Assembly: GCA_022826025.1 (NCBI GenBank)
Contig: JAJDVR010000012.1
Coordinates: 1 to 61,478 of the forward strand
Reading direction: 5' to 3'
DNA length: 61,478 bases
Origin: Gemmatimonadota bacterium
Lineage (GTDB): Bacteria > Gemmatimonadota > Gemmatimonadetes > Longimicrobiales > Gaopeijiaceae
How positions within the stretch are numbered: the first letter of the stretch is position 1; each line of letters starts with the position of its first letter. Below are positions 1 to 61,478 of the stretch, in pieces. A program made the position numbers and the translations under genes. The notes under the pieces were generated by a model. That model searched no databases, was not told the DNA's origin, and worked only from the letters and a program-made list of their open reading frames with translations.

Positions 1-332
1 GCCTCCGCGACCGCGGCGTAGAGGGCATCGCCGGAGCGAAGAAACCGACGGGTGCCGACCGCCACGGCCCGGCGGACCATGCGACGGGTCAGCGAGTGCC
101 AGGTGATCAGTGGGAAGTCCAGTGCCTGGCGCGCAATCAGGCGGCCCCGCCCCGTGTCGCGCAGGCGCCGGGACAGCGCGCACGCAACCTCGATCTCGGC
201 GTACTCGGGGAGTGCGATCGGGTGCCGACGTGCACCGACGGCCCCGAGGAAGGCACGCGACGCATCCGACCGCACTTCTGTGGGATCCAGGGCCGACACC
301 CAGACATTGGCGTCAACGACCAGAGGTCTCAC
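1..332 (-). CDS. vapC: PIN-domain toxin VapC (partial, runs off the window)
   Basis: This is the N-terminal ~110 residues of a PIN-domain endoribonuclease; the rest lies beyond base 1. The frame starts with GTG at 332-330, overlapping the TGA of the upstream antitoxin (GTGA), which is classic toxin-antitoxin coupling. The product opens with LVVDANVWVSALDP, whose Asp7 is the first metal-binding acidic residue of PIN domains. It later has PEYAEIEVACAL, which carries the second acidic site, and RSGDALYAAVA, which carries the third. Known VapC toxins cut tRNA or rRNA and are held inactive by the cognate antitoxin. The target here cannot be read from sequence. Confidence 0.85.
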   Translation of the reverse strand, partial: MRPLVVDANVWVSALDPTEVRSDASRAFLGAVGARRHPIALPEYAEIEVACALSRRLRDTGRGRLIARQALDFPLITWHSLTRRMVRRAVAVGTRRFLRSGDALYAAVAE

Positions 333-595
333 CGAGGTTCGAGCCGGTTCCGGTCGGATTGCAGATGTTCCAACGCGGTGGGCCCCGGTGGAGCGCTCCT
401 CATCGCTTCGTCCGCCGCTCGGAACCAGGAGTGGGGCCAATCCGTCCGGCTCGATTCATCTGCCCTCGGCTCTTCCTCGCTGAGCCAGCGCTGGTAGAGC
501 CGCGTGGTCACTTCGCGGATGGTAAGCCCTCTCAGGGCGGCCTCCGCCTTGACCCTTCGGTACAGGTCGTCCGGGATGTTGATGGTCGCTTTCAT
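329..595 (-). CDS. vapB: Ribbon-helix-helix antitoxin VapB-like
   Basis: This 88-residue protein begins MKATINIPDDLYRRVKAEAA, a typical ribbon-helix-helix DNA-binding start in which the first strand (KATINI) contacts DNA. The C-terminal half (EEEPRADESS onward) is polar and probably wraps the toxin. It precedes and overlaps the PIN toxin by the GTGA arrangement. Antitoxins of this type neutralise the toxin and usually repress their own operon. No strong ribosome binding site is visible before the ATG (GGTAAC only). The upstream stretch 596-641 carries the direct repeat ATACGG-TA-ATACGG (minus strand), a possible operator or promoter element. Confidence 0.85.
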   Translation of the reverse strand: MKATINIPDDLYRRVKAEAALRGLTIREVTTRLYQRWLSEEEPRADESSRTDWPHSWFRAADEAMRSAPPGPTALEHLQSDRNRLEPR

Positions 596-641
596 GTTAC
601 CATGCTAGCCGTATTACCGTATCGCCGCAAGAACTGCCGCC

Positions 642-1559
642 TCAGTCCCCGAACGCGGCTTCCGCCAGCCGCTTCTTGTACCACTCGGGGAACCCCTTGG
701 TGACCGCGCCGTCGAAACGCCTCTCGAAGTGCTTCCACAGACGGTCCTTGAGATCGTCCAGGCATTCCTCGCGCACGTCCTCGCGGATGTGGCGGATGAT
801 CCGGCCGATCTCCACCGGGGTGCCTCCTTCGATCAGCCCCTCGGCCAACAGCCCGGTCACCACCTTCTCCCACCGGGTCGGGCCGGAAACCGATTCCGCC
901 AGGACCTTCAGGAACTCGGTCTGCCTGACGCGTTTCCAGTCCGGGTTGAGGGCATGGGCCTCCTTGAACTTCTCGGAAACGAACTTTGCCCGGAGCGGAA
1001 GACCATCCTCGCCGAAGAGGGGAACCTGGTGGGCACGCTTGATGACCACGCCCTCGATCCTGGCCCCGCCCAGGAACGACTCCAGCTCCAGCAGCTTCTC
1101 CAGCCGGGACGCGCTCGACAGCATCCCCTCGAAGAGGAGGGGCACCGCCTCGATCCCCAGCCGGGTCGCCACCCGGGCTTTCTCCTCGTAGCCGAGGTAG
1201 TCCTGAGTGCCGGCGTCGACATCGAAGAGAGCGATGTGGCCCTGCGGCACACGGCCATAGGTGAGCGTGTTGTGGCGCGGCCGGCCCATCGCCTCGCCGC
1301 GATAGACGACGCCCGGCGACAGCAGGCCGTCTTCCGCCATCCGCCGGATCGACGCGACCGACGGGGCGAAGAGGTTCGGCGGCTCGTCCAGATCGAGCGT
1401 CAGCCGCTTGGAGCGGGCCGAGAGGCGCGGCGGCTCGCCGACCAGCCCCCAGCTGATCTGCGAGCCGTCCACCTTCTCTTCCACGACGACGGGCTTGTCG
1501 AGCAGTCCCTTCGTCGCACGGTGGCCGAGGGCGAAGATCTTTCCGTAGCGTCCCAGCAT
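642..1559 (-). CDS. ATP-dependent RNA ligase family protein
   Basis: The 305-residue product has the nucleotidyltransferase motif series of the RNA/DNA ligase superfamily: motif I EEKVDGS with the adenylated Lys29, motif III ALFDVD, motif IV IEGVVIK and motif V LRAKFVSEKFKEAH. Size and motifs fit the PF09414 RNA ligase family (T4 Rnl2-like and related), which seals nicks in RNA through enzyme-AMP and RNA-AMP intermediates. The helical C-terminus (~200-305) is probably a family-specific accessory domain. GGATGAGA precedes the ATG. It lies 46 bp upstream of the VapBC pair on the same strand, and a 14-bp perfect inverted repeat stands ~190 bp upstream. An RNA-repair role is inferred. Confidence 0.8.
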   Translation of the reverse strand: MLGRYGKIFALGHRATKGLLDKPVVVEEKVDGSQISWGLVGEPPRLSARSKRLTLDLDEPPNLFAPSVASIRRMAEDGLLSPGVVYRGEAMGRPRHNTLTYGRVPQGHIALFDVDAGTQDYLGYEEKARVATRLGIEAVPLLFEGMLSSASRLEKLLELESFLGGARIEGVVIKRAHQVPLFGEDGLPLRAKFVSEKFKEAHALNPDWKRVRQTEFLKVLAESVSGPTRWEKVVTGLLAEGLIEGGTPVEIGRIIRHIREDVREECLDDLKDRLWKHFERRFDGAVTKGFPEWYKKRLAEAAFGD

Positions 1560-1972
1560 GGTCTCATCCGCGTGGAGGTCTGGCTCGCAACAGAGTGTCG
1601 AGAGCTTCTCGCGGCGCGAGAACCGGGATCGGCGGCCGAAGGAAGTCGGCTTTGGCTTCGCGTGATGATGCGCCGGGCTGCAGCGTGGCGGGAAAGGAAG
1701 TGTGCCGGCTCTGTCCGGTCAAGAGGGGCGTCGCCGCAGGGCCCGATCACCGCTGTGATACTATTGCGAGAGGACAGATAGTATCACAGCGCGTGAGGCT
1801 GCGGGGGCGGTGCCGGGACGGTGATCCTTGACCCGCTCCGGCTGCGCGGCGAACGCTCCCAGAGCATGGCCATGGCGTTGAGGTTATCGTTGTGTCATTC
1901 GTCATCGATGGCGGGCACAATCCATGTCCAGACCAGCCCGAGGAGCCTCCCTGACCCCTTGAGAACCAGGAC
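1560..1972. other. Intergenic region between divergent RNA ligase and ligA
   Basis: This is 413 bp without a convincing coding region; the short open frames here lack protein-like composition. The one clear structure is the 14-bp perfect inverted repeat at 1751-1791, annotated separately. Promoters of both divergent genes should lie here, but I see no clear -35/-10 pair. Confidence 0.6.
1751..1791. promoter_or_regulatory. 14-bp perfect inverted repeat, candidate operator or hairpin
   Basis: The arms CGCTGTGATACTAT (1751-1764) and ATAGTATCACAGCG (1778-1791) are exact reverse complements around a 13-nt spacer. There is no T-run after either arm, so it does not look like an intrinsic terminator. 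The AT-rich inner halves contrast with the GC-rich surroundings. It sits roughly midway between two divergent ligase genes, which suggests a dimeric regulator site, though an RNA hairpin is also possible. Confidence 0.55.
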
Positions 1973-4090
1973 GTGACCGCAACCGAGGGGGAAGTTCGGC
2001 GCCGAGCCGACCGCCTGCGCGCCGAGATCAGGCGCCACGACCACCTCTACCATGTCGAGAGCCGGCCGGAGATCTCGGACGGTGCCTACGACAAGCTGTT
2101 TCGGGAGCTGCGTGCCATCGAGGAGGCGTTCCCGCACCTCCAGACGCCCGACTCGCCCACGCAGCGCGTCGGGGCGGATCCGCTATCCGAGCTCCCCGTG
2201 GTTCGGCATGTGGCAACGATGCTCTCGCTTGACTCCTCGGAGGCGGCGGAGGACGCGCGCCGGTTCGACGAGCGGGTGCGCAAGGCGGTCGAGGGGCCGG
2301 TCGAGTACCTGGCGGAGCCCAAGCTGGACGGGTCGTCGCTCGAGCTGGTCTACGTGGATGGTGTCCTGGACAGGGCGGTCACCCGCGGCAACGGGCGAGA
2401 GGGCGAAGGCGTGACCGAGAACGCGCGCACCATCCCTTCGGTGCCGTTGCGACTGAGGTTGGCAGAGCACCCGGCGACGCTCGATCCCTCCAATGGTGGT
2501 CCGTCGGCGTCGGCCGACGCCCTCCCCACCCCATCCCTGCTCGCCGTCCGGGGCGAGGTGCTCATGTACCTCTCTTCCTTCGAGGAATTGAACCGGACCC
2601 GTGTGGAAGCCGGTCTCGAGCCCTACGCCAACCCGCGCAACGCGGCGGCGGGCGCGCTGCGCCAGCTGGACTCGCGCATCACCCGGACGCGGCCCCTGGA
2701 ATTCTTCGCCTACGACATCCTCCACGTCGAATGGCGGGACGATTCGCGGCTTGGGGGGGACGCTGACGCGGCCCTCGACACCAACACGGGCGCGGCCTTC
2801 GAGACCGACGAGCAGGCGGCCGGGGCCCTCCAGGGCTGGGGGCTGCGGCTGCCGGACCGCACCCGCAAGGTCGCGGACATCGAGGAGGCCATCGCCTATC
2901 ACGCCGAGTTTGCACGGGACCGGGACGACCTCGACTACGAGATTGACGGAGTGGTGCTGAAGCTGAACGCGCTGGCTCCGCGCGACGCGCTGGGGAGCAC
3001 GTCCCACCATCCGCGATGGGCGTTCGCGTTCAAATTCGCGCCCAGGCAGGAGGTGACCCGCCTGGAGCGCATCACCGTGCAGGTCGGCCGCACGGGCAAG
3101 TTGACTCCGCTCGCCCTGCTGCGCCCCGTCGAGGTTGGGGGCGTGACCGTGTCGCGCGCCTCGCTGCACAACCGCGAGGAGCTGGAGCGCAGGGATGTGC
3201 GCGCGGGCGACCTGGTCCGCATTCAGCGCGCGGGCGACGTCATTCCGCAGGTGGTCGAGCGGGTGGAGGAACCCGGGCGGACGCGCGGCGAACCGTTTCG
3301 GATGCCCGAAGAGTGCCCCCGTTGCGGAGCTTCCGTGGTGGAGGAGGGGCCGTTCGTGGTGTGTTCGAACCGCCTGGGCTGTCCGGCCCAGCTGGAACGC
3401 GGCATCGAGCACTTCGTGTCGCGGGGCGGGCTCGACATCGAGGGGCTTGGCTCGGAGACGGTTGCGCTGCTGGTAGGTGAGGGCCTGGTGCGCCAGCCGG
3501 CCGACCTCTTCGACCTCACTCCCGCCGACCTCCTCGAGCTGGAAGGCTTCGCGGAGACCAGGTCGCGCAAGCTGGTGGAGGCGATTCAGCGCGCGAAGAA
3601 GACGGAACTCGCGCGCTTCATCTACGGCCTGGGCATCCCCGAGGTGGGGGCCACGGTGGCGCGGGTGCTGGCCGCAGAGTTCCGCGATCTGGCGATCCTG
3701 CGCGAAGCCGCGCCGGAGCGACTCGAGGAGGTGGAGGGGATCGGGCCGATCATGTCGGAGAAGATCACGCGATTCTTCAACGACGATGCGCGAGCCGCTT
3801 CCGTCGATGCCATTCTGTCCAAGGGCTTCGAGCTCATCCCGCCACCCGAACAGGAGAGCCGCGCGCTCGACGGCCGGAGCTTCGTCTTTACCGGCAGGCT
3901 GGACTCGATCACGCGATCCGAGGCGAAGCGGCGCGTGGAGAGCCTCGGTGGGCGCGTGGTCTCTTCCGTGAGTACGGCCACCGGCTACCTGGTACGGGGC
4001 GGCAAGCCGGGATCCAAGGCGAAGAAGGCCGAAGAGCTGGGTGTCCCGGTGCTGGACGAGCAGGCCTTCCTGAGATTGCTCGAGGAATAG
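1973..4090 (+). CDS. ligA: NAD-dependent DNA ligase LigA
   Basis: LigA seals nicks during replication and repair using NAD+. The 705-residue protein carries the adenylation motif EPKLDGSSLE with Lys117, the N-terminal Ia domain (Tyr and His in RHDHLYH), the OB fold (~340-430), a four-Cys zinc site (Cys448, 451, 464, 470), HhH repeats (~500-610) and a C-terminal BRCT domain (~625-705). It is a little longer than the usual ~670 residues; the extra length is in Ser/Pro- and Asp/Ala-rich loops near residues 170-190 and 255-290. The start is GTG at 1973, chosen because the Ia domain begins soon after it. Confidence 0.97.
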   Translation: MTATEGEVRRRADRLRAEIRRHDHLYHVESRPEISDGAYDKLFRELRAIEEAFPHLQTPDSPTQRVGADPLSELPVVRHVATMLSLDSSEAAEDARRFDERVRKAVEGPVEYLAEPKLDGSSLELVYVDGVLDRAVTRGNGREGEGVTENARTIPSVPLRLRLAEHPATLDPSNGGPSASADALPTPSLLAVRGEVLMYLSSFEELNRTRVEAGLEPYANPRNAAAGALRQLDSRITRTRPLEFFAYDILHVEWRDDSRLGGDADAALDTNTGAAFETDEQAAGALQGWGLRLPDRTRKVADIEEAIAYHAEFARDRDDLDYEIDGVVLKLNALAPRDALGSTSHHPRWAFAFKFAPRQEVTRLERITVQVGRTGKLTPLALLRPVEVGGVTVSRASLHNREELERRDVRAGDLVRIQRAGDVIPQVVERVEEPGRTRGEPFRMPEECPRCGASVVEEGPFVVCSNRLGCPAQLERGIEHFVSRGGLDIEGLGSETVALLVGEGLVRQPADLFDLTPADLLELEGFAETRSRKLVEAIQRAKKTELARFIYGLGIPEVGATVARVLAAEFRDLAILREAAPERLEEVEGIGPIMSEKITRFFNDDARAASVDAILSKGFELIPPPEQESRALDGRSFVFTGRLDSITRSEAKRRVESLGGRVVSSVSTATGYLVRGGKPGSKAKKAEELGVPVLDEQAFLRLLEE

Positions 4091-4271
4091 CCGAGCGGAA
4101 TCCCGGATTGGCGTCCGTGCCGGATCCGCGGGCGATGGTGTCCGCAACCCGGCTTGCGCCCCAATTGCCTCCACCGGTGCGCGATTTCGGCGGCGCTTTT
4201 ATCGTTCTTGGCATGAAACCCCCGAATCGCACCTCCAGCCGCCGCTCCACGGCCCCGTCCAGGTAACCGGA

Positions 4272-5234
4272 TTGTACCTCGCGGCCCTGGGGCTGTTGGC
4301 GGGTGTGATCGGCCTCTATCTCGGCGCCCACTGGCTCGTGTTCGGCGCGGCCGGCCTGGGGCGGACGATCGGGGCGCGGCCCATCGTGGTGGGCCTGACC
4401 GTGGTCTCCCTGGGCACGTCCGCACCCGAGTTGGTGGTCTGTGTGCTCGCGGCCATCGGCGGCAGTTCCGACCTGGCGATCGGCAACGCCCTCGGTTCCA
4501 ATCTCGCCAACGTCGGTCTGATCCTCGCCGTCACCGCGATCGTCCAACCGCTCGGCGTCAACCGGCGCATGGTGGTACGCGAGATTCCGGCCATGCTCGC
4601 GATCACCCTGCTGGCCTATCCGCTGATCGCGGACCATGCCGTGTCCCGCCTGGACGGTGCGGTTCTCCTGGGCGTGCTCGTGCTCTATCTGGGCGCTCTG
4701 CTGCGCTCGGCACGGCGCGAAACACCCGAGATCCTCAAGGAGTTCGAGGCGTACTCCGAGGATGATGCCCGTGCGAAGCCGACATCGGTCACGAAGAACG
4801 TTATGCTGGTCCTTGTGGGATCGGGGCTTCTGGTGCTGGGCGGGAGACTGATCGTCATCAGCGCAATCGATATCGCCACGGGGCTTGGCATCTCCGAGCT
4901 TCTTATCGGCGGCACCGTCGTCGCCATCGGCACGTCGCTGCCGGAACTGGCCACCTCGGTGGTCGCGGCGACGCGCAACGAGGCGGATATCGCCGTCGGC
5001 AACGTCATCGGCTCCAACATCTTCAACCTGACCGCGGTCCTGGGCACCGCAGCCGTCATCGAACCGCTCTCGATCGCCTCGGGCGTGCTGGGCCGCGAAT
5101 TCCTCGCGATGTTCATCCTGTCGGCGCTGGTGTGGCCGATGGCGTGGTCCGCGCTGAAGGTGCGGCGCGGGGAGGGCCTTATGCTCCTGGCGCTCTACGC
5201 CGTATTCTGGCTGTGGCTGGGGGGGAGCGCATGA
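4272..5234 (+). CDS. CaCA-family sodium/calcium antiporter (YrbG-like)
   Basis: This 320-residue inner-membrane protein has about ten hydrophobic segments and two inverted alpha repeats. The repeats are marked by GTSAPEL (residues 49-55) and GTSLPEL (residues 220-226), each followed downstream by a GSN motif (GSNLANVG and GSNIFNLT). These residues form the cation sites of the CaCA superfamily, which exchanges Ca2+ for Na+ or H+. The start is TTG at 4272, because no earlier codon fits and the first helix begins at once. The stop overlaps the ATG of the next gene (ATGA), so the two are translationally coupled. The 180 bp separating it from ligA hold no recognised gene. Confidence 0.9.
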   Translation: MYLAALGLLAGVIGLYLGAHWLVFGAAGLGRTIGARPIVVGLTVVSLGTSAPELVVCVLAAIGGSSDLAIGNALGSNLANVGLILAVTAIVQPLGVNRRMVVREIPAMLAITLLAYPLIADHAVSRLDGAVLLGVLVLYLGALLRSARRETPEILKEFEAYSEDDARAKPTSVTKNVMLVLVGSGLLVLGGRLIVISAIDIATGLGISELLIGGTVVAIGTSLPELATSVVAATRNEADIAVGNVIGSNIFNLTAVLGTAAVIEPLSIASGVLGREFLAMFILSALVWPMAWSALKVRRGEGLMLLALYAVFWLWLGGSA

Positions 5235-6364
5235 GCAGATCCGACATCGAGTCCGCGCTGGATCGCTGGCGGGAGGCCGGGCTTGTCTCCGGCGAGCTGG
5301 CCGCGCGGCTGCGGGAAGAGCACGCGCACAGCCAGCGGCGCGGGCGCCGCCGGTTTCTGCAATACGCCGTCTCGGGCATGGCGGGAATTCTCCTGGTGAT
5401 CGCCGCTGTCACCTTCTTTGCCTGGTCGTGGCCCGAACTGGGGCCCGGGGCGCGCACATGCGTGATTGCCGGGACGGGGATCGCGATCGTTCTGCTGGGG
5501 ATGCGGCTCGAGGCCGCGCAGCGTTACGTGCCGGTGACCTACGCGCTCCAGGCCAGCGGTCTGATCCTGCTTCTCGCCGCGTACGTGTATTCCATGGAGG
5601 CCTGGGACAACACGACGCCGGGCGGCGTTGTGGTCGGCCTTCTCGCCCTGGCAACTCCGGTCGCGACCATCCCGGTCTTCGTGCGCCGCAACCCGATCAT
5701 GCCGGCGGCCGCCACGGCGCTCGGCTACGGCTTTCTGGCGGCGTTTCTCTTTCGAGCCTTCGATCTTGACGCCGACGTCATCATCTGGATCCTCGACGGG
5801 GCCCTGGCGGCCACGCTGGCGGTTCTTGCCCTGCTGCTGCGCGCGGGACGCACACAGTCCGTCTCGCGCCGAACGTTGTACGCGTTCACCGTCAGCCTTT
5901 ATGCGGGTTATCCGATGGCCGGCATGACCGCGGCCGGGCCTCTCGAACTCGGCGAGGAGACACTTCTGGCGCTCGACGCCTGGCTGGTGCTGGTCACGGG
6001 ACTGGCGCTCTGGGGCATCCACAGGGCGCCGGCGATGCTGCGGAGCGCCCGCTACAGCTGGCACCTCGCGGCGTCGGCACTGCTCGTCATCCCGCTCGGG
6101 TTCGGGACCACGCTCGAGGTGTACGACCTTCCTCCGGCGGGAGCTGCCGCCGTTCTGGCCGGGACCGGGGCAGCCGGGCTCTGGTACGGGCTGCGCCGGG
6201 ATGCGCGGCCGCTGGTGCTCTGTTCCTGTGCGACCATCGTCAGCGCCGCCTGGTACCTGGGCGTGGATGCCGGAGAACGCCTGGGTACGGTGCTCGCGCT
6301 GGCGTTTACGGCGGCGCTTTTCTTCTGGGTGGCCACCCGGTTGGGCCGTGAGAGGGAGACGTGA
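5231..6364 (+). CDS. DUF2157-family membrane protein
   Basis: The 377-residue product starts with a soluble ~55-residue segment ([20 protein letters not shown]) followed by about ten transmembrane helices. This architecture, with a helical N-terminus of the form 'x-L-x-W-x-x-x-G-L-I', is that of DUF2157 predicted membrane proteins, whose function is unknown. The ATG at 5231 overlaps the antiporter stop and is preferred to upstream in-frame codons because it starts exactly at the conserved domain. Co-transcription with the antiporter is likely; a functional link is not established. Confidence 0.75.
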
Positions 6365-6461
6365 CGCGGAGAGGACCGAATCGGTCGGGGATGAAGACCC
6401 GGATTGGCCACGGGCACACGACGGGAGCAATCGCGAACGCACAAGCAGGGAGTTCGTCCAC

Positions 6462-7352
6462 ATGCTGGGGATAGATCTGAGCGGGAAGCGCGCGTTCATC
6501 GCCGGGGTCGCGGACGACAGGGGGTACGGCTGGGCCATCGCCCGGGCGTTGGCTGCGGCCGGCGCCACGATCTGCCTGGGCACCTGGCCGCCCGTGATGC
6601 GCATCTTCCGGATGAGCCTGAAGAGGGGAAGGCTGGATCGGTCGCTCCCGGGCGGAGGCGAACTCGAGATCGAGAAGATCTATCCCCTCGACGCCGTCTT
6701 CGACACGCCGGAGGACATTCCGGCGAAGTATCGCGATGACAAGCGCTACCGTGCGGTCGACGGCTACACCATCCAGGAAGTCGCGGACACCCTGCGCGCC
6801 GATTTCGGGGACGCGTGCCTGGATATCCTCGTGCACTCGCTCGCGAACGGCCCCGAGGTTCGCAAGCCGCTCATCGAGACCAGCCGCGCCGGCTACCTGG
6901 CCGCGATCAGCGCGAGTTCCTACTCCCTTGTGAGCATGGTCCAGCGCTTCGGACCCCTCATGCGACCGGGCGCGGCGGCGGTCTCGCTGAGCTACCTGGC
7001 CTCCGAGCGGGTCATCCCCGGCTACGGCGGAGGGATGAGCGCGGCCAAGGCGGCGCTCGAGAGCGATACCCGCGTGCTCGCCTTCGAGGCGGGGAGGCGG
7101 TGGGGAATGCGGGTGAACACCATCAGCGCGGGCCCGCTGCCCAGCCGGGCGGCGTCGGCGATCGGCATGATCGACCGCATGGTCGAGTATTACCGCGCCA
7201 ATGCGGCCCTGCCGGAGGTGAACACGGCCGAGGACGTGGCCAACGCGGCCGCCTTCCTGTGCTCGCCTCTGGGGACGGGGATCACCGGCGCGACCCTCCA
7301 TGTGGACAAGGGCTACCACGTCATGGGCATCGCGGCCGAGCCGCAGTTGTAG
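6462..7352 (+). CDS. fabI: Enoyl-[acyl-carrier-protein] reductase FabI, plant/Chlamydia type
   Basis: FabI performs the last reductive step of fatty-acid elongation with NAD(P)H. The 296-residue protein is an SDR fold with the nucleotide loop [12 protein letters not shown] (residues 14-25) and the active-site residues Tyr178, Tyr188 and Lys196 ([20 protein letters not shown]). It is longer than the ~260-residue E. coli enzyme. The extra segment at ~42-100 ([10 protein letters not shown] through [12 protein letters not shown]) matches the insertion of plant plastid and Chlamydia enoyl reductases. The ATG at 6462 follows AGGGAG. The sequence is close enough to plant ENR across the whole length that the assignment is firm. 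Confidence 0.95.
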
Positions 7353-7356
7353 GGCG

Positions 7357-8709
7357 GTGCGCGACGGACGCCCCTTCGGCGACGCACTCCCGCACATCCG
7401 GGTCACCCCTCCGGGGCCGCACTCTCGGGCACTGGGGAAGCGGTTGCGGCGGGCCGAATCCCGCAACGTAACCTTCATCGGCGACCGCTTCCCGGTCTTC
7501 TGGGAGGAAGCACTGGGGGCGAACGTGCGCGATGTCGACGGCAACGTGTATGTCGACCTCACGGGGGCGTTCGGAGTCGCCTTCGCCGGCCACCGCCATC
7601 CGCGCATCATGCGGGCGGCGGCCGAGCAGGAGCGGCGGCTGACGCACGGCATGGGAGACATCCACCCCCCGGCGGCGAAGGTCGAACTGCTGGAACGGCT
7701 GACCGGGCTCGCTCCGTGGCCGGAGGCGCGTGCGGTCCTGGCTTCTTCGGGTTCCGAAGCTGTGGAAATCGCGCTAAAAACCGCCGAGTTATCCACGGGA
7801 AGGTCGGCAATACTCGCCTTTGAGTGTGGATATCACGGTTTGACCCTCGGTGCTCTGGCCACCACCCACCGCGACGACTTCCGCACCCCCTTCCGCAAGC
7901 GCCTCTACCAGGGCGTGGCATTCGCGCCGTTTCCCGTACGCCCGGAAGAGATGTCGCCGAGCCTCGCGTCGTGCGGGCGGGCATTCGAGGATGGCGCCCG
8001 CCGTGGGGACGCGATCGGCGCGGTGCTGGTGGAGCCGGTGCAGGGCCGCGGAGGCGTACGCATCCCGCCCCGCGGCTTCTATCCGGAGCTGTGCTCGCTC
8101 GCCCGGCAGCACGGGGCGGTGGTCGTGGCCGACGAGGTGTTCACCGGTCTCGGCCGCTGCGGGAGCATGTTCGCGGGCCCGCCCCTCGGGCTCGACGCCG
8201 ATCTCATCTGCCTGGGCAAGGCGCTGGGCGGCGGCTTCCCGCTGAGCGCGTGCCTGGGGACGAGAGAGGTCTTCGACGCATGGCCGGAGTCCGCCGGCGA
8301 GGCCCTGCATACCAGCACGTTCCTCGGACACCCGGTCGCGTGCGCCGCGTCGCTGGCCTTCCTGGACCTGGTGGAGTCGGAGCGCCTCGACCGGCACGCC
8401 GCGCGCATGGGGGAGCACCTGGTCGCCCGTCTGCGTCAGGCAATGGATGGCGTTGGACGGGTGGCCGATGTGCGGGGCCAGGGCCTGCTCGCGGGGGTGG
8501 AAATCGTCAGCGAAGGGAGCGCGGCGGCCGGACACCCCGGAGCCGGGGCCCGCATCGCTGCCCGGCTTCTCCGGCAAGGCGTGATGGTGCTGCCCGCCGG
8601 CGAGCAGGGTCAGGTCATCGAGCTGACCCCTGCCGCAACCATGTCCCGTGATCTGCTTGACCACGCGCTGGACCTGCTGGTTCGCGCCGTCGTCGATCCC
8701 TCAGAATAG
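7357..8709 (+). CDS. Class-III PLP-dependent aminotransferase
   Basis: This 450-residue enzyme belongs to the fold-type I ornithine/GABA/diaminopelargonate aminotransferase group. The PLP features are SGSEAVEIALK (phosphate binding), YHG (ring stacking), the Asp in VVADEVFTGLGR, and the Schiff-base Lys in CLGKALGGG. Substrate cannot be decided; acetylornithine-, GABA- or putrescine-type reactions are all possible. The start is GTG at 7357, only 4 nt after the fabI stop, so the two are probably co-transcribed. The 3' end overlaps the convergent hydrolase gene by 9 bp, leaving no room for a terminator. Confidence 0.85.
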   Translation: MRDGRPFGDALPHIRVTPPGPHSRALGKRLRRAESRNVTFIGDRFPVFWEEALGANVRDVDGNVYVDLTGAFGVAFAGHRHPRIMRAAAEQERRLTHGMGDIHPPAAKVELLERLTGLAPWPEARAVLASSGSEAVEIALKTAELSTGRSAILAFECGYHGLTLGALATTHRDDFRTPFRKRLYQGVAFAPFPVRPEEMSPSLASCGRAFEDGARRGDAIGAVLVEPVQGRGGVRIPPRGFYPELCSLARQHGAVVVADEVFTGLGRCGSMFAGPPLGLDADLICLGKALGGGFPLSACLGTREVFDAWPESAGEALHTSTFLGHPVACAASLAFLDLVESERLDRHAARMGEHLVARLRQAMDGVGRVADVRGQGLLAGVEIVSEGSAAAGHPGAGARIAARLLRQGVMVLPAGEQGQVIELTPAATMSRDLLDHALDLLVRAVVDPSE

Positions 8710-9615
8710 ACCGCTCGCCTTCAAATACTCGAGCGTCGCCGCCGCGCACGCCTCCGGCTGCTCCAGCTGCACGAGGTGTGTTCCTCCGGGGATCCAGGCG
8801 TAGTCAACGGTCGGGATATGATGGAGTTCGGTGGTCGGGAAAAAAGTGTACGGGATGCCGGGGTCGGCCCCGATGACCATCGTTGGACACGCGAGCGCCC
8901 CGAAATCGACCAGCGCCGCATACTGTCCGCCGTATCTGTAGATCCGGGCCTCGTACTCGCGGGGACAGCGAAGGGTGTACCCGTCGCCGTCCGCGGATCG
9001 GCGCAGCGTCGTCCGGGCCATGAGGCGGCGGACTCCGGGGGCCACGTAATGGAACGCGGGCATGTACAGCAGCACCTCCGCGAAGTCCGCGCGGGTCGGA
9101 TACCAGGCCGCGCGCGCAAGCGTCATCGTGACCGCGCGCCTCGCCACATCCGCGAACTCTTCCTGCGCGGGGCCGAACTCGCACAGCGGCGGATCGAAGA
9201 GAACGCGGGCCACGAATTCTCCCCCGCGCGTGGGAGACAGCAACGAGACGAGGCCCGAGAGAGAATGGAACACGCCGGCGTGCGGCTTCTTCCCGAAGCC
9301 CCTCCCGATGGCCTCCTGGATGCGGAGGTGGTCATCGAGGAGGGTGGGCACATTGTGGCTTCCGGGCGGCCCCGGGGTATTCCAGCCGTGGTTCCTGAGG
9401 TCGTAGAGCACGAGATCGAAGTCCTCCGCGAACAGCGACCAGAACGGGTAGTAGAGGTCGATCGCGAGGCTGTTGCCGTGGCTCAGAACGATGCGCGGAC
9501 CGGACGGGTTCCCGTGGCGCCGGAGCGTGGTCACCGCGCCATCGACCAGACGCACATCGTGCACGGCCAGAGGCTCGGGCACCTGCCACACCTGTGTGCC
9601 TTCAGGGTCACTCAT
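8701..9615 (-). CDS. Alpha/beta-hydrolase fold protein
   Basis: The 304-residue product shows the hydrolase pattern: LSHGNSLAIDLYYPF (oxyanion region), LYDLRNHGWN, the nucleophile elbow FHSLSG, where the usual GxSxG reads H-S-L-S-G, and a C-terminal GGTHLVQLEQPE containing the probable catalytic His. The Asp of the triad is likely in VIGADPGIPY. Family members are esterases, lipases, C-C hydrolases or haloperoxidases, and the substrate is unknown. It is convergent with the aminotransferase. Confidence 0.8.
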   Translation of the reverse strand: MSDPEGTQVWQVPEPLAVHDVRLVDGAVTTLRRHGNPSGPRIVLSHGNSLAIDLYYPFWSLFAEDFDLVLYDLRNHGWNTPGPPGSHNVPTLLDDHLRIQEAIGRGFGKKPHAGVFHSLSGLVSLLSPTRGGEFVARVLFDPPLCEFGPAQEEFADVARRAVTMTLARAAWYPTRADFAEVLLYMPAFHYVAPGVRRLMARTTLRRSADGDGYTLRCPREYEARIYRYGGQYAALVDFGALACPTMVIGADPGIPYTFFPTTELHHIPTVDYAWIPGGTHLVQLEQPEACAAATLEYLKASGLF

Positions 9616-9634
9616 TGGCGGAACCGGGCGGGGG

Positions 9635-9664
9635 TTGATTCAATGCGGGGAAAGTCGGTATCTT
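9635..9664 (+). promoter_or_regulatory. Sigma70-type promoter for the tRNA pair
   Basis: A -35 box TTGATT (9635-9640) and a -10 box TATCTT (9659-9664) are separated by 18 bp. The predicted transcription start lies near 9671, only a few bases before the mature 5' end of tRNA-Glu at 9680, as usual for tRNA genes. This is the best promoter match I found in the window. Confidence 0.65.
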
Positions 9665-9679
9665 ACCGGCCCTTTGGAC

Positions 9680-9752
9680 GCCCCCATCGTCTAGTGGCCT
9701 AGGATACTTGGTTCTCAGCCAAGAGACCGGGGTTCGACTCCCCGTGGGGGTA
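9680..9752 (+). tRNA. tRNA-Glu (anticodon CTC)
   Basis: The cloverleaf is complete: acceptor GCCCCCA/TGGGGGT with a terminal G-T pair, D-arm GTCTAGTGGCCTAGGA, anticodon stem CTTGG/CCAAG with loop TTCTCAG (anticodon CTC, reads GAG), and T-arm CGGGG-TTCGACT-CCCCG. The 3' CCA is not encoded. It probably forms one transcript with tRNA-Val 47 bp downstream. Confidence 0.95.
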
Positions 9753-9799
9753 TCGCGGAACGCGGGCCGTCGCTTTCGGGTGCGGCCCGGGTTTCGTTT

Positions 9800-9872
9800 G
9801 GCCGCTTAGCTCAGTTGGCAGAGCACTACGCTCACATCGTAGGGGTCGCTGGTTCGAGTCCAGCAGCGGCCA
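9800..9872 (+). tRNA. tRNA-Val (anticodon CAC)
   Basis: The acceptor stem GGCCGCT/AGCGGCC is perfectly paired. The D-arm is GCTCAGTTGGCAGAGC, the anticodon stem CTACG/CGTAG with loop CTCACAT (anticodon CAC, reads GTG), and the T-arm GCTGG-TTCGAGT-CCAGC. CCA is not encoded. The anticodon fits the heavy GTG valine use of this GC-rich genome. Confidence 0.95.
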
Positions 9873-9980
9873 CTCCCCCCCTTCCTCCCGCCCTCGGCCG
9901 GGACCGCGCGGTTGCGCACTCCGTCCGCCGCCCCCGACATGGGACATCCGGAGGCTGCGGCCTTGCACGCCCCGCGCTGC

Positions 9981-12125
9981 TCACCCCGCCAGCCGCCTCC
10001 TCACCTCCGCGGGCCGTGGCCGTGTTCCCGGCTTCCAGGCGGTCACGTATCCCGCCACCGCGCTCGCCGCCACCGAATACGGCGAGGCCAGATACAGCTG
10101 ACCCGGTCCCGAGCGCCCGGGGAAATTCCGGTTCTGGGAGGAGATGCTCACCTCGTCCGGGCGCGTCGTGATCCCGGGCCCGGCGTTGATGCAGGCGCCG
10201 CATCCGGGTTCGATGAAGGTGGCGCCCATGCGCTCGAAGAGATCCAGATAGCCCCGCTCCCGGCAGTACTCGCGCACATCGGTTGAGCCGCACTGGATGA
10301 AGCACTCCACGTCCGGATGCACGCCCAGCCCCCAGCGGTCGTGCATTTCGCGGAAGACCCGGGCGTACATGTCCATGTCCTCCTTCTTGCCCGCCGTGCA
10401 CGAGCCGGCGTACGCGATATCGATGCGGATCCGCTCGGGCTCGAGTTCGCCGAGCGGCACCCCGTTGCCGGGGTCGTTGGGGCGCGCAGCCATCGGCTGG
10501 ATGACGGACGCGTCGATCTCGATCACGCGAACGTAGTCGGCGCCCGGGTCGCTGTGCATGTCGCGCGCCAGCGCCTCCGCCCGAGCACGATCCATCCCGC
10601 GCTCGGCGACCAGGTACTCCACGGACTCCTCGTCTGCCGCCACCAGCCCGGTGAAGGCGCCCACCTCGGCGGCCATGTTGGTCATCGTCGCGCGCTCGTC
10701 CACCGGGAGGGCCTCCACGGCCGGTCCGGCGTACTCGATGATCTGCCCGATCGCGTGTCCGTCGCGGATGTAGGGGTGGCGCAGGATCTCGAGCATGTAG
10801 TCCTTGGCCGTCACCCCCTCGGCGGGCTCTCCCGAGATCACGACCTTGAAGGAGGGCGGGATCTGCACGCACACGTCCCTGGTGATCCAGGAGTTGAAGA
10901 TGGCGGTCGTGCCCACCCCGAACGCCAGCGCCCCGATCGCGCCCGCGTGGGGCGTGTGCGAGTCCGATCCGATGATGAGCATCCCCGGCTCCGCGTAGTC
11001 CTCGAGGATCTTGGAGTGGCAGATCGCGACCGACCCCATCCGGTGCCCCATCTGCTCTCCGTAGAGCCGGATGCCCTGCTTCTCCGCGAACTCGCGCTGC
11101 TTCAACTCGAGCTGGTTGGCGACCTCGAGCAGTCCCTCCTCGATGCGCTCCTGGCTCATCGCCTTGTGCAGGAAGGTCAGATGGTCGCGGAAGAAGAGCA
11201 CGCTGTCCGGGTCCCGCACCCGTCCCTCCGGCCCCATCTTCTGTTCGAAGAAGATGGCCGCCATGGGTGTCACGTACTCGTGGGAGAAGCGGATGTCGGT
11301 GCGGAAGAAGCCGGCCTCGCCCGGGGTGACCGAGTCGACGCCGACCTTGCCGTCCGCCGGGTCCACCACCCAGTGACGCGCGAAGATCTTCTCCGCAAGG
11401 GTCATCGGGGGGCTTGCGGCGCCCGAGCCGTCGGGTGTCGCGCCCCCCGAGAGTTCGGCGCCGTCACGGGGCGCCGCGGGCAGGCATGCGGGCGCCGGCA
11501 CCGTCGCCCGGCCCTGCATGCGGGCCACGTTGAACTCGAAGAGGCCTCCGTACTCGATGATCTGGCGGGTGATTTCGTCCTTGCCGCGGGTGAACTCCTC
11601 AAGCCGGAGCGGCTCGCCGCGCGCGATGCGCTCCGCCACGCCGAAGTCGGTGGTGGTGAGGACGCCCAGGTTCTGGCAGTTCTCGTTGTAGATGCGCTCG
11701 ATGCTCTCGCTGACGACGACCTGGATGCCGGCCATCAGCTCCGCGTACGGGCTCTGCTCGCGGCTGGAGCCCTTGCCCCGCCGCATGCCCGCGACCGAGC
11801 ACACGAAGCCGCCGTCGCGCACGCTCGCGCGTCCGACCGGATAATCCTCCGCCCCGCTCTCCGGATTCGTGGTGCGCAGCCCGAGGTAGGGGAATTCGCC
11901 CAGCGTCTCGTCGTAGAAGAAGCAGATGTATGCGGGCGTGATCTCGTCGGTCGAGATCTGGTCGCGCAGACGGGCGCGCAACTCGTCGCTCAACTCCAGG
12001 TCCAGCCCTTCGTAGAGTTGGGCGCGCACCAGCGCGGTGTCGTCCGCCAGGTACAGAACCCGCCCACGCACATCGAGGGTGGCGGGTCGTCTGGGCGTCG
12101 GACGGGTGAGGAGATCCCCGGCCAT
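9981..12125 (-). CDS. Aconitase/isopropylmalate-dehydratase family, swivel domain first
   Basis: This 714-residue single-chain dehydratase has the small (LeuD-like swivel) domain at the N-terminus (~1-200) and the large [4Fe-4S] domain at ~245-700, the reverse of classical aconitase. The join is a Pro/Ala/Gly-rich linker (~205-242). Cluster ligands are the Cys in AYAGSCTAGKKED and the two in FIEPGCGACIN. IIGSDSHTPHAGA is the conserved large-subunit signature. The reaction is probably stereospecific isomerisation of a hydroxy-tricarboxylate or isopropylmalate; which one is unresolved. The gene begins 7 bp after the NSS symporter stop, so they form an operon. Confidence 0.8.
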   Translation of the reverse strand: MAGDLLTRPTPRRPATLDVRGRVLYLADDTALVRAQLYEGLDLELSDELRARLRDQISTDEITPAYICFFYDETLGEFPYLGLRTTNPESGAEDYPVGRASVRDGGFVCSVAGMRRGKGSSREQSPYAELMAGIQVVVSESIERIYNENCQNLGVLTTTDFGVAERIARGEPLRLEEFTRGKDEITRQIIEYGGLFEFNVARMQGRATVPAPACLPAAPRDGAELSGGATPDGSGAASPPMTLAEKIFARHWVVDPADGKVGVDSVTPGEAGFFRTDIRFSHEYVTPMAAIFFEQKMGPEGRVRDPDSVLFFRDHLTFLHKAMSQERIEEGLLEVANQLELKQREFAEKQGIRLYGEQMGHRMGSVAICHSKILEDYAEPGMLIIGSDSHTPHAGAIGALAFGVGTTAIFNSWITRDVCVQIPPSFKVVISGEPAEGVTAKDYMLEILRHPYIRDGHAIGQIIEYAGPAVEALPVDERATMTNMAAEVGAFTGLVAADEESVEYLVAERGMDRARAEALARDMHSDPGADYVRVIEIDASVIQPMAARPNDPGNGVPLGELEPERIRIDIAYAGSCTAGKKEDMDMYARVFREMHDRWGLGVHPDVECFIQCGSTDVREYCRERGYLDLFERMGATFIEPGCGACINAGPGITTRPDEVSISSQNRNFPGRSGPGQLYLASPYSVAASAVAGYVTAWKPGTRPRPAEVRRRLAG

Positions 12126-12132
12126 CCGCGCC

Positions 12133-13518
12133 TCAGCTGAAGTCGACGCCGAAGAGCACGGCGATGATGATCGATGCGACGGCGATGGGCGCCACGAAGC
12201 GGATGAAGAAGCGCCAGGTCGGGTAGTGGAACCACCCGGGCTGGTTGCCGTCCACGAGTTCGCCCTCGCTCACCTTGCGGCTGATGAACCAGCCCGCCGC
12301 CAGAGTGATGGCCAGGCCGCCGGTAGGCAGCATCCAGTTGGACACGAAATGGTCTGCGGTGGAGAACCAGCCCACCTTCTCCGCGAAGAGCTCCATCGTG
12401 GCCAGGACGGGGGTGCCCGTAAACGACAGCGCGGCGAAGATGGTGAAGACGAAGATGGCTCCGCCGCACAGGAAGGTGGCGCGGTTGCGGGCGATGCCCC
12501 GTTCGTCGATCACGTAGCTCACCACCACTTCCAGCAGCGAGATGGTCGAGGTCAGCGCCGCCAGCGCCACCAGCACGTAGAAGAGCGGGCCCAGCACCAC
12601 GCCGAACGGCACTTCCGAATAGAAGAGCTCCGGCAGCGAAATGAAGAGCATGCCCACCGTCGAGCCGCCCACCTGCTCGCTCATCCCCGCCACCGAGAAG
12701 ATCACCGAGAACATGATGATCGTTGCGACCAGCGCGATCACGGTGTCGAGAACAACGATCATCGCCGACGCCTTCACGATGGAGTGATGGCGCGCGATGT
12801 AGGAGCCGTACGTGATCATCGCGCACATGCCGAGCGAAAGGGTGAAAAACGAGTGGCCCAGCGCCTCCAGCACCGAGTCGGGCTCGAGCTCCGCGAAATT
12901 CGGCCGGAAGATGAAGCTCAGCGCTTCACCGGCGCCGTTCATCCTCAGGGCGCTCACCAGCAGCAGGAGCAGGATTCCGAAGAGGATGGGCAGGAAGAGG
13001 CGCGCGATGCGCTCGATCCCCTTGCTGACCCCGAAGTAGACCACGGCCACGGTTCCCACGCTGAAGCTGAGGGAGAGGGCGAGCTGCAGGCCGGCGTTGC
13101 TCACCTGTTCATTGAACAGATCCCCGGTGGCCAGTCCGCTCGGAAAGCCGCCGAAGGTCCATTCCATCGTCCTGGCGAAGTAGTAGATCGACCAGCCGGC
13201 GATGACGGTGTAGTAGCTGAGCAGGATGAAGGCGCAGATGACGCCCCAGCCCCCGACGACGCCCCACGCGGGCCCGGCGACCGCCTTGAGGGCCCCGACC
13301 GCGCTCTTCTGACTTCTCCGTCCGATCAGCAGCTCCGCCATCATGATGGGCAGCCCGACGGCCGCGATGCACACGAGGTACACCAGCACGAAGGCGCCGC
13401 CGTTGTTCTCCCAGGTGATGAAGGGGAACTTCCACAGGTTGCCCAGTCCGATGGCGCTTCCGGTGGCCGCAAGGACGAATCCCAGATTCGAATTCCAGTG
13501 GTCTCGCTGCTGTGACAT
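12133..13518 (-). CDS. Sodium:neurotransmitter symporter (NSS/SNF family)
   Basis: The 461-residue membrane protein has about eleven to twelve transmembrane segments and begins MSQQRDHWNSNLGFVLAATG. It continues with the family hallmark SAIGLGNLWKFPF, where TM1 is unwound around the Na+ and substrate sites of LeuT-type transporters, followed by NNGGAFVLVY. Bacterial NSS proteins import amino acids or related amines with Na+. The open frame extends far upstream, but similarity begins exactly at the ATG 13516-13518, so that start is used. It is the first gene of a two-gene unit with the aconitase-family enzyme, which hints that the imported compound may feed it. Confidence 0.9.
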   Translation of the reverse strand: MSQQRDHWNSNLGFVLAATGSAIGLGNLWKFPFITWENNGGAFVLVYLVCIAAVGLPIMMAELLIGRRSQKSAVGALKAVAGPAWGVVGGWGVICAFILLSYYTVIAGWSIYYFARTMEWTFGGFPSGLATGDLFNEQVSNAGLQLALSLSFSVGTVAVVYFGVSKGIERIARLFLPILFGILLLLLVSALRMNGAGEALSFIFRPNFAELEPDSVLEALGHSFFTLSLGMCAMITYGSYIARHHSIVKASAMIVVLDTVIALVATIIMFSVIFSVAGMSEQVGGSTVGMLFISLPELFYSEVPFGVVLGPLFYVLVALAALTSTISLLEVVVSYVIDERGIARNRATFLCGGAIFVFTIFAALSFTGTPVLATMELFAEKVGWFSTADHFVSNWMLPTGGLAITLAAGWFISRKVSEGELVDGNQPGWFHYPTWRFFIRFVAPIAVASIIIAVLFGVDFS

Positions 13519-13698
13519 GGCGTCTGCTCGGGGCTGGTCGTCGCCGTGATCGGGACGAGGGTCGGGTCGAAGTTGCCGCGGGTCGGCTCTATATTGCGCG
13601 CGGGACAAGGCGGTGCGCCAGTCTCTTGATCGGCAACATGGAGCAGGGACGCCCCGCTCCGGCCGAGAGGTCCCGGCGTCCGGAACAGGGAGATACTC

Positions 13699-14742
13699 AT
13701 GGGCCTTTGGAGGGTTCGGCGTTCGGTTCCCGCGCTCGCCGCGGCATGCCTTCTGGGCGGGTTGACCATCGGGTGCGGGGGTGGAGACAGCGGTGCCTCC
13801 GATGGCGCCGTTCGCGTCGCGCTGCTGACCTCCGGGCCGGTGAGCGACGCCGGCTGGTACGCCGGGGCCTACGAAGGCCTGCTGTTGATCGAGGAATCGC
13901 TCGGGGCGCAGGTCAGCCATCAGCAGACCCGGTCCCCCGCCGAGTTCGACGAGGCCTTTTTCTCGTATGGTTCTTCGGGCTACGACCTGGTGTTCGCCCA
14001 CGGCTTCGAGTACCAGGACGCGGCGCTGCGCGCCGGGGAAGAGTTCCCCGGCATGACCATCGTCGTCTCCAGCGGGGGTCGGATTTCGGACAACGTGCGC
14101 TCGCTGATCTTCCGTCTGGAGGAGGGAAGCTACCTCGCCGGCATGATGGCGGGAGGCCTCACCCGGTCGCGGGTGGTGGGGATGGTCGGCGGCGTGGCGA
14201 TTCCGCCCGCCCAGGGCACCTTTCGCGCCTTCGAGGCGGGGGCGCGCGCCATCGACCCGGACATCGAGGTGCTGGAAGCCTTCATCGGCAGTTGGGACGA
14301 CGTGGCGGCTGCGAGGGAGGCGGCGACGGCGCAACTGAGCCGGGATGCCGATGTCCTCGTGCACAATACCGACGCCGCCAGCTTCGGCGTGTTTCAGGCG
14401 GTTCGGGAGGCGAACGGGGACGAGAACCCGGTGTGGGCCATCGGCATGAACCGGGATCAGAACGACGTGGCCCCCGAGGTCATCGCCGGGAGCGCCGCCA
14501 TCGACATCCCGAGGGCCTTTCTGGACGTGGCGAGCCGGTTCACGGCCGGGACGCTCCCCCCGGGGGCGCTGGATCTCAGTCTCGGCGAGGGCGTTGTGGA
14601 TTTCATCGTCAACCCGGCGGCGCTCGACCGCATCCCCGCCGATCTGCTCGCACGCATTGACGGGGCGAGGGAGGCCATCCGCGCAGGCACGCTGGAGGTG
14701 CCCCGGATCGAGTTCCTGGAGGAGGAACCCGGAGGCCCTTGA
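13699..14742 (+). CDS. BMP-family ABC transporter substrate-binding lipoprotein
   Basis: The 347-residue product starts with a lipoprotein signal ending in the lipobox GLTIGC (Cys26). The mature part matches the PnrA/BmpA family of nucleoside-binding proteins: VALLTSGPVSDAGWYAGAY at the N-lobe and MAGGLTRSRVVGMVGG in the hinge region. GGGAG precedes the ATG by 7 nt. It opens a four-gene operon with an ATPase and two permeases, the standard layout of purine/pyrimidine nucleoside importers. It is divergent from the NSS symporter; the 180-bp gap should hold both promoters. Confidence 0.9.
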   Translation: MGLWRVRRSVPALAAACLLGGLTIGCGGGDSGASDGAVRVALLTSGPVSDAGWYAGAYEGLLLIEESLGAQVSHQQTRSPAEFDEAFFSYGSSGYDLVFAHGFEYQDAALRAGEEFPGMTIVVSSGGRISDNVRSLIFRLEEGSYLAGMMAGGLTRSRVVGMVGGVAIPPAQGTFRAFEAGARAIDPDIEVLEAFIGSWDDVAAAREAATAQLSRDADVLVHNTDAASFGVFQAVREANGDENPVWAIGMNRDQNDVAPEVIAGSAAIDIPRAFLDVASRFTAGTLPPGALDLSLGEGVVDFIVNPAALDRIPADLLARIDGAREAIRAGTLEVPRIEFLEEEPGGP

Positions 14743-14747
14743 GGCCC

Positions 14748-16268
14748 ATGGGGGGCGCCGCCGTCGAGATGCGGTCGGTGAGCAAGCGCTTCGGATCCAT
14801 CGAGGCGCTTGCCGACGCGAGTCTCGGCGCCTGGCCCGGGGAAGTTCATGCGTTGCTGGGAGAGAACGGCGCCGGCAAGACCACGCTCATGCGGGTGCTG
14901 TGCGGCGCGCTCCGTCCCGACCAGGGCGAAGTTCTGGTGGACGGTCGCCGGTTGCGGTCCGGGGACCCGCGCGCCGCGGTCGCGGCCGGGATCGGGATGG
15001 TGCACCAGCATTTCACCCTGGTGCCCAGTCTGACGGTCGCCGAGAACGTCTCACTGGGAACGCGGGAGGGGAGCGGGCTCCGTCTGGCCCTCGAGCGTGT
15101 GCACGTCCGGCTCGCGGAGTTGGAGCGGGTCACGGGGCTTCCGGTGGACCCCGGGGCCACTGTGGCCGGTCTGTCGGTGGGCGCGAAACAGCGGGTGGAG
15201 ATCCTGAAGGCGCTCTACCGGGACCCGCGCGTGCTGGTGCTGGACGAGCCGACGACGGTGCTGGGGCCGCAGGAGGTGGACTGGCTGTTCGGCGTCCTGC
15301 GCTCGCTGGTGGAGGAGGGGCGCACGGTCCTGCTGATCGGGCACAAGCTGGACGAGATCCTGCGGGTGGCCGACCGGGTGACCGTGCTCCGGCGCGGCCG
15401 GACCGTCCTGGCGGAGAGGCGCGACGCGGTGGACGCGCCCGCGCTGGCGCGGGCGATGATCGGCCGGGAGACCATCCGGGCGACTCCGCCCGCCCGGGTC
15501 GGAACGGGGGGGCGGGTAGCGCGCCTGGAGGCGGTGGGGGTCCGGGGCGAGGACGGCCGCATGGCGGTGCGGGAGGTCACCCTCGAGGTGCATCGGGGCG
15601 AGATCGTGGGCATCGGGGGGGTGGAGGGCAATGGCCAGCGCGAACTCGCGCTCGTGCTTTCGGGAAGGCTGCGCCCGTCGGCCGGCAGTGCTGATTTCCC
15701 CGCGACGGTCAGCCTGATCCCGCAGGACCGTAGCGCGGGCGGGCTGGTCCCGGGCTTCGATCTCGCCGAGAACACCGCGCTCGCCTTCCACGACGACGAC
15801 GCGCACCGTCGCGGGCCGCTCATCGACTGGGCGGCGATGCGGCGCACCGCGCGCGAGATCGTGACGGGCTTCGATGTGCGGGTCCCGGGGTGGCGGGCCA
15901 CGGCGCAGTCGCTGTCGGGCGGCAACCAGCAGAAACTGCTGGTGGGCCGTGAACTGGCGCGCGCCCCCGACCTGCTGGTCGCGGAGAACCCGATGCGCGG
16001 GCTCGACATCGCAGCGGCCGCCTTCCTGCGCGACAAGCTCGTGGAGCTGAAGGGAGGGGGTCCGTGGGCGGAGGCGGTCGGCGGGGCAGGTGGTCGGCCC
16101 GCGCATGCGCCGCCGGGCATCGTGCTCTTCTCCACCGATCTGGACGAGGTGCTCGATCTGGCCGACCGGGTTTTCGTGCTCGTGCGCGGCCGGCTGATCG
16201 CCGTGCCGGAAGAGGAGCGCAACGCGGCGGGGATGGGCCGGCTGATGCTCGGATCGGAGGAGGCATGA
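14748..16268 (+). CDS. Nucleoside-type ABC transporter ATPase (two NBDs)
   Basis: About 506 residues hold two fused nucleotide-binding domains as in sugar/nucleoside importers. NBD1 has Walker A GENGAGKTT, signature LSVGAKQRVE and Walker B VLVLDEPTTVL. NBD2 has the degenerate P-loop GVEGNGQREL and signature LSGGNQQKLLVGREL. A TTG at 14739 overlapping the previous stop is also in frame, but GGAGG (14731-14735) is better spaced for the ATG at 14748, which I use. A Gly/Ala-rich insertion lies at ~440-460 (GGPWAEAVGGAGGRPAHA). Confidence 0.92.
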   Translation: MGGAAVEMRSVSKRFGSIEALADASLGAWPGEVHALLGENGAGKTTLMRVLCGALRPDQGEVLVDGRRLRSGDPRAAVAAGIGMVHQHFTLVPSLTVAENVSLGTREGSGLRLALERVHVRLAELERVTGLPVDPGATVAGLSVGAKQRVEILKALYRDPRVLVLDEPTTVLGPQEVDWLFGVLRSLVEEGRTVLLIGHKLDEILRVADRVTVLRRGRTVLAERRDAVDAPALARAMIGRETIRATPPARVGTGGRVARLEAVGVRGEDGRMAVREVTLEVHRGEIVGIGGVEGNGQRELALVLSGRLRPSAGSADFPATVSLIPQDRSAGGLVPGFDLAENTALAFHDDDAHRRGPLIDWAAMRRTAREIVTGFDVRVPGWRATAQSLSGGNQQKLLVGRELARAPDLLVAENPMRGLDIAAAAFLRDKLVELKGGGPWAEAVGGAGGRPAHAPPGIVLFSTDLDEVLDLADRVFVLVRGRLIAVPEEERNAAGMGRLMLGSEEA

Positions 16269-16296
16269 CCCTCCCCGCCCGGACGGCGCGCCTCCC

Positions 16297-17364
16297 ATGA
16301 TCCGCCGGGCGTTGCGCGCGCGCTTCCGGTCGCGCTGGATCGGCCCGCTGGCGGCCGGCGCAGTGGCGCTCCTGGCGGCGGCACTGCTGGCGGCTGCGGG
16401 GCTGGCCCTCGCCGGATACGAGCCGATCGCCGCCGGGCGGGCGCTGGTCTCGGGCGCCTTCGGCTCCTGGGAGCGGTTTGCCTCCATCACCCTGGTGCGC
16501 GCGACCCCGCTCATCCTGACCGGGCTGGCGGTGGCGCTCGCGTTCCGCGCCGGCGTGTGGAACATCGGAGCGGAGGGGCAGCTCTACGCGGGCGCGGTGG
16601 CGGCCGTGTGGGTGGGGCTCACCTTTCCGGGCGCGCCGGCGTGGCTGCTCCTGCCTGGCGCGATGGCGGCTGCGGCGGTGGCGGGGGGCCTTTGGACGCT
16701 CGTCCCGGTGGGGCTCAAGTTCCGGGCCGGGGTCGGAGAGGTCATCACCACCATCCTGATGAACTTCGTCGCCATCCACACCGTCGCGTGGCTGGTGCAC
16801 GGCCCCCTGCAGGAGGCGCGCGGGGTGTTCCCGCAAACCGACGCCGTTGCCCTCGCGGCCCGTCTCCCGCGCCTCGGGTCCGGTCGGCTGCACGCCGGCT
16901 TCCCGGTCGCGGTCGTGCTCGCAGGGGCGCTCTGGTGGCTGCTGAGGCACAGCGCCTGGGGCTTTCGCGTACGGGCGGTGGGCGCCTCGGCCCGCGCGGC
17001 CGCGGTGTCCGGCCGCATCCACACGGGCAGGGTGGTGCTGGGGGCGTTTCTGCTCTCCGGCATGCTCGCCGGGCTGGCGGGCGGGGTGGAGGTCGCGGGG
17101 GTGACGTTCGCGCTTTACGAGAACCTCTCCCCCGGCTACGGCTACACGGCCATCGCGGTCGCCCTGCTCGCCGGTCTGAACCCGGTCGCCGTGCTGCTGG
17201 CGGCCGGGTTCTTCGGGGTCCTGCAGGCGGGCGCGGCGGCGATGCAGCGCGACGTGGGGGTGCCCGCGGTCTGGGTCAGCGCCATCGAGGCGCTGGTCAT
17301 TCTGGCGGTGGTGGCGGCGGACCGGTTCCTGCGCCGGGGCGTGGCCGGGAAGGGCGGAGGCTGA
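16297..17364 (+). CDS. Nucleoside-type ABC transporter permease 1
   Basis: This 355-residue integral membrane protein belongs to the BPD_transp_2 (branched-chain/sugar-type) permease family. It contains VALAFRAGVWNIGAEGQLYAG, the signature seen in YufP-like nucleoside permeases, and the coupling region RVRAVGASARAAAVSG. About nine hydrophobic segments are visible. It lies between the ATPase and the second permease and forms half of the membrane channel. Confidence 0.92.
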   Translation: MIRRALRARFRSRWIGPLAAGAVALLAAALLAAAGLALAGYEPIAAGRALVSGAFGSWERFASITLVRATPLILTGLAVALAFRAGVWNIGAEGQLYAGAVAAVWVGLTFPGAPAWLLLPGAMAAAAVAGGLWTLVPVGLKFRAGVGEVITTILMNFVAIHTVAWLVHGPLQEARGVFPQTDAVALAARLPRLGSGRLHAGFPVAVVLAGALWWLLRHSAWGFRVRAVGASARAAAVSGRIHTGRVVLGAFLLSGMLAGLAGGVEVAGVTFALYENLSPGYGYTAIAVALLAGLNPVAVLLAAGFFGVLQAGAAAMQRDVGVPAVWVSAIEALVILAVVAADRFLRRGVAGKGGG

Positions 17365-17366
17365 CG

Positions 17367-18299
17367 GTGGATGCGGCTGCTCTTCAGGCCTTCCTCGAGG
17401 CGTCGGTGCGCCTGGGCGCGCCACTTGCCCTCGCCGCCCTGGGCGAGACCATCAGCGAGCGCGCCGGCGTCATCAACATCGGCCTGGAGGGCTCGATCAT
17501 CGGGGGCGCCCTGGGCGGAGCGCTCGGGGCGCTGCTCACCGGCTCGCCGGGCGCGGGCGTTCTGGCCGGGGCGATGGCCGGAACCGCGATCGCCGGGGTC
17601 TTCGCGCTGTTCGCCATCGGCCTGAACGCCGACCAGATCATCGTCGGTACGGCAGTGACGCTCGGGGGACTGGGCATCACGGGCGTCGTCTACCAGAGCG
17701 TGTTCGGCGCCACCGGCACGGCGCTGACCCTGACCACCCTGCCCGCGCTCCCGCTCCCCGGCCTGGCGGCCCTGCCAGCCATCGGGCCGGCGCTCTTCAG
17801 CCAGGCATGGACCACCTACCTGGCCTACCTGCTGGCGCCGGCTCTCTGGTACTACCTGTTCCGTACCCGCTGGGGACTCGAACTGCGGGCCGTGGGCGAA
17901 GAGCCGGATGCAGCCGACGCGGCCGGAATCCGCGTGCGCCGCACCCGCGTCCTGGCGGTGCTCGGCGCGGGCTTCCTGGCGGGAATCGCGGGAGCTCATC
18001 TGGCGCTCGCGCACGCCGGCACCTTCGCGGAGGGGATGTCGGCGGGACGGGGCTTCATCGCCATCGCGGTGGTGGTGCTGGGCCGCTGGAATCCCCTCCT
18101 CGTGCTCCTCGCCTCCCTTTTCTTCGGCGCGGCCTCGGCGCTCCAGTTCGAACTCCAGGCGGTGTTCGCCAACGTGCCCTACCAGCTCCTCCTGGCGTTC
18201 CCCTACCTGCTCACGCTCGCGGCCCTCGCGGGGTGGATCGGCCGTTCCAGGGCGCCTGCGGCCCTCGCGCGTCCATGGCCCCCGCGGTCGGGCGAGTGA
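17367..18299 (+). CDS. Nucleoside-type ABC transporter permease 2
   Basis: This 310-residue BPD_transp_2 permease contains ISERAGVINIGLEG, the YufQ-type signature, and the coupling motif RAVGEEPDAADAAGI. The start is GTG at 17367, two bases after the first permease's stop, giving V/MDAAALQAFLEA. It completes the importer with the binding protein, ATPase and permease 1. Confidence 0.9.
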   Translation: MDAAALQAFLEASVRLGAPLALAALGETISERAGVINIGLEGSIIGGALGGALGALLTGSPGAGVLAGAMAGTAIAGVFALFAIGLNADQIIVGTAVTLGGLGITGVVYQSVFGATGTALTLTTLPALPLPGLAALPAIGPALFSQAWTTYLAYLLAPALWYYLFRTRWGLELRAVGEEPDAADAAGIRVRRTRVLAVLGAGFLAGIAGAHLALAHAGTFAEGMSAGRGFIAIAVVVLGRWNPLLVLLASLFFGAASALQFELQAVFANVPYQLLLAFPYLLTLAALAGWIGRSRAPAALARPWPPRSGE

Positions 18300-18356
18300 T
18301 GCCGCCTACCCGCGGGTGAAGTTCAGGTGCGAGCTGTTCGAGCGGGCGCGGCCGGC

Positions 18357-18773
18357 CTACTCGGCAGTGCTGCTTCCGAGCAGCTCGCACCCGATGCGGG
18401 CAATGCGGGTGAAGTGGGCGTCGTGCGTGAGAACCACGCTGGATGTCCGCGCGGCGCACGCGGCGATCCAGACATCATTCGAGGGCAAAGGCGTGCCGGC
18501 CGTCCTCAGTTCGGCTACAAATCGCCCGTATGCACGCGCAACCTCTTCGTCTGCGGCGATGATCTCGACAACGGGATGGGCGAGGAACTCCCTCAGGCGC
18601 TGGAGTTCCCCGGGGCGGTTCCCCATGAGCGAATAGCCCGTATACAGTTCCCCGAGCGCGATCACGGGAAAGCCGATCCAGCTTGCGCCGTCAATCGCGT
18701 CGACGGTTGCCGCGTCTCCGCGCAGGAAGCGGATGTAGGCCGATGTGTCGAGGCAGTAGCGGGTCACTTCCAC
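18357..18773 (-). CDS. vapC: PIN-domain toxin, VapC family
   Basis: The 138-residue PIN-domain protein has the acidic constellation CLDTSAYIRFL (Asp9), ALGELYTGY (Glu), NDVWIAACA (Asp) and THDAHF (Asp). This order matches the VapC/FitB branch of Mg2+-dependent endoribonucleases. Its start overlaps the upstream antitoxin gene by 10 bp. Convergent with the nucleoside permease. Confidence 0.9.
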   Translation of the reverse strand: MEVTRYCLDTSAYIRFLRGDAATVDAIDGASWIGFPVIALGELYTGYSLMGNRPGELQRLREFLAHPVVEIIAADEEVARAYGRFVAELRTAGTPLPSNDVWIAACAARTSSVVLTHDAHFTRIARIGCELLGSSTAE

Positions 18774-19009
18774 ATCTCCGGGTCGATCTCATCGAACGGA
18801 GCAAGCGCTTCTTCGAGCGCTCGAACGCGCTCCTCGCTCCATCCCCCCGACAGACGGGCAAGACCGTTGGAGCGGGTCGCTCCGACTCCGAGCCCCTGCC
18901 TCAGCAGGTCGATTGCCGTGCGATTGAGCGATTGTCCTCGCCTCCGCTTCTCCCGGTCAAGTGCCGCAGCGAGGTCGGGAGGAATGTTCCGAAGAGTGAT
19001 CGCCTTCAT
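18764..19009 (-). CDS. Ribbon-helix-helix antitoxin (FitA-like)
   Basis: The 81-residue product begins MKAITLRNIPPDLAAALDRE, the FitA-type ribbon-helix-helix start, followed by RRRGQSLNRTAIDLLRQGL. The C-terminal part (WSEERVRALEEALAPFDEID) is the likely toxin-binding tail. The ATG at 19009 is chosen because GGAG stands 7 nt upstream; an in-frame ATG nine codons earlier lacks such a site. It overlaps the PIN toxin. Confidence 0.88.
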   Translation of the reverse strand: MKAITLRNIPPDLAAALDREKRRRGQSLNRTAIDLLRQGLGVGATRSNGLARLSGGWSEERVRALEEALAPFDEIDPEMWK

Positions 19010-19010
19010 G

Positions 19011-19048
19011 ATATGACTCCATAAGAATGCATTCACCTGATGTCATAT
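19011..19048. promoter_or_regulatory. Inverted repeat upstream of the second toxin-antitoxin pair
   Basis: ATATGAC (19011-19017) and GTCATAT (19042-19048) are exact reverse complements 24 bp apart, immediately upstream of the antitoxin ATG in an unusually AT-rich patch. The position suits an autoregulatory operator bound by a ribbon-helix-helix tetramer. The remainder of the gap to 19313 shows no gene. Confidence 0.45.
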
Positions 19049-19313
19049 GGTCGTGTCATTCTTCCGGCCAGTCAAGGAGTTGATGAGCGGATCGGTCGCG
19101 TGAGGACGTCTTCATGGTCATTCCGGGCCGGGGCGCCGGGAGAACTCCGGGACATCGAACGCACGGTCGGCGAGTGCGCCCATGGTTTGGACGACATCGC
19201 ATGGTCGGCAAAACGCCGCGGACCGAGTATCCTTGAAAGGGAATTCGGCGCTCCCTGCTCCACGCGCGCCGCACCTGACCCGGCGAGGACCCGAAGAGGA
19301 AGGAGAGAAGCCC

Positions 19314-20456
19314 ATGAGACGGTTTACAGTCGCCTGCATTCAGGGACTCGCGCTCGTCGCCGCGAACACGGCGTGCGTGACGGTGGCACCGGAGATGGCT
19401 TCCGCGCCGGCGCCGGTTCCCGCGATGCAGACCACCGAGCCACCTCCCCCCGCCGATGCGGCGGTGGAGGCCGGGTCGCTTCCCCGGGTGACCATCGTGG
19501 CGACCGGGGGAACCATCGCGGGGGTGTCCGACACCCGCACCAGCTTCCAGAGCTACCGGGCCGGCACGCTCGGCATCGACGAGATGCTCGCGGAGCTCAG
19601 GCCCCAGATCGACGAAGTCGCGGACGTCACCACCGTCCAGTTCGGCAACCGGCCCTCCGGCGGCTACGCGATCGCCGACTTCTTCGACCTCACCCTCGCC
19701 GTCGAGAAGGCGCTCGAGACGGCGGATGCCGTGGTCGTCACCTCGGGCACGGGCAGCATGGACGAGTTCGTCTACTGGCTCGACCTGACCGTGCAGAGCC
19801 GGAAGCCGGTCGTCATCACCGGCGCGATGCGGCCCTGGACCGTGATCGGCACCGACGCGCACGCCAACCTGTTCAACGCCATCGTGCTGGCCGCCAGCGG
19901 CGAGACCCGCTGTTTCGGCACCGTGCTCATGCTGAACGACGAATTCCACGCCGCCAAGGAGGCATGGAAGGGCGATGCCTACCGGATGGACACCTTCGTG
20001 TCGCGCGAGCTTGGCAACCTGGGCTTCATCGACGAACTGGACGTGCGAACCTACCGGGCTCCCCCGCGGGTACAGCATTGTGCCGACCCCGAGCGGTGGA
20101 TGACCCCCTTCGATCTGAACCGGATCTCCAGGGACGACCTTCCCCGGGTCGAGGTCCTCATCGGATACCAGGGCGCCGGGCTGGACGAGGCCATCACGGC
20201 GTGGGCGGAAGCCGGCGTCCGGGGCATCGTACTCGCGGGGGGCCGCGGGTCCGGGGAGGTCCAGGAGAAGGCCGAGGAGATGGGGGTGGTCTTCCGTCGC
20301 ACCCATCGCTTCCGCACCGGCACCGACAACCTCTACCCGCAGAAGGCAAGGCTGCTTCTGCTGCTGTCGCTTGCGTTCACGGACGACCCCGAGCAGGTGG
20401 ACGCCTGGTTCGAGGAGTTGGCCGGGGCTGAATTCAGGGTCGATCCGGGGAGGTAG
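19314..20456 (+). CDS. Secreted L-asparaginase-family protein, variant active site
   Basis: The 380-residue protein carries an N-terminal signal ending in a lipobox-like AANTAC, then a Pro/Ala linker, and a bacterial asparaginase domain from ~60: ATGGTIAG with the nucleophilic Thr, TSGTGSMDE and the conserved ITGAMRP. The second motif normally reads THGTDT; here the catalytic Thr is kept, but the substrate-binding Asp is Gly and His is Ser. Hydrolysis of asparagine is therefore likely but not certain; the substrate may differ. The ATG at 19314 follows AGGAAGGAGAG. It is probably periplasmic or envelope-bound. Confidence 0.85.
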   Translation: MRRFTVACIQGLALVAANTACVTVAPEMASAPAPVPAMQTTEPPPPADAAVEAGSLPRVTIVATGGTIAGVSDTRTSFQSYRAGTLGIDEMLAELRPQIDEVADVTTVQFGNRPSGGYAIADFFDLTLAVEKALETADAVVVTSGTGSMDEFVYWLDLTVQSRKPVVITGAMRPWTVIGTDAHANLFNAIVLAASGETRCFGTVLMLNDEFHAAKEAWKGDAYRMDTFVSRELGNLGFIDELDVRTYRAPPRVQHCADPERWMTPFDLNRISRDDLPRVEVLIGYQGAGLDEAITAWAEAGVRGIVLAGGRGSGEVQEKAEEMGVVFRRTHRFRTGTDNLYPQKARLLLLLSLAFTDDPEQVDAWFEELAGAEFRVDPGR

Positions 20457-20566
20457 CAACCCGGGGGCCGCCCCGCGTGTCCATGGAGAAGGCGCTTTTC
20501 CCCGCTGGCGCGCCGGGCTACGTTGCCGGCTCGATTGCTGTACGCATGACCAAAGGATGTATCCAG

Positions 20567-23326
20567 ATGCCTCGATTTCCGCTTCTCCTCCGCGCCGCCC
20601 TGCTGGCCGCATGGGTCGCCGGATCCGTCCCGGCCGCCGTCCCCGCGCTCGCCCAGGCGCCCCCCGACGATCGCGGCACGGTCGCGGTCGGGCTTCTGTT
20701 GCGCCAGCTGGACGGCGTGAAGCGTGTGCTGATGACGGCCGCGCACCCGGACGACGAGGACACCAACACCATCACTACCCTCGCCCGCGGCATGGGCGCG
20801 CGCACCGCCTATATGGCGCTCACCCGGGGCGAGGGAGGGCAGAACCTCATCGGCACCGAGTTCTGGGAAGGGCTGGGGATCATCCGCAGCAACGAGCTCG
20901 TGGCCGCGCGCGCCATCGACGGCGGCGAGCAATTCTTCACCCGGGCCATCGACTTCGGCTATTCCAAGTCCGCGGACGAGACGCTCTCCAAGTGGCCGCG
21001 CGAGGAGATTCTCGGGGATGTGGTGTGGGCCATCCGGCGCTTCCGGCCACAGGTCATCGTCTCGGTGTTCAGCGGTACGCCGAGGGACGGTCACGGTCAG
21101 CATCAGGTAGCGGGCATTCTCACGCATGAGGCCTTCGACGTGGCCGCGGACCCGAGCCGCTTCCCGGAACAACTCGGGGACGGCATCGAGGCCTGGCAGG
21201 CGGACAAGCTCTATCTGGCGCGAGGCGGATTCGTGGGAGGCGAGTCGGTCACGCTGCAACCGGGAGCCTTCGATCCGCTCCTGGCTCGCTCCTATCTCCA
21301 GGTCTCGATGGATTCGCGCAGCCAGCACCGTTCCCAGGACATGGGATCGGCGCAGCCGATGGGCCCGCGGCAGTCGATCCTGGCGCTGGTGAAGACGGCG
21401 GAGGGGGTCGACGGCACCGGCAGTTTCTTCGCAGGCGTCGATACGACCTTCGCGGGCCTGATTGCGCAGGCCGTACCGCCGAGCGAGGCATCCCAGGGGG
21501 AGATCGAGACCTATCGGGCAGCCATCGGGGTCGCAGGGGCTTCGCTGGATGCGATGGCGCCGGAGCAGGCCGCCCCGGCGCTGGCGCGCGCCCTGGACGC
21601 GCTGGAACGCATCATCGAACGCGCGGGGGGCCCGAACGCGCCCCCCGAGGTTACCGAAGCGCTCGCGCGCAGACATCGCCTCGTGCGCCAGGCGCTTCTG
21701 GCCTCCTCCGCTGTGCTGACGCAGGGGCGCGCGAGCGACGACCTGGTCGTGCCCGGGGAGACCTTCGAGGTGCGGGTCGATCTCTGGAACGCCGGACGCT
21801 ATCGGGTCGAGGGAGCCGGACCAGGGCTGGCGCTCCCGGAGGGCTGGAGCGCAGACCTGCTCGCGGGCAGAACCATCGACACTGGCGGGTTCGGCCCCCG
21901 CCGCACCTCGCTGACGACCGTTTCCGGGACCTCGGAGACGCTCGGGCCGGGTGAGATCCGCCGCTGGGTATTCCGCGTGGACGTGCCCCCGGACGCCGAC
22001 CTCTCCCGGCGCTACTACCTGCGTGAGCCCCGTGAGGGCGACATCTACGCCTGGCCGGACGACTGGGGGCTGCGCGGCCTGCCCCACGATCCCCCCGTGG
22101 TGACCGGCGGCGCGCGCTTCGAGCTGGTCCTGGACGGCGGACCGACCGGATCGCCCACCCGGATCGCCCTCGCCAGCGACGACGAGGCGCGCTATTACGG
22201 GGTCGACCCCGCCCAGGGCGAGTTCACCAAGCCGCTGCTGGTGGTGCCCGCGGTGTCGGTCACGGTCGCGCCCGCACAGTTGGTATGGCCGCTTGGGGAC
22301 ACCGGGGCGCGCACCGTCAGCATCCGCGTCCGCAACGAGGCACAGGAGGGTGTCACCGGTGAACTCGCCCTCGAAGGATCGGGCTGGTCGGTTCTGCCGG
22401 GCTCCGTGCCGGTGGAACTCGCCTCACCCGGCACCGAGCGCACCTACACGCTCACCGTGGCCCCCGAAGCGGGCCAGGACGTCGGCCGCGACCGGTTGAC
22501 GGCCACCGTGCGGGCCGGCGACGGACGCGCCTGGAGCGAGCGCGTCGAGCTCATCGACTACCCGCACATCGAGCGGGCGGCCCGGTTCCACCCCGCCGAA
22601 CTGCGCACGTCCATCTTCCCGGTCGCGGTGCCCGAAGGACTGCGGGTCGGGTACATCATGGGGACGGGTGACTCCGGGCCCGAGGCGCTCGCCTCCCTGG
22701 GTATCGAGGTCGAGATGCTGGGGCCGACCGATGTGCTTGCCGGCGACTTTGCGCGTTTCGACGCCCTCGTGCTGGGCGTGCGCGCCTACGAAGCCCGCGA
22801 GGACCTGGCGGCCGCCAACGAGGCGGTCCTCGACTTCGCACGCGCCGGGGGCACCGTGGTGACCCAGTACAACCAGTACGCCTTTCCGGCGAGCGGCCAC
22901 GCGCCCTATCCGGTAACGATCTCGCGGCCGCACGACCGCATCACGGACGAGAACGCGGCCGTGACCTTCCTCCATCCCGCAGCCCCGGTGCTCACCACAC
23001 CCAACCGCATCACCGATGCCGACTTCGAGGGCTGGAGGCAGGAACGCGGCCTCTACATGCTGAACACCTGGGACCCGGCCTTCACTCCCGTGCTCTCCAT
23101 GGCGGATCCCGGGGAGGCTCCGAAGGAGGGCGCGCTCCTGATCGCTCCATTGGGAGAAGGAGTGTACATCTACACCGGACTTGCGCTCTTCCGGCAGTTC
23201 GGGGACGGCAACCCCGGCGCCTATCGCCTGTTCGCCAACCTGGTCTCCCTCGACGGCCCGACTTGGCGACAGTATGTAACGCCCGTCCCGGACGCGGACG
23301 CGGGCCCAGCCTCCGGCAGCCGATGA
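20567..23326 (+). CDS. Secreted PIG-L-like deacetylase with large C-terminal region
   Basis: About 919 residues with a signal peptide (MPRFPLLLRAALLAA through ALAQA). The N-terminal ~300 residues form a PIG-L/LmbE domain with the metal motif AHPDDE and a second site HGQHQ. Members of this family are Zn2+-dependent N-deacetylases of GlcNAc-type or related substrates. The long remainder contains beta-sandwich-like segments (~380-670) and a C-terminal alpha/beta region (RVGYIMGTGDSGPEAL through GTVVTQYNQYAF) resembling a glutamine-amidotransferase-like fold without an evident nucleophile. The ATG at 20567 has AAAGGA upstream. The stop overlaps the next ATG (ATGA). Confidence 0.8.
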   Translation: MPRFPLLLRAALLAAWVAGSVPAAVPALAQAPPDDRGTVAVGLLLRQLDGVKRVLMTAAHPDDEDTNTITTLARGMGARTAYMALTRGEGGQNLIGTEFWEGLGIIRSNELVAARAIDGGEQFFTRAIDFGYSKSADETLSKWPREEILGDVVWAIRRFRPQVIVSVFSGTPRDGHGQHQVAGILTHEAFDVAADPSRFPEQLGDGIEAWQADKLYLARGGFVGGESVTLQPGAFDPLLARSYLQVSMDSRSQHRSQDMGSAQPMGPRQSILALVKTAEGVDGTGSFFAGVDTTFAGLIAQAVPPSEASQGEIETYRAAIGVAGASLDAMAPEQAAPALARALDALERIIERAGGPNAPPEVTEALARRHRLVRQALLASSAVLTQGRASDDLVVPGETFEVRVDLWNAGRYRVEGAGPGLALPEGWSADLLAGRTIDTGGFGPRRTSLTTVSGTSETLGPGEIRRWVFRVDVPPDADLSRRYYLREPREGDIYAWPDDWGLRGLPHDPPVVTGGARFELVLDGGPTGSPTRIALASDDEARYYGVDPAQGEFTKPLLVVPAVSVTVAPAQLVWPLGDTGARTVSIRVRNEAQEGVTGELALEGSGWSVLPGSVPVELASPGTERTYTLTVAPEAGQDVGRDRLTATVRAGDGRAWSERVELIDYPHIERAARFHPAELRTSIFPVAVPEGLRVGYIMGTGDSGPEALASLGIEVEMLGPTDVLAGDFARFDALVLGVRAYEAREDLAAANEAVLDFARAGGTVVTQYNQYAFPASGHAPYPVTISRPHDRITDENAAVTFLHPAAPVLTTPNRITDADFEGWRQERGLYMLNTWDPAFTPVLSMADPGEAPKEGALLIAPLGEGVYIYTGLALFRQFGDGNPGAYRLFANLVSLDGPTWRQYVTPVPDADAGPASGSR

Positions 23327-23832
23327 GCGCGCCGCGTTCCGGAGGATTCGCCCTGGCGGGATTCCTCCTGGCCACCGCCGCCATGCTCGTCGCCCCGACC
23401 CGGGCCCATGCCCAGGCTCCGGTCTGGTCCGCAACGCTCACCGTGGCTCGAACGAATGCCGCGGACGCAGTCGGCTTTTGCGGGGGCGCCGCCAACTGCA
23501 GCGGGGAGGCGGCGCACTACGGCGCGCTGAGCGAACCGGGCTTCTCGATCGGCGGGACGGGCTACACCGTCACCAGCATCCGCTGGGGAGCCGGTGGGGA
23601 GGGCTACATCCACTTCACCCTGGATCGCGCCCTGTCCGACGAGGATGTGGCGTCACTCGTTCTCCAGCTCGATGACACCAGCCTGAGCCTGGCGGAGGCC
23701 CGAGTAAACGAGCCTGCGGAACATGACTTCACCGCCAACTACACTTGGGACGGAAGCGGCTCCGTCCCGGATGAGGCGGCCTCCGTAAGCGTGAGCCTCA
23801 GCCGCGGACCCGCGCCGGAAGGACAGGGCTGA
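23323..23832 (+). CDS. Small secreted beta-rich protein, function unknown
   Basis: The 169-residue product has a clear signal peptide (FALAGFLLATAAMLVAPTRAHAQA). The single domain of ~125 residues (VWSATLTVARTN, YTVTSIRW, HFTLDRAL, VSVSLSRG) resembles a beta domain that recurs in secreted bacterial proteins with fibronectin-like repeats, by motif impression only. Two Cys (VGFCGGAANCSG) could form a disulfide. Its ATG overlaps the stop of the PIG-L gene, so the two are coupled and may act together outside the cell. Confidence 0.65.
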   Translation: MSAPRSGGFALAGFLLATAAMLVAPTRAHAQAPVWSATLTVARTNAADAVGFCGGAANCSGEAAHYGALSEPGFSIGGTGYTVTSIRWGAGGEGYIHFTLDRALSDEDVASLVLQLDDTSLSLAEARVNEPAEHDFTANYTWDGSGSVPDEAASVSVSLSRGPAPEGQG

Positions 23833-23923
23833 CCTCGGGGCGGGCGGCTCCAGCCTCGGTCCCCGGGGAGCTTTCCGCTCCGCATGGCGCCAATGGAGTT
23901 CATGCACAAGTGCGGGGAGGGAT

Positions 23924-25273
23924 ATGGGCCGCGCTTCGACAGTAGTTCTCGTGACGCTTGTGGCGGGCGGATGTGACGCGGGAATCCCCGGCTCGTCACG
24001 GCTGGATTCGTCTCGCGAGGTGGGCGACACCACGTTTGTATTCTCGTCCTCGCCCCTGCGAGGCACGGCGTCCCTTCGTGAGGTTTCGCGAATTGGCATG
24101 GTGGAGGGTCCGCCGGAGTACTTGATAAGCGGGGCGCCGATGTTCACTGTCGGCCCGGACGGAAGTGTCTTTGTCGCCGATCGTAGTAATCTTCGACACT
24201 TCGATGCGAACGGCACATACGTCAGGACGATCGCTCGCCGGGGCCAAGGACCCGGCGAGGTGAGGTCCGTGATCGGCATGGACCTCTCCGCCGACGGACT
24301 GCTGGCCGTGCTGGACTTGGGCAATCGGCGCGTCAATGCCTTTTCGCCCGATGGCACCCTCGTCCGGGAGATCAGACTGAGTCCGTCGGCAGGAAGACCC
24401 GGATACGGACGGGACGCCATCCGATGGGACGATGACGGTCAACTCTGGATCGCGCTCAACCCCCCGCGGAGCGGCTCCGCAGGCACTCTGCAGAGACCAT
24501 TGTTCGGCCGGCTGATCGGCCACGAAGAGGTGACGGACACTGTGTTTCTGCCAGCTCGGGCCTGGGACGGTTGCGAGCGGCGACTTCCGCAATTCTCCGG
24601 AGGGTTCATGGAGGATAACCGCCTCCCCCACATGCCCTTCGCGCATTGGACACGGAATCGAATGGGCGCATTGGCCTTCGGGTGCTCTGCCAGCTACGCG
24701 ATCGACCTCATCCGGCCGGATGCCGAGGTGACACGGCTCTCGAGAACGTGGGAGCCGCCGATGAGAACGGAGGACGAGCATGAGTATTGGTCTGACGGGT
24801 TCCGGATTCAGAACCTGGGTCGGCGCAGTGATAACGAAACTCTCGCGCAGCTTGGACGCGCAGGCCAGTCCAGACCGATTCCTCCGACTACGATCCTTCC
24901 GCGCGGGCGTCCCGCGTTCCTTCGACTCTGGATCACCGACGAGGGCCGATTGTGGGCTTGGCCAGGAGTGCCGGGCTGGAGCCGCCCCTGGACCGAAGAG
25001 GAACAGCGTTATCTGCGGCAGCAACCCGGAGGTGAACGGATGCTGTCGGGGCGATTCTGGACCTATTGGAATCCGACGGACGGATTCGATGTCTTCGACA
25101 CACACGGTCGCTGGATCGGCCATGTCGATACACCTGAGACCTGGGACGCAAATCCCTACCCTGGGAGAACCGATCCCTACTTCAAGGGCGATACGATCTG
25201 GGCTGTGGTCAGGGACGAGTTTGACGTCCAGTACATAGCGAGGTTCGAAGTTGAGTGGCCCTCGCCCTACTAG
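23924..25273 (+). CDS. Six-bladed beta-propeller lipoprotein
   Basis: The 449-residue protein starts with a short lipoprotein signal (lipobox VAGGC, Cys17). The mature part contains propeller-type repeats such as FTVGPDGSVFVADRSN, IARRGQGPGEVRSV, GMDLSADGLLAVLDLGNRRV and WDDDGQLWIALN. The GQGPGE loop is characteristic of six-bladed-propeller lipoproteins common in Bacteroidota and Gemmatimonadota; their role is unknown. Base composition is noticeably less GC-rich than the neighbours. No operon link is evident beyond the adjacent DoxX gene. Confidence 0.7.
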   Translation: MGRASTVVLVTLVAGGCDAGIPGSSRLDSSREVGDTTFVFSSSPLRGTASLREVSRIGMVEGPPEYLISGAPMFTVGPDGSVFVADRSNLRHFDANGTYVRTIARRGQGPGEVRSVIGMDLSADGLLAVLDLGNRRVNAFSPDGTLVREIRLSPSAGRPGYGRDAIRWDDDGQLWIALNPPRSGSAGTLQRPLFGRLIGHEEVTDTVFLPARAWDGCERRLPQFSGGFMEDNRLPHMPFAHWTRNRMGALAFGCSASYAIDLIRPDAEVTRLSRTWEPPMRTEDEHEYWSDGFRIQNLGRRSDNETLAQLGRAGQSRPIPPTTILPRGRPAFLRLWITDEGRLWAWPGVPGWSRPWTEEEQRYLRQQPGGERMLSGRFWTYWNPTDGFDVFDTHGRWIGHVDTPETWDANPYPGRTDPYFKGDTIWAVVRDEFDVQYIARFEVEWPSPY

Positions 25274-25348
25274 GTGTCCCGGAGGCCGTTCATGGCGTAC
25301 CTTCTCCGGGCCCCATGCATAGGGATCCGCGAGCGCCGGAGCGAAGCC

Positions 25349-25690
25349 GTGTCGACCAGGGACGTGCCGGAACAAGTGATTCCGACCGTGTCGGTGCTCC
25401 TGGCGCTGGTGTTTCTGATGACGGGTGCCATGAAGCTCATCGGGGGGTGGTGGGACCGGTTCGAGGTGTGGGGCTACCCCGTCTGGTTCTTCTACTTCAT
25501 CGGCGTTACGGAAACGGCGGCGGGCCTCGCCCTGATGCGGAGGAGGACGCGGCTGTACGGCGCACTGGCGATCATGGCCGTCATGCTCGGCGCCCTCTTC
25601 ACGCTGCTGCGGGCCGGCGACACCGACCGCATCGCGATTCCCGCGCTGGCATTCCTGCTCGCGGCCACCGTGGCCAACTATTCGAGGTAG
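25349..25690 (+). CDS. DoxX-like small membrane protein 1
   Basis: About 113 residues with four hydrophobic segments. Motifs LALVFLMTGAMKLIGG, GYPVWFFYFIGVTETAAGLAL and VMLGALFTLL match the DoxX/DoxX-like family. Longer in-frame starts exist back to 25274, but alignment with the neighbouring paralogue (STRDVPEQVIPTVSVLLAL against ADKGSRGITIVSVLLAL) supports the GTG at 25349, which is preceded by CGGAG. The function of these proteins is mostly unknown; some contribute to quinone or redox processes. Confidence 0.75.
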   Translation: MSTRDVPEQVIPTVSVLLALVFLMTGAMKLIGGWWDRFEVWGYPVWFFYFIGVTETAAGLALMRRRTRLYGALAIMAVMLGALFTLLRAGDTDRIAIPALAFLLAATVANYSR

Positions 25691-25752
25691 CCGTACCTTC
25701 GTCGCTCATCCAACACTCAGGTCGTCCCGCACTCGCAACGCAAGGAGCAGAA

Positions 25753-26088
25753 ATGGCGGACAAGGGAAGCAGGGGGATTACCATCGTATCGGTGCTGCTG
25801 GCGTTGCTCTTCCTGCTGAACGGCGGCATGAAGCTCGCCGGGATGATGGTCGAGCAGTTCGCGCTGTGGGGATATTCCGGCTGGTTCCAGTACCTGATCG
25901 GCGTCGCCGAGACGGCGGCCGGCGTGGGCTTCCTGGTGAAGAAAACCCGCTTCTTCGCCGCCGCGGCCATGATCCCGGTCATGCTCGGCGCGATCTACAC
26001 GCTGGTCACGAACGGTCAGACGGGACAGGCCGTGGTCCCGCTGGTCGCGCTCTTGCTCTGCCTGCTCGTGGCGAAGAGGTCCCGGTAG
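25753..26088 (+). CDS. DoxX-like small membrane protein 2
   Basis: The 111-residue paralogue of the preceding gene shares IVSVLLALLFLLNGGMKLAG, GWFQYLIGVAETAAGVGF and PVMLGAIYTLV. AAGGAG stands 5 nt before the ATG at 25753. The two lie in tandem 62 bp apart and are clearly related in every helix, indicating local duplication. Confidence 0.8.
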   Translation: MADKGSRGITIVSVLLALLFLLNGGMKLAGMMVEQFALWGYSGWFQYLIGVAETAAGVGFLVKKTRFFAAAAMIPVMLGAIYTLVTNGQTGQAVVPLVALLLCLLVAKRSR

Positions 26089-26237
26089 GACCGCGATGCA
26101 CCCTCGCGGGACCGGGCCGCGGACTTCGTTTCCGGCTCTCACCGCTTTCCGGATAGCCGTCGGCGAGGGAGTCGCCCGATAGCACGACGGAACGGCTCGC
26201 CCGATACGGCGGGCCCCGCGAGAGGGCGAAGGCTGCC

Positions 26238-28769
26238 ATGAGCGAACGACGCTCCGCACCGTCCCGAGCTAACGTCGCCGTCATCGGTGCCGGCATCGTC
26301 GGCAATTGCCTGGTCGAGCATCTGGCGAAACTCGGCTGGAAAGACCTCGTGCTGATCGAGAAGGGCCCGCTTCCCAACCCCGGCGGGTCCACCGGCCATG
26401 CGTCCAACTTCATCTTCCCGACCGATCACGGGCGCGAGATCGCGCTGATCACCCTTGAGAGCCAGCGCCAGTACGAGGCGCTCGGCGTCAACACGACCTG
26501 CGGGGGAATCGAGGTCGCGCGAACCGAAGAGCGCATGGAGGAGTTGCGCCGGCGCATGACCTCGGCGCGCGTGTGGGGCATCGAGAGCGAGCTGCTGACG
26601 CCGGCAGGAGTTGTCGCCAGGGTCCCGTTCGTCAACCCGGATGTCATCCTCGGTGGCTTCTATACGCCGAGCGTGTCCGTCGTCGACTCGGTCGGGGCGG
26701 GCACGATCATGCGGGAGCGGGCGCTGGCCAGGGGTATGCTCACAGTCCTGGACGAGACCGAGGTGACCGGCCTCGAGGTCGGGCCGGTGCCGTTTGGGCG
26801 CCCGCGCATTCGGGCGGTCGCGACGACTCGGGGAACCATCGAGGTCGACCACGCGATCATCGCCTGCGGTGTCTGGAGCCCGCGCATCGCGGCGATGGCC
26901 GGCGCCACCATCCCGCTCACGCCGGCGGTGCACCAGATGGCCGATTTCGGCCCGGTCGAACTTCTGCTCGGAACCGGCAACGAGATCGGCTACCCCATCG
27001 TGCGCGACATGGACGCGTTCATGTACGAGCGCCAGAGCGACGGAGCCATGGAGGTTGGCTCGTACGCGCATCGTCCCATTCTGATGCACCCCGACGAGAT
27101 TCCTTCCGTCGCCGAGGCGGAGCGGTCTCCCACCGAGCTGCCCTTCACGTCCGGCGACTTCGCGCCGCAACTGGAGCACGCGCGCGAGATCATGGGCGAG
27201 CTCCTGGCCGGCACCGAGATGGAGTATGCGGTCAACGGCCTGCTCTCTCTCACGCCCGACACGCAGCAGCTTCTGGGCGAGACCGCCGAGGTGGCCAACC
27301 TTTGGTCGGCGGCGGCGGTTTGGGTGCGGGAAGGCCCCGGCTCGGCACGCCTGGTCGCCGAGTGGATGACGCACGGCTACCCGCGCCTCCTCGACCCGCA
27401 CGAGTCGGACGTCACTCGCTTCCAGCCGCACGAGCGCACGGGACATCACGTCCGGGCCCGCTGCCGGGAGCACTTCCCCAAGACCTACGGGATCGTGCAT
27501 CCGCGCGAGCAATGGGAGTCCGCGCGCGGCGTCAAACGGTCCCCGTTCCACTCTCGGACCGCGGTGCTGGGAGCCGAATACTACGAGGCCCGGGGATGGG
27601 AGCGTCCGCAGTGGTACGCCTCGAACGAGGATCTGGTGGCACGCTACGACGTCCCGGACCGCCCGCACGAATGGGACCGGCGCTGGTGGTCGCCCATCAT
27701 CAATGCGGAGCATCTGCACCTGCGCGAGAAGGTGGGCGTGGTGGATCTGGGCGCGTTCCAGGTCTTCGATGTCTCCGGGCCCGGTGCGCTCCGCTACCTG
27801 GAGACGATGACGGTCAACCCCTGCGACCGTCCGGTCGGCAGCTCGATCTACACGCCGCTGCTGACGCCGGACGGAGGCTTTCGCGCCGACCTGACCATCC
27901 AGCGGCTGGCCGAGGACCGGTTTCGCATCGTCACCGGCGTGTTCGACGGCGCGCGCGACGCGTTCTGGTTCCGCAAGTATCTGCCGGCCGACGGGTCGGT
28001 GCAGTTCGAGGACCGGTCGTCGGCGATCACCACCCTCGGCGTGTGGGGACCCGATGCGCAGAGGCTTCTCGCCGGCGTCGCCGACTGTGGGGTCAGCCAG
28101 GAGGAGTTCCCGTACGGGACGGTGCAGGACGTCCTCATCGACGGGATCCCCGCCACCATGCTGCGCATCTCATATGTGGGCGAGAACGGATGGGAGATCT
28201 ACACGCGCACGGAACACGGCCTGGCGCTCTGGGACGCGATTTGGCGCGTCGGCCGTGAACTCGACGCGCGGCCGGTGGGGATCGGTGTCTACGGCACCAC
28301 CGGACGCATGGAGAAGGGCTATCTGCTCATGGGCGCCGAGCTCACGTCCGAGTACTCGCCGGTCGAGGCCGGGTTGGCGCGTCGCCACGTGAAGCAGGCG
28401 GACTTCATCGGCAAGGCCGCCTGTCTGAAGGCCCGCGAACGGGGTCCGGTGGCGAGGATCTGCACGCTCACCATGGACCACCACACGAGCGCATCCGGCC
28501 TCGCGCGCTTCCCCACGGGCGGAAACGAGCCGATCCTGACCCTTGCCGGAGAGCGCATCGTCGACGCACTGGGCAGGGAGTCACGGGTGACCTCCGCCGG
28601 AATGGGGCCGACCGTGGGAAAGTACCTGCTGATGGCCTGGCTGCCGGCCGAACTCGCCCGCGTCGGCGAGCGGCTGCAGGTGATGTACATGAACGAGTGT
28701 TTTCCGGTCACGGTGGCTGCGGTCGGCAGCGCCCTGTTCGACCCGTCCGGGAGCCGGATGAGGGGATAG
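26238..28769 (+). CDS. FAD-dependent DMGDH/sarcosine-dehydrogenase-like protein with GcvT domains
   Basis: The 843-residue enzyme joins an N-terminal DAO flavoprotein domain (VAVIGAGIVGN at residues 13-23) to C-terminal FAO_M/GcvT folate-binding domains (~460-840, e.g. SYVGENGWEIYTRTEHGLAL). His54 in GGSTGHASN aligns with the histidine that carries covalent FAD in dimethylglycine and sarcosine dehydrogenases. The family oxidatively demethylates N-methyl amino acids and passes the one-carbon unit to tetrahydrofolate. Substrate here is unknown. It faces a separate GcvT-family gene end to end across 49 bp. Confidence 0.88.
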   Translation: MSERRSAPSRANVAVIGAGIVGNCLVEHLAKLGWKDLVLIEKGPLPNPGGSTGHASNFIFPTDHGREIALITLESQRQYEALGVNTTCGGIEVARTEERMEELRRRMTSARVWGIESELLTPAGVVARVPFVNPDVILGGFYTPSVSVVDSVGAGTIMRERALARGMLTVLDETEVTGLEVGPVPFGRPRIRAVATTRGTIEVDHAIIACGVWSPRIAAMAGATIPLTPAVHQMADFGPVELLLGTGNEIGYPIVRDMDAFMYERQSDGAMEVGSYAHRPILMHPDEIPSVAEAERSPTELPFTSGDFAPQLEHAREIMGELLAGTEMEYAVNGLLSLTPDTQQLLGETAEVANLWSAAAVWVREGPGSARLVAEWMTHGYPRLLDPHESDVTRFQPHERTGHHVRARCREHFPKTYGIVHPREQWESARGVKRSPFHSRTAVLGAEYYEARGWERPQWYASNEDLVARYDVPDRPHEWDRRWWSPIINAEHLHLREKVGVVDLGAFQVFDVSGPGALRYLETMTVNPCDRPVGSSIYTPLLTPDGGFRADLTIQRLAEDRFRIVTGVFDGARDAFWFRKYLPADGSVQFEDRSSAITTLGVWGPDAQRLLAGVADCGVSQEEFPYGTVQDVLIDGIPATMLRISYVGENGWEIYTRTEHGLALWDAIWRVGRELDARPVGIGVYGTTGRMEKGYLLMGAELTSEYSPVEAGLARRHVKQADFIGKAACLKARERGPVARICTLTMDHHTSASGLARFPTGGNEPILTLAGERIVDALGRESRVTSAGMGPTVGKYLLMAWLPAELARVGERLQVMYMNECFPVTVAAVGSALFDPSGSRMRG

Positions 28770-28818
28770 CCGGCGCCGCGAGCCGTGAAGACGTCTCAAC
28801 TGAAACGTCAACCAGAGA

Positions 28819-30123
28819 CTACACCGCCGCGTCCTCACCCCGCGCATGGGCCAACTCACGCGCACTCGGGTTGGCCGAGGGCCGGAACGGAACCTTGCAA
28901 ACCCGCGCCCAGTCCGGTCTGCCGGGCTCGCTCGCGTATTCGTCCGGCAGCCGGACGGTGAGCTCCGTCCCGACGTCGGACATTCTCACCGGCACGTAGC
29001 CCAGGGCGATGTTGCATCCGAGCTCCGGCGCATGCCACGGCGAAGTCAGGTACCCGACCGGATCGCCGCCCTCGGCGCCGGACACCAGCCAGAAATCGGG
29101 CGCGTAGTCGTCGATGGGCCTTCCGCCCATCTTCATGCCCACCATGGCCATGGCGAACGGCGGCCGCCCGGCCTCGATCTCGGCGCGCATCCCTTCGAGC
29201 GCGGCCCGGCCGATGTAGTCGCCCTTCTTCTCGCGCGGCACCTGGTAGCCGAGGTTGCACTGGAACGGGACGGTCTCGTGGTCCATGTCCTGTCCCCACG
29301 AAAGGATGCCCGCCTGAATGCGGCGCTGGTGGCCGGGTGCGATCACCATGAGCTGGTGCGCCTCGCCCGCTTCGAGCACCGCGTTCCACAGCCTCTCGGC
29401 GTGCAGGGTCGCGTCGCGCAGGTAGATCTCGTAGCCCTTCTCGCCCGAAAAGCCGGACTGCGAGACGACCACCTTGCAGCCCGCGATCTCCGCTTCCAGG
29501 ATCCCGTAATACGGAATCCCGCGGATTCCGTCGCCCACCAGATCGGCCATCAGCGCCAGCGACTTCGGCCCCTGGATCTGCAGCGGACACACGTCGATCT
29601 CGTCGATCCCGACGTCCATCTCCATACCCACGTTGACGCCCTGCAGCCAGAAGAGCAGGTCGGAGTCGGCCAGCGAGAACCAGAACTCGTCTTCGGACAG
29701 GCGCAGCAGCACCGGGTCGTTGAGGATGCCGCCCCGCTCGTTGCAGAGGATGACGTACTTGCCGTGCATCGGTTCGATGCGGGTGGCGTCGCGCGTGATG
29801 ACGTAGTCGGTGAACCGTTCGGCGTCCGGTCCCTTGACCCGGATCTGCCTCTCGACGGCAACATTCCACATCGTGACGTGCTTCGTGAGCGCCTCGTGCT
29901 CCGCCGCCGCGCCCCCGTCCTCGGGCCGCACGTAGCCGCGCGGATGGTAGATGCGGTTGTAGACGGTGGCGCGCCAGCAACCCGCTTCCTGGGACAGATG
30001 CCAGTACGGCGACTTCCGCACCCGGGTGGAGATGAGCAACTCCACGGGCGTCCGGCCGCTCTGGCGGAGGTTGATGGGGACGACGCGGTCCGACTGATCG
30101 ACGGTGTTGGGCTGGTTGACCAT
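28819..30123 (-). CDS. GcvT-family tetrahydrofolate-dependent methyltransferase (DmdA/LigM-like)
   Basis: The 434-residue product is a stand-alone GcvT-fold protein: HVTMWNVAVERQIRVKGPDA, SGFSGEKGYEIYL and CNLGYQVPREKKGDYIG mark the folate-binding core. Stand-alone members include glycine cleavage T, DMSP demethylase DmdA and aryl-methyl-ether demethylase LigM; length and extra N-terminus are closer to the last two. It would move a methyl group to tetrahydrofolate. The donor is not predictable. Confidence 0.75.
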   Translation of the reverse strand: MVNQPNTVDQSDRVVPINLRQSGRTPVELLISTRVRKSPYWHLSQEAGCWRATVYNRIYHPRGYVRPEDGGAAAEHEALTKHVTMWNVAVERQIRVKGPDAERFTDYVITRDATRIEPMHGKYVILCNERGGILNDPVLLRLSEDEFWFSLADSDLLFWLQGVNVGMEMDVGIDEIDVCPLQIQGPKSLALMADLVGDGIRGIPYYGILEAEIAGCKVVVSQSGFSGEKGYEIYLRDATLHAERLWNAVLEAGEAHQLMVIAPGHQRRIQAGILSWGQDMDHETVPFQCNLGYQVPREKKGDYIGRAALEGMRAEIEAGRPPFAMAMVGMKMGGRPIDDYAPDFWLVSGAEGGDPVGYLTSPWHAPELGCNIALGYVPVRMSDVGTELTVRLPDEYASEPGRPDWARVCKVPFRPSANPSARELAHARGEDAAV

Positions 30124-30208
30124 GGGTCTCCGGGATGCCGGGTTGACGCGATGACGCTTCCCAACAAGAGTCCGTCATGAACGGCTTCGCGACAACCGGA
30201 CCGTCGGC

Positions 30209-30607
30209 GTGAGGGTAGTCGTCGATACCAGCGTCTTTCTGCCGGGCCTGTTCTTCGGTGGACCTCCGCGCGATGTCCTGGAGGCCTGGCGCGCCGGGCG
30301 CATCGAGATGGTGGTGTCCAGCGAGATCATTCAGGAGTACCTTCGGGTCGGCGAACGACTCTCGGCGCGGTTCCCCGATGCGGGTCTCGAGGCGGCCATG
30401 GAAACGATCGCCGCCAGGGCCACGCTGGTGTCGGCGCCCGCTTTGTCCGAACCCGTGTGCGAGGACAGCGACGACGACAAGTTTCTCGCGTGTGCGGTGG
30501 CCGCCGGCACCACGTACGTGGTGAGCAGCGACAAGGCGCTCCTTGCAACCTCTCCCTACCGCAACGTGAAGGTCATTCGTTCGCGTGATCTCCTGGACAT
30601 GCTCTGA
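30209..30607 (+). CDS. PIN-domain protein without a visible antitoxin
   Basis: The 132-residue protein has RVVVDTSVFLPGLFFGGPP (first Asp), SSEIIQEYLRV (Glu), EDSDDDKFLACAVAAG (Asp) and VSSDKALL (Asp), the pattern of COG1569-type PIN toxins. The start is GTG at 30209. Upstream bases 30124-30208 do not encode a recognisable antitoxin, so it may be an orphan, or its antitoxin is very short. Confidence 0.75.
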   Translation: MRVVVDTSVFLPGLFFGGPPRDVLEAWRAGRIEMVVSSEIIQEYLRVGERLSARFPDAGLEAAMETIAARATLVSAPALSEPVCEDSDDDKFLACAVAAGTTYVVSSDKALLATSPYRNVKVIRSRDLLDML

Positions 30608-30690
30608 TCCGGACGCTCTGGCGACTAGTTTGATCGCAACGACGTGATCCAGGGGATGGACGGTATCGGACCGGCTGACGAGGCAACGCG

Positions 30691-32829
30691 ATGAAGCGGA
30701 CATCACTCGGCGCAGCAGTCGCTCTGGGGCTGACGGTTGTGGCGGCGGGGTGTGCACTGGAGTTCGACCCGCCGAGCCCGGCGTCCATCGTGGTGTCTCC
30801 CGGGTCCGCGACGTTCACGTTCCTGGGCGAGTCCAGGGCGTTCACCGCGGCCATCCTGGATCAGGACGGCAACGCCATCGAGGGGACGGTATCCTGGACG
30901 ACCGACGCGCCCGCCGTCCTCGGTGTGAACCCCTCCGGAGTGGTCACGGCCCTTTCCAACGGAACCGGCACGGTCAGGGCCGTCTTCGAGGGAGTCAGCG
31001 GCATAGCCTCCGCGACGGTCAGCCAAACGCCCACCACCCTCCTGCGCGTTGGCGGCGACGCGCAGACGGGCAGTCCGGGAGGGCCGCTGGTCGAGCCGCT
31101 GGTCGGCCGCCTCCTGGACGCGGGCGAGAGTCCGGTGGCGGGCATGGTGGTGTCCTTCTCGCCCGCAGCAGGGAGCGGCTCGGTCACTCCCGCGGCAGCG
31201 ACGACCGACCCGGCGGGCGAGGCGCAGGCTTCCTGGACGCTGGGCGACGCTGTCGGCGCCCAGTCGGTGGTCGCGTCCGTGGCCGAGGGCCCCAGCACGG
31301 CATTTACCGCCATGGCCGAACCACCGCACGCCCTGCTCATTCTCTCCGGCGACGGGCAGGTGGCCCGGACGGGAAGAGAAGCCGGGGAACCCGTGCGAGT
31401 GCGGGTGATCTCCCGGTCGGGCGACGGGCTGAGCGGGGTCACGGTCGCCTTCGAGGTCACGGCCGGGGGCGGCTCGGTTCCCTCGTCCAGCGCCGTGACC
31501 GACGCCGACGGGATCGCCTCCCCGGGCCCATGGACAATGGGTGATCCCGGCCCGCAGGAATTGCGCGCCACCGCCCGCGGGGTGAACCGGGTGATCTTCC
31601 GCGCCACCGCCCTGGCCGCACCGGTCGCGCGCCTCGTGGCCGTCGAGGGCGACGGGCAGCGGACGGAGATCGCGCTCCCCGTGCGGGTTGCGCCCCGCGT
31701 GAGAGCGGAGGATGCCGACGGCAACCCGGTGGCGGAGACCACGGTCACCTTCTCCGCGAGCGGCGACGGCAGGGTGGTCCCGGAGAAGGCGACGACCGAC
31801 TCGGCCGGGTTCGCGGCAGTCGAGAGGTGGAACCTCGGCAGGACCCCCGGAACCACCTACACGCTCACCGCGAGCGTAGCCAACGCGGACGGCACGTCGG
31901 CGACGGCAACCTTCACGGCGGAGGCGACGCCGGCGGTCTACGACATCGAGCTCGAACACGTCACCGCGTCGCTGCTCACCGGCTCCCAGCGCGAGGCCTT
32001 CGAGGAGGCCGAACGGTTCTGGGAGAGCGCGATCACCGCCAACCTCTCCTGGAGCACGCTGCGCAGGTCCTCCCTCGCCCAGTGCCTCACGAGCAACGGC
32101 ATGTCCGGGGACGTCCCCGCCGACCGGGTGGTCGACGACCTGCTGATCTACGTCGAAATCAAGGAAATCGACGGGCGGTCGGGCGTCTTCGGAGGCGCGG
32201 GGCCCTGCCAGATTCGCGAGGGCAACTCGCTGCCCGCGGTCGGGGTGATGTTCTTCGACATCGCCGATCTGGACAGCATGGAAGCCAACGGCCAACTGGG
32301 CGAAACCATCGTCCATGAGATGGCGCATGTGATCGGGTTCGGAACCCTGTGGTCTCACCTAGGGCTCCTTCAGGACTCGGCCCGGGCCGACCGAAGCGCG
32401 AACACGCATTTCACCGGCGAGGCGGCGAAGGCGGCCTTCGACGAGATCCGCGGCAACAACTACACGGACAGCGATCTCGTGCCGGTGCAGCACCAGGGCG
32501 GCGTTGGCGTGTGGAACGGGCACTGGCGCGAGCTGGTCTTCCGGTCCGAGCTGATGACCCCTTTCCCCGACCGCGGCCCCAACCCGATGAGCGTGGTCAG
32601 CCTCGCGTCGTTCGTGGACATCGGATACCCGGAGGTCGACTACAGCGTGGCGGATGAGTACATGCTGCCACCCCCGCAATACGCGGCGGAGGTGGCGGCG
32701 GGGGTCGAGGCGGCTCCCGGTGCCTTCCGGGACACGACCGACTTCGGCAGGGAGATCCTGCGCATGCCGCTGACGGTCGTGGACCGCGACGGCAACGTGG
32801 TGCGGTACCTGAGGCCGCCGGAGCGCTGA
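30691..32829 (+). CDS. Leishmanolysin-like metalloprotease lipoprotein with Ig-like repeats
   Basis: The 712-residue protein has a lipoprotein signal (lipobox VAAGC) followed by a BIG2-like Ig domain (ASIVVSPGSATFTFLG, ~30-110) and three related ~99-residue Ig-like repeats whose starts read VGGDAQTG (~118), LSGDGQVA (~219) and VEGDGQRT (~317). The C-terminal domain (~415-712) contains the zinc motif HEMAH (542-546), a third His at 611 (GHWREL) and a Met-turn-like SELMTPF, as in M8 leishmanolysin peptidases. It is probably displayed on the cell surface to cut extracellular proteins. Confidence 0.82.
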   Translation: MKRTSLGAAVALGLTVVAAGCALEFDPPSPASIVVSPGSATFTFLGESRAFTAAILDQDGNAIEGTVSWTTDAPAVLGVNPSGVVTALSNGTGTVRAVFEGVSGIASATVSQTPTTLLRVGGDAQTGSPGGPLVEPLVGRLLDAGESPVAGMVVSFSPAAGSGSVTPAAATTDPAGEAQASWTLGDAVGAQSVVASVAEGPSTAFTAMAEPPHALLILSGDGQVARTGREAGEPVRVRVISRSGDGLSGVTVAFEVTAGGGSVPSSSAVTDADGIASPGPWTMGDPGPQELRATARGVNRVIFRATALAAPVARLVAVEGDGQRTEIALPVRVAPRVRAEDADGNPVAETTVTFSASGDGRVVPEKATTDSAGFAAVERWNLGRTPGTTYTLTASVANADGTSATATFTAEATPAVYDIELEHVTASLLTGSQREAFEEAERFWESAITANLSWSTLRRSSLAQCLTSNGMSGDVPADRVVDDLLIYVEIKEIDGRSGVFGGAGPCQIREGNSLPAVGVMFFDIADLDSMEANGQLGETIVHEMAHVIGFGTLWSHLGLLQDSARADRSANTHFTGEAAKAAFDEIRGNNYTDSDLVPVQHQGGVGVWNGHWRELVFRSELMTPFPDRGPNPMSVVSLASFVDIGYPEVDYSVADEYMLPPPQYAAEVAAGVEAAPGAFRDTTDFGREILRMPLTVVDRDGNVVRYLRPPER

Positions 32830-32936
32830 TTTCGCTCCCCTGGCTTCAGGAGTGCAGTCGCGGAAAAGCCTGACCCGAAACCTCGCGGTCTTGTTGCGAT
32901 TCTGTCCCTGGTGACGTTGTAATATTGTCTCTCCAT

Positions 32937-32978
32937 GTATTGCAATACTGTGTCTATCTATGTTGCAAACGTGTTTGC
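32937..32978. promoter_or_regulatory. Two palindromes upstream of the DUF4143 ATPase gene
   Basis: GTATTGCAATAC (32937-32948) is a perfect 12-bp palindrome. GCAAAC-GT-GTTTGC (32965-32978) is a perfect 6-bp inverted repeat with a 2-bp centre. Both lie in an AT-rich patch (~32890-32990) that contrasts with the surroundings and precedes the ATPase ATG by 60-100 bp. They look like operator or promoter elements; which protein would bind is unknown. Confidence 0.45.
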
Positions 32979-33036
32979 GTTCTGCTAGTCTTCCTTATCG
33001 CCGCCGGTCACAACTCGCGCTACAGGAGCATTCAGC

Positions 33037-34332
33037 ATGGCACCGCACGAGACAGGGCTGCCGGTTGGAGGTGAAGCCGAGCGCTACGCACCGCGTGTGG
33101 CCGACGAGGAACTGAAGCAATGCCTGGCTGCGGCAGGAGCGGTGCTCATCGAAGGTCCACGCGCCTGCGGCAAGACGGCAACCGCTCATCAGAGGGCCGC
33201 AAGCGAAGTCTTCCTCGATGTCGACCAGACGGCGCAGGACATGATTGCGGTCAATCCGAGGCTGGTGCTCGAAGGAGGAGCCCCACGCCTGATCGACGAG
33301 TGGCAAACCGCGCCCGTGATCTGGAACCATGTGCGCCGGGCCGTGGATGAGCGTCCCGGCAAGGGCCACTTCATCCTCACTGGATCGACCGTTCCTCGCG
33401 ACGAGAGTACGCGGCACACCGGCGCTGGCCGAATCGTGCGTCTGCGTCTGCGCCCCATGTCGCTATTCGAACTCCGACACAGCACCGGCCAGGTGTCGCT
33501 GCAGGATGTGCTCGACGAAGGCCCGGTAACGAGCCCAAGGATCGATCTGTCCGTGCAGAAACTCGCTGAACTGATCTGCGTTGGCGGGTGGCCGGGGCAT
33601 CTCAGTGCCTCACCCGAGGACGCCATCCGCGTCAACCGAAGCTACGTCAGCGACATCTGCCGTGCCGATCTACAACGCGTCGACGGAGTGCGGCGGGACC
33701 CGGCGAGAGTTCTTCGGTTCCTGCAGTCGCTGGCTCGCCACGTGGCGACGCCGGCGTCGCTCGCAACCATCGCGCGTGATGTTGTTGGGCCCGATCCGGC
33801 CTCCATGACCGGGCACACCGCCCGCGCATACCTCACAAGCCTCGAACGCCTCATGGTTGTGGAAGACCAACCGCCCTGGGCGCCCCATCTGCGCTCCCGT
33901 TCCCGGCTGCGAATCTCCCCCAAACGTCAATTCGTGGACCCATCCATAGCCGTGGCCGCGCTGCACGCGGGACCGGATTCACTGCTCCACGATTTCGCCT
34001 GGTTCGGTCTGCTCTTCGAGTCGATGGTGATCCGGGATCTGCGCGTGTACGCCCAGGCCATGGGGGCGAGGGTCTACCACTACCGCGACAACACCGGCCT
34101 CGAGGTGGACGCAATCGTGGAGGCCGGACCCGGCCGCTGGGCGGCCTTCGAGATCAAGCTCGGCATCAGCCGGATCGACGACGCAGCGCGCTCACTCCTG
34201 AAGTTTGCCGATCGCGTCGATAGGAGTCGCTGCGGTGAGCCTGCCGTCCTGGGCGTGATCGTCGAACGCGGATACGGGTATGTGCGTCCGGACGGGATCA
34301 GCGTCATCCCACTCGGCGCGCTGGGGCCGTAG
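33037..34332 (+). CDS. AAA-type ATPase with DUF4143 domain
   Basis: The 431-residue product has a Walker A GPRACGKT (residues 40-47), a Walker B-like LIDEWQ, ILTGSTVP and a C-terminal DUF4143 region (~200-430) containing the nuclease-like ALEVD-type signature, here NTGLEVDAIVE followed by AFEIKLG. This AAA_14/DUF4143 family is widespread; its role is unsettled, and links to toxin-antitoxin or defence functions have been proposed. CAGGAGC precedes the ATG. It is convergent with the dioxygenase gene, 8 bp away. Confidence 0.85.
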   Translation: MAPHETGLPVGGEAERYAPRVADEELKQCLAAAGAVLIEGPRACGKTATAHQRAASEVFLDVDQTAQDMIAVNPRLVLEGGAPRLIDEWQTAPVIWNHVRRAVDERPGKGHFILTGSTVPRDESTRHTGAGRIVRLRLRPMSLFELRHSTGQVSLQDVLDEGPVTSPRIDLSVQKLAELICVGGWPGHLSASPEDAIRVNRSYVSDICRADLQRVDGVRRDPARVLRFLQSLARHVATPASLATIARDVVGPDPASMTGHTARAYLTSLERLMVVEDQPPWAPHLRSRSRLRISPKRQFVDPSIAVAALHAGPDSLLHDFAWFGLLFESMVIRDLRVYAQAMGARVYHYRDNTGLEVDAIVEAGPGRWAAFEIKLGISRIDDAARSLLKFADRVDRSRCGEPAVLGVIVERGYGYVRPDGISVIPLGALGP

Positions 34333-34340
34333 ACTCTCCG

Positions 34341-35420
34341 CTACCCCTCCGCCTCCAGCGGGGCGTAGGGCTTCGTCCCGGGCACCATGATCCCGCCTCG
34401 TTTCGTGCCGAGGGCGATGTTTCCGTAGCGCTCCGCGTAGGCGGGAGGTAGTTCACGCCCGTCGCTCGCCGACAGCCACAGCCGCAGCAGGTGCCGCTTG
34501 CGCTCCGACTCGGGATGGTCCTCGTATCCGGTGCGGGAGTGGACGATCTGGTGGTTGTGCACGAACTGCATGTCGCCGGGCCGCAGTTCCATGTCGAGGC
34601 GGATGTCCGGACGGGCGGCGAGATCCTCGAACAGGTCCATGGCCTCGGTCTGCGCGCGCGACACCGGCGGCACCCCCTCGTGGCGCTGGGCGCCGTCGAA
34701 GAAGTCACGGGCGTAATACGTCGTGATACAGCCGGCGTGATGGTTGAAGACCGGCATCCGGTAGTACGGGAGTTTCCCCTCGGGAATTTCTCCCTTGCGG
34801 TCGATATGGATGGGTCGGGAGAGCAGCTTGGCCAGGTCGGGCCGCCGCCGGCGCATTTCGCCGTAGATGGTGGCCGAACTGGAGATGCTGCTCAGCCCGC
34901 CCTTCTTCGCGGGCCGCACGCAGAAGAGCCCGACGAGGTCGCAGGAGTCGGTGTGGAAGCGATGGCGCGCCCGGGTGGCGTACAGCCGGTGCTCGGGGTT
35001 GTGCGGGTCGTGGCCGATGTCCTTCACGTGGCCGAGCAGGTGCCCCTTGGCATTCTGGGAGATGGCTTCGCCGAGGTGCGTGCCGATCCCCCAGAAGGCG
35101 GTGGCGATCTGCCTCATCGACCGGCCCTCCATCGGCAGGCCCCGCATGAGCACGAAGCCGCGCCCGCGCAGCAACTCCTCGCGGATGTGCGCGAGTTCCG
35201 CCTCCAGCCCGGGAAGCGGGAAGTCGTCGCGCGTGATGCCGGCGATGTCGAGGCCCTTGCGTTCGATCCTTCCGACCGCAAGGTGAATCTCGCGGATCTC
35301 TCCTTCGGTGAAGTGGCGAATCCAGCTGCCGGAGCCGCTCATCTCGGATCCATACCAGACGTCGGGGCCACGCAGCCGGGGCGCGCCGCTCCCGTGGGAT
35401 GATGCCGTCGGGTCTGTCAT
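34341..35420 (-). CDS. TauD/TfdA-family Fe(II)/2-oxoglutarate dioxygenase
   Basis: About 359 residues of the TauD/clavaminate-synthase-like fold. The iron facial triad is visible as HTD in RHRFHTDSCDL and the distal His in HNHQIVHSRTGYED; the 2-oxoglutarate Arg is in RHLLRLWLS. Such enzymes hydroxylate sulfonates, amines or amino acids. ATG at 35420 (MTDPTASSHG) is preferred to an upstream TTG. GTAATCC (35425-35431) and GGATTAC (35452-35458), just upstream, form a short inverted repeat. Substrate unknown. Confidence 0.85.
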   Translation of the reverse strand: MTDPTASSHGSGAPRLRGPDVWYGSEMSGSGSWIRHFTEGEIREIHLAVGRIERKGLDIAGITRDDFPLPGLEAELAHIREELLRGRGFVLMRGLPMEGRSMRQIATAFWGIGTHLGEAISQNAKGHLLGHVKDIGHDPHNPEHRLYATRARHRFHTDSCDLVGLFCVRPAKKGGLSSISSSATIYGEMRRRRPDLAKLLSRPIHIDRKGEIPEGKLPYYRMPVFNHHAGCITTYYARDFFDGAQRHEGVPPVSRAQTEAMDLFEDLAARPDIRLDMELRPGDMQFVHNHQIVHSRTGYEDHPESERKRHLLRLWLSASDGRELPPAYAERYGNIALGTKRGGIMVPGTKPYAPLEAEG

Positions 35421-35488
35421 CTGGGTAATCCAGTGAGTGAAAACCAATATCGGATTACATACCTCGGGCGGAACCGGGAATCAGACCG

Positions 35489-36631
35489 TCAATCCGTGGG
35501 CGAGCCCTCCAGCAGCCCTTCCAGCGGCTCCTCCCGCGCGCCGTTCTCGTCACACACGGCGTAGGTAACCTGGCCGGATGCATACATCGACACGCCCGCG
35601 TACTCCCCCCTCTTGTTGAGCGCGAAGAAGCGCACGTTGAAGGCGGGTTCGCCGCGCGAGTTGAGGAGGCGCTCCTCGATGGTGTTCGCGCGTATGCGCT
35701 CGAGCGCCGCCATCCCCGCGTCCAACGGATGCATGCCGTCCCTCATCTTCTCGACGATGAGGAAGGAGCAGAGGTTGAACAGGTTGGCCTCGCCGCGGCC
35801 GGTGGAGCCCGCGGCGCCGATGTCGCCGTCGACGTAGAGTCCGGCGCCCAGGATGGGAGAATCGCCCGCGCGTCCGGGGATCTTCCAGGACAGCCCGCTG
35901 GTGGTGGTCACCCCGCAAATGTCCCCGCCCGGCCCGATGCCGTCGCAGTTGATGGTGCCCCAGAAGCTGCTCTCGTCGATGAGTCCCTCGCGCACCATGT
36001 CCAGCCCGGCCTGGTAGCCGGCGTCGAAACCCGCTCCGTTGCCCGCACCGCCCGGGCGCCCCCTGCGCGGATCGGGGAAGTGGCCGGGGTCGATGCGCCG
36101 CTTCCATTCCAGCCACAGCTCGCGCGAGCGGTCGGTGTTCAGGTCGTCCTCGATCTCGAAGCCCATCATGCGCGCGAATTCCTGCGCGCCCGCGCCCACC
36201 AGCAGGTGGTGGTCGGTGTGCTCCATGACCGCCCTGGCCACCAGCGACGGCGTGCGCACCCCCTCCAGCCCCGCCACGCCTCCGGCCTGCTTCTTCGGCC
36301 CGTGCATGCAGCACGCGTCGAGCTGCACCACTCCGTTCGCGTTGGGCAGGCCACCGTAGCCGATCCCGGTCTCGGTGGGGTCGAGTTCGGGGATGTTCAC
36401 CCCCGCGATCAGGGCGTCCAGCACGTCCTCGCCCTCCACGATTCCCCGGAACGCCCGCTCCACCGCGCTCTCCGGGCCGCCGTTGGTGAAGCGGATTCCG
36501 CTGGTGTCGGAGATCACCACGGGGGAGACGGACTGCGGGGTGTACACCACGGGAGCGCCGTCCAGGGGGCGCGGTACGGCGCCGGCCACGCCCGCGGCGG
36601 CGGCGGTCTTGACGAAGTCGCGACGTTTCAT
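35489..36631 (-). CDS. N4-(beta-N-acetylglucosaminyl)-L-asparaginase (glycosylasparaginase)
   Basis: The 380-residue Ntn-hydrolase starts with a Tat-like signal (MKRRDFVKTAAAAGVAG). It contains the self-cleavage region GDICGVTTTSGLSWKIPGR, where the Thr after GV becomes the N-terminal nucleophile, and GDSPILGAGLYVD binding the substrate. The family hydrolyses the GlcNAc-Asn bond after autoproteolysis into alpha and beta chains. The start at 36631 is chosen for the twin-arginine signal; the open frame is longer but the extra part is not conserved in kind. Periplasmic location is predicted. Confidence 0.9.
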   Translation of the reverse strand: MKRRDFVKTAAAAGVAGAVPRPLDGAPVVYTPQSVSPVVISDTSGIRFTNGGPESAVERAFRGIVEGEDVLDALIAGVNIPELDPTETGIGYGGLPNANGVVQLDACCMHGPKKQAGGVAGLEGVRTPSLVARAVMEHTDHHLLVGAGAQEFARMMGFEIEDDLNTDRSRELWLEWKRRIDPGHFPDPRRGRPGGAGNGAGFDAGYQAGLDMVREGLIDESSFWGTINCDGIGPGGDICGVTTTSGLSWKIPGRAGDSPILGAGLYVDGDIGAAGSTGRGEANLFNLCSFLIVEKMRDGMHPLDAGMAALERIRANTIEERLLNSRGEPAFNVRFFALNKRGEYAGVSMYASGQVTYAVCDENGAREEPLEGLLEGSPTD

Positions 36632-36743
36632 CTTCGGGAATCCGGCGAGGGTTCGACAGGCCGGCCATGGGCACGTCCGCGCTCGCAGCCGGCGAATTGC
36701 GAAAGTATGGACAGGCCCTCTCGCGCCAAGCAAGTTTCAGCAC

Positions 36744-37043
36744 ATGAAAATCAGCGAGAAAGCGGTTCGCAAGGCGTTGCGCACGGTGAAGGATCCCGAG
36801 TTGCACCTGGATCTGGTGGTGCTCGGGCTGGTGTACGACATCGAGATCGAGGATGCGAACGTCCAGGTGCGCATCTCGCTCACCACGCCGATGTGCCCCG
36901 CGGCGCCACAGATCGTGGAGGATGCGCGCGCCGCGGTAGCGGGCGTGGAGGGCGTCGAGAACGCCGAGGTGCAGCTGACCTTCGATCCTCCGTGGACCCC
37001 GGAGCGCATCAGCCCCCTCATCCGCTCCTCGCTGGGGCTCTGA
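36744..37043 (+). CDS. DUF59/MIP18-family Fe-S assembly-type protein
   Basis: This 99-residue DUF59 domain (VRKALRTVKDPELHLDLVVL, TTPMCPAAPQIV, FDPPWTPERISP) retains the single conserved Cys of the family. Such proteins (SufT, PaaD N-domain, MIP18) help assemble iron-sulfur or di-iron centres. It is 88 bp upstream of paaA and probably the first gene of the epoxidase operon. That makes it a second DUF59 protein in the same operon. Confidence 0.85.
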   Translation: MKISEKAVRKALRTVKDPELHLDLVVLGLVYDIEIEDANVQVRISLTTPMCPAAPQIVEDARAAVAGVEGVENAEVQLTFDPPWTPERISPLIRSSLGL

Positions 37044-37131
37044 CGAAGACCGCGGGCGGAGGCGAGGTCCGCGCGGGCAGGGTCGCGGACGGGTGCGCAG
37101 ACGCCGATGACCTCGGAAAGGACGGGTAGCC

Positions 37132-38067
37132 GTGCCCTTCACTGAAGAAGAAATCAAGGCCCGCGTGCAGAAGGGCTACATCGTGGAATCTCCCGAGGAG
37201 ATGACCGAGGGCTACAGGAAGGCCCTCGCAGTCCAGCTCACCGTCCAGGCCGACACCGAACTGATGAGCGCGCCGTCCTACTGGATGGCCGCGCGCCACG
37301 CGCCCTCCGCCAACACGCAGGTGAGCGCGCACGCCATCATCCAGGACGAGCTGGCGCACGCCAACATCGCCTATCGCCTGCTCGAGGACATGGGTATCTC
37401 GAAGCAGAAGCTGGTCTACGAGCGCGAGCCCCACGAGTTCAAGCACCCCTACGGCTTCGACCAGCCGCTCGACAACTGGGCGGACCTGGTAGTGGCCAAC
37501 GGCTTCTTCGACCGCGCCGGCATCTGCCTGCTCTCGGACGTGCACCGCAACACCTCCTACGGGCCGCTCAAGCGGGCGCTGGTGAAGGTGGACATGGAGG
37601 AGACCTTCCACCTGCGGCACGGAGAGGTGTGGATGCGGCGCCTGGCCCGGGCCGGGGGCGCGGCGAAGGAGATTCTGCAGCGGTCGGTCGACTGGATGTT
37701 CCCCATGACCGTGGAGTGGTTCGGCCTGCCCGACGACCGCAAGCGGCACAGCGGCCAGCTCGAGTACAGGCTGAAGGGGCTCACCAACGACCAGCTGCGG
37801 CAGTTGTGGATGTCGTCCACGGTGCCCCTGTGCGAGCGGCTGGGCCTCGACGTCCCCGCGCATTTCGACGAGGCCTCGCAGTCGTACGTGCTCGACTATC
37901 CCTTCCCCTGCCAGTACGACGCGAGCGAGAAGCGCTGGCTCTTCGAGGAGGGCAGGATCACCTGGAGGCAGGTCTTCGAGCGCTGGAAGGGGCGCGGGCC
38001 GATGAACGAGATCTACGTCGAGTCGATCCGGCGGTCGCGCGGCCAGGTGAGCTCGTGGCTGAACTGA
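37132..38067 (+). CDS. paaA: 1,2-phenylacetyl-CoA epoxidase catalytic subunit PaaA
   Basis: The 311-residue protein is the di-iron oxygenase subunit: carboxylate/His ligands are visible in ADTELM (Glu43), QDELAHA (Glu73, His76) and EETFHLRHG (Glu157, His160). Size and sequence match PaaA (SYGPLKRALVK, LTNDQLRQLW) throughout. With PaaB and PaaC it converts phenylacetyl-CoA to ring-1,2-epoxide in aerobic phenylacetate degradation. The GTG start at 37132 suits the family's N-terminus. No reductase subunit (PaaE) or ligase (PaaK) is in the window. Confidence 0.93.
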   Translation: MPFTEEEIKARVQKGYIVESPEEMTEGYRKALAVQLTVQADTELMSAPSYWMAARHAPSANTQVSAHAIIQDELAHANIAYRLLEDMGISKQKLVYEREPHEFKHPYGFDQPLDNWADLVVANGFFDRAGICLLSDVHRNTSYGPLKRALVKVDMEETFHLRHGEVWMRRLARAGGAAKEILQRSVDWMFPMTVEWFGLPDDRKRHSGQLEYRLKGLTNDQLRQLWMSSTVPLCERLGLDVPAHFDEASQSYVLDYPFPCQYDASEKRWLFEEGRITWRQVFERWKGRGPMNEIYVESIRRSRGQVSSWLN

Positions 38068-38459
38068 GCGTCGGGCTGCCGCTGCACGTGGCCTCGCACA
38101 TGAGCGGCGGACGCGACCTGTGGTCCGAGCCTCTCCCGGAGCGGCCCGATGACCCGGAGGCGGCGGCGTGGCGCGCGCTCGGCGAGGTGCTCGACCCGGA
38201 GCTTCCGGTGAGCGTGACCGACCTCGGGCTGGTCTACGGGGTGCGGGTGGACGGCGAGCGGGTTGAAGTTCGCCTGACCTTTACCGCGACGGCGTGTCCG
38301 TGCATGGAGTTCATCGAGGAGGACGTGCGTGACCGGCTGCTCGCCGAGCCCTGGATCGCGGCGGTGGAGATCGAGCACGTATGGGATCCCCCCTGGACGA
38401 GCGCGCGCATTACCCGGGCGGGACGGCGCGCGCTCCGGGGTGCGGGGGTGAGCGCCTGA
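38055..38459 (+). CDS. PaaD N-terminal half (DUF59 domain only)
   Basis: This 134-residue protein has the DUF59 core GEVLDPELPVSVTDLGLVYG, FTATACPCMEFI and WDPPWTSARIT, matching the first ~110 residues of PaaD. It lacks the zinc-ribbon C-terminus of standard PaaD, which appears as a separate gene at 39501. The GTG at 38055 overlaps the paaA end and has AGGTGAG upstream; an ATG at 38100 is the alternative start. PaaD is thought to mature the epoxidase cluster. Confidence 0.8.
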   Translation: MAELSVGLPLHVASHMSGGRDLWSEPLPERPDDPEAAAWRALGEVLDPELPVSVTDLGLVYGVRVDGERVEVRLTFTATACPCMEFIEEDVRDRLLAEPWIAAVEIEHVWDPPWTSARITRAGRRALRGAGVSA

Positions 38460-38479
38460 GGGCGCCGGCGGAGAGCGCG

Positions 38480-38728
38480 ATGGAAGAAGCCGTCTACGAT
38501 GTCTTCGCGCGCAAGCGGAGAGCCGAGCCGTTGCGCCACATAGGGTATGTCGACGCGACCGACGACGCCCTCGCGCGCGTCTACGCCTGGAAGACCTACG
38601 ACGAGGAGAACTGGTTCGAGATGTGCGTCGTGCGCCGTGCCCACATCATCCCGGTGAACCGGACCGACGGTCCGTACGCGGCGCGCGCGACGGGCCGGCT
38701 CGGGCGCCGCGCCGGGGAAGTGCGGTGA
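38480..38728 (+). CDS. paaB: 1,2-phenylacetyl-CoA epoxidase subunit PaaB
   Basis: The 82-residue product (YDVFARKRRAEPLRHIGYVD, TYDEENWFEMCVVRRAHII) matches PaaB, a small subunit that bridges PaaAC heterodimers. GGCGGAGAG precedes the ATG at 38480. Its stop overlaps the GTG start of paaC. Confidence 0.85.
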   Translation: MEEAVYDVFARKRRAEPLRHIGYVDATDDALARVYAWKTYDEENWFEMCVVRRAHIIPVNRTDGPYAARATGRLGRRAGEVR

Positions 38729-39504
38729 GCGCTCGGGAGTTCTCCCCCGAAGTCCGGGAAGCGCTCCGGAGACTCATCCTGTCGCTCGCCGACACCAAGC
38801 GCCTGCTCGGCATCCGCTACAGCGACTGGCTGCTGGGGGCCCCTTCCATCGAGAGCGGCATCGCGACCGCTTCCATGTCGCAGGACGAATGGGGCCACGC
38901 GCGCCTCCTGTACGCCATGCTCAAGGACTTCGGTGTCGACCCCGTGGAGGTCGAGCATTCCCGCCCGGCCGCCGAGTATTGCTCGGCGTCCTGCCTGGAC
39001 GAGCCCTTTGCCGACTGGGCCGCGGTCGTCGCCGGCATCGTGATTGTGGACGGGACCCTCTCGCTGGCGCTGGAGGGATTCGCGACGGGCGCCTACGACG
39101 CGGCCCGCCGGCGCATCCCCAAGATGCTGGCGGAGGAGGCGTTCCACCGGGATTTCGGACAAGCCTGGATGCGCCGCATCAGCGAAGGAGCGGAGGAGGG
39201 ACGGGAACGGCTGGCCGCCGCGGCCGAGCCCTTGCTGGCCGCCGCGATCACGTGCCTGCTGCCCGGCGACGACGAAGCCGAACTGCTTGCCGGGGCGGGG
39301 GTGACGGCCCGACCGGCCGACGCGCGCGCCAGGCTGGCCCGGAGGCTGGCGGAGCCCCTGTCGGCGCTGGGGATGGTCCGCACCACCGATCCGCCGCTCC
39401 CCGCTGACTGGATCGCCAGCCGCCGCCGACCGGCCGGGGAGCCCGCCGGAGACGCCGTCGAGCGCGCGCGGGGGGACCGCAACCGGGCGTTGTTCGTCGA
39501 ATGA
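38725..39504 (+). CDS. paaC: 1,2-phenylacetyl-CoA epoxidase structural subunit PaaC
   Basis: This 259-residue ferritin-like protein is PaaC, the non-catalytic partner of PaaA: LADTKRLLGIRYSDWLLGAP, SMSQDEWGHARLLYAML and MLAEEAFHRDFGQAWM. The GTG at 38725 lies within the paaB stop (GTGA), giving tight coupling. Its own stop overlaps the following zinc-ribbon gene by ATGA. Confidence 0.9.
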   Translation: MSAREFSPEVREALRRLILSLADTKRLLGIRYSDWLLGAPSIESGIATASMSQDEWGHARLLYAMLKDFGVDPVEVEHSRPAAEYCSASCLDEPFADWAAVVAGIVIVDGTLSLALEGFATGAYDAARRRIPKMLAEEAFHRDFGQAWMRRISEGAEEGRERLAAAAEPLLAAAITCLLPGDDEAELLAGAGVTARPADARARLARRLAEPLSALGMVRTTDPPLPADWIASRRRPAGEPAGDAVERARGDRNRALFVE

Positions 39505-39701
39505 GCGCCGACGAGGTCGCGACCGGCACCAGTTCCGGTCTTCCGGCGTCCCCCCGGTGCCCCTTCTGCGACAGCACCGAGACCCGCCTGGTCAATCCGT
39601 TCGGCAGCCAGCTCTCGGTGGCGACCTACTGGTGCGACGGCTGCCGCACGGCGTTCGAACACATCAAGTGGGCGGGGGCAGGTTCTCCGCCTGTCCCCTG
39701 A
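39501..39701 (+). CDS. PaaD C-terminal zinc-ribbon half
   Basis: This 66-residue protein consists of RCPFCDSTETRLVNPFGSQL followed by YWCDGCRTAFEHIKW. The CPxC/CDxC pairs and the sequence between them correspond to the C-terminal zinc ribbon of PaaD (CPRC...EFGS...CDSCREPFDYFK in E. coli). The ATG is coupled to paaC by ATGA overlap. Together with the gene at 38055 it makes up one PaaD, here split with paaB and paaC between. Confidence 0.85.
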   Translation: MSADEVATGTSSGLPASPRCPFCDSTETRLVNPFGSQLSVATYWCDGCRTAFEHIKWAGAGSPPVP

Positions 39702-39774
39702 AGCATACCGGCGGCTCGCGGGTACGCATCCAGACAACCTTCCCGCCACCACACTTTCCATACAGACGAGACTC

Positions 39775-40452
39775 ATGGAGAAGTTCTCCACATCACATCG
39801 CGGCGCCCTCGGGGCGGCGCTCGCCATGGTGCTCCTTGCAGCCTGCTCGGCCTCGTCGGCCCTGCCCCCCTCCCGCGGCCTGATCACCCTCTCGGGAGCG
39901 CGCGTCCCCCCCGACCCCGCGCGCATGGACTCCATCGACGTCTGGCTTCGCCCGCAGCTGGACAACATCCGGGAGGATCCCACCTTTCTCATTATCACCG
40001 ACTTCCACGACGGACCCGTCATGCCCTGGGAGAACTTCGTCATGGAAGGCGACACTGCCCGCGGCAGCCTGGACGGAGCCATCGCCGACGCGCGGCCCGT
40101 GTACCTGGTATACGCGCACCTGCACCTCATGCACCGGATGGACCGGCTGGAGGAGTGGCTCCCGAATGCGGTCGGGCTTGAGGGGTACGAGCTCGAGCGG
40201 TCGATCGTGGCCCGCACCGCGGATGTCTGGTTCTACGGCCGTTCGTTGTACGGCTGGGCGCCCTATGTGCCCCTGGATGAACTGCTCTTCTCCAGCGAGA
40301 ACGGTTATCTGGACGCCTATCTCCTGACCGCGCGCGCGGAGGAGTTCGCCATGGAGCGGGACGCCTGGCTGGACGAGAGCGCCGGGGCGCAGGAGGCGTA
40401 CCGTACCTGGTTCCGGAGTGCGTTCGAGAACAACCCGCCCGGCTTGCGCTGA
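39775..40452 (+). CDS. Lipoprotein of unknown function
   Basis: The 225-residue product has a lipoprotein signal (ALGAALAMVLLAAC, lipobox LLAAC). The mature part has no family I recognise; it is acidic and rich in aromatic residues (WLPNAVGLEGYELE, VWFYGRSLYGWAPYVPLDEL). The stop is coupled to the next gene (TGATG), which encodes an ICMT-like methyltransferase, so the pair may work on an envelope substrate. Confidence 0.65.
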   Translation: MEKFSTSHRGALGAALAMVLLAACSASSALPPSRGLITLSGARVPPDPARMDSIDVWLRPQLDNIREDPTFLIITDFHDGPVMPWENFVMEGDTARGSLDGAIADARPVYLVYAHLHLMHRMDRLEEWLPNAVGLEGYELERSIVARTADVWFYGRSLYGWAPYVPLDELLFSSENGYLDAYLLTARAEEFAMERDAWLDESAGAQEAYRTWFRSAFENNPPGLR

Positions 40453-41246
40453 TGCCGGACCGCGACCCGCGGGCTCCGGACACGGGCGCGCGGCATCGCG
40501 AATCTCCCGACGCGGGGCTGGTTGACGAATGGACCCGCGCGGGCCACTGGCTCTTTCGCTGGCGCAGCTACCTGCCGCTGCTCGTCCTGGCTGCCCTGGC
40601 CGCCCTCAGCTTCGCCTTGCCACCCGGTACTGCCGGCCAGTTGGACGGCTGGGAGCTGGCGGGAATGCTGGTGGCCGTGGCGGGGCTGGTGCTGCGTGCC
40701 TGGACCGTGGGGCATGCGCCGGCGGGGACCTCCGGCCGGGGAACCCGCAAGCTCGAAGCCGCCTCGCTGAGCACCGAGGGGATGTACTCGGTGGTGCGAC
40801 ATCCCCTCTACCTGGGAAACCTCCTGATCTGGGCCGGCGTGGCCACGACCACGGGCAGCCTTGCCGCCGTGGCGGTCACCATTCTCGTGTTCTGGATCTA
40901 CAGCGAGCGCATCATGTTTGCCGAAGAGCGCTTCCTGCAGGAGCGTTTCGGCTCGGCCTTCACCCGCTGGGCGGCCCGGACACCCGCGCTGCTGCCGGCT
41001 CCGCGGCTCTGGCGGCCGTACCGGCTGCCGTTCTCGCTGCTCGTCGCGCTCGGGCGGGACCACGGCGCCTTCTACGCCTGGGTGGCGGCGACGACCGCGC
41101 TGGAAGTCGCAGAGACGCTGGGCGCGGGGGACGGCCTCGATCTGGCGCCCTTCTGGGGGATCTACTTCGGAGCCGGCACGGTGGTGTATGTCGTGCTCTG
41201 GACGCTCAAGAAGAACTCGACGCTGCTCGATGTGGAGGGGAGGTAG
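40452..41246 (+). CDS. ICMT/PEMT-like membrane methyltransferase
   Basis: The 264-residue protein has about five hydrophobic segments. It carries the isoprenylcysteine carboxyl-methyltransferase-type signature YSVVRHPLYLGNLLIWAG and AEERFLQERFG, where SAM binds. Bacterial members methylate lipids or isoprenoid-linked groups. The C-terminal 70 residues add two further membrane segments. The ATG at 40452 overlaps the upstream lipoprotein stop by one base. Confidence 0.8.
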   Translation: MPDRDPRAPDTGARHRESPDAGLVDEWTRAGHWLFRWRSYLPLLVLAALAALSFALPPGTAGQLDGWELAGMLVAVAGLVLRAWTVGHAPAGTSGRGTRKLEAASLSTEGMYSVVRHPLYLGNLLIWAGVATTTGSLAAVAVTILVFWIYSERIMFAEERFLQERFGSAFTRWAARTPALLPAPRLWRPYRLPFSLLVALGRDHGAFYAWVAATTALEVAETLGAGDGLDLAPFWGIYFGAGTVVYVVLWTLKKNSTLLDVEGR

Positions 41247-41285
41247 ACGGCGCCGGTTGTGGAGAGCGTTGGCCGCGGTCCGTCC

Positions 41286-41603
41286 TCACGACGGCGTGAG
41301 CAGCCACTTGATCGACACAGGCTCGGTATCGGAGGCGTCTTCCCGTACGTGGACGTCGACGCGACCCGTATCGGCGAGGCGGCGGTTGCTGACCCTCCCT
41401 CCGAACGCAGCGAACCCTGTCACCGTGACGCTGCGCCGGGTCCCGTCGGGAGCCGTGGCGGTGAGCTGCGAGCCCCTGAGGTCGCGCACCCGGGGCGGCG
41501 CGCCCTCCTGCAGCTGGAGTCGCAGAATGCGACCGCCATGGGGCGCGTCCAGAGCGTCGATCACTCGAAAGACCGGGGTTTTCCGTACGCCGCTTGCGGC
41601 CAT
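41286..41603 (-). CDS. Small beta-barrel-like protein, function unknown
   Basis: The 105-residue product is composed of alternating strands (VFRVIDALDAPHGGRILRL, QLTATAPDGTRRSVTVTGFA, GRVDVHVREDA) reminiscent of an EF-Tu domain-2-type barrel, a weak impression. It ends SIKWLLTPS. Composition is protein-like and AAGG precedes the ATG, so I take it as real. It is divergent from the decarboxylase. Confidence 0.5.
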   Translation of the reverse strand: MAASGVRKTPVFRVIDALDAPHGGRILRLQLQEGAPPRVRDLRGSQLTATAPDGTRRSVTVTGFAAFGGRVSNRRLADTGRVDVHVREDASDTEPVSIKWLLTPS

Positions 41604-41714
41604 GCTACCTTGGGAGGTTGGAGTTGAGCCGCCGTGGCCCGGCGAGGGTCCCGGGGCGATGGAGAAACAAACTGGAAACCCGGTATCTGCCCGTCAATGC
41701 CGGAAGGAGGAGAG

Positions 41715-43175
41715 GTGACCGGGCCCAGACCCGAACACGCTCGCGCCGGAACGGAAGCGCTGCAGCTGGACGCCGACCTGATGCGCCGCCTGGGATACGA
41801 GATGGTGGACCGGGTGGTGGACCGCTGGACCGGCCTCCGCGAAGACCGCGCCTGGGGCACCGCAGACCGGACGTACACGGAGGCCCGTCTTCGCGAGCCG
41901 GCTCCCGAGACCGGCCGCGATCCGAACGAGGTCATCGACCGGGTTCTGCGCGACGTCCTCCCCTACGCGGGGCGCATCGACCACCCCCGTTTCTTCGCCT
42001 TCATTCCCTCCTCGCCCACCTGGCCGAGCTTCCTGGCCCACATGCTCACGGGCGGCTTCAACATCTTCCAGGGCACCTGGCTGGAATCGGCGGGTCCCAG
42101 CCAGGTGGAGCTGGTGGTGCTCGACTGGTTCCGCGAATGGCTGGGCATGCCGCAGACCGCGGGGGGCGTGTTCACCAGCGGCGGCTCGGCCGCGACCCTG
42201 AACGCCATGGTGGCCGCGCGCCACGCGGCGGGCGACGGCGAGCGGCTGATCCTGTACGAAGGCGATCAGTGCCACGCGTCCGTGGAAAGGGCCGCGCGCA
42301 TCTGCGGCTTCCGCGCGGACGACCTGCGCCGCGTGCCCACCGACGACCGTTATCGGCTTGATGTCGAGGTGCTGGAGCACATGATCCGCTACGATCGAGC
42401 CGAAGGCAGGACGCCCTTCATGGTGTCCGCCAACGCGGGAGCCACCAACACGGGGGCCATCGATCCGCTGGACGCCATCGCCGATCTGTGCGAGCGCGAG
42501 GAGCTCTGGTTCCACATCGACGGGGCCTACGGCGGCTTCGCTGTCCTCGACGAAGGCGCGCGACGGAGCCTCAAGGGCATCGAACGTGCCAACAGCCTGG
42601 TTCTGGACCCGCACAAGTGGCTCTTCCAGCCCTATGAGACGGGGTGCCTGATGGTGCGCGACGCGGCGGTGCTGCGCGATGCCTTCCGGATCATGCCCGA
42701 GTACCTGCAGGACACGGACATGAGCCTGGAGCATGTGAACTTCGCCGACCGCGGACTCCAGCTGAGCCGCTCCTTCCGGGCGCTGCGGGTGTGGATGTCG
42801 GTCCAGATCCTCGGGCTCGAGGAGTTCCGCGTCGTGATCGGACGGGCGCTCGAGCTGGCGCGCAGGGCGGAGGCCTACATCCGGGGAAGCGCGCGCCTGG
42901 AACTGCTCAGCCCGGCCAGCCTGGGTGTGGTCTGCTACCGCTTTCGACCGCCGGGCATGGATCCGCCGGCGCTGGATTCGCTCAACCGCGAGATCCAGGA
43001 CGAAATCGTGAATAGCGGTTTTGCGATGATCTCCTCGACGCGGCTTCAGGGTGACTACTCGCTGCGCCTCTGCATCCTCAACTACCGGAGCACCTGGGAG
43101 GACGTCCGCGCCACCCTCGAGCGCGTTGAAGAGATCGGACAGCGGCGCATGAGGGCGGCGGCGTGCGCCTCGTAG
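41715..43175 (+). CDS. PLP-dependent aromatic/acidic amino-acid decarboxylase
   Basis: The 486-residue protein is a group II decarboxylase: HPRFFAFIPSSPTWPSFLA, TSGGSAATLNAM, HIDGAYGGFA (Asp to the PLP nitrogen) and DPHKWLFQPYE with the Schiff-base Lys. Aromatic-L-amino-acid decarboxylase-type sequences are the best match; glutamate or diaminobutyrate decarboxylation remains possible. AGGAGG (41705-41710) favours the GTG at 41715 over the ATG at 41697. The 3' end overlaps the CPBP protease gene by 13 bp. Confidence 0.88.
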   Translation: MTGPRPEHARAGTEALQLDADLMRRLGYEMVDRVVDRWTGLREDRAWGTADRTYTEARLREPAPETGRDPNEVIDRVLRDVLPYAGRIDHPRFFAFIPSSPTWPSFLAHMLTGGFNIFQGTWLESAGPSQVELVVLDWFREWLGMPQTAGGVFTSGGSAATLNAMVAARHAAGDGERLILYEGDQCHASVERAARICGFRADDLRRVPTDDRYRLDVEVLEHMIRYDRAEGRTPFMVSANAGATNTGAIDPLDAIADLCEREELWFHIDGAYGGFAVLDEGARRSLKGIERANSLVLDPHKWLFQPYETGCLMVRDAAVLRDAFRIMPEYLQDTDMSLEHVNFADRGLQLSRSFRALRVWMSVQILGLEEFRVVIGRALELARRAEAYIRGSARLELLSPASLGVVCYRFRPPGMDPPALDSLNREIQDEIVNSGFAMISSTRLQGDYSLRLCILNYRSTWEDVRATLERVEEIGQRRMRAAACAS

Positions 43176-43855
43176 ACCAGATCCTGCTGGCGGTGCTGCT
43201 GGTCCTCGCGCCCATCAACGGCGTTGCGCAACTGTGGCTGGCCAGGAATACCCGGGAGCTTGCACGCATTCCCGTGTACGTGAGTTCGGGGATCTTCATC
43301 CTCGTCCTGGGGGCGGCCAGCGCCATCGTGGGCGGGATCGGCGGGGGACCGGCCTCGCTGGGACTGACCTCGCTCGACCCCTTTGCGTTCGCGGCGTGGA
43401 CGGCCGCGATCGCCGCGGCGGTGCTGGGGATGATGATGCTGTTCACATGGATCGCCCGTGCCGCCGGGCTGCGCGACTCGCCCTTCCTGGCCCGGCTGCT
43501 TCCACGCACCCGGCGCGAGCGGGCGTACTTCGCGGGCCTTTCCTTCGTTGCCGGCACCGGGGAGGAGATCGCCTACCGGGGGTATGCCATGTCGGCGCTG
43601 GGGGCGATGTCGGTGGGCCCGTGGATGGCGGCGTCGGTCACCTCGGTTGCGTTCGGGTTGTTACATTCCTATCAGGGTGCGCGAGGCATCGTGACGACCG
43701 GGGTGGCCGGGTTCGCCTTCGCCGCGTCGTTCATTCTGACCGGGAGCATCTGGCCCGCGATGGCCGCGCACGTCACGATCGATCTGGTCGCCGGGCTGGT
43801 TCTCGGCGAGAGGCTGCTCACCCATCGAGACGGAGGAACCGACGCGTGCGCGTAG
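43163..43855 (+). CDS. CPBP-family intramembrane metalloprotease
   Basis: The 230-residue membrane protein has about seven hydrophobic segments. It carries the Abi/CPBP motifs EEIAYRG (EExxxR), FGLLHSYQG (FxxxH) and HVTIDLVAG (HxxxD/N), which form the metal site of this Rce1-like family. Substrate unknown. The GTG start overlaps the decarboxylase end, and its own end overlaps the next gene by 10 bp. Confidence 0.85.
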   Translation: MRLVDQILLAVLLVLAPINGVAQLWLARNTRELARIPVYVSSGIFILVLGAASAIVGGIGGGPASLGLTSLDPFAFAAWTAAIAAAVLGMMMLFTWIARAAGLRDSPFLARLLPRTRRERAYFAGLSFVAGTGEEIAYRGYAMSALGAMSVGPWMAASVTSVAFGLLHSYQGARGIVTTGVAGFAFAASFILTGSIWPAMAAHVTIDLVAGLVLGERLLTHRDGGTDACA

Positions 43856-44265
43856 ACCTCGCTTTACTGGCGGACGCCGCCACGGTGGACAGCGCCGGCA
43901 AGCTGAACATCCTGGGCATCTTCGATTCGATCACCTCCACGCGGTTTCCGGCCAAGCACGGCCTCATCTCCCTGGTGCTGCGCTTCGCGGCGGGGCTGGA
44001 GCAGGCCGGGGAACACGCCATCAGCATTCGCCTGCGCGGGCCGTCGGGGGAGGACGTCCTGCGCCTGGACGGCAAGGTCAAGTTCGGACCCGGTCCCGCG
44101 AGTGATGGCGGGCAACTGAAGATTCCCCATATCCTGAACATGGACGGGATCGTCTTCAGAACCCCGGGCCGCTACGCTTTCGACGTGGACCTGGACGGCG
44201 AGCATCAGGTATCGCTGCCGCTCAGGGTGGTTTCATCCGCGTTCGCGGAGGCCGCCGAAGCCTGA
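43846..44265 (+). CDS. DUF6941-like protein
   Basis: The 139-residue product opens VRVDLALLADAATVDSAGKL and continues NILGIFDSITSTRFPAKH, the start pattern I associate with DUF6941 proteins, small beta-rich proteins of unknown role. GGAGG stands upstream of the GTG at 43846. It lies between the CPBP gene and gyrA, 36 bp ahead of gyrA, and may be co-transcribed. Confidence 0.65.
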   Translation: MRVDLALLADAATVDSAGKLNILGIFDSITSTRFPAKHGLISLVLRFAAGLEQAGEHAISIRLRGPSGEDVLRLDGKVKFGPGPASDGGQLKIPHILNMDGIVFRTPGRYAFDVDLDGEHQVSLPLRVVSSAFAEAAEA

Positions 44266-44301
44266 GCGCCCCACGTTGCAGTCCCCGGCCGAGGAGTAGC
44301 C

Positions 44302-46809
44302 ATGATGCAGATAGCCCGGTCGAGGGAACGCATTCTTCCGCGTCCCATCGAGGAGGAGATGCGGGAGTCGTTCCTCGACTACTCGATGAGCGTCATCGTG
44401 CAACGGGCGCTGCCGGATGTGCGCGACGGGCTCAAGCCGGTGCACCGGCGCATCCTCTTCGCCATGCACGAGCTGGGGCTGGCCCCGGACCGAAGCTACA
44501 AGAAGAGCGCCACCGTGGTCGGGGACGTGCTGGGCAAGTACCACCCGCACGGGGACAGCGCGGTCTACGACGCCCTGGTGCGCATGGTGCAGGACTTCTC
44601 GCTGCGCTATCCGCTGGTGGACGGGCAGGGCAATTTCGGTTCCATCGACGGCGATCCGGCGGCGGCGTACCGCTACACGGAGGCGCGCCTCTCGCGGGTG
44701 GCCGCCGATCTCCTGACCGACATCGCCCGCGACACCGTCGACTGGACGCCCAACTTCGACGACCGCCTGCAGGAGCCGGTCGTAGTGCCATCCCGGCTCC
44801 CCAACCTGCTGATGAACGGCAGCGCCGGGATCGCGGTGGGGATGAGCACGAACGTGCCGCCGCACAACCTCGGGGAGCTGGTTGCGGCGATCAGGAAGCT
44901 GGCGGACGACGAGGAGCCGACGCTGGACGAGCTGATGGAGGTCATTCCGGGGCCGGATTTTCCGACCGGCGGCTTCATTGTCGGGCGCAAGGGCATCCGG
45001 GAGATGTACCGCACCGGCCGGGGGCGCATCGTCATGCGCGCGCGCGTGGTGCGCGAGAAGATCCGCGGCGGGAAGGAGCAGCTGGTGATTGCCGAGCTGC
45101 CCTACGCCACCTCGAAGTCCAAGATCATCGCCCAGATCGCCGGGCTTTCGCGCAAAGGGTCGCTCTCCGAGGTGTCCAACCTGCGCGACGAGTCCGACCG
45201 CGACGGCGTCCGCCTGGTCATCGAACTGAAGCGGGGCGCCCATGCCGGCACGGTGCTGAAGCGGCTTTTCCGGCGCACCAGCCTGCAATCCACCTTCGGC
45301 GCCATTCTGCTGGCGCTGGACGGGGGCGAGCCACGCGAGTTCACCCTGAAGGAAATGCTGGAGCGCTTCCGCGATCACCGAGTGGAGGTCATCCGGAGGC
45401 GGTCGCAGCATGAGCTGGCCAGGGCGGAAGACCGCGCTCACGTCGTCGAAGGCATGCTGCGCGCCCTCGATTTCATCGATGAGGTGATCGCGATCATCCG
45501 CTCCTCGGAGGACCGCGCGCAGGCGGCGGAGCGACTGCAGGGCGAGCTGGATCTGACCGAGCGGCAGGCCGGAGCCATCCTGGACATGCAGCTGGCGCGC
45601 CTGACCTCGCTCGAGCGCCAGAAGCTCGAGGACGAGCTCGTGGGGCTGCGAAAGACCATCCGCGGGCTGCAACGCATCCTGTCGAGCGAGTACCGGCAGC
45701 TGCAGGTGATGCTGGAGGAGCTGGAGGAAGGGGTACGGGAGTTCGGGGACGCGCGCCGCACGACCATTCTGGACAGAAAGGCCGCTTCGAAGGAGGTCGT
45801 GGAGGCCGCGGAGGCGGACGAGGATGTGGTGGTCACCGTCAGCCATCAGGGGTTCGTGAAGCGCATGCCCGTGCACCTGTACCGCCGCCGGCTGGCGAGC
45901 GGGAAGCTGCTCGCCGGGATGAAGCGCTACCCGGACGACTACCTCGAACGCCTCTTCGTGGCGCGCACCCAGGGGTGGATTCTCGCGTTCACGGAAGGCG
46001 GCCACGTCCACTTCCTGAGCGTGGCCGACGTGCCCGAGAGCGGCCTGGCGTCGCGCGGACAATCCCTCTACGGCCTCACGGAGGGCAGCCGGGCGGATCC
46101 GTTCACCGCGCTGCTCCAGGTGGACAGCCTGACCGCGGAGGGACAGGTGGTGTTCGTGACCGGGCGCGGCACGGTGAAGCGGACGCGCCTGTCGGAGTTC
46201 TCGAACCCGCGGCAGGCCGGGCTGGCCGCTTCCCGGGTGCGGCCGGGCGACCGCATCGTCGCGGTGATGCTCTCCGAGGGCGGCGCCGACGTCATGCTGG
46301 CGACCCGCCAAGGGCGCGCGATCCGCTTCGCCGAGGGGCAGGTGCCGGTGATGGGAAGGGCGGCCTTCGGGGTGAAGGGCATCGGGCTGCGCGGTGACGA
46401 CCTGGTGGTCTCCGCGCTCCTGATCCGCCGGGAAGGCACGGTGCTGGCGGTGTCCGACCAGGGGTGGGGCCGGCGCACGGACGTGAACGACTACCCGCGA
46501 CAGAAACGCGGCGGCCTGGGCGTCCTGATGACTCCGCCCGGCGGCGGCAAGGGGCGGTTGATCGGAGCGATCGAGGTCCTCGACCAGGACGCGGTCATGC
46601 TGGTGACGGCCGCCGGCCGGATCACCCAGGTGGTGGCGGGGGACGTGCCGGTCACCGGGAGGACCACCCGTGGGACGCCGCTGGCGCAGGTGGAGGTGGG
46701 CGACCGGGTTGTCCGGCTGACCCGCACCCAGGGGGGCGGGGGGTCGGGTGGTGAGGGATCACAGGAGAAAACGGCGCGAGAGGGGACGGCACCGCTCTTC
46801 GCTGGCTGA
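44302..46809 (+). CDS. gyrA: DNA gyrase subunit A
   Basis: The 835-residue protein has the catalytic Tyr125 (AYRYTEARL) and the quinolone-pocket residues Ser86 and Asp90 ([10 protein letters not shown]), both in the susceptible, wild-type form. The C-terminal beta-pinwheel contains QKRGGLG (734-740), corresponding to the GyrA box, which marks it as gyrase rather than topoisomerase IV. The C-terminal tail is Gly-rich. With GyrB, which is not in the window, it introduces negative supercoils. Confidence 0.95.
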
Positions 46810-47157
46810 GAGGCCGAAGACGTGGAATGCGCCCAAGAGTGGGCGGACGGGATTGGGGTGAAGGACAGGGAATTCAGTTGGAGTCCTACGGTTTCACTCT
46901 GATAACCCCAATAGCTTTCGTTCGCCTGGATTCAGCGCAGCCAGGGATACGCTGGTCTTTCCGATGTTCACGGCATCGCGTCGCGCTTCGTAGATGCGTT
47001 GTTTCGCTGTCACTGATCCTCCAATCAAAGTGGGACGGCAACGGGGCTTCGGGACACCGGCGAGGCGGACGCGCAACAGGAATCGGCACCAGCCGCGGGT
47101 TACGTCAGGGATTTTGCCCACCACTCCCATGGACGCCAGAGCCAGGCCGATGCCGCC
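46810..47157. other. Intergenic region after gyrA, less GC-rich
   Basis: This is 348 bp between gyrA and the Rpn-like gene. It is visibly less GC-rich than its surroundings. It holds one possible small minus-strand gene (46894-47013), annotated separately. No tRNA, insertion-sequence end or clear terminator was seen. Confidence 0.5.
46894..47013 (-). CDS. Possible 39-residue small protein
   Basis: A GTG start (47011-47013) with GGAGG four bases upstream opens a short frame: VTAKQRIYEARRDAVNIGKT followed by SVSLAALNPGERKLLGLSE. The sequence is charged and amphipathic and reads like a real protein, but I recognise no family. It may be a genuine small protein or a remnant. Confidence 0.3.
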   Translation of the reverse strand: MTAKQRIYEARRDAVNIGKTSVSLAALNPGERKLLGLSE

Positions 47158-48144
47158 ATGGAAGCGCCCCGGATTTTGTCGACATTCACCCGGACCTGTC
47201 AGGTCACCTGCTTCTACGGATCCGGGCATCCCGTGCACGACGCCGCATTCAAGAAGATGTTCTCTCATCCGCTGATGATCGAACTGCTCGTGCGCGGCCA
47301 TGTTCCCGAATGGGGAGACCGAGTCGACTATTCAACGCTCAAGCAACTGCCACCGGAACTTGTGAGCCAGAGCCTGCAGCGGCGCTACCCCGATATGATG
47401 TGGCGAGCCCGCACCGGCGACGGCGAGAGCGATCTGCTGATCCTGCTGGAGTTCCAGGCACGCCCTGACCGCTTCATGGCGCTGCGAACGACCACGTACG
47501 CCTGCCTTGCTCTTGAAGGTCTCGTTGAACGCAAGGCGCTCGCCCGGAATGGCCGGCTTCCAGAGGTCGTGTCCCTGGTTCTGCACCATGGGGACAGACC
47601 CCGGAATGCTCCTGTGCGACTGGCCGAGCTGTTCGGACGTTCCTCGCCGGGAGCATATCGACTGGTCCCCCGGCGATCCGCCGAAGAATTGGCGATCCCC
47701 ATGCCATCCGACTTGCCTTCGATGGCGCTGGGCCTCGCCCGTGAGCGGACTCCAGAGGAAATGCGGCCGCAGCTTGGCGCGCTGAGGCGTGCGACAGAAG
47801 CATGCCATGACGAAGACTTCGACCGGTTCATGGGCGGCTGCGTCCGGGCGATGTTAGTTTCGAGAGGTTTCTCTGCCGAGCAACTGGAGGAGGCGATGAC
47901 CATGGGAAGGGTCATGACGGCATTCGAGCGCGGGTTGGAAGAAATGGTCAGCCGGGGGCGCGTTGAGGGACGGGCACTGATGCTGCGTCAGATGGCAGCC
48001 CGGAAGTATGGATCCGAGACCGAGGACGAGTTGTCGTCCCTACTCGCCCGGCTCCCGGATCCCGAGCGCTTCGACCAGGTGGCAAGCGCCATTCTGGAGT
48101 GCGATTCGAGCGAGGAATTCATCGCCCGGGTGCGGGAGATCTGA
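47158..48144 (+). CDS. Rpn/PD-(D/E)XK-type nuclease-transposase family protein
   Basis: The 328-residue protein resembles the Rpn/transposase_31 (COG5464) family: HDAAFKKMFSHPLMIELLVR, a DLLILLEFQ segment with the acidic/Gln core of the nuclease, and MALRTTTYACLALEGL. Rpn proteins promote RecA-independent recombination and are DNA nucleases. The C-terminus (GRVEGRALMLRQMAARKYG) matches the helical tail common in the family. A GTG at 47233 (VHDAAFKK) is a credible alternative start. It often behaves as an accessory gene. Confidence 0.7.
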   Translation: MEAPRILSTFTRTCQVTCFYGSGHPVHDAAFKKMFSHPLMIELLVRGHVPEWGDRVDYSTLKQLPPELVSQSLQRRYPDMMWRARTGDGESDLLILLEFQARPDRFMALRTTTYACLALEGLVERKALARNGRLPEVVSLVLHHGDRPRNAPVRLAELFGRSSPGAYRLVPRRSAEELAIPMPSDLPSMALGLARERTPEEMRPQLGALRRATEACHDEDFDRFMGGCVRAMLVSRGFSAEQLEEAMTMGRVMTAFERGLEEMVSRGRVEGRALMLRQMAARKYGSETEDELSSLLARLPDPERFDQVASAILECDSSEEFIARVREI

Positions 48145-48165
48145 CACCCTGACGTAACGTCACCG

Positions 48166-48708
48166 CTACTCCACATACGCCCACAACCACTCCCGGCTCT
48201 CGCTGTCCAGCGCGGAGGTATCGCGCACGTAGTAGAGATCGCCGGAGACGTCCCGGATCAGGAAGCCCGAATCCGACACTTCGCGCGGCCAGTCGTCGCG
48301 CCGGGTCTGAAAGGAGCGGGGTCCCTGGCGGGTTTCGACCCGCCAGTACCGGATCTCGACTTCCTCCTCCACGGCGCGAATGCGCGTCACCTCCAGCACG
48401 AAACCGGCTTCGGCGAGTGCATCCTCAAGGGCCGCGCGCGAGCTCGCGTCGAGTTCGCCCGCGTCGCGCACCAGGGCGACCTCTTCGTCCTCGGCATCCC
48501 GCAACGACACGAATCGTCCCGGTTCCGTCCAGGGAAAGCACCGGTGCACCTTCACCCGGACTTCACGGCCTGCGGTCCGTGCCCACAACTGCCCGTCGAT
48601 GCGCCGCTCCAGCTTCACCACCGGGCCTGCATTCCCCACCACCGCGCCCCTCCTCACCGTCGTCGTCATGGACTCCGTCGTCATCGTCGTCACTTCCTCG
48701 CATCGCAT
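48166..48708 (-). CDS. DUF1854-family protein paired with an ABC exporter
   Basis: The 180-residue protein has the DUF1854 core (VHRCFPWTEPGRFVSLRDAE, EVEIRYWRVETRQGPRSF, GFLIRDVSGDLYYVRD). DUF1854 genes are known to sit next to an ABC exporter with an extended N-terminus in gene sets annotated as cyanophycin-associated; their biochemical role is not known. The ATG lies 3 bp after the ABC gene and has GAGGAG upstream, so the two form one operon. No cyanophycin synthetase is present in the window. Confidence 0.8.
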   Translation of the reverse strand: MRCEEVTTMTTESMTTTVRRGAVVGNAGPVVKLERRIDGQLWARTAGREVRVKVHRCFPWTEPGRFVSLRDAEDEEVALVRDAGELDASSRAALEDALAEAGFVLEVTRIRAVEEEVEIRYWRVETRQGPRSFQTRRDDWPREVSDSGFLIRDVSGDLYYVRDTSALDSESREWLWAYVE

Positions 48709-48711
48709 GTC

Positions 48712-51057
48712 TCAATTCTCCTCTTGTCGCGGACGCTGCAGCTCCAGCTGCATCTCGTGCAGACGCCGATAGATGCCCCGTGGATTCTCCAGCAGCTCCC
48801 CGTGCGTTCCCGCCTCCACCAACTGTCCGTCCTTCATCACGAAGAGACGCGATGCCCGGTGCAGGGTGGACAGCCGGTGCGCGATCGCGAACACCGTGCG
48901 TCCGGCCACCAGCCGGTCCAGCGCCTCCTGAATCTTCCGTTCCGTCTCCGTGTCCACCGCGCTGGTGGCCTCGTCGAGGATGAGGATGCGCGGGTCGTGC
49001 AGGATCGCCCGAGCGATCGACACCCGCTGCCTCTCGCCGCCGGAGAGGGTCTGTCCGCGTTCTCCCACCACGGTGTCGTAGCCGTGCGGAAGGCGGCAGA
49101 TGAAGTCGTGCGCGTTGGCGGCCTTGCCCGCTTCGATCACCCGCTCCAGGCCGGCGTCCGGGTGTCCGTAGCGGATGTTCTCCACCACCGTGCCGTGGAA
49201 CAGGTAGGGGTCCTGCAGCACCATGCCCATCTGGCGGCGATAGTGTCCGATCTCGAGCGCCCCGATGTCGACGCCGTCGATGCGGATGGTCCCGCCCGTG
49301 GTGTCGTGGAAGCGCGCGATGAGGTTGACGACCGTCGTCTTTCCGCCGCCCGACGGCCCCACCAGCCCGATCATCTCGCCGGGCTCCACGTCGAAGGTCA
49401 CCCCGCGCAGAACCTGCCGCACGCCGTCGTACCCGAACGTCACCGAATCGAAGGACACCCGGCCCGCGAGCGGCTCGAGGCGCACCGCCCGCGGCTGCTC
49501 CACGATCTCCGGCTCGGTGTCGAGCACCTCGAAGACCCGGTGCGCCGAACTCGTCGCCCGGTTCATGGTGCGCGCCATCTGGCCGATGATCTCCACCGGC
49601 CCGATGAACATGGTGGTGTAGAGCAGGAACGAGACGAAGGTCCCTGCGGACAGGCCGGGCGCCGCGCCCGGTCCCTCGAGCAGCCGCGGCAGGGCGAACG
49701 CCCACACCGCCACGGTGGTCCCGTGCACCGCGAGCATCAGCCCCGGCCAGAAGGTCGTCCACATGCGATGGATCCGGTTGTACTCCTCCGTCACGCTGGC
49801 ATTGCGGCGATCGAAGCGCCGCGTCTCCCGCTCCTCCTGGTTGAAGGTCTTCACCACGCGCATGCCGGGGATCGTGTCGGAGAGGATGTCGGTCACGCCG
49901 GACCACTTGCGCCAGGCGCGCATGAAGAGGCGCTGGATGCGTTCGCCGTGCAGGTAGATGGCCCAGCAGAAGAGCGGGACCGGCGCCGTCATCACCAGCC
50001 CGAGCTTCCAGTCGAGGCTCAGCAGCACGATGCCGAGCCCGCCCAGCATGACCAGCGACAGCGACACGTCCACCACTCCGAAGGCCAGGAATTCCCATAG
50101 CCGGTCGGTGTCCGAACTCACGCGCGTGATGATGCTTCCGGTCTTCTTGCGCATGTAGAAGGACATGGAGAGCCGCTGGAGATGCTCGTACAGCTCGGTG
50201 CGCAGGTCGCGCGCGACCCACTCGCCCAGCACGGAGAGCATGCGCAGCCGCACCAGCGCGGCCGCCTGCCGCACGACGTAGACGAGCGCCATCGCTCCAA
50301 CGGCGACCCACGCCGCCAGCGTGCCCCGGGAGACATCCAGCGTACCGTCCTGCACCGGCTGGATGACATCGTCCAACAGGTATCCGGCGAGATAGGGGGG
50401 GATCAGGCTCACCAGCGTGATCAGTCCCGCCGCCGCAAGCCCGGCGGTTACCTCCTTCCGGTACGGCCGCAGGTAGCCGAGCAACCTCCAGATCACCGCT
50501 ACCCGAGAGCCCGCGACCATGGCCTGGGCTTCGCGGATCGGTGCCGCCACGCTCTCGGCGTAGGTCTCGTCCGGCGTCGCCGGCTCGACGCGTCTGCCGT
50601 GCAACTGCTCCTCGAGAACGAAGCGCAGGTTCTCCATCGCGCGCCGCTGCCTGTGCGTGTAGCGCACCGTGGCGAGCGGCGGCTCGTCGGGTTCGGCCAG
50701 GAAGGACAACACGGTGCCGGAGAGACCCGGTGATTCGCTGACCGCCTTGATCGCGGAGCGTGGAACGCTGCGAATCTCCCACTCGCCGGATGCGTTCTCG
50801 TCGCGGGGGTCGTGCCCTGCGACCCTCCGCCGCGCGACCGCCAGATGCTCCTGCCCCAGGGCGACCCAGGTCTCCGACAGGCGGAGCCCGGCGTCCAGGT
50901 CGGCCAGGGCGTAGAGCTGCACCGGCGCACCGCTCCACGCCGCTTCGATGACGGCCCGCGCCCCGGCGGGCATTCTCCCCGGCTGGTTGGTGTATCGGGC
51001 GACGATTTCGCGGTCCATTCTCCCGCTGCGCCTCTTCATCTCCTCGCTCTGTCGCAT
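48712..51057 (-). CDS. ABC exporter (fused TMD-NBD) with N-terminal extension
   Basis: The 781-residue half-transporter has six transmembrane helices (~190-480) and an NBD (Walker A GPSGGGKTT, signature LSGGERQRV, Walker B ILILDEATSAVD, H-loop AIAHRLST). Unusually, ~180 soluble residues precede the first helix (ARAVIEAAWSGAPVQLYALA, FLAEPDEPPLATVRYT), a region seen in exporters paired with DUF1854. It presumably works as a homodimer exporting an unknown substrate. A 17-bp hairpin stands 25 bp upstream of its ATG. Confidence 0.85.
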   Translation of the reverse strand: MRQSEEMKRRSGRMDREIVARYTNQPGRMPAGARAVIEAAWSGAPVQLYALADLDAGLRLSETWVALGQEHLAVARRRVAGHDPRDENASGEWEIRSVPRSAIKAVSESPGLSGTVLSFLAEPDEPPLATVRYTHRQRRAMENLRFVLEEQLHGRRVEPATPDETYAESVAAPIREAQAMVAGSRVAVIWRLLGYLRPYRKEVTAGLAAAGLITLVSLIPPYLAGYLLDDVIQPVQDGTLDVSRGTLAAWVAVGAMALVYVVRQAAALVRLRMLSVLGEWVARDLRTELYEHLQRLSMSFYMRKKTGSIITRVSSDTDRLWEFLAFGVVDVSLSLVMLGGLGIVLLSLDWKLGLVMTAPVPLFCWAIYLHGERIQRLFMRAWRKWSGVTDILSDTIPGMRVVKTFNQEERETRRFDRRNASVTEEYNRIHRMWTTFWPGLMLAVHGTTVAVWAFALPRLLEGPGAAPGLSAGTFVSFLLYTTMFIGPVEIIGQMARTMNRATSSAHRVFEVLDTEPEIVEQPRAVRLEPLAGRVSFDSVTFGYDGVRQVLRGVTFDVEPGEMIGLVGPSGGGKTTVVNLIARFHDTTGGTIRIDGVDIGALEIGHYRRQMGMVLQDPYLFHGTVVENIRYGHPDAGLERVIEAGKAANAHDFICRLPHGYDTVVGERGQTLSGGERQRVSIARAILHDPRILILDEATSAVDTETERKIQEALDRLVAGRTVFAIAHRLSTLHRASRLFVMKDGQLVEAGTHGELLENPRGIYRRLHEMQLELQRPRQEEN

Positions 51058-51081
51058 TCTCTCTCACTCCACAAAAGCAAA

Positions 51082-51122
51082 CGGCCCATCGGGTCCGCCG
51101 TGGAAGCGGACCCGATGGGCCG
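51082..51122 (-). terminator. 17-bp perfect hairpin in the leader of the ABC/DUF1854 operon
   Basis: CGGCCCATCGGGTCCGC (51082-51098) and its exact reverse complement (51106-51122) enclose a 7-nt loop. On the minus strand the stem is followed by GTTTGCTTTTG, a broken U-run, so it has the form of an intrinsic terminator. There is no gene upstream on that strand for over 600 bp, so it may attenuate transcription into the ABC gene, terminate a short RNA, or stabilise the mRNA. Confidence 0.6.
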
Positions 51123-51709
51123 GACTTTCTCGGAAAGCCCCTGGCTCTGTTAGGGTTCGGCCTCCCTGGGCGGGGTGCCCCCGGCGACGTGCGCTACCGC
51201 GCGGCCGGCGGGCACGACGATCCGGAACCACACCGGAGCGGGACGCACTCGCGCCCTCCGGGTCCGGATCGGATGGAACTGAAGAACTCTCATAAGCCGG
51301 TCGGTGATTCTCTCGAGTTGGTGGCCGGATCGAAGGCGCGTCGGCCTGCCATGGATTGACGCGTGTTGCCTGCCGGCAACCTCGACGGAGCCGTGGCGGG
51401 AAGCCGCGCAGTTGCCCCTGTACGCACGACCGATGCGTCAGGTTTCAGAATCTCCTTCGCGGACTTGCGGTCCGTCCGGCGAGTGGAGCCCGGGCCTGCT
51501 ACACCTCCGCTCGCCCTTGCAGCCTGTTTGAAGATTGCGGTAATCTCATGCAATCAGGCCGATGACTCGCTCTATGATTGCAGTTGTGATCCGTCCGTGA
51601 CAGACTCGGCGCGCTTTTGGCGCGGAAGAAGACGCGAAGCCACGAAGCCGCGCAGAGCAACTGACAGGCGATCGAGACCTTCGGCTCCCACTGCGGAACG
51701 GAGCACACG
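51123..51709. other. Intergenic region between divergent ABC and P450 genes
   Basis: About 590 bp without a convincing gene; short open frames here are low-complexity. On the minus strand it would be the leader of the ABC operon. An 8-bp inverted repeat, TGCAATCA (51549-51556) and TGATTGCA (51575-51582), lies in an AT-richer patch ~130 bp upstream of the P450 gene and could be an operator. Promoters are not clearly visible. Confidence 0.5.
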
Positions 51710-53707
51710 ATGCTGAGGTTCGCGGAGGAAATCCTTGTTCTCGTCCTGGACGAGGAGCGGGGGGATCTGGCCCCCAACCTGCCCGCGCGCTCACTCGACC
51801 TGGCGCTCGCCGGAGCAGTGCTGATGGATCTCGCGCTCGAGGACCGCATCGACACGGATCTCGAGCGCCTGATACTCGTGGATCCCACGCCTCTCGACGA
51901 CGATATCCTCGATCCGACGCTGGCAGAGATCGCGCGCGCGGACCGGTCGCGCGACACGGCCTATTGGCTCGGCCGGATCGCCGCCCAGGGAGACGGCATC
52001 CGGCGTACCGCGCTCGCCCGCCTGATCGAGCGCGGCATTCTGAGATCCGAGGCGCACGGGCTTCTGTCCCTGGTTCCCGCCGTGTCCCGGTCGCGGCTCT
52101 ATCCCGCCGCCGACGGGCAGCCGGTCGAAGAGGCCAGGCTGCGGATCATGCGCGTGCTGTTCAGCGACGACGTCCCGGATCCCCGGGACATCGCGATGAT
52201 CGCGCTCGCCAACGCTTGCGGCGTGTTCCGCACCATTCTGTCGTCGGAGGAGCGCGAACAGGTCCGGGATCGCATCGATCTGCTGAAGCATCTGGACCTG
52301 ATCGGCCGGACGATGGGCCTGGCGATCGAAGGACTCGAGGCGCGCGACGCACCACCTTCAGAGCCTCGGCAACCGAAGGAGATCCCGGCGGTGCCGGGCC
52401 TTCCGCTGCTGGGCAACGGCCTGGCCATGCGGAAGGGAGTCGTGACCTTCCTTGCCCGCCAGTACCGTGAGCTGGGTCCGATCTTCAGAATACGTGTTCC
52501 GGGGCGCCGGTTCGTGTGCATCGCGGGGCCGGAAGCGGCCAATTTCCTGACCTCGCGCGGGAAGACCGTGTTCCGGTCGCTCGAGCCCATGGCAAACTTC
52601 CACAACCAGATGGACGCATCGCGTTCGATCCTGACCATGGACGGGATCGATCACGTCACAACGCGGAAGGCCCAGGCCAGGGGATACGCGGTCCGGGTCA
52701 TGAGGGATCGGTCGCAAGAGGTCGTCGACATCACGAGCGACGAGATCGCCAAGTGGCCGGTGGGGGAACCGTTCGAGGCGTTGCCGGCATTCCAGAACGT
52801 CATCGCCGAGCAAATGGGCTACATGATGGCGGGCTATTCCCCGCAGGGCTACACGCGCGAACTGTGCACACTCCTCGGCGGGTTGCTCCTCAGCGCCTCG
52901 GTGTTTCCGCACATCATGAAGCTCCCGCGGTTCCGGCGTGCCCGCGCACGAGGCCACGAGCTGGCCGAGACGGTCCTCGCACACAAGCGCAAGGTGGGTC
53001 CACGCAAATCGACGCCGGACTTCATCGATCTGATGCTCGAACTGCGCGAGGCCGATCCCCAACTCCTGCCCGAGACGAACCTGAGCTTGACCGTGCTGGC
53101 GCCGTACATGGTCGGACTGGATACCACGGCGAGCACGTGCGCCTTCATGCTCTACAACATGCTGAAGCGTCCGGGGCTCATGGGGCGCATGACCGCCGAG
53201 GCGGACGCCCTGTTCGAGAACGGCCCCGTGTCCGGCGAGGGGCTCCGGCGGCTCGACGTCTCACGCCGCGTGGCGATGGAGACCCTCCGGCTTCATCCGG
53301 TCTCCCCCGCCGTGCTTCGGACGACCGCCAACTCGTTCGAGTTCGCGGGTCACAGGGTCCCCGCCGGCACCCAGGTCATGATCGGTACGGCGGTCGGGCA
53401 CACGCTCGAAGAGTACTTTCCCGACCCGGAGCGCTTCGACATCGACCGCTACACGCCGGCTCGCGGCGAACACCGGCAGCGCGGCGCCTACGTTCCCTTC
53501 GGGGCTGGCAACCACCGGTGCCTCGGCAGCGGTCTCGTCCCGCTCCAGCTCGGCCTCACCATGGCCACAATACTGAGGGAACTCGTTCTGGAACGGCTCG
53601 ATCCGGATCATGCGCTGCGGGTGAGATCGTTCCCGACCATGCAGCCGGTGGGCTTCAGGGTCCGTGTTCTCGCCCGCCGGACGCACGACACGCCAGTGAC
53701 GAACTGA
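51710..53707 (+). CDS. GPP34-like domain fused to cytochrome P450
   Basis: The 665-residue protein combines two domains. Residues ~1-215 read as a GPP34 (Golgi phosphoprotein 3-like) domain: EEILVLVLDEERGDLAP, LDLALAGAVLMDLALEDRID and ALARLIERGIL. Residues ~225-660 are a complete P450 with the proline-rich hinge PAVPGLPLLGN, I-helix GLDTT (469-473), ExxR as ETLR (524-527), and the haem loop FGAGNHRCLG with Cys604. GPP34 proteins bind phosphoinositide membranes in eukaryotes; bacterial roles are unknown. No reductase partner is adjacent. The acyltransferase gene begins 17 bp downstream. Confidence 0.85.
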   Translation: MLRFAEEILVLVLDEERGDLAPNLPARSLDLALAGAVLMDLALEDRIDTDLERLILVDPTPLDDDILDPTLAEIARADRSRDTAYWLGRIAAQGDGIRRTALARLIERGILRSEAHGLLSLVPAVSRSRLYPAADGQPVEEARLRIMRVLFSDDVPDPRDIAMIALANACGVFRTILSSEEREQVRDRIDLLKHLDLIGRTMGLAIEGLEARDAPPSEPRQPKEIPAVPGLPLLGNGLAMRKGVVTFLARQYRELGPIFRIRVPGRRFVCIAGPEAANFLTSRGKTVFRSLEPMANFHNQMDASRSILTMDGIDHVTTRKAQARGYAVRVMRDRSQEVVDITSDEIAKWPVGEPFEALPAFQNVIAEQMGYMMAGYSPQGYTRELCTLLGGLLLSASVFPHIMKLPRFRRARARGHELAETVLAHKRKVGPRKSTPDFIDLMLELREADPQLLPETNLSLTVLAPYMVGLDTTASTCAFMLYNMLKRPGLMGRMTAEADALFENGPVSGEGLRRLDVSRRVAMETLRLHPVSPAVLRTTANSFEFAGHRVPAGTQVMIGTAVGHTLEEYFPDPERFDIDRYTPARGEHRQRGAYVPFGAGNHRCLGSGLVPLQLGLTMATILRELVLERLDPDHALRVRSFPTMQPVGFRVRVLARRTHDTPVTN

Positions 53708-53724
53708 ACCAGGCACCAGGTCTC

Positions 53725-54921
53725 TTGACCGGCGCACCGTCCCGGGTCACCATCCCGCGCTACCACTCCCTCGACCGGCTGCGCGCATCCATTATGCTGC
53801 TCGGAGTGGTTCGGCACGCCGCGATGAGCTACGAGCCCACTGTTTTCGAGGCGTGGCCGTACAAGGACCCCCAGGCCGACGTCCTCGTCCACTGGTTGAT
53901 CGTCTTCATCCGCGTGTTCCAGTTACCGGTCTTCTTCGCGATTGCGGGGTTCTTCGCGGCATACCTGGTCCAGGCGCGCGGCATCCGGGGGTTCCTGCGG
54001 CATCGATGGAGCCGGGTCGGGGTGGTGTTCCTGGTGGCCTGGCCAGTGGTGGCGGGAACGATGTACTTCGTGGTGACCTTCGCCTCCCGGTTCAGTTCCG
54101 TCCCGCCGAGCTATACCTACAGCGTGGACGAGCTGACCACGGCCCATGCATTGCGCTACATCTTCATGCACCTGTGGTTTCTCTATCATCTGATGATTCT
54201 CTGCGTGGTCGCGAGCGGTGTGCGGTTGCTCGTCGTCCGCATCCCGGAAGGCGTGCGCGCCCGGGCGCTGGACCTCTGCGAGCGCCTGGTCCACCGGGGG
54301 GGCATCGCGGTGCTGGCCCTGGCCGCGGGCGCCATACTGTACCGGATGCAGTCGTGGGAAATCGACTACTATGCCGGCCCGTTCCCACCCCTGCGCATGC
54401 TGGGGCTGTGGGGGCTGTTCTTCGCGTTCGGCTGGCTGCTGTTCTGCCGCCGAGGGACGCTGGAAGGCTTCAAGCGTCCGGCATGGCCCCTTTTCGCCGC
54501 CGGAATCGCGTGCTTCTTCGCCTACCGGTTCTTCGCTGACGCAGGCTGCCACGCCGGCCCGGACAGGGTCTGCACGGGAACTTCGGAGGCGTACCACCTG
54601 GGGACGGTCGTCTTCCTCTCGCTGTCCATGTGCGCCTTGGCCTATAGCCTCATCGGACTGTTCCTGCGCTACATGAACAGGCCGAGCTCGCGCTGGCGTT
54701 ACATGGCGGACGCCTCGTACTGGATCTACATCGTCCACGTGCCGTTCGTGATCATGGTGCCCCTCCTCTTCGCGCGCATACCGCTTCCCGGGATCGTCAA
54801 GCTCGCGCTTGTCGTGACGATGGCCACCGGCCTGATCCTGTTGACCTACCGGTACTTCGTGCGGTCCACCTTCATCGGGAAACAGCTGAACGGGCGCCGC
54901 TACCCGCGAAGCGCGACCTGA
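53725..54921 (+). CDS. Acyltransferase-3-family membrane protein
   Basis: About 398 residues with ten hydrophobic segments. The N-terminal motif YHSLDRLRASIMLLGVVRHA is the R-x-x-H region of the acyltransferase 3 (OafA/OpgC) family, and SYWIYIVHVPF is the late-helix signature of OpgC-like members. These enzymes acylate sugars, glucans or lipids at the inner membrane. TTG at 53725 is used because no ATG precedes the conserved motif. It follows the P450 gene closely and is likely co-transcribed. Confidence 0.8.
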   Translation: MTGAPSRVTIPRYHSLDRLRASIMLLGVVRHAAMSYEPTVFEAWPYKDPQADVLVHWLIVFIRVFQLPVFFAIAGFFAAYLVQARGIRGFLRHRWSRVGVVFLVAWPVVAGTMYFVVTFASRFSSVPPSYTYSVDELTTAHALRYIFMHLWFLYHLMILCVVASGVRLLVVRIPEGVRARALDLCERLVHRGGIAVLALAAGAILYRMQSWEIDYYAGPFPPLRMLGLWGLFFAFGWLLFCRRGTLEGFKRPAWPLFAAGIACFFAYRFFADAGCHAGPDRVCTGTSEAYHLGTVVFLSLSMCALAYSLIGLFLRYMNRPSSRWRYMADASYWIYIVHVPFVIMVPLLFARIPLPGIVKLALVVTMATGLILLTYRYFVRSTFIGKQLNGRRYPRSAT

Positions 54922-55418
54922 CGGCGGCGAGAGGCCCGGCCAGCCGTCGTCAGTGCTCGTGCACGTGGATGTGAAGCGGTGCGGTCACGAAATCGGCGTG
55001 CCCGGAGCCTACGGCCGTGCATCAGGCGGAAGACGATCTCGGTGTCGCCCTCGGCCACTCCGTGCAGGCGTCCCCCGAACTCCCCGGGGGTGTCCTGCTC
55101 GAATTCGGCTATGGACTCGTCCTCGACCTCCACCTCCAGGTAGAAGTCCTCGTCGAACTGGATCGGGTCCATGTCGTGGTCCACGAAGCGCACGGTGATG
55201 TGGGCGGTTTCCTCGCCCGGCTCGACCTCCGGTTCACCGGTCCACTCATCGTCGTGTCCGTCGTAGGACGCGATCGTCTGGCCGCTCAGCACCAGGATCG
55301 CACCCTCGACCTCCTCTGCGTGGTATTCCTCGGGTTCGGTCGCGCTCTCGCACGCCGAGAGGGCCAGGATGCCTGCGGTCAGCAGGGCGAACGGCAGTCT
55401 CAGTCTCGAACGTCTCAT
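54900..55418 (-). CDS. Metal-binding-type lipoprotein, frameshifted near the 3' end
   Basis: The start MRRSRLRLPFALLTAGILAL and lipobox ALSAC mark a lipoprotein; the mature part is rich in Glu, Asp and His (EPEEYHAEEVEG, DGHDDEWTGEPEVEPGEE). Near 55000-55010 the frame departs into Arg-rich sequence that overlaps the convergent acyltransferase gene. In the neighbouring frame the sequence continues HADFVTAPLHIHVHEH and stops at 54950-54952, a natural metal-binding tail. One extra base relative to the intact gene explains this. It is a pseudogene or a sequencing error; zinc binding is inferred. Confidence 0.75.
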   Translation of the reverse strand: MRRSRLRLPFALLTAGILALSACESATEPEEYHAEEVEGAILVLSGQTIASYDGHDDEWTGEPEVEPGEETAHITVRFVDHDMDPIQFDEDFYLEVEVEDESIAEFEQDTPGEFGGRLHGVAEGDTEIVFRLMHGRRLRARRFRDRTASHPRARALTTAGRASRRRQVALRG

Positions 55419-55831
55419 CTCTCTCTCCTCATCCGGGTTGATGTTCTGGTCGTTCCTGTCGCGAAGCCACGGAACCACGTCGCCTCGGCGCTCAGGCGCT
55501 GTCCCGTGACGCGCCCGAACACGTCGATTCCGAGTCCCGTTTCCATCTCGAGCGAGGGATTGCCGACGTCATATGAATTGGCCGCGAGGTGCGGCCCCTC
55601 CGAGTAGAGTTCGTTTACGTCCGGCGTGCGAAAGGCACGGGCCACGCTCGCACCCATGGTGAGCGGCCCGGTCACCCGCAGAAGTGCGCCCAGCGATCCG
55701 GAAACCGCGTCGAAGGAACGTGCGCGGATGTGTCCGATGTCGGAGAACTCGTCCTCCTCGTTCGGTTCCAGCTCGACCCGGTCACCGGGATGTCGCGGCC
55801 GATCAGCAGTTCGGCGACCGTCTCGTCTCGG
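55415..55831 (-). pseudogene. Fragment of a ZnuD-like TonB-dependent receptor
   Basis: An open frame without a start codon encodes about 139 residues. Its core (EEDEFSDIGHIRARSFDAVS, ASVARAFRTPDVNELYSEGP, HLAANSYDVGNPSLEMETGL) is the late barrel region of a TonB-dependent receptor; RxPxxxELYxxGPHxAxxxxxxGNPxL is typical of ZnuD-type zinc receptors. Both the plug/N-terminal part and the C-terminal barrel are missing, so only about one fifth of a receptor remains. It directly follows the barrel-protein stop and runs into the lipoprotein start. Confidence 0.75.
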
Positions 55832-57916
55832 TCACAGATAGGGGCTGAGCCTGGGGCCCACGGAAAGGATGACCTCGAACCTGCCGCCGGGCAGGCCCCA
55901 CACGCCGTCGATCCGGACAATGTCATGAAGCGTGCCGAGCCCCACACCAGCGAAGGTGCGCGCCCCGCCCCCGGGCTCGACTCCCCAGTCCCGGGCGAGC
56001 GAGCCGGGGGTCCCGCCGACCGCTCCGGCACCGGCCAGCAGCCGCCCCGTCAGCCATCCAGGCACGAAGGTGAACCCTGCCTCGCCCGTCAGCAGGACGA
56101 AGCGGTGTCCCCCGAACGCCCGGAACCCGTGGCCGGGCAAGGTTCCGCGCCCACCCAGAAAGAACAGGAGCTGATGCGGCAGGGAGCCCCAGGAGGCGCC
56201 GGCTTCCAGCTGCAGGTTCACGCGCCGTGAGAGATCCCGTGCGGCCGCCCTGGCGTCTAGGCGGGTCAGCAGGGTCAGGTTGCCGACGCCCTTCCAGCGG
56301 CCCACGGTGGCCGCCATCACCGCCTCGGCTCCCCAGTCGGGGATCCGGCCCCACCGGTAGCGGAGTTCGGCGCCGGTCCCGACAAAGATGCCTTCGCCCA
56401 CGGGGTTGAGCGGACGCTGGTTTACCCCCGAGCCGGGCCCGCGCGACCAGACGGCGTCGGCTCCGCCGAGTTCCTCCACGCGGCCGCCGACGGTGATCGA
56501 GGCGGCGGCACCCAGCTGGCGCTCGACGTCCAGGCGGAGACCGGTGGCGAAGTACGGGTCGGTGTGGTCGATTCCCCGCAGGAGAGTGGACAGGGTGTTC
56601 ACGATCCCGGAGGCGCCCGCACGCGGGCCTGCGTCGCGCAGCTGCCGGCGGAAGAGTTCGAGTGCTGCCACGGTCGAACCGTCTTCGCTGCTCACCCGGC
56701 CACGCACCATTCCGGACAGGGTGCCGGGGGCCGACTGGTAGCCCGCGACAGCCTGAAGGCGGGTCCTGTCGCGCGGCGCAAACGAGGTCCCGAGTCCGAA
56801 ATGCACGCCCTCGGCGCGGTTGACCCGCAAGACCGACGAGAAGTCATCCACATACAGCCGCACACGGGGCAGCCCGCTGCTCAGCTGAGCGCGGGCCTGG
56901 CGCCGAACCTCCGCTTCGATCCGGGTCATGCTGACGGGAGAGAGCCCCTCTTCAGCCATCCGCTCCATGAGCCCGGCACGAAACTCCGTCGAGTCGGCCT
57001 GGCCGTAGGGCACCAACGTCACTCGGGGCCCGAGGAAGAACCCCAGGTCCAGCACGGGATCGAACTCGTAATCCGTAACCTCGAGGATTGCCCGGATCAC
57101 CGTACCGACCGGGAGGTCGAGCTGGGGAATCTCGCGCCGGACCTCGACCACCTGCCGGTAGGGAAGCCACTGGGGCTCCTCCCACTCGGCCTCCTCCCAC
57201 CGGGCGTGCTCCAGTCGCACCGTTATGCGGTCGCTCCGGGGATCCACATAGGATGCCGGCGTGAACGTGAACACCATTCGTACGAGCGCACCGGTCCGCG
57301 ATTCGACGAAGACGCTGCCGATGAAGCCCGGGAGGCCCTCGTCGCGAGGCTGCACCTCGATTTCGTGCACCGTGATCGGTCTGGGCAGTGTGGGCGCGCT
57401 GATCCGGATCGAATCGGTGATCCGAAAGCGGTAGGTATCCTCGCCCTGGCTCCCGAGCGGATGCGGTACGTCGCGCACGTCGCGGCCCTCGCCGATCGAA
57501 ATGCGGTCCCCGAAACCGTTCTGGACCGCAGTGAGCCTGTCGATGTAGTACCGGAAGTCCTGTACCGGCAGGAATTCCTGGCGCCTCAGCGCGCGAATGT
57601 CCTGGCGGGTCCGCCCGACGGCGTTCCTGTAGAGGTCTACGGCGACCTGGTCGACGCGCATGGGCACGGGCTCACCGCCGTCGTCGCGATCCAGGTAGAA
57701 ATAGATGTGACCCTCGGCGCGTGCCTTGTAGGCCACCGATGTGGTCCTCGGCCCGGACGTCTCGCGCAGCTCCTGCGCCTGGCGCACCAGCGAGAGGACC
57801 CTGGGGCGATCGAATGCGGCGTCCTGGGCCAGCGCGGGCGCGCCGCCGGCCGATGCCAGCAGAAGGGCCGCAATGTAACGGCGCCGTGCGCCCTGACCGA
57901 AGGCACGGAGCGCCAT
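55832..57916 (-). CDS. Outer-membrane barrel protein (BamA/Omp85-like C-terminus)
   Basis: The 694-residue protein has a signal peptide (RRYIAALLLASAGGAPALAQ). The N-terminal half includes DRISIGEGRDVRDVPHPLGS and VHEIEVQPRDEGLPGFIGSV, a beta-rich region similar to DUF5686-type proteins. The C-terminal half is a predicted barrel with GGRGTLPGHGFRAFGG, the Omp85-like turn, and ends LSVGPRLSPYL. Role unknown. The start at 57916 is 14 bp downstream of the folE2 stop, so they share a transcript. Confidence 0.75.
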   Translation of the reverse strand: MALRAFGQGARRRYIAALLLASAGGAPALAQDAAFDRPRVLSLVRQAQELRETSGPRTTSVAYKARAEGHIYFYLDRDDGGEPVPMRVDQVAVDLYRNAVGRTRQDIRALRRQEFLPVQDFRYYIDRLTAVQNGFGDRISIGEGRDVRDVPHPLGSQGEDTYRFRITDSIRISAPTLPRPITVHEIEVQPRDEGLPGFIGSVFVESRTGALVRMVFTFTPASYVDPRSDRITVRLEHARWEEAEWEEPQWLPYRQVVEVRREIPQLDLPVGTVIRAILEVTDYEFDPVLDLGFFLGPRVTLVPYGQADSTEFRAGLMERMAEEGLSPVSMTRIEAEVRRQARAQLSSGLPRVRLYVDDFSSVLRVNRAEGVHFGLGTSFAPRDRTRLQAVAGYQSAPGTLSGMVRGRVSSEDGSTVAALELFRRQLRDAGPRAGASGIVNTLSTLLRGIDHTDPYFATGLRLDVERQLGAAASITVGGRVEELGGADAVWSRGPGSGVNQRPLNPVGEGIFVGTGAELRYRWGRIPDWGAEAVMAATVGRWKGVGNLTLLTRLDARAAARDLSRRVNLQLEAGASWGSLPHQLLFFLGGRGTLPGHGFRAFGGHRFVLLTGEAGFTFVPGWLTGRLLAGAGAVGGTPGSLARDWGVEPGGGARTFAGVGLGTLHDIVRIDGVWGLPGGRFEVILSVGPRLSPYL

Positions 57917-57930
57917 CACGCTCTGACGGC

Positions 57931-58722
57931 TCAGCGGCCCTCTTCGACCTGGGCGTATGCGTCGTGCTCGTGGATCGACTCGTAGTTGACCACGTGGACC
58001 CTGAACCAGGTGACCTTCCTGAGCGCCCGCAGCCGGAGCGTGACCTCGCGCACCAGGTCCTCCACGAAACGCGGGTTGTCGTAGGCCCGCTCGGTGACCC
58101 ATTTTTCGTCCGACCGCTTGAGCACGGGGTAGAGGTCGCACGACGCCGATTCGTCGACCAGCTCCACGAGGTCCTCGATCCACAGTTCGCCGTCGAAGCG
58201 CACCTCCACCGTCACGATTCCGCGCTGATTGTGGGCGCCACGGGCGCTGATCTCGCGCGAGCACGGACAGAGCGTCGTCACAGGCACCTTCACCGTCAGG
58301 ACGAAGTCGTCCTCCGCTCCGCTGGAAGCGTCGAAGACGCAATCGTACGACAGCAGACCCCGGGCCCGCGTGATCGGCGCCCTCTTTTCCATGAAGTACG
58401 GGAACGAGATGCGCAGGTGCGCGGTTGCCGCGTTCAGGCGCTTGCGCATGGTCCGCAGAATGGTCGGCACGGCTTCGACCGAGATCTCGCCGTCGTGGGA
58501 GTTCAGGATCTCCATGAAGCGGCTCATGTGGGTCCCCTTGAAGTGAGAGGGGAGATCCACGGACATGTCGACGGAACCCACGGTATGCTGTGCGGTCTTG
58601 CGCCGGTCCCGCACCGCGATGGGGAAACGGATGTTCTGAACGCCGACCTTGGCGATGGGAACCTCGCGCAGGTCGGGGATCGCCTGCACGTCCGCAAGCG
58701 TCGTCTGGAGCGTCTCTGTCAT
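57931..58722 (-). CDS. folE2: GTP cyclohydrolase I type 2 (FolE2)
   Basis: FolE2 converts GTP to dihydroneopterin triphosphate for folate and 7-deazaguanine synthesis. The 263-residue sequence is typical throughout: NIRFPIAVRDRRKTAQHTVG, the catalytic Cys in TTLCPCSREIS and the His/Glu region NYESIHEHDAYA. FolE2 does not need zinc and in many bacteria is induced by zinc limitation. Its ATG overlaps the upstream MazG-like stop (ATGA). QueE, which uses a later intermediate, is encoded about 1.1 kb away. Confidence 0.95.
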   Translation of the reverse strand: MTETLQTTLADVQAIPDLREVPIAKVGVQNIRFPIAVRDRRKTAQHTVGSVDMSVDLPSHFKGTHMSRFMEILNSHDGEISVEAVPTILRTMRKRLNAATAHLRISFPYFMEKRAPITRARGLLSYDCVFDASSGAEDDFVLTVKVPVTTLCPCSREISARGAHNQRGIVTVEVRFDGELWIEDLVELVDESASCDLYPVLKRSDEKWVTERAYDNPRFVEDLVREVTLRLRALRKVTWFRVHVVNYESIHEHDAYAQVEEGR

Positions 58723-59090
58723 GTGCCTTCCGACCCGCCGGCGGGTTCAGGGCTGGCCACGCGTCGCCCGTCGATCTTTCGCATCTTCTGCTCCACGACG
58801 GTCGCGAGGTCGATTCCACGGCTGTTCGCGAAGTTGATGAGCGCGATACACACGTCGGCGGCCTCGTCTTCGAAGGCCGCATCTTCGACGCTGCGGCCCT
58901 TCCACACCTTCTTTTCGAGGTTCGCCAGTTCGCCGGTTTCGCCAGCCAGTTCGAGGGCGAAGAAGCGGGGCGGGCGGACGGGGAAAGCGGCTGCCTGATA
59001 GCGCCGAAACTCCGACTGCAGGGTTCGCACTCCGCTGTATTCGGCAGGCAGCATTCGGCTGGCTGCGTCCCGTGATGCGTTGTCGGTCAT
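58719..59090 (-). CDS. MazG-like nucleotide pyrophosphohydrolase
   Basis: The 123-residue protein contains ALELAGETGELANLEKKVWK and FEDEAADVCIALINFA, which form the ExxE ... ExxD Mg2+ site of all-alpha NTP pyrophosphohydrolases. Such enzymes hydrolyse (d)NTPs, often damaged or modified ones. ATG at 59090 is used; an ATG 28 codons upstream is unlikely. Coupled to folE2. Confidence 0.85.
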   Translation of the reverse strand: MTDNASRDAASRMLPAEYSGVRTLQSEFRRYQAAAFPVRPPRFFALELAGETGELANLEKKVWKGRSVEDAAFEDEAADVCIALINFANSRGIDLATVVEQKMRKIDGRRVASPEPAGGSEGT

Positions 59091-59172
59091 GTGAAACTCG
59101 TATCCGGTCAAGTCGGGCGGCCGCTCCGCCCGTACCGTGAAAAAATGCCACAAACGTCGCATATTGTCGAAC

Positions 59173-59760
59173 ATGGACGCTAACGACAGATGCAAGCGGA
59201 TGACTGCGGGCCCGGAATCGGACGGCCCCGGGGGAGCGCCGGTGCGGATCGGCATTGTCGTCGTTTCGGATCGCGCATCCCGCGGGGAATACGAGGACAG
59301 GGGTGGGCCCGCGGTGCGGGCGTATCTTAGCGACGTGCTGACGACTCCCTGGCGCGGCGTCACGCACGTCATTCCCGACGAGGTGGACCTGGTGCGCGAC
59401 ACGCTGGTCGGGCTCGTGGACGACGAGAGGTGCTCGCTGGTGATCACGACGGGGGGGACCGGACCTGCGCCCCGCGACGTGACCCAGGAGGCGACCGCCG
59501 CCGTCCTGGACAAGGAGCTTGCGGGCTTCGGCGAAGCCATGCGGGCCGTGTCGCTGGCGCATGTGCCGACCGCAATCCTGTCGCGCCAAACGGCCGGTGT
59601 GCGGGGGTCGGCGCTGATCATCATTCTGCCGGGCTCGCCCAAGGCCGTGCGCGAGTGTCTGGATGCCGTGTTCGCGGCCGTGCCGTACTGCGTGGACCTG
59701 ATCGGCGGACCGTACCTGGAAACGGATCCGTCGCGGGTGGTGGCGTTCCGGCCACGCTGA
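59173..59760 (+). CDS. MogA/MoaB-family molybdopterin adenylyltransferase-like protein
   Basis: The ~195-residue product has RIGIVVVSDRASRGEYEDRG, the family hallmark TTGGTGPAPRDVTQEAT and ILPGSPKAVRECLDAV. Size is typical for MogA/MoaB, which adenylylates molybdopterin on the way to molybdenum cofactor. An ATG at 59200 is an alternative start; the region before the domain is low in conservation. Divergent from the MazG-like gene. Confidence 0.85.
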   Translation: MDANDRCKRMTAGPESDGPGGAPVRIGIVVVSDRASRGEYEDRGGPAVRAYLSDVLTTPWRGVTHVIPDEVDLVRDTLVGLVDDERCSLVITTGGTGPAPRDVTQEATAAVLDKELAGFGEAMRAVSLAHVPTAILSRQTAGVRGSALIIILPGSPKAVRECLDAVFAAVPYCVDLIGGPYLETDPSRVVAFRPR

Positions 59761-59815
59761 TGCGCCGCCGGCGGTGGCGCGCCGACCGCAGTGGTCAGGG
59801 AACTTCCCTGCCGCC

Positions 59816-60538
59816 TCAAACGCCCTTCGCGTCTGCGCCCCAGATGTGTTTGTGGAGCTGGGTCTGGAAGCGGACCGGCAAGCCGTCCTCCAGAATCCAG
59901 CCGGCCATCTCCTCCAGGTTCGTCTCCCCCCACACAGGCGACATCAGCAGCGCGTTAAGCGATCCGTCCCGGACGCGGTCCCCGAGGCCCCGCTCGGAGA
60001 TGACGTCGCGAGCCCACTCGTAGTCGGCTCGATCCCCGACCACGAACTTCACTTCGTCCCGGGCGGTCAGTTGGTCGAGGTTCGACCACAGGTTGCGCGC
60101 GACCTCGCCCGATCCCGGGCACTTGAGGTCCATGATCTTGTGCGCGCGTGGATCGAGCGGCCCGACATCGATGGCTCCGGACGTCTCTACCAGCACAGTT
60201 AACCCCTCTTCCAGCAGCCGGTCCACCAGGGTGTAGGCGCCCGCCTGCGCGAGCGGCTCCCCGCCCGTGAGCTCCACCAGGTCGCACCCGTGCGCGCCCA
60301 CCGCGGCGAGGATCGCGTCGAACGACATGCGCTCCCCCCCGCTGAATGCATAGGCCGTGTCGCACCAGACGCAGCGGAGCGGGCATCCGGTCAGACGCAC
60401 GAAGGTGCAGGGCATCCCCGCCCAGGTCGACTCCCCCTGGATCGAGTGGAAGATCTCGGTCACGCGGAGCGAATCCTTTCGGACGGACGCGCGCGAAGGG
60501 GCCTCCGCAGCGGAGCGATCGCTTCCGACCGCCGTCAT
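59816..60538 (-). CDS. queE: 7-carboxy-7-deazaguanine synthase QueE
   Basis: The 240-residue radical SAM enzyme has the cluster motif CPLRCVWC (CX3CX2C) in TGCPLRCVWCDTAYAF, preceded by FHSIQGESTWAGMP as in QueE. It forms the 7-deazaguanine ring from CPH4 in queuosine biosynthesis. ELTGGEPL is the SAM-binding glycine motif. The ATG at 60538 overlaps the upstream stop (ATGA), so it is coupled to the 144-residue protein and to a DNA methyltransferase. The open frame extends upstream but the coupling supports this start. Confidence 0.93.
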   Translation of the reverse strand: MTAVGSDRSAAEAPSRASVRKDSLRVTEIFHSIQGESTWAGMPCTFVRLTGCPLRCVWCDTAYAFSGGERMSFDAILAAVGAHGCDLVELTGGEPLAQAGAYTLVDRLLEEGLTVLVETSGAIDVGPLDPRAHKIMDLKCPGSGEVARNLWSNLDQLTARDEVKFVVGDRADYEWARDVISERGLGDRVRDGSLNALLMSPVWGETNLEEMAGWILEDGLPVRFQTQLHKHIWGADAKGV

Positions 60539-60969
60539 CCCGCTTGCTCTTCCTGGCGCTCGATCCCTTCGTCGAGCAGCGACTTCACCCGGTCCAGCGA
60601 CAGCTCGCGCAGGCATCCCTCGGCGGCGGGGCGTCCCCGCTCGCGGCAGAGCACCGGCGTCTGCACGTGTCCGATCACGCCGAGCCCGGTGGCCGCCCAG
60701 CGCGGAAACACCAGGTAGCCGACGTAGGGCGCGCGCAGGTCCGGCGTCTGCTCCACCTCGAGCGACACCGTGTACGGGTGCCCGTCCGCGCCCTCGAAAG
60801 CCGGCGGCCGGTCGTGCGTATCCAGGTAGCCGCCCAGGGTCGCGTCGGGCACCCCGTGGACATCGTCGGGCGCGTGGCTGGAGCCCTCGCGAGCGCCGTC
60901 AGCCGCCGTTGCGGGTGCGTCGTTCTCGTTGCGGCGGTCGTGTTGCATGGTTCGTGGTGTGTCGTTCAC
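60535..60969 (-). CDS. Conserved-looking protein of unknown function
   Basis: The 144-residue product starts at GTG 60969, inside the methyltransferase stop (GTGA). The first ~45 residues are polar and likely disordered. The rest (YTVSLEVEQTPDLRAPYVGY, LVFPRWAATGLGVIGHVQT, CLRELSLDRVKSLLDEGIER) looks like a compact domain. No family recognised. It sits between a DNA methyltransferase and queE with overlaps on both sides. Confidence 0.6.
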   Translation of the reverse strand: MNDTPRTMQHDRRNENDAPATAADGAREGSSHAPDDVHGVPDATLGGYLDTHDRPPAFEGADGHPYTVSLEVEQTPDLRAPYVGYLVFPRWAATGLGVIGHVQTPVLCRERGRPAAEGCLRELSLDRVKSLLDEGIERQEEQAG

Positions 60970-61478
60970 GGTGAGTTGCCCACGGGCGCCGCAGCCGATG
61001 GCGGACCTTCCGCCAATCCCGCGACGCGTGGTTCAAATCCCTCCCACTGCACCTCCGGCACCTCCGCGAACCTCGTCGCCATCACTTCCAGCGCCTCGGG
61101 GTTGTTGTCCACGAGGATGAACCGGCGTCCCAGCTCGTGCGCCGCCATCCCCGTGGTGCCGCTCCCCGCGAAGAAGTCGAGCACCAGGTCCCCCGGGCGG
61201 GAAGAGGCCATGACGATGCGCCGGAGGATGCCCAGCGGCTTCTGGGTGGGATACCCGGTCCGCTCGACACCGCTGGTGGGCACGATGGTGTGCCACCATG
61301 TGTCGGTGGGCAGCTTTCCGCGCGCGGCCTTGTCGGGCCCCACCAGCCCCGGAGCCATGTACGGGATTCTCTCGATCGCGTCAACGTCGAAGACGTAGTC
61401 CGACAGGTTCTTGACGTAGAACAGGATGTTGTCGTGCTTCGCCGGCCAACGCGTCTTCGGCCTCGCCCCGAAATCGTA
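60966..61478 (-). CDS. Site-specific DNA methyltransferase, C-terminal part
   Basis: This is the last ~170 residues; the gene begins beyond the window. TGYPTQKPLGILRRIVMASS and LVLDFFAGSGTTGMAAHELG are the SAM-binding motifs of N6-adenine/N4-cytosine methyltransferases, with the FxGxG motif near the C-terminus as in the beta class. KTRWPAKHDNILFYVK belongs to the region between the DPPY-type motif, out of window, and motif I. It could belong to a restriction-modification system or be a solitary methylase; upstream sequence is needed. Confidence 0.88.
   Translation of the reverse strand, partial: YDFGARPKTRWPAKHDNILFYVKNLSDYVFDVDAIERIPYMAPGLVGPDKAARGKLPTDTWWHTIVPTSGVERTGYPTQKPLGILRRIVMASSRPGDLVLDFFAGSGTTGMAAHELGRRFILVDNNPEALEVMATRFAEVPEVQWEGFEPRVAGLAEGPPSAAAPVGNSP

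Follow-up and report, generated by a model that had tools for sequence, protein, structure and literature searches.

The fusion gene and its surroundings

The stretch of DNA analysed here (the window, 61,478 nucleotides of a Gemmatimonadota contig) carries a gene that joins a GPP34 domain to a complete cytochrome P450, directly followed on the same strand by a gene for a membrane acyltransferase. The features are as follows.

51710..53707, forward strand: GPP34-cytochrome P450 fusion gene of clade A, 665 aa, ATG start, single open frame
51722..52294, forward strand: GPP34 domain (GOLPH3/Vps74 fold), residues 5-195 (Pfam PF05719, AlphaFold2 and Foldseek)
52295..52387, forward strand: proline-rich linker, residues 196-226, with low model confidence at 212-221
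52388..53593, forward strand: cytochrome P450 domain, residues 227-628 (PF00067)
53114..53128, forward strand: I-helix oxygen-binding motif GLDTT, residues 469-473 (motif scan)
53279..53290, forward strand: ExxR motif ETLR, residues 524-527 (motif scan), E and R invariant in the fusions
53498..53527, forward strand: haem-ligand loop FGAGNHRCLG, residues 597-606, with Cys604 invariant in the fusions
53519..53532, forward strand: 14-bp sequence TGCCTCGGCAGCGG from the haem-Cys codon onwards, uninterrupted here and flanking an integrase element in relatives (sequence match)
53725..54921, forward strand: membrane acyltransferase (Acyl_transf_3, OpgC/MdoC-like), 398 aa, TTG start (PF01757)

An earlier note, made from the letters of this DNA, had described one uninterrupted frame with a GPP34-like N-terminus and a P450 with intact I-helix, ExxR and haem-cysteine motifs, and had proposed a profile search and a survey of P450 genes in the phylum. 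The motifs are present, and both searches agree with the description. PF05719 matches residues 5-195 with an E value of 6.6e-37 (128 bits, well above the cut-off of 29.1) and PF00067 matches residues 227-628 with 1.4e-52 (179 bits, cut-off 22.8), while E524, R527 and C604 are unchanged throughout the 43 aligned fusions (43 of 45 sequences were used; L173, with one internal stop, and L197, with a frame break, were excluded). Of 395 genomes from the phylum, at least 43 gave stop-free tblastn rows spanning both domains when at most three candidates were scored per genome; this rules out a frameshift that joins two genes and confirms that the fusion gene is genuine. A 44th genome, G311, has both halves in separate tblastn rows. 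In a hydrophobicity scan the protein has no clear transmembrane segment, the single marginal window being at residues 385-403.

The GPP34 and P450 domains

The AlphaFold2 model of residues 1-217, obtained from 39 aligned relatives, has a pLDDT of 92.3, and when it was compared to the PDB with Foldseek all eight matches at E≤0.001 were GOLPH3 or Vps74, the first match beyond this set having an E value of 0.25. The structural likeness to GPP34 that had been suggested for the N-terminal part is thereby borne out. A phmmer search of residues 1-215 alone against the PDB was unproductive, and alignment to the GOLPH3/Vps74 sequence family succeeded. The model of the full-length fusion has a pLDDT of 84.8 and a pTM of 0.67, with weak stretches at 212-221 and 230-241.

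The suggestion that the domain binds a membrane lipid in the manner of GOLPH3 fared less well. The PI4P-binding residues of GOLPH3, which we take to be W81, R90, R171 and R174, correspond to P25, A34, D95 and R98 of the window protein, so that one residue of this set of four is retained; the R174 column is arginine in 34 of the 39 aligned sequences. Since W81, R90 and R171 are not retained, PI4P binding is unsupported. Judged from the alignment, the low retention weakens the idea of a PI4P binder and leaves membership of the GPP34 fold intact. GOLPH3 and Vps74 also grip the cytosolic tails of Golgi glycosyltransferases, and we are not aware of any established role for GPP34 domains in bacteria. 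The surroundings of lone GPP34 genes gave no matches to P450, acyltransferase, sulfotransferase or Rieske genes in any of 33 loci (some on short contigs, among the best 80 of 148 matches), and within the same set no neighbour was common to more than five of the 33.

The best PDB matches of the P450 domain are CYP51s (1.6e-37). The domain is nevertheless not a true CYP51, as the I-helix signature of that family, which we take to be GQH[TS]S, is absent and GLDTT is found instead. The top NCBIfam models are P450s of terpene natural products (albaflavenone, pentalenene), far under cut-off.

A family spread over several phyla

Five GPP34 matches were obtained in the source genome, which has 3.9 Mb in 287 contigs. 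They include the window fusion, a second fusion on another contig (C275, 41% identical) and two unfused genes; a third fusion is cut by contig ends and lies on C121 and apparently C87. Within the phylum, identities to the window protein fall into three classes, A (83-92%), B (38-46%) and C (30-35%), with class A occurring in at least 19 of the 395 genomes. Across 84,980 species genomes, the best 80 of 148 matches gave 77 loci, of which 44 (L156-L199) are fusions or pieces of fusions and the remaining 33 are lone GPP34 genes. Class-A fusions with 66-92% identity occur there (best 80 of 148) under seven phylum-level titles, namely Gemmatimonadota, Chloroflexota (Caldilineaceae), Acidobacteriota, Bacteroidota/Rhodothermales, Alphaproteobacteria, Binatia and Latescibacterota; these labels are record titles and some are unreliable, as illustrated by L157, which is titled Gammaproteobacteria and has exactly the length (58,087) of contig C162 of G010, a member of the window's own genus.

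Several observations bear on how this distribution arose. A maximum-likelihood tree built from 43 fusions places L166, from Bacteroidota, with L161, from Gemmatimonadota (support 100/98), and unites L178 and L179, the two from Binatia, with the two copies from Alphaproteobacteria (100/100). On low-GC contigs of Bacteroidota type the fusion has a higher GC content than its flanks (0.609 against 0.516 for L166, and 0.567 against 0.504 for L180). When L166 is compared to the Gemmatimonadota loci L157, L159, L161 and L163, the common orthologues are the fusion and the acyltransferase; L157 and L161 share further, longer matches with L166, which are repeat-rich proteins, leucine-rich-repeat-like by eye. 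Class-A fusions are present on a 2.5-Mb contig of Latescibacterota and a 403-kb contig of Terriglobia, and a class-B fusion is located on a 5.2-Mb Binatia chromosome. Mis-binning is therefore insufficient as a full explanation of the cross-phylum pattern. The tree shows that the fusion family moved between phyla.

A tblastx comparison of the flanks gave, among the matches listed, many that were short and of low identity and were treated as chance, and the two Acidobacteriota loci L165 and L186 have genuine shared flanks. The fusion protein matched 85 plasmid records, none of which covered 80% of the query, and the 15 plasmid matches listed concern the P450 part only. Viral contigs gave no match.

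In nine of the phylum's 19 class-A genomes the fusion gene is itself split by an integrase element, at the haem-Cys codon, past the haem loop. Nine of the 33 class-A loci from the genome_contigs set are also split (best 80 of 148), eight of these being the same records as the phylum genomes. The right-hand remainder of the gene was recovered together with the acyltransferase in six split genomes (G168, G099, G104, G189, G326 and G273), with a partial acyltransferase found in G359 and no right-hand side found in G009 and G318. A 14-bp core, TGYCTCGGCAGCGG, which starts at the haem-Cys codon, is present at both ends of the element in the six genomes with a recovered remainder. The entire element, 10.1 kb long, lies on a single contig in G168; its right end carries a tyrosine integrase (PF00589, 3e-16), and it also contains a GmrSD-type gene. 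Related integrases occur in 1-25 copies per genome in 15 of the 17 genomes searched, and the integrase had no match in viral contigs. The gene copy in the window is intact, and the start of the element was not found in the window at up to three mismatches.

Partner genes

The acyltransferase gene starts at 53725, 17 bp past the stop of the fusion. Its product matches PF01757 with an E value of 4.1e-23 (82.4 bits, cut-off 31), has 11 hydrophobic segments, and contains R20-x10-H31, the R-x10-H pattern being the catalytic motif of Acyl_transf_3 (AT3) enzymes. The sole NCBIfam match is the glucan enzyme MdoC, at 145.1 bits against an equivalog cut-off of 338, and identity as an OpgC/MdoC glucan succinyltransferase is not supported by that score; a search of the PDB gave nothing at E≤1. 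Enzymes of the Acyl_transf_3 family act also on sugars and other acceptors.

That a membrane acyltransferase follows the fusion had been pointed out for the window, and the arrangement recurs across phyla: it adjoins the fusion wherever a clade-A locus is unsplit and leaves space for it, in 22 of 22 cases (genome_contigs, best 80 of 148), a count that includes L173 and L176, in which the fusion has a stop or frame break (that of L176 in the GPP34 part). The gap between the tblastn match ends is 12-316 bp. Across all the loci fetched, several are the same contigs under two identifiers; the 33 clade-A loci on which this count is based come from the genome_contigs set only and comprise, besides these 22, nine that are split by the element and two (L177 and L187) that run off the contig end.

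Other partners are found with the other fusions. The neighbour table places these in bins B and C according to P450 identity, with partners located by tblastn on fetched loci, and in the maximum-likelihood tree bin B does not form one clade, as L054, L109:8298, L195 and L196 fall with clade C. Bin B has 18 loci, 17 of them distinct (L053 is the L195 record). A sulfotransferase gene, absent beside the P450 in the window, where the acyltransferase takes that place, lies 19-69 bp from the fusion in 10 of the 17 distinct loci, L189, L191 and L193 being near-identical. CysD, a sulfate-activation gene, lies beside the sulfotransferase locus in L051 and L052. Exceptions are an acyltransferase 871 bp from L188, a weak one (29%) at L194, and a Rieske gene that adjoins L054; in L053/L195, L055 and L106 sulfotransferase, acyltransferase and Rieske genes are all missing next to the fusion.

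The surroundings of bin C are richer. Of its 37 loci, 31 have a KshA-type Rieske oxygenase no more than 8 kb away (KshA_C was checked on one), and 32 have an RND transporter. A methyltransferase with the Sterol_MT_C domain is near the fusion in 22 of the 37, in 12 of these at most 66 bp downstream, and a separate Pfam genome search places Sterol_MT_C at all 22 positions. One of these proteins scored 56 bits against a cut-off of 21.7. NCBIfam gives no sterol-methyltransferase match for the bin-C enzyme, and its best PDB matches are general methyltransferases, a 24-sterol C-methyltransferase appearing only at 1.2e-7; the label "sterol-methyltransferase-like" therefore rests on the Pfam C-terminal domain. 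An MpaB/Lcp oxygenase and an FAD oxidase recur in some bin-C loci, and in L058 the fusion is followed by an SdmB-like epimerase (208.6 bits, cut-off 600).

Sterol genes and probable sponge habitat

The source genome itself has, on contig C8, a squalene epoxidase gene (PF08491, 1.2e-22) that overlaps an oxidosqualene cyclase gene, the latter truncated by the contig end and scoring 536 bits with TIGR03463 against a cut-off of 851. Strong cyclase matches (at least 66% identity) were obtained in 6 of 43 fusion carriers and in none of the phylum's 352 other genomes, and Sterol_MT_C in 32 of 43 carriers against 5 of 352, both being comparisons that ignore relatedness and shared habitat. Four weaker cyclase matches (30-33%) are all in non-carriers. 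Sterol_MT_C, found in 37 genomes overall, of which 32 are carriers, is the clade-C neighbour itself in 22 genomes. Of the five non-carriers with this domain three hold pieces of the fusion family (G311, G298 and G401). It is also present in 16 of the 19 clade-A genomes, and for clade A the putative link to sterols comes only from family resemblance and such co-occurrence.

A substrate delivered by the organism's own oxidosqualene cyclase was considered as a general rule and rejected, the cyclase being present in 6 of 43 carriers. Because the other 37, which are draft genomes with at most three candidates scored each, lack a cyclase match at E≤1e-30, a sterol of the cell's own making does not serve as substrate in general. 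A host sterol is a possible source. Excerpts of published work on sponge symbionts describe sterol methyltransferases in symbiont metagenomes, many of which cluster with sdmA, sdmB and other sterol genes (PMC10070321). They also describe steroid gene clusters (CSGs), carried by 115 of 537 Ircinia MAGs, for which there is evidence of horizontal transfer (PMC9531527).

The habitat of the fusion loci was tallied from the titles of the 44 loci L156-L199, counted by eye as loci and not as genomes (best 80 of 148). We take 27 of them (SB06xx, 12; RHO, 8; p16x, 4; and three single names) to be sponge sets. Isolate names of the jk18x series account for 14 of the 44 (best 80 of 148), the prefix being that of Ircinia sponge MAGs in an excerpt of PMC9531527. 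Three of the 44 are MPM records (best 80 of 148), and two of these bins, MPMI and MPMO, are listed in an excerpt of work on the sponge Aplysina aerophoba (PMC5649159). PMC8163846 shows that MAG sets of Rhopaloeides and Ircinia exist. The fusion family is likely tied to sponge symbionts, a tie that these names document in part.

Proposed function and alternatives

The reading that we consider best, to which we would give an even chance, is that the fusions sit peripherally on the membrane and hydroxylate a lipid there, a sterol being plausible, after which the hydroxyl is capped with an acyl or sulfo group. The fusion would be a cytoplasmic protein in which the GPP34 domain takes the place of a membrane anchor and keeps the P450 at the inner leaflet, holding on either by lipid contact or by a grip on a membrane partner. 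The P450 would hydroxylate a hydrophobic compound residing in the membrane, the most plausible candidate being a sterol or related triterpenoid that is self-made or derived from the host, and the acyltransferase, translated directly after the fusion, would esterify the new hydroxyl. In the paralogues the fused P450 would act before a sulfotransferase (clade B) or amid Rieske, SdmB-like and sterol-methyltransferase-like enzymes (clade C). Hydroxylation is predicted since the partners of classes A and B put an acyl or sulfo group on a hydroxyl, with CYP128 and Stf3 as a proposed precedent. This reading draws on the domains and motifs, the lack of a clear transmembrane segment in the fusion, the conserved partners, the sterol genes of the carriers and of the source genome, and the CYP51 matches of the P450. 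Speaking against it are the 37 of 43 carriers with no cyclase match, the absent CYP51 signature, the replacement of three of the four PI4P residues, the sugars and other acceptors used by Acyl_transf_3 enzymes, and the lack of such partners beside lone GPP34 genes. The two-step modification of a membrane lipid proposed in the earlier note stands as regards the link to the acyltransferase, and a hydroxylate-then-conjugate sequence is further supported by the sulfotransferase in 10 of 17 distinct bin-B loci; the part that did not hold is lipid binding of the PI4P type. Several clades, movement between phyla, the probable tie to sponge symbionts and the sterol-tailoring context of clade C are points absent from that first reading.

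The same hydroxylation and capping could also be directed at another isoprenoid lipid, such as a menaquinone, carotenoid or hopanoid. Enzymes of the MpaB/Lcp family, which occurs in some clade-C loci, cleave prenyl chains, and the absence of an oxidosqualene cyclase in 37 of 43 carriers points in the same direction, as does the placement of a P450 beside a sulfotransferase, which is the cyp128-stf3 arrangement (PMC6469627, in excerpt). The clustering of clade C with sterol-methyltransferase-like, SdmB-like and KshA-type genes and the Sterol_MT_C domain in 32 of 43 carriers argue against this, and we regard it as unlikely. An alternative of a different kind, which is compatible with the sterol reading, concerns the GPP34 domain, which might be an adaptor that docks onto a membrane protein instead of a lipid binder. 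The fold is retained and most of the PI4P residues are not, and clade A is strictly coupled to a membrane acyltransferase, as expected of such an adaptor, but clade B and C fusions pair with other partners despite having the same domain; by analogy with GOLPH3 this role is a real possibility, if somewhat on the doubtful side.

It can further be envisaged that fusion and acyltransferase serve to produce a natural product, secreted or displayed on the surface, or to detoxify a compound of the host, and that the sterol links are a by-product of the shared sponge habitat. The best NCBIfam models (albaflavenone and pentalenene P450s, far under cut-off) would fit, the transfer of a small cassette across phyla is typical of accessory metabolism, and Ircinia symbionts commonly carry steroid gene clusters regardless (PMC9531527, in excerpt). 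Against it, no further biosynthetic gene was found to be conserved beside clade A in the comparison of L166 with L157, L159, L161 and L163, and we hold this explanation to be quite improbable.

Returning to the hydroxylation and capping of a sterol, its widest form would be a hydroxylate-and-cap cassette of two genes that is mobile, has a P450 with a GOLPH3-type fold at its centre and has reached at least seven phyla of sponge microbiomes. Together with the sulfotransferase- and sterol-methyltransferase-linked paralogues it would tailor sterols, such that symbionts finish part of the acylated and sulfated sterols of sponges. In bacteria, GOLPH3-type domains would then be the adaptors by which soluble redox enzymes reach membrane lipids. 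We offer this extension tentatively and consider it rather doubtful as a whole. A P450 fusion that is conserved across phyla provides a handle on the role of bacterial GPP34 domains. The switch between acyltransferase and sulfotransferase partners predicts a reaction class and the sterol-methyltransferase neighbourhood a substrate class, both of which bear on the origin of unusual sponge sterols, and the movement of the cassette from phylum to phylum indicates that it is of use in the sponge habitat.

Comparison with known systems

P450 fusions and GPP34 domains are each of an already known kind. No description of the GPP34-P450 architecture was found among the papers listed on GPP34/GOLPH3 with P450, on Streptomyces GPP34 or on P450s of sponge symbionts; those that combine GPP34 with cytochrome P450 deal with insects or pest control. 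The closest solved structures to the P450 domain are CYP51 sterol 14-alpha-demethylases, from which the window protein differs by the missing GQH[TS]S signature, the N-terminal GPP34 domain and the acyltransferase partner. We know of no GPP34 domain in the CYP128-Stf3 system, in which, as in clade B, a P450 adjoins a sulfotransferase proposed to cap a hydroxyl, whereas the partner in the window is an acyltransferase. For M. tuberculosis CYP128 and Stf3, hydroxylation and sulfation of menaquinone to sulfomenaquinone have been proposed (PMC6469627, in excerpt).

The Ircinia CSGs resemble the present system in having a CYP51-annotated P450, sterol genes and horizontal transfer across phyla of sponge symbionts, and differ in their ERG24-CYP51-ERG7 core; the codon-aware CYP51 alignment of that study has 1698 positions, less than the approximately 2 kb of the fusion genes (PMC9531527, in excerpt). 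No mention of GPP34 was found in the excerpts of PMC9531527 and PMC10070321 that deal with sterol genes of sponge symbionts. With GOLPH3 and Vps74 the N-terminal domain shares both the fold (9qpq; Foldseek E 1.4e-7, TM 0.75 by query length) and the sequence family, but it is bacterial, is fused to an enzyme, and has P, A and D in place of W81, R90 and R171 of the PI4P site.

Insertion of an integrative element into the GPP34-P450 gene

At L146 and the further loci listed below, the GPP34-P450 gene is split by an integrative element of 10.1 kb, which encodes a tyrosine integrase. Both ends of the element bear a 14-bp repeat that begins at the haem-Cys codon. The left end is kept among the loci, and past it the sequence differs; a GmrSD-type gene belongs to the variable portion in genome G168.

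Integrative element in the GPP34-P450 gene, by locus
L146:2466-12569, element splitting the gene
L098-L105, L049, L167-L172, L174, L182, L184, further loci

Relatives of the integrase were found in 15 of the 17 genomes searched, at 1-25 copies per genome (8 matches in G000, 25 in G001, 23 in G189 and 21 in G318, with others besides), part of them at contig ends. These relatives would constitute a large element family, which perhaps also uses other target sites.

Squalene epoxidase and oxidosqualene cyclase genes

L154:2587-5489, squalene epoxidase and oxidosqualene cyclase genes
L233, L234, L235, L236, the same two genes

In the window's genome these genes overlap, and in relatives they share a single open frame of up to 1125 aa; the frames point to a possible fusion of the two in those relatives. 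Upstream of the genes in L233, L235 and L236 lies a 78-aa ORF resembling a P450 remnant, which in two of these loci gave 47-50% over 34 residues, the third being judged by eye.

Lone GPP34 genes and gene neighbourhood of the fusion

GPP34 genes lacking a fused P450 (L206, L217, L225; L070, L204, L229) occur as tandem pairs in some genomes, and a STAS-domain gene lies near some of them. Comparison of the lone GPP34 loci for common neighbours revealed none that is conserved overall.

Features in the window
18357-19009, two adjoining small ORFs, PIN-domain toxin- and antitoxin-like by eye only
48166-51057, opposite strand to the fusion and upstream of it, ABC transporter and DUF1854 protein
55415-55657, short ORF, by eye like the end of a TonB-dependent receptor and possibly a gene remnant

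Most loci of the window's genus have the ABC transporter/DUF1854 pair next to the fusion; it is absent at L050, and none was seen beside the fusion in loci of other phyla. The window's pair resembles the cyanophycin-associated pair, both proteins scoring below the cut-off.
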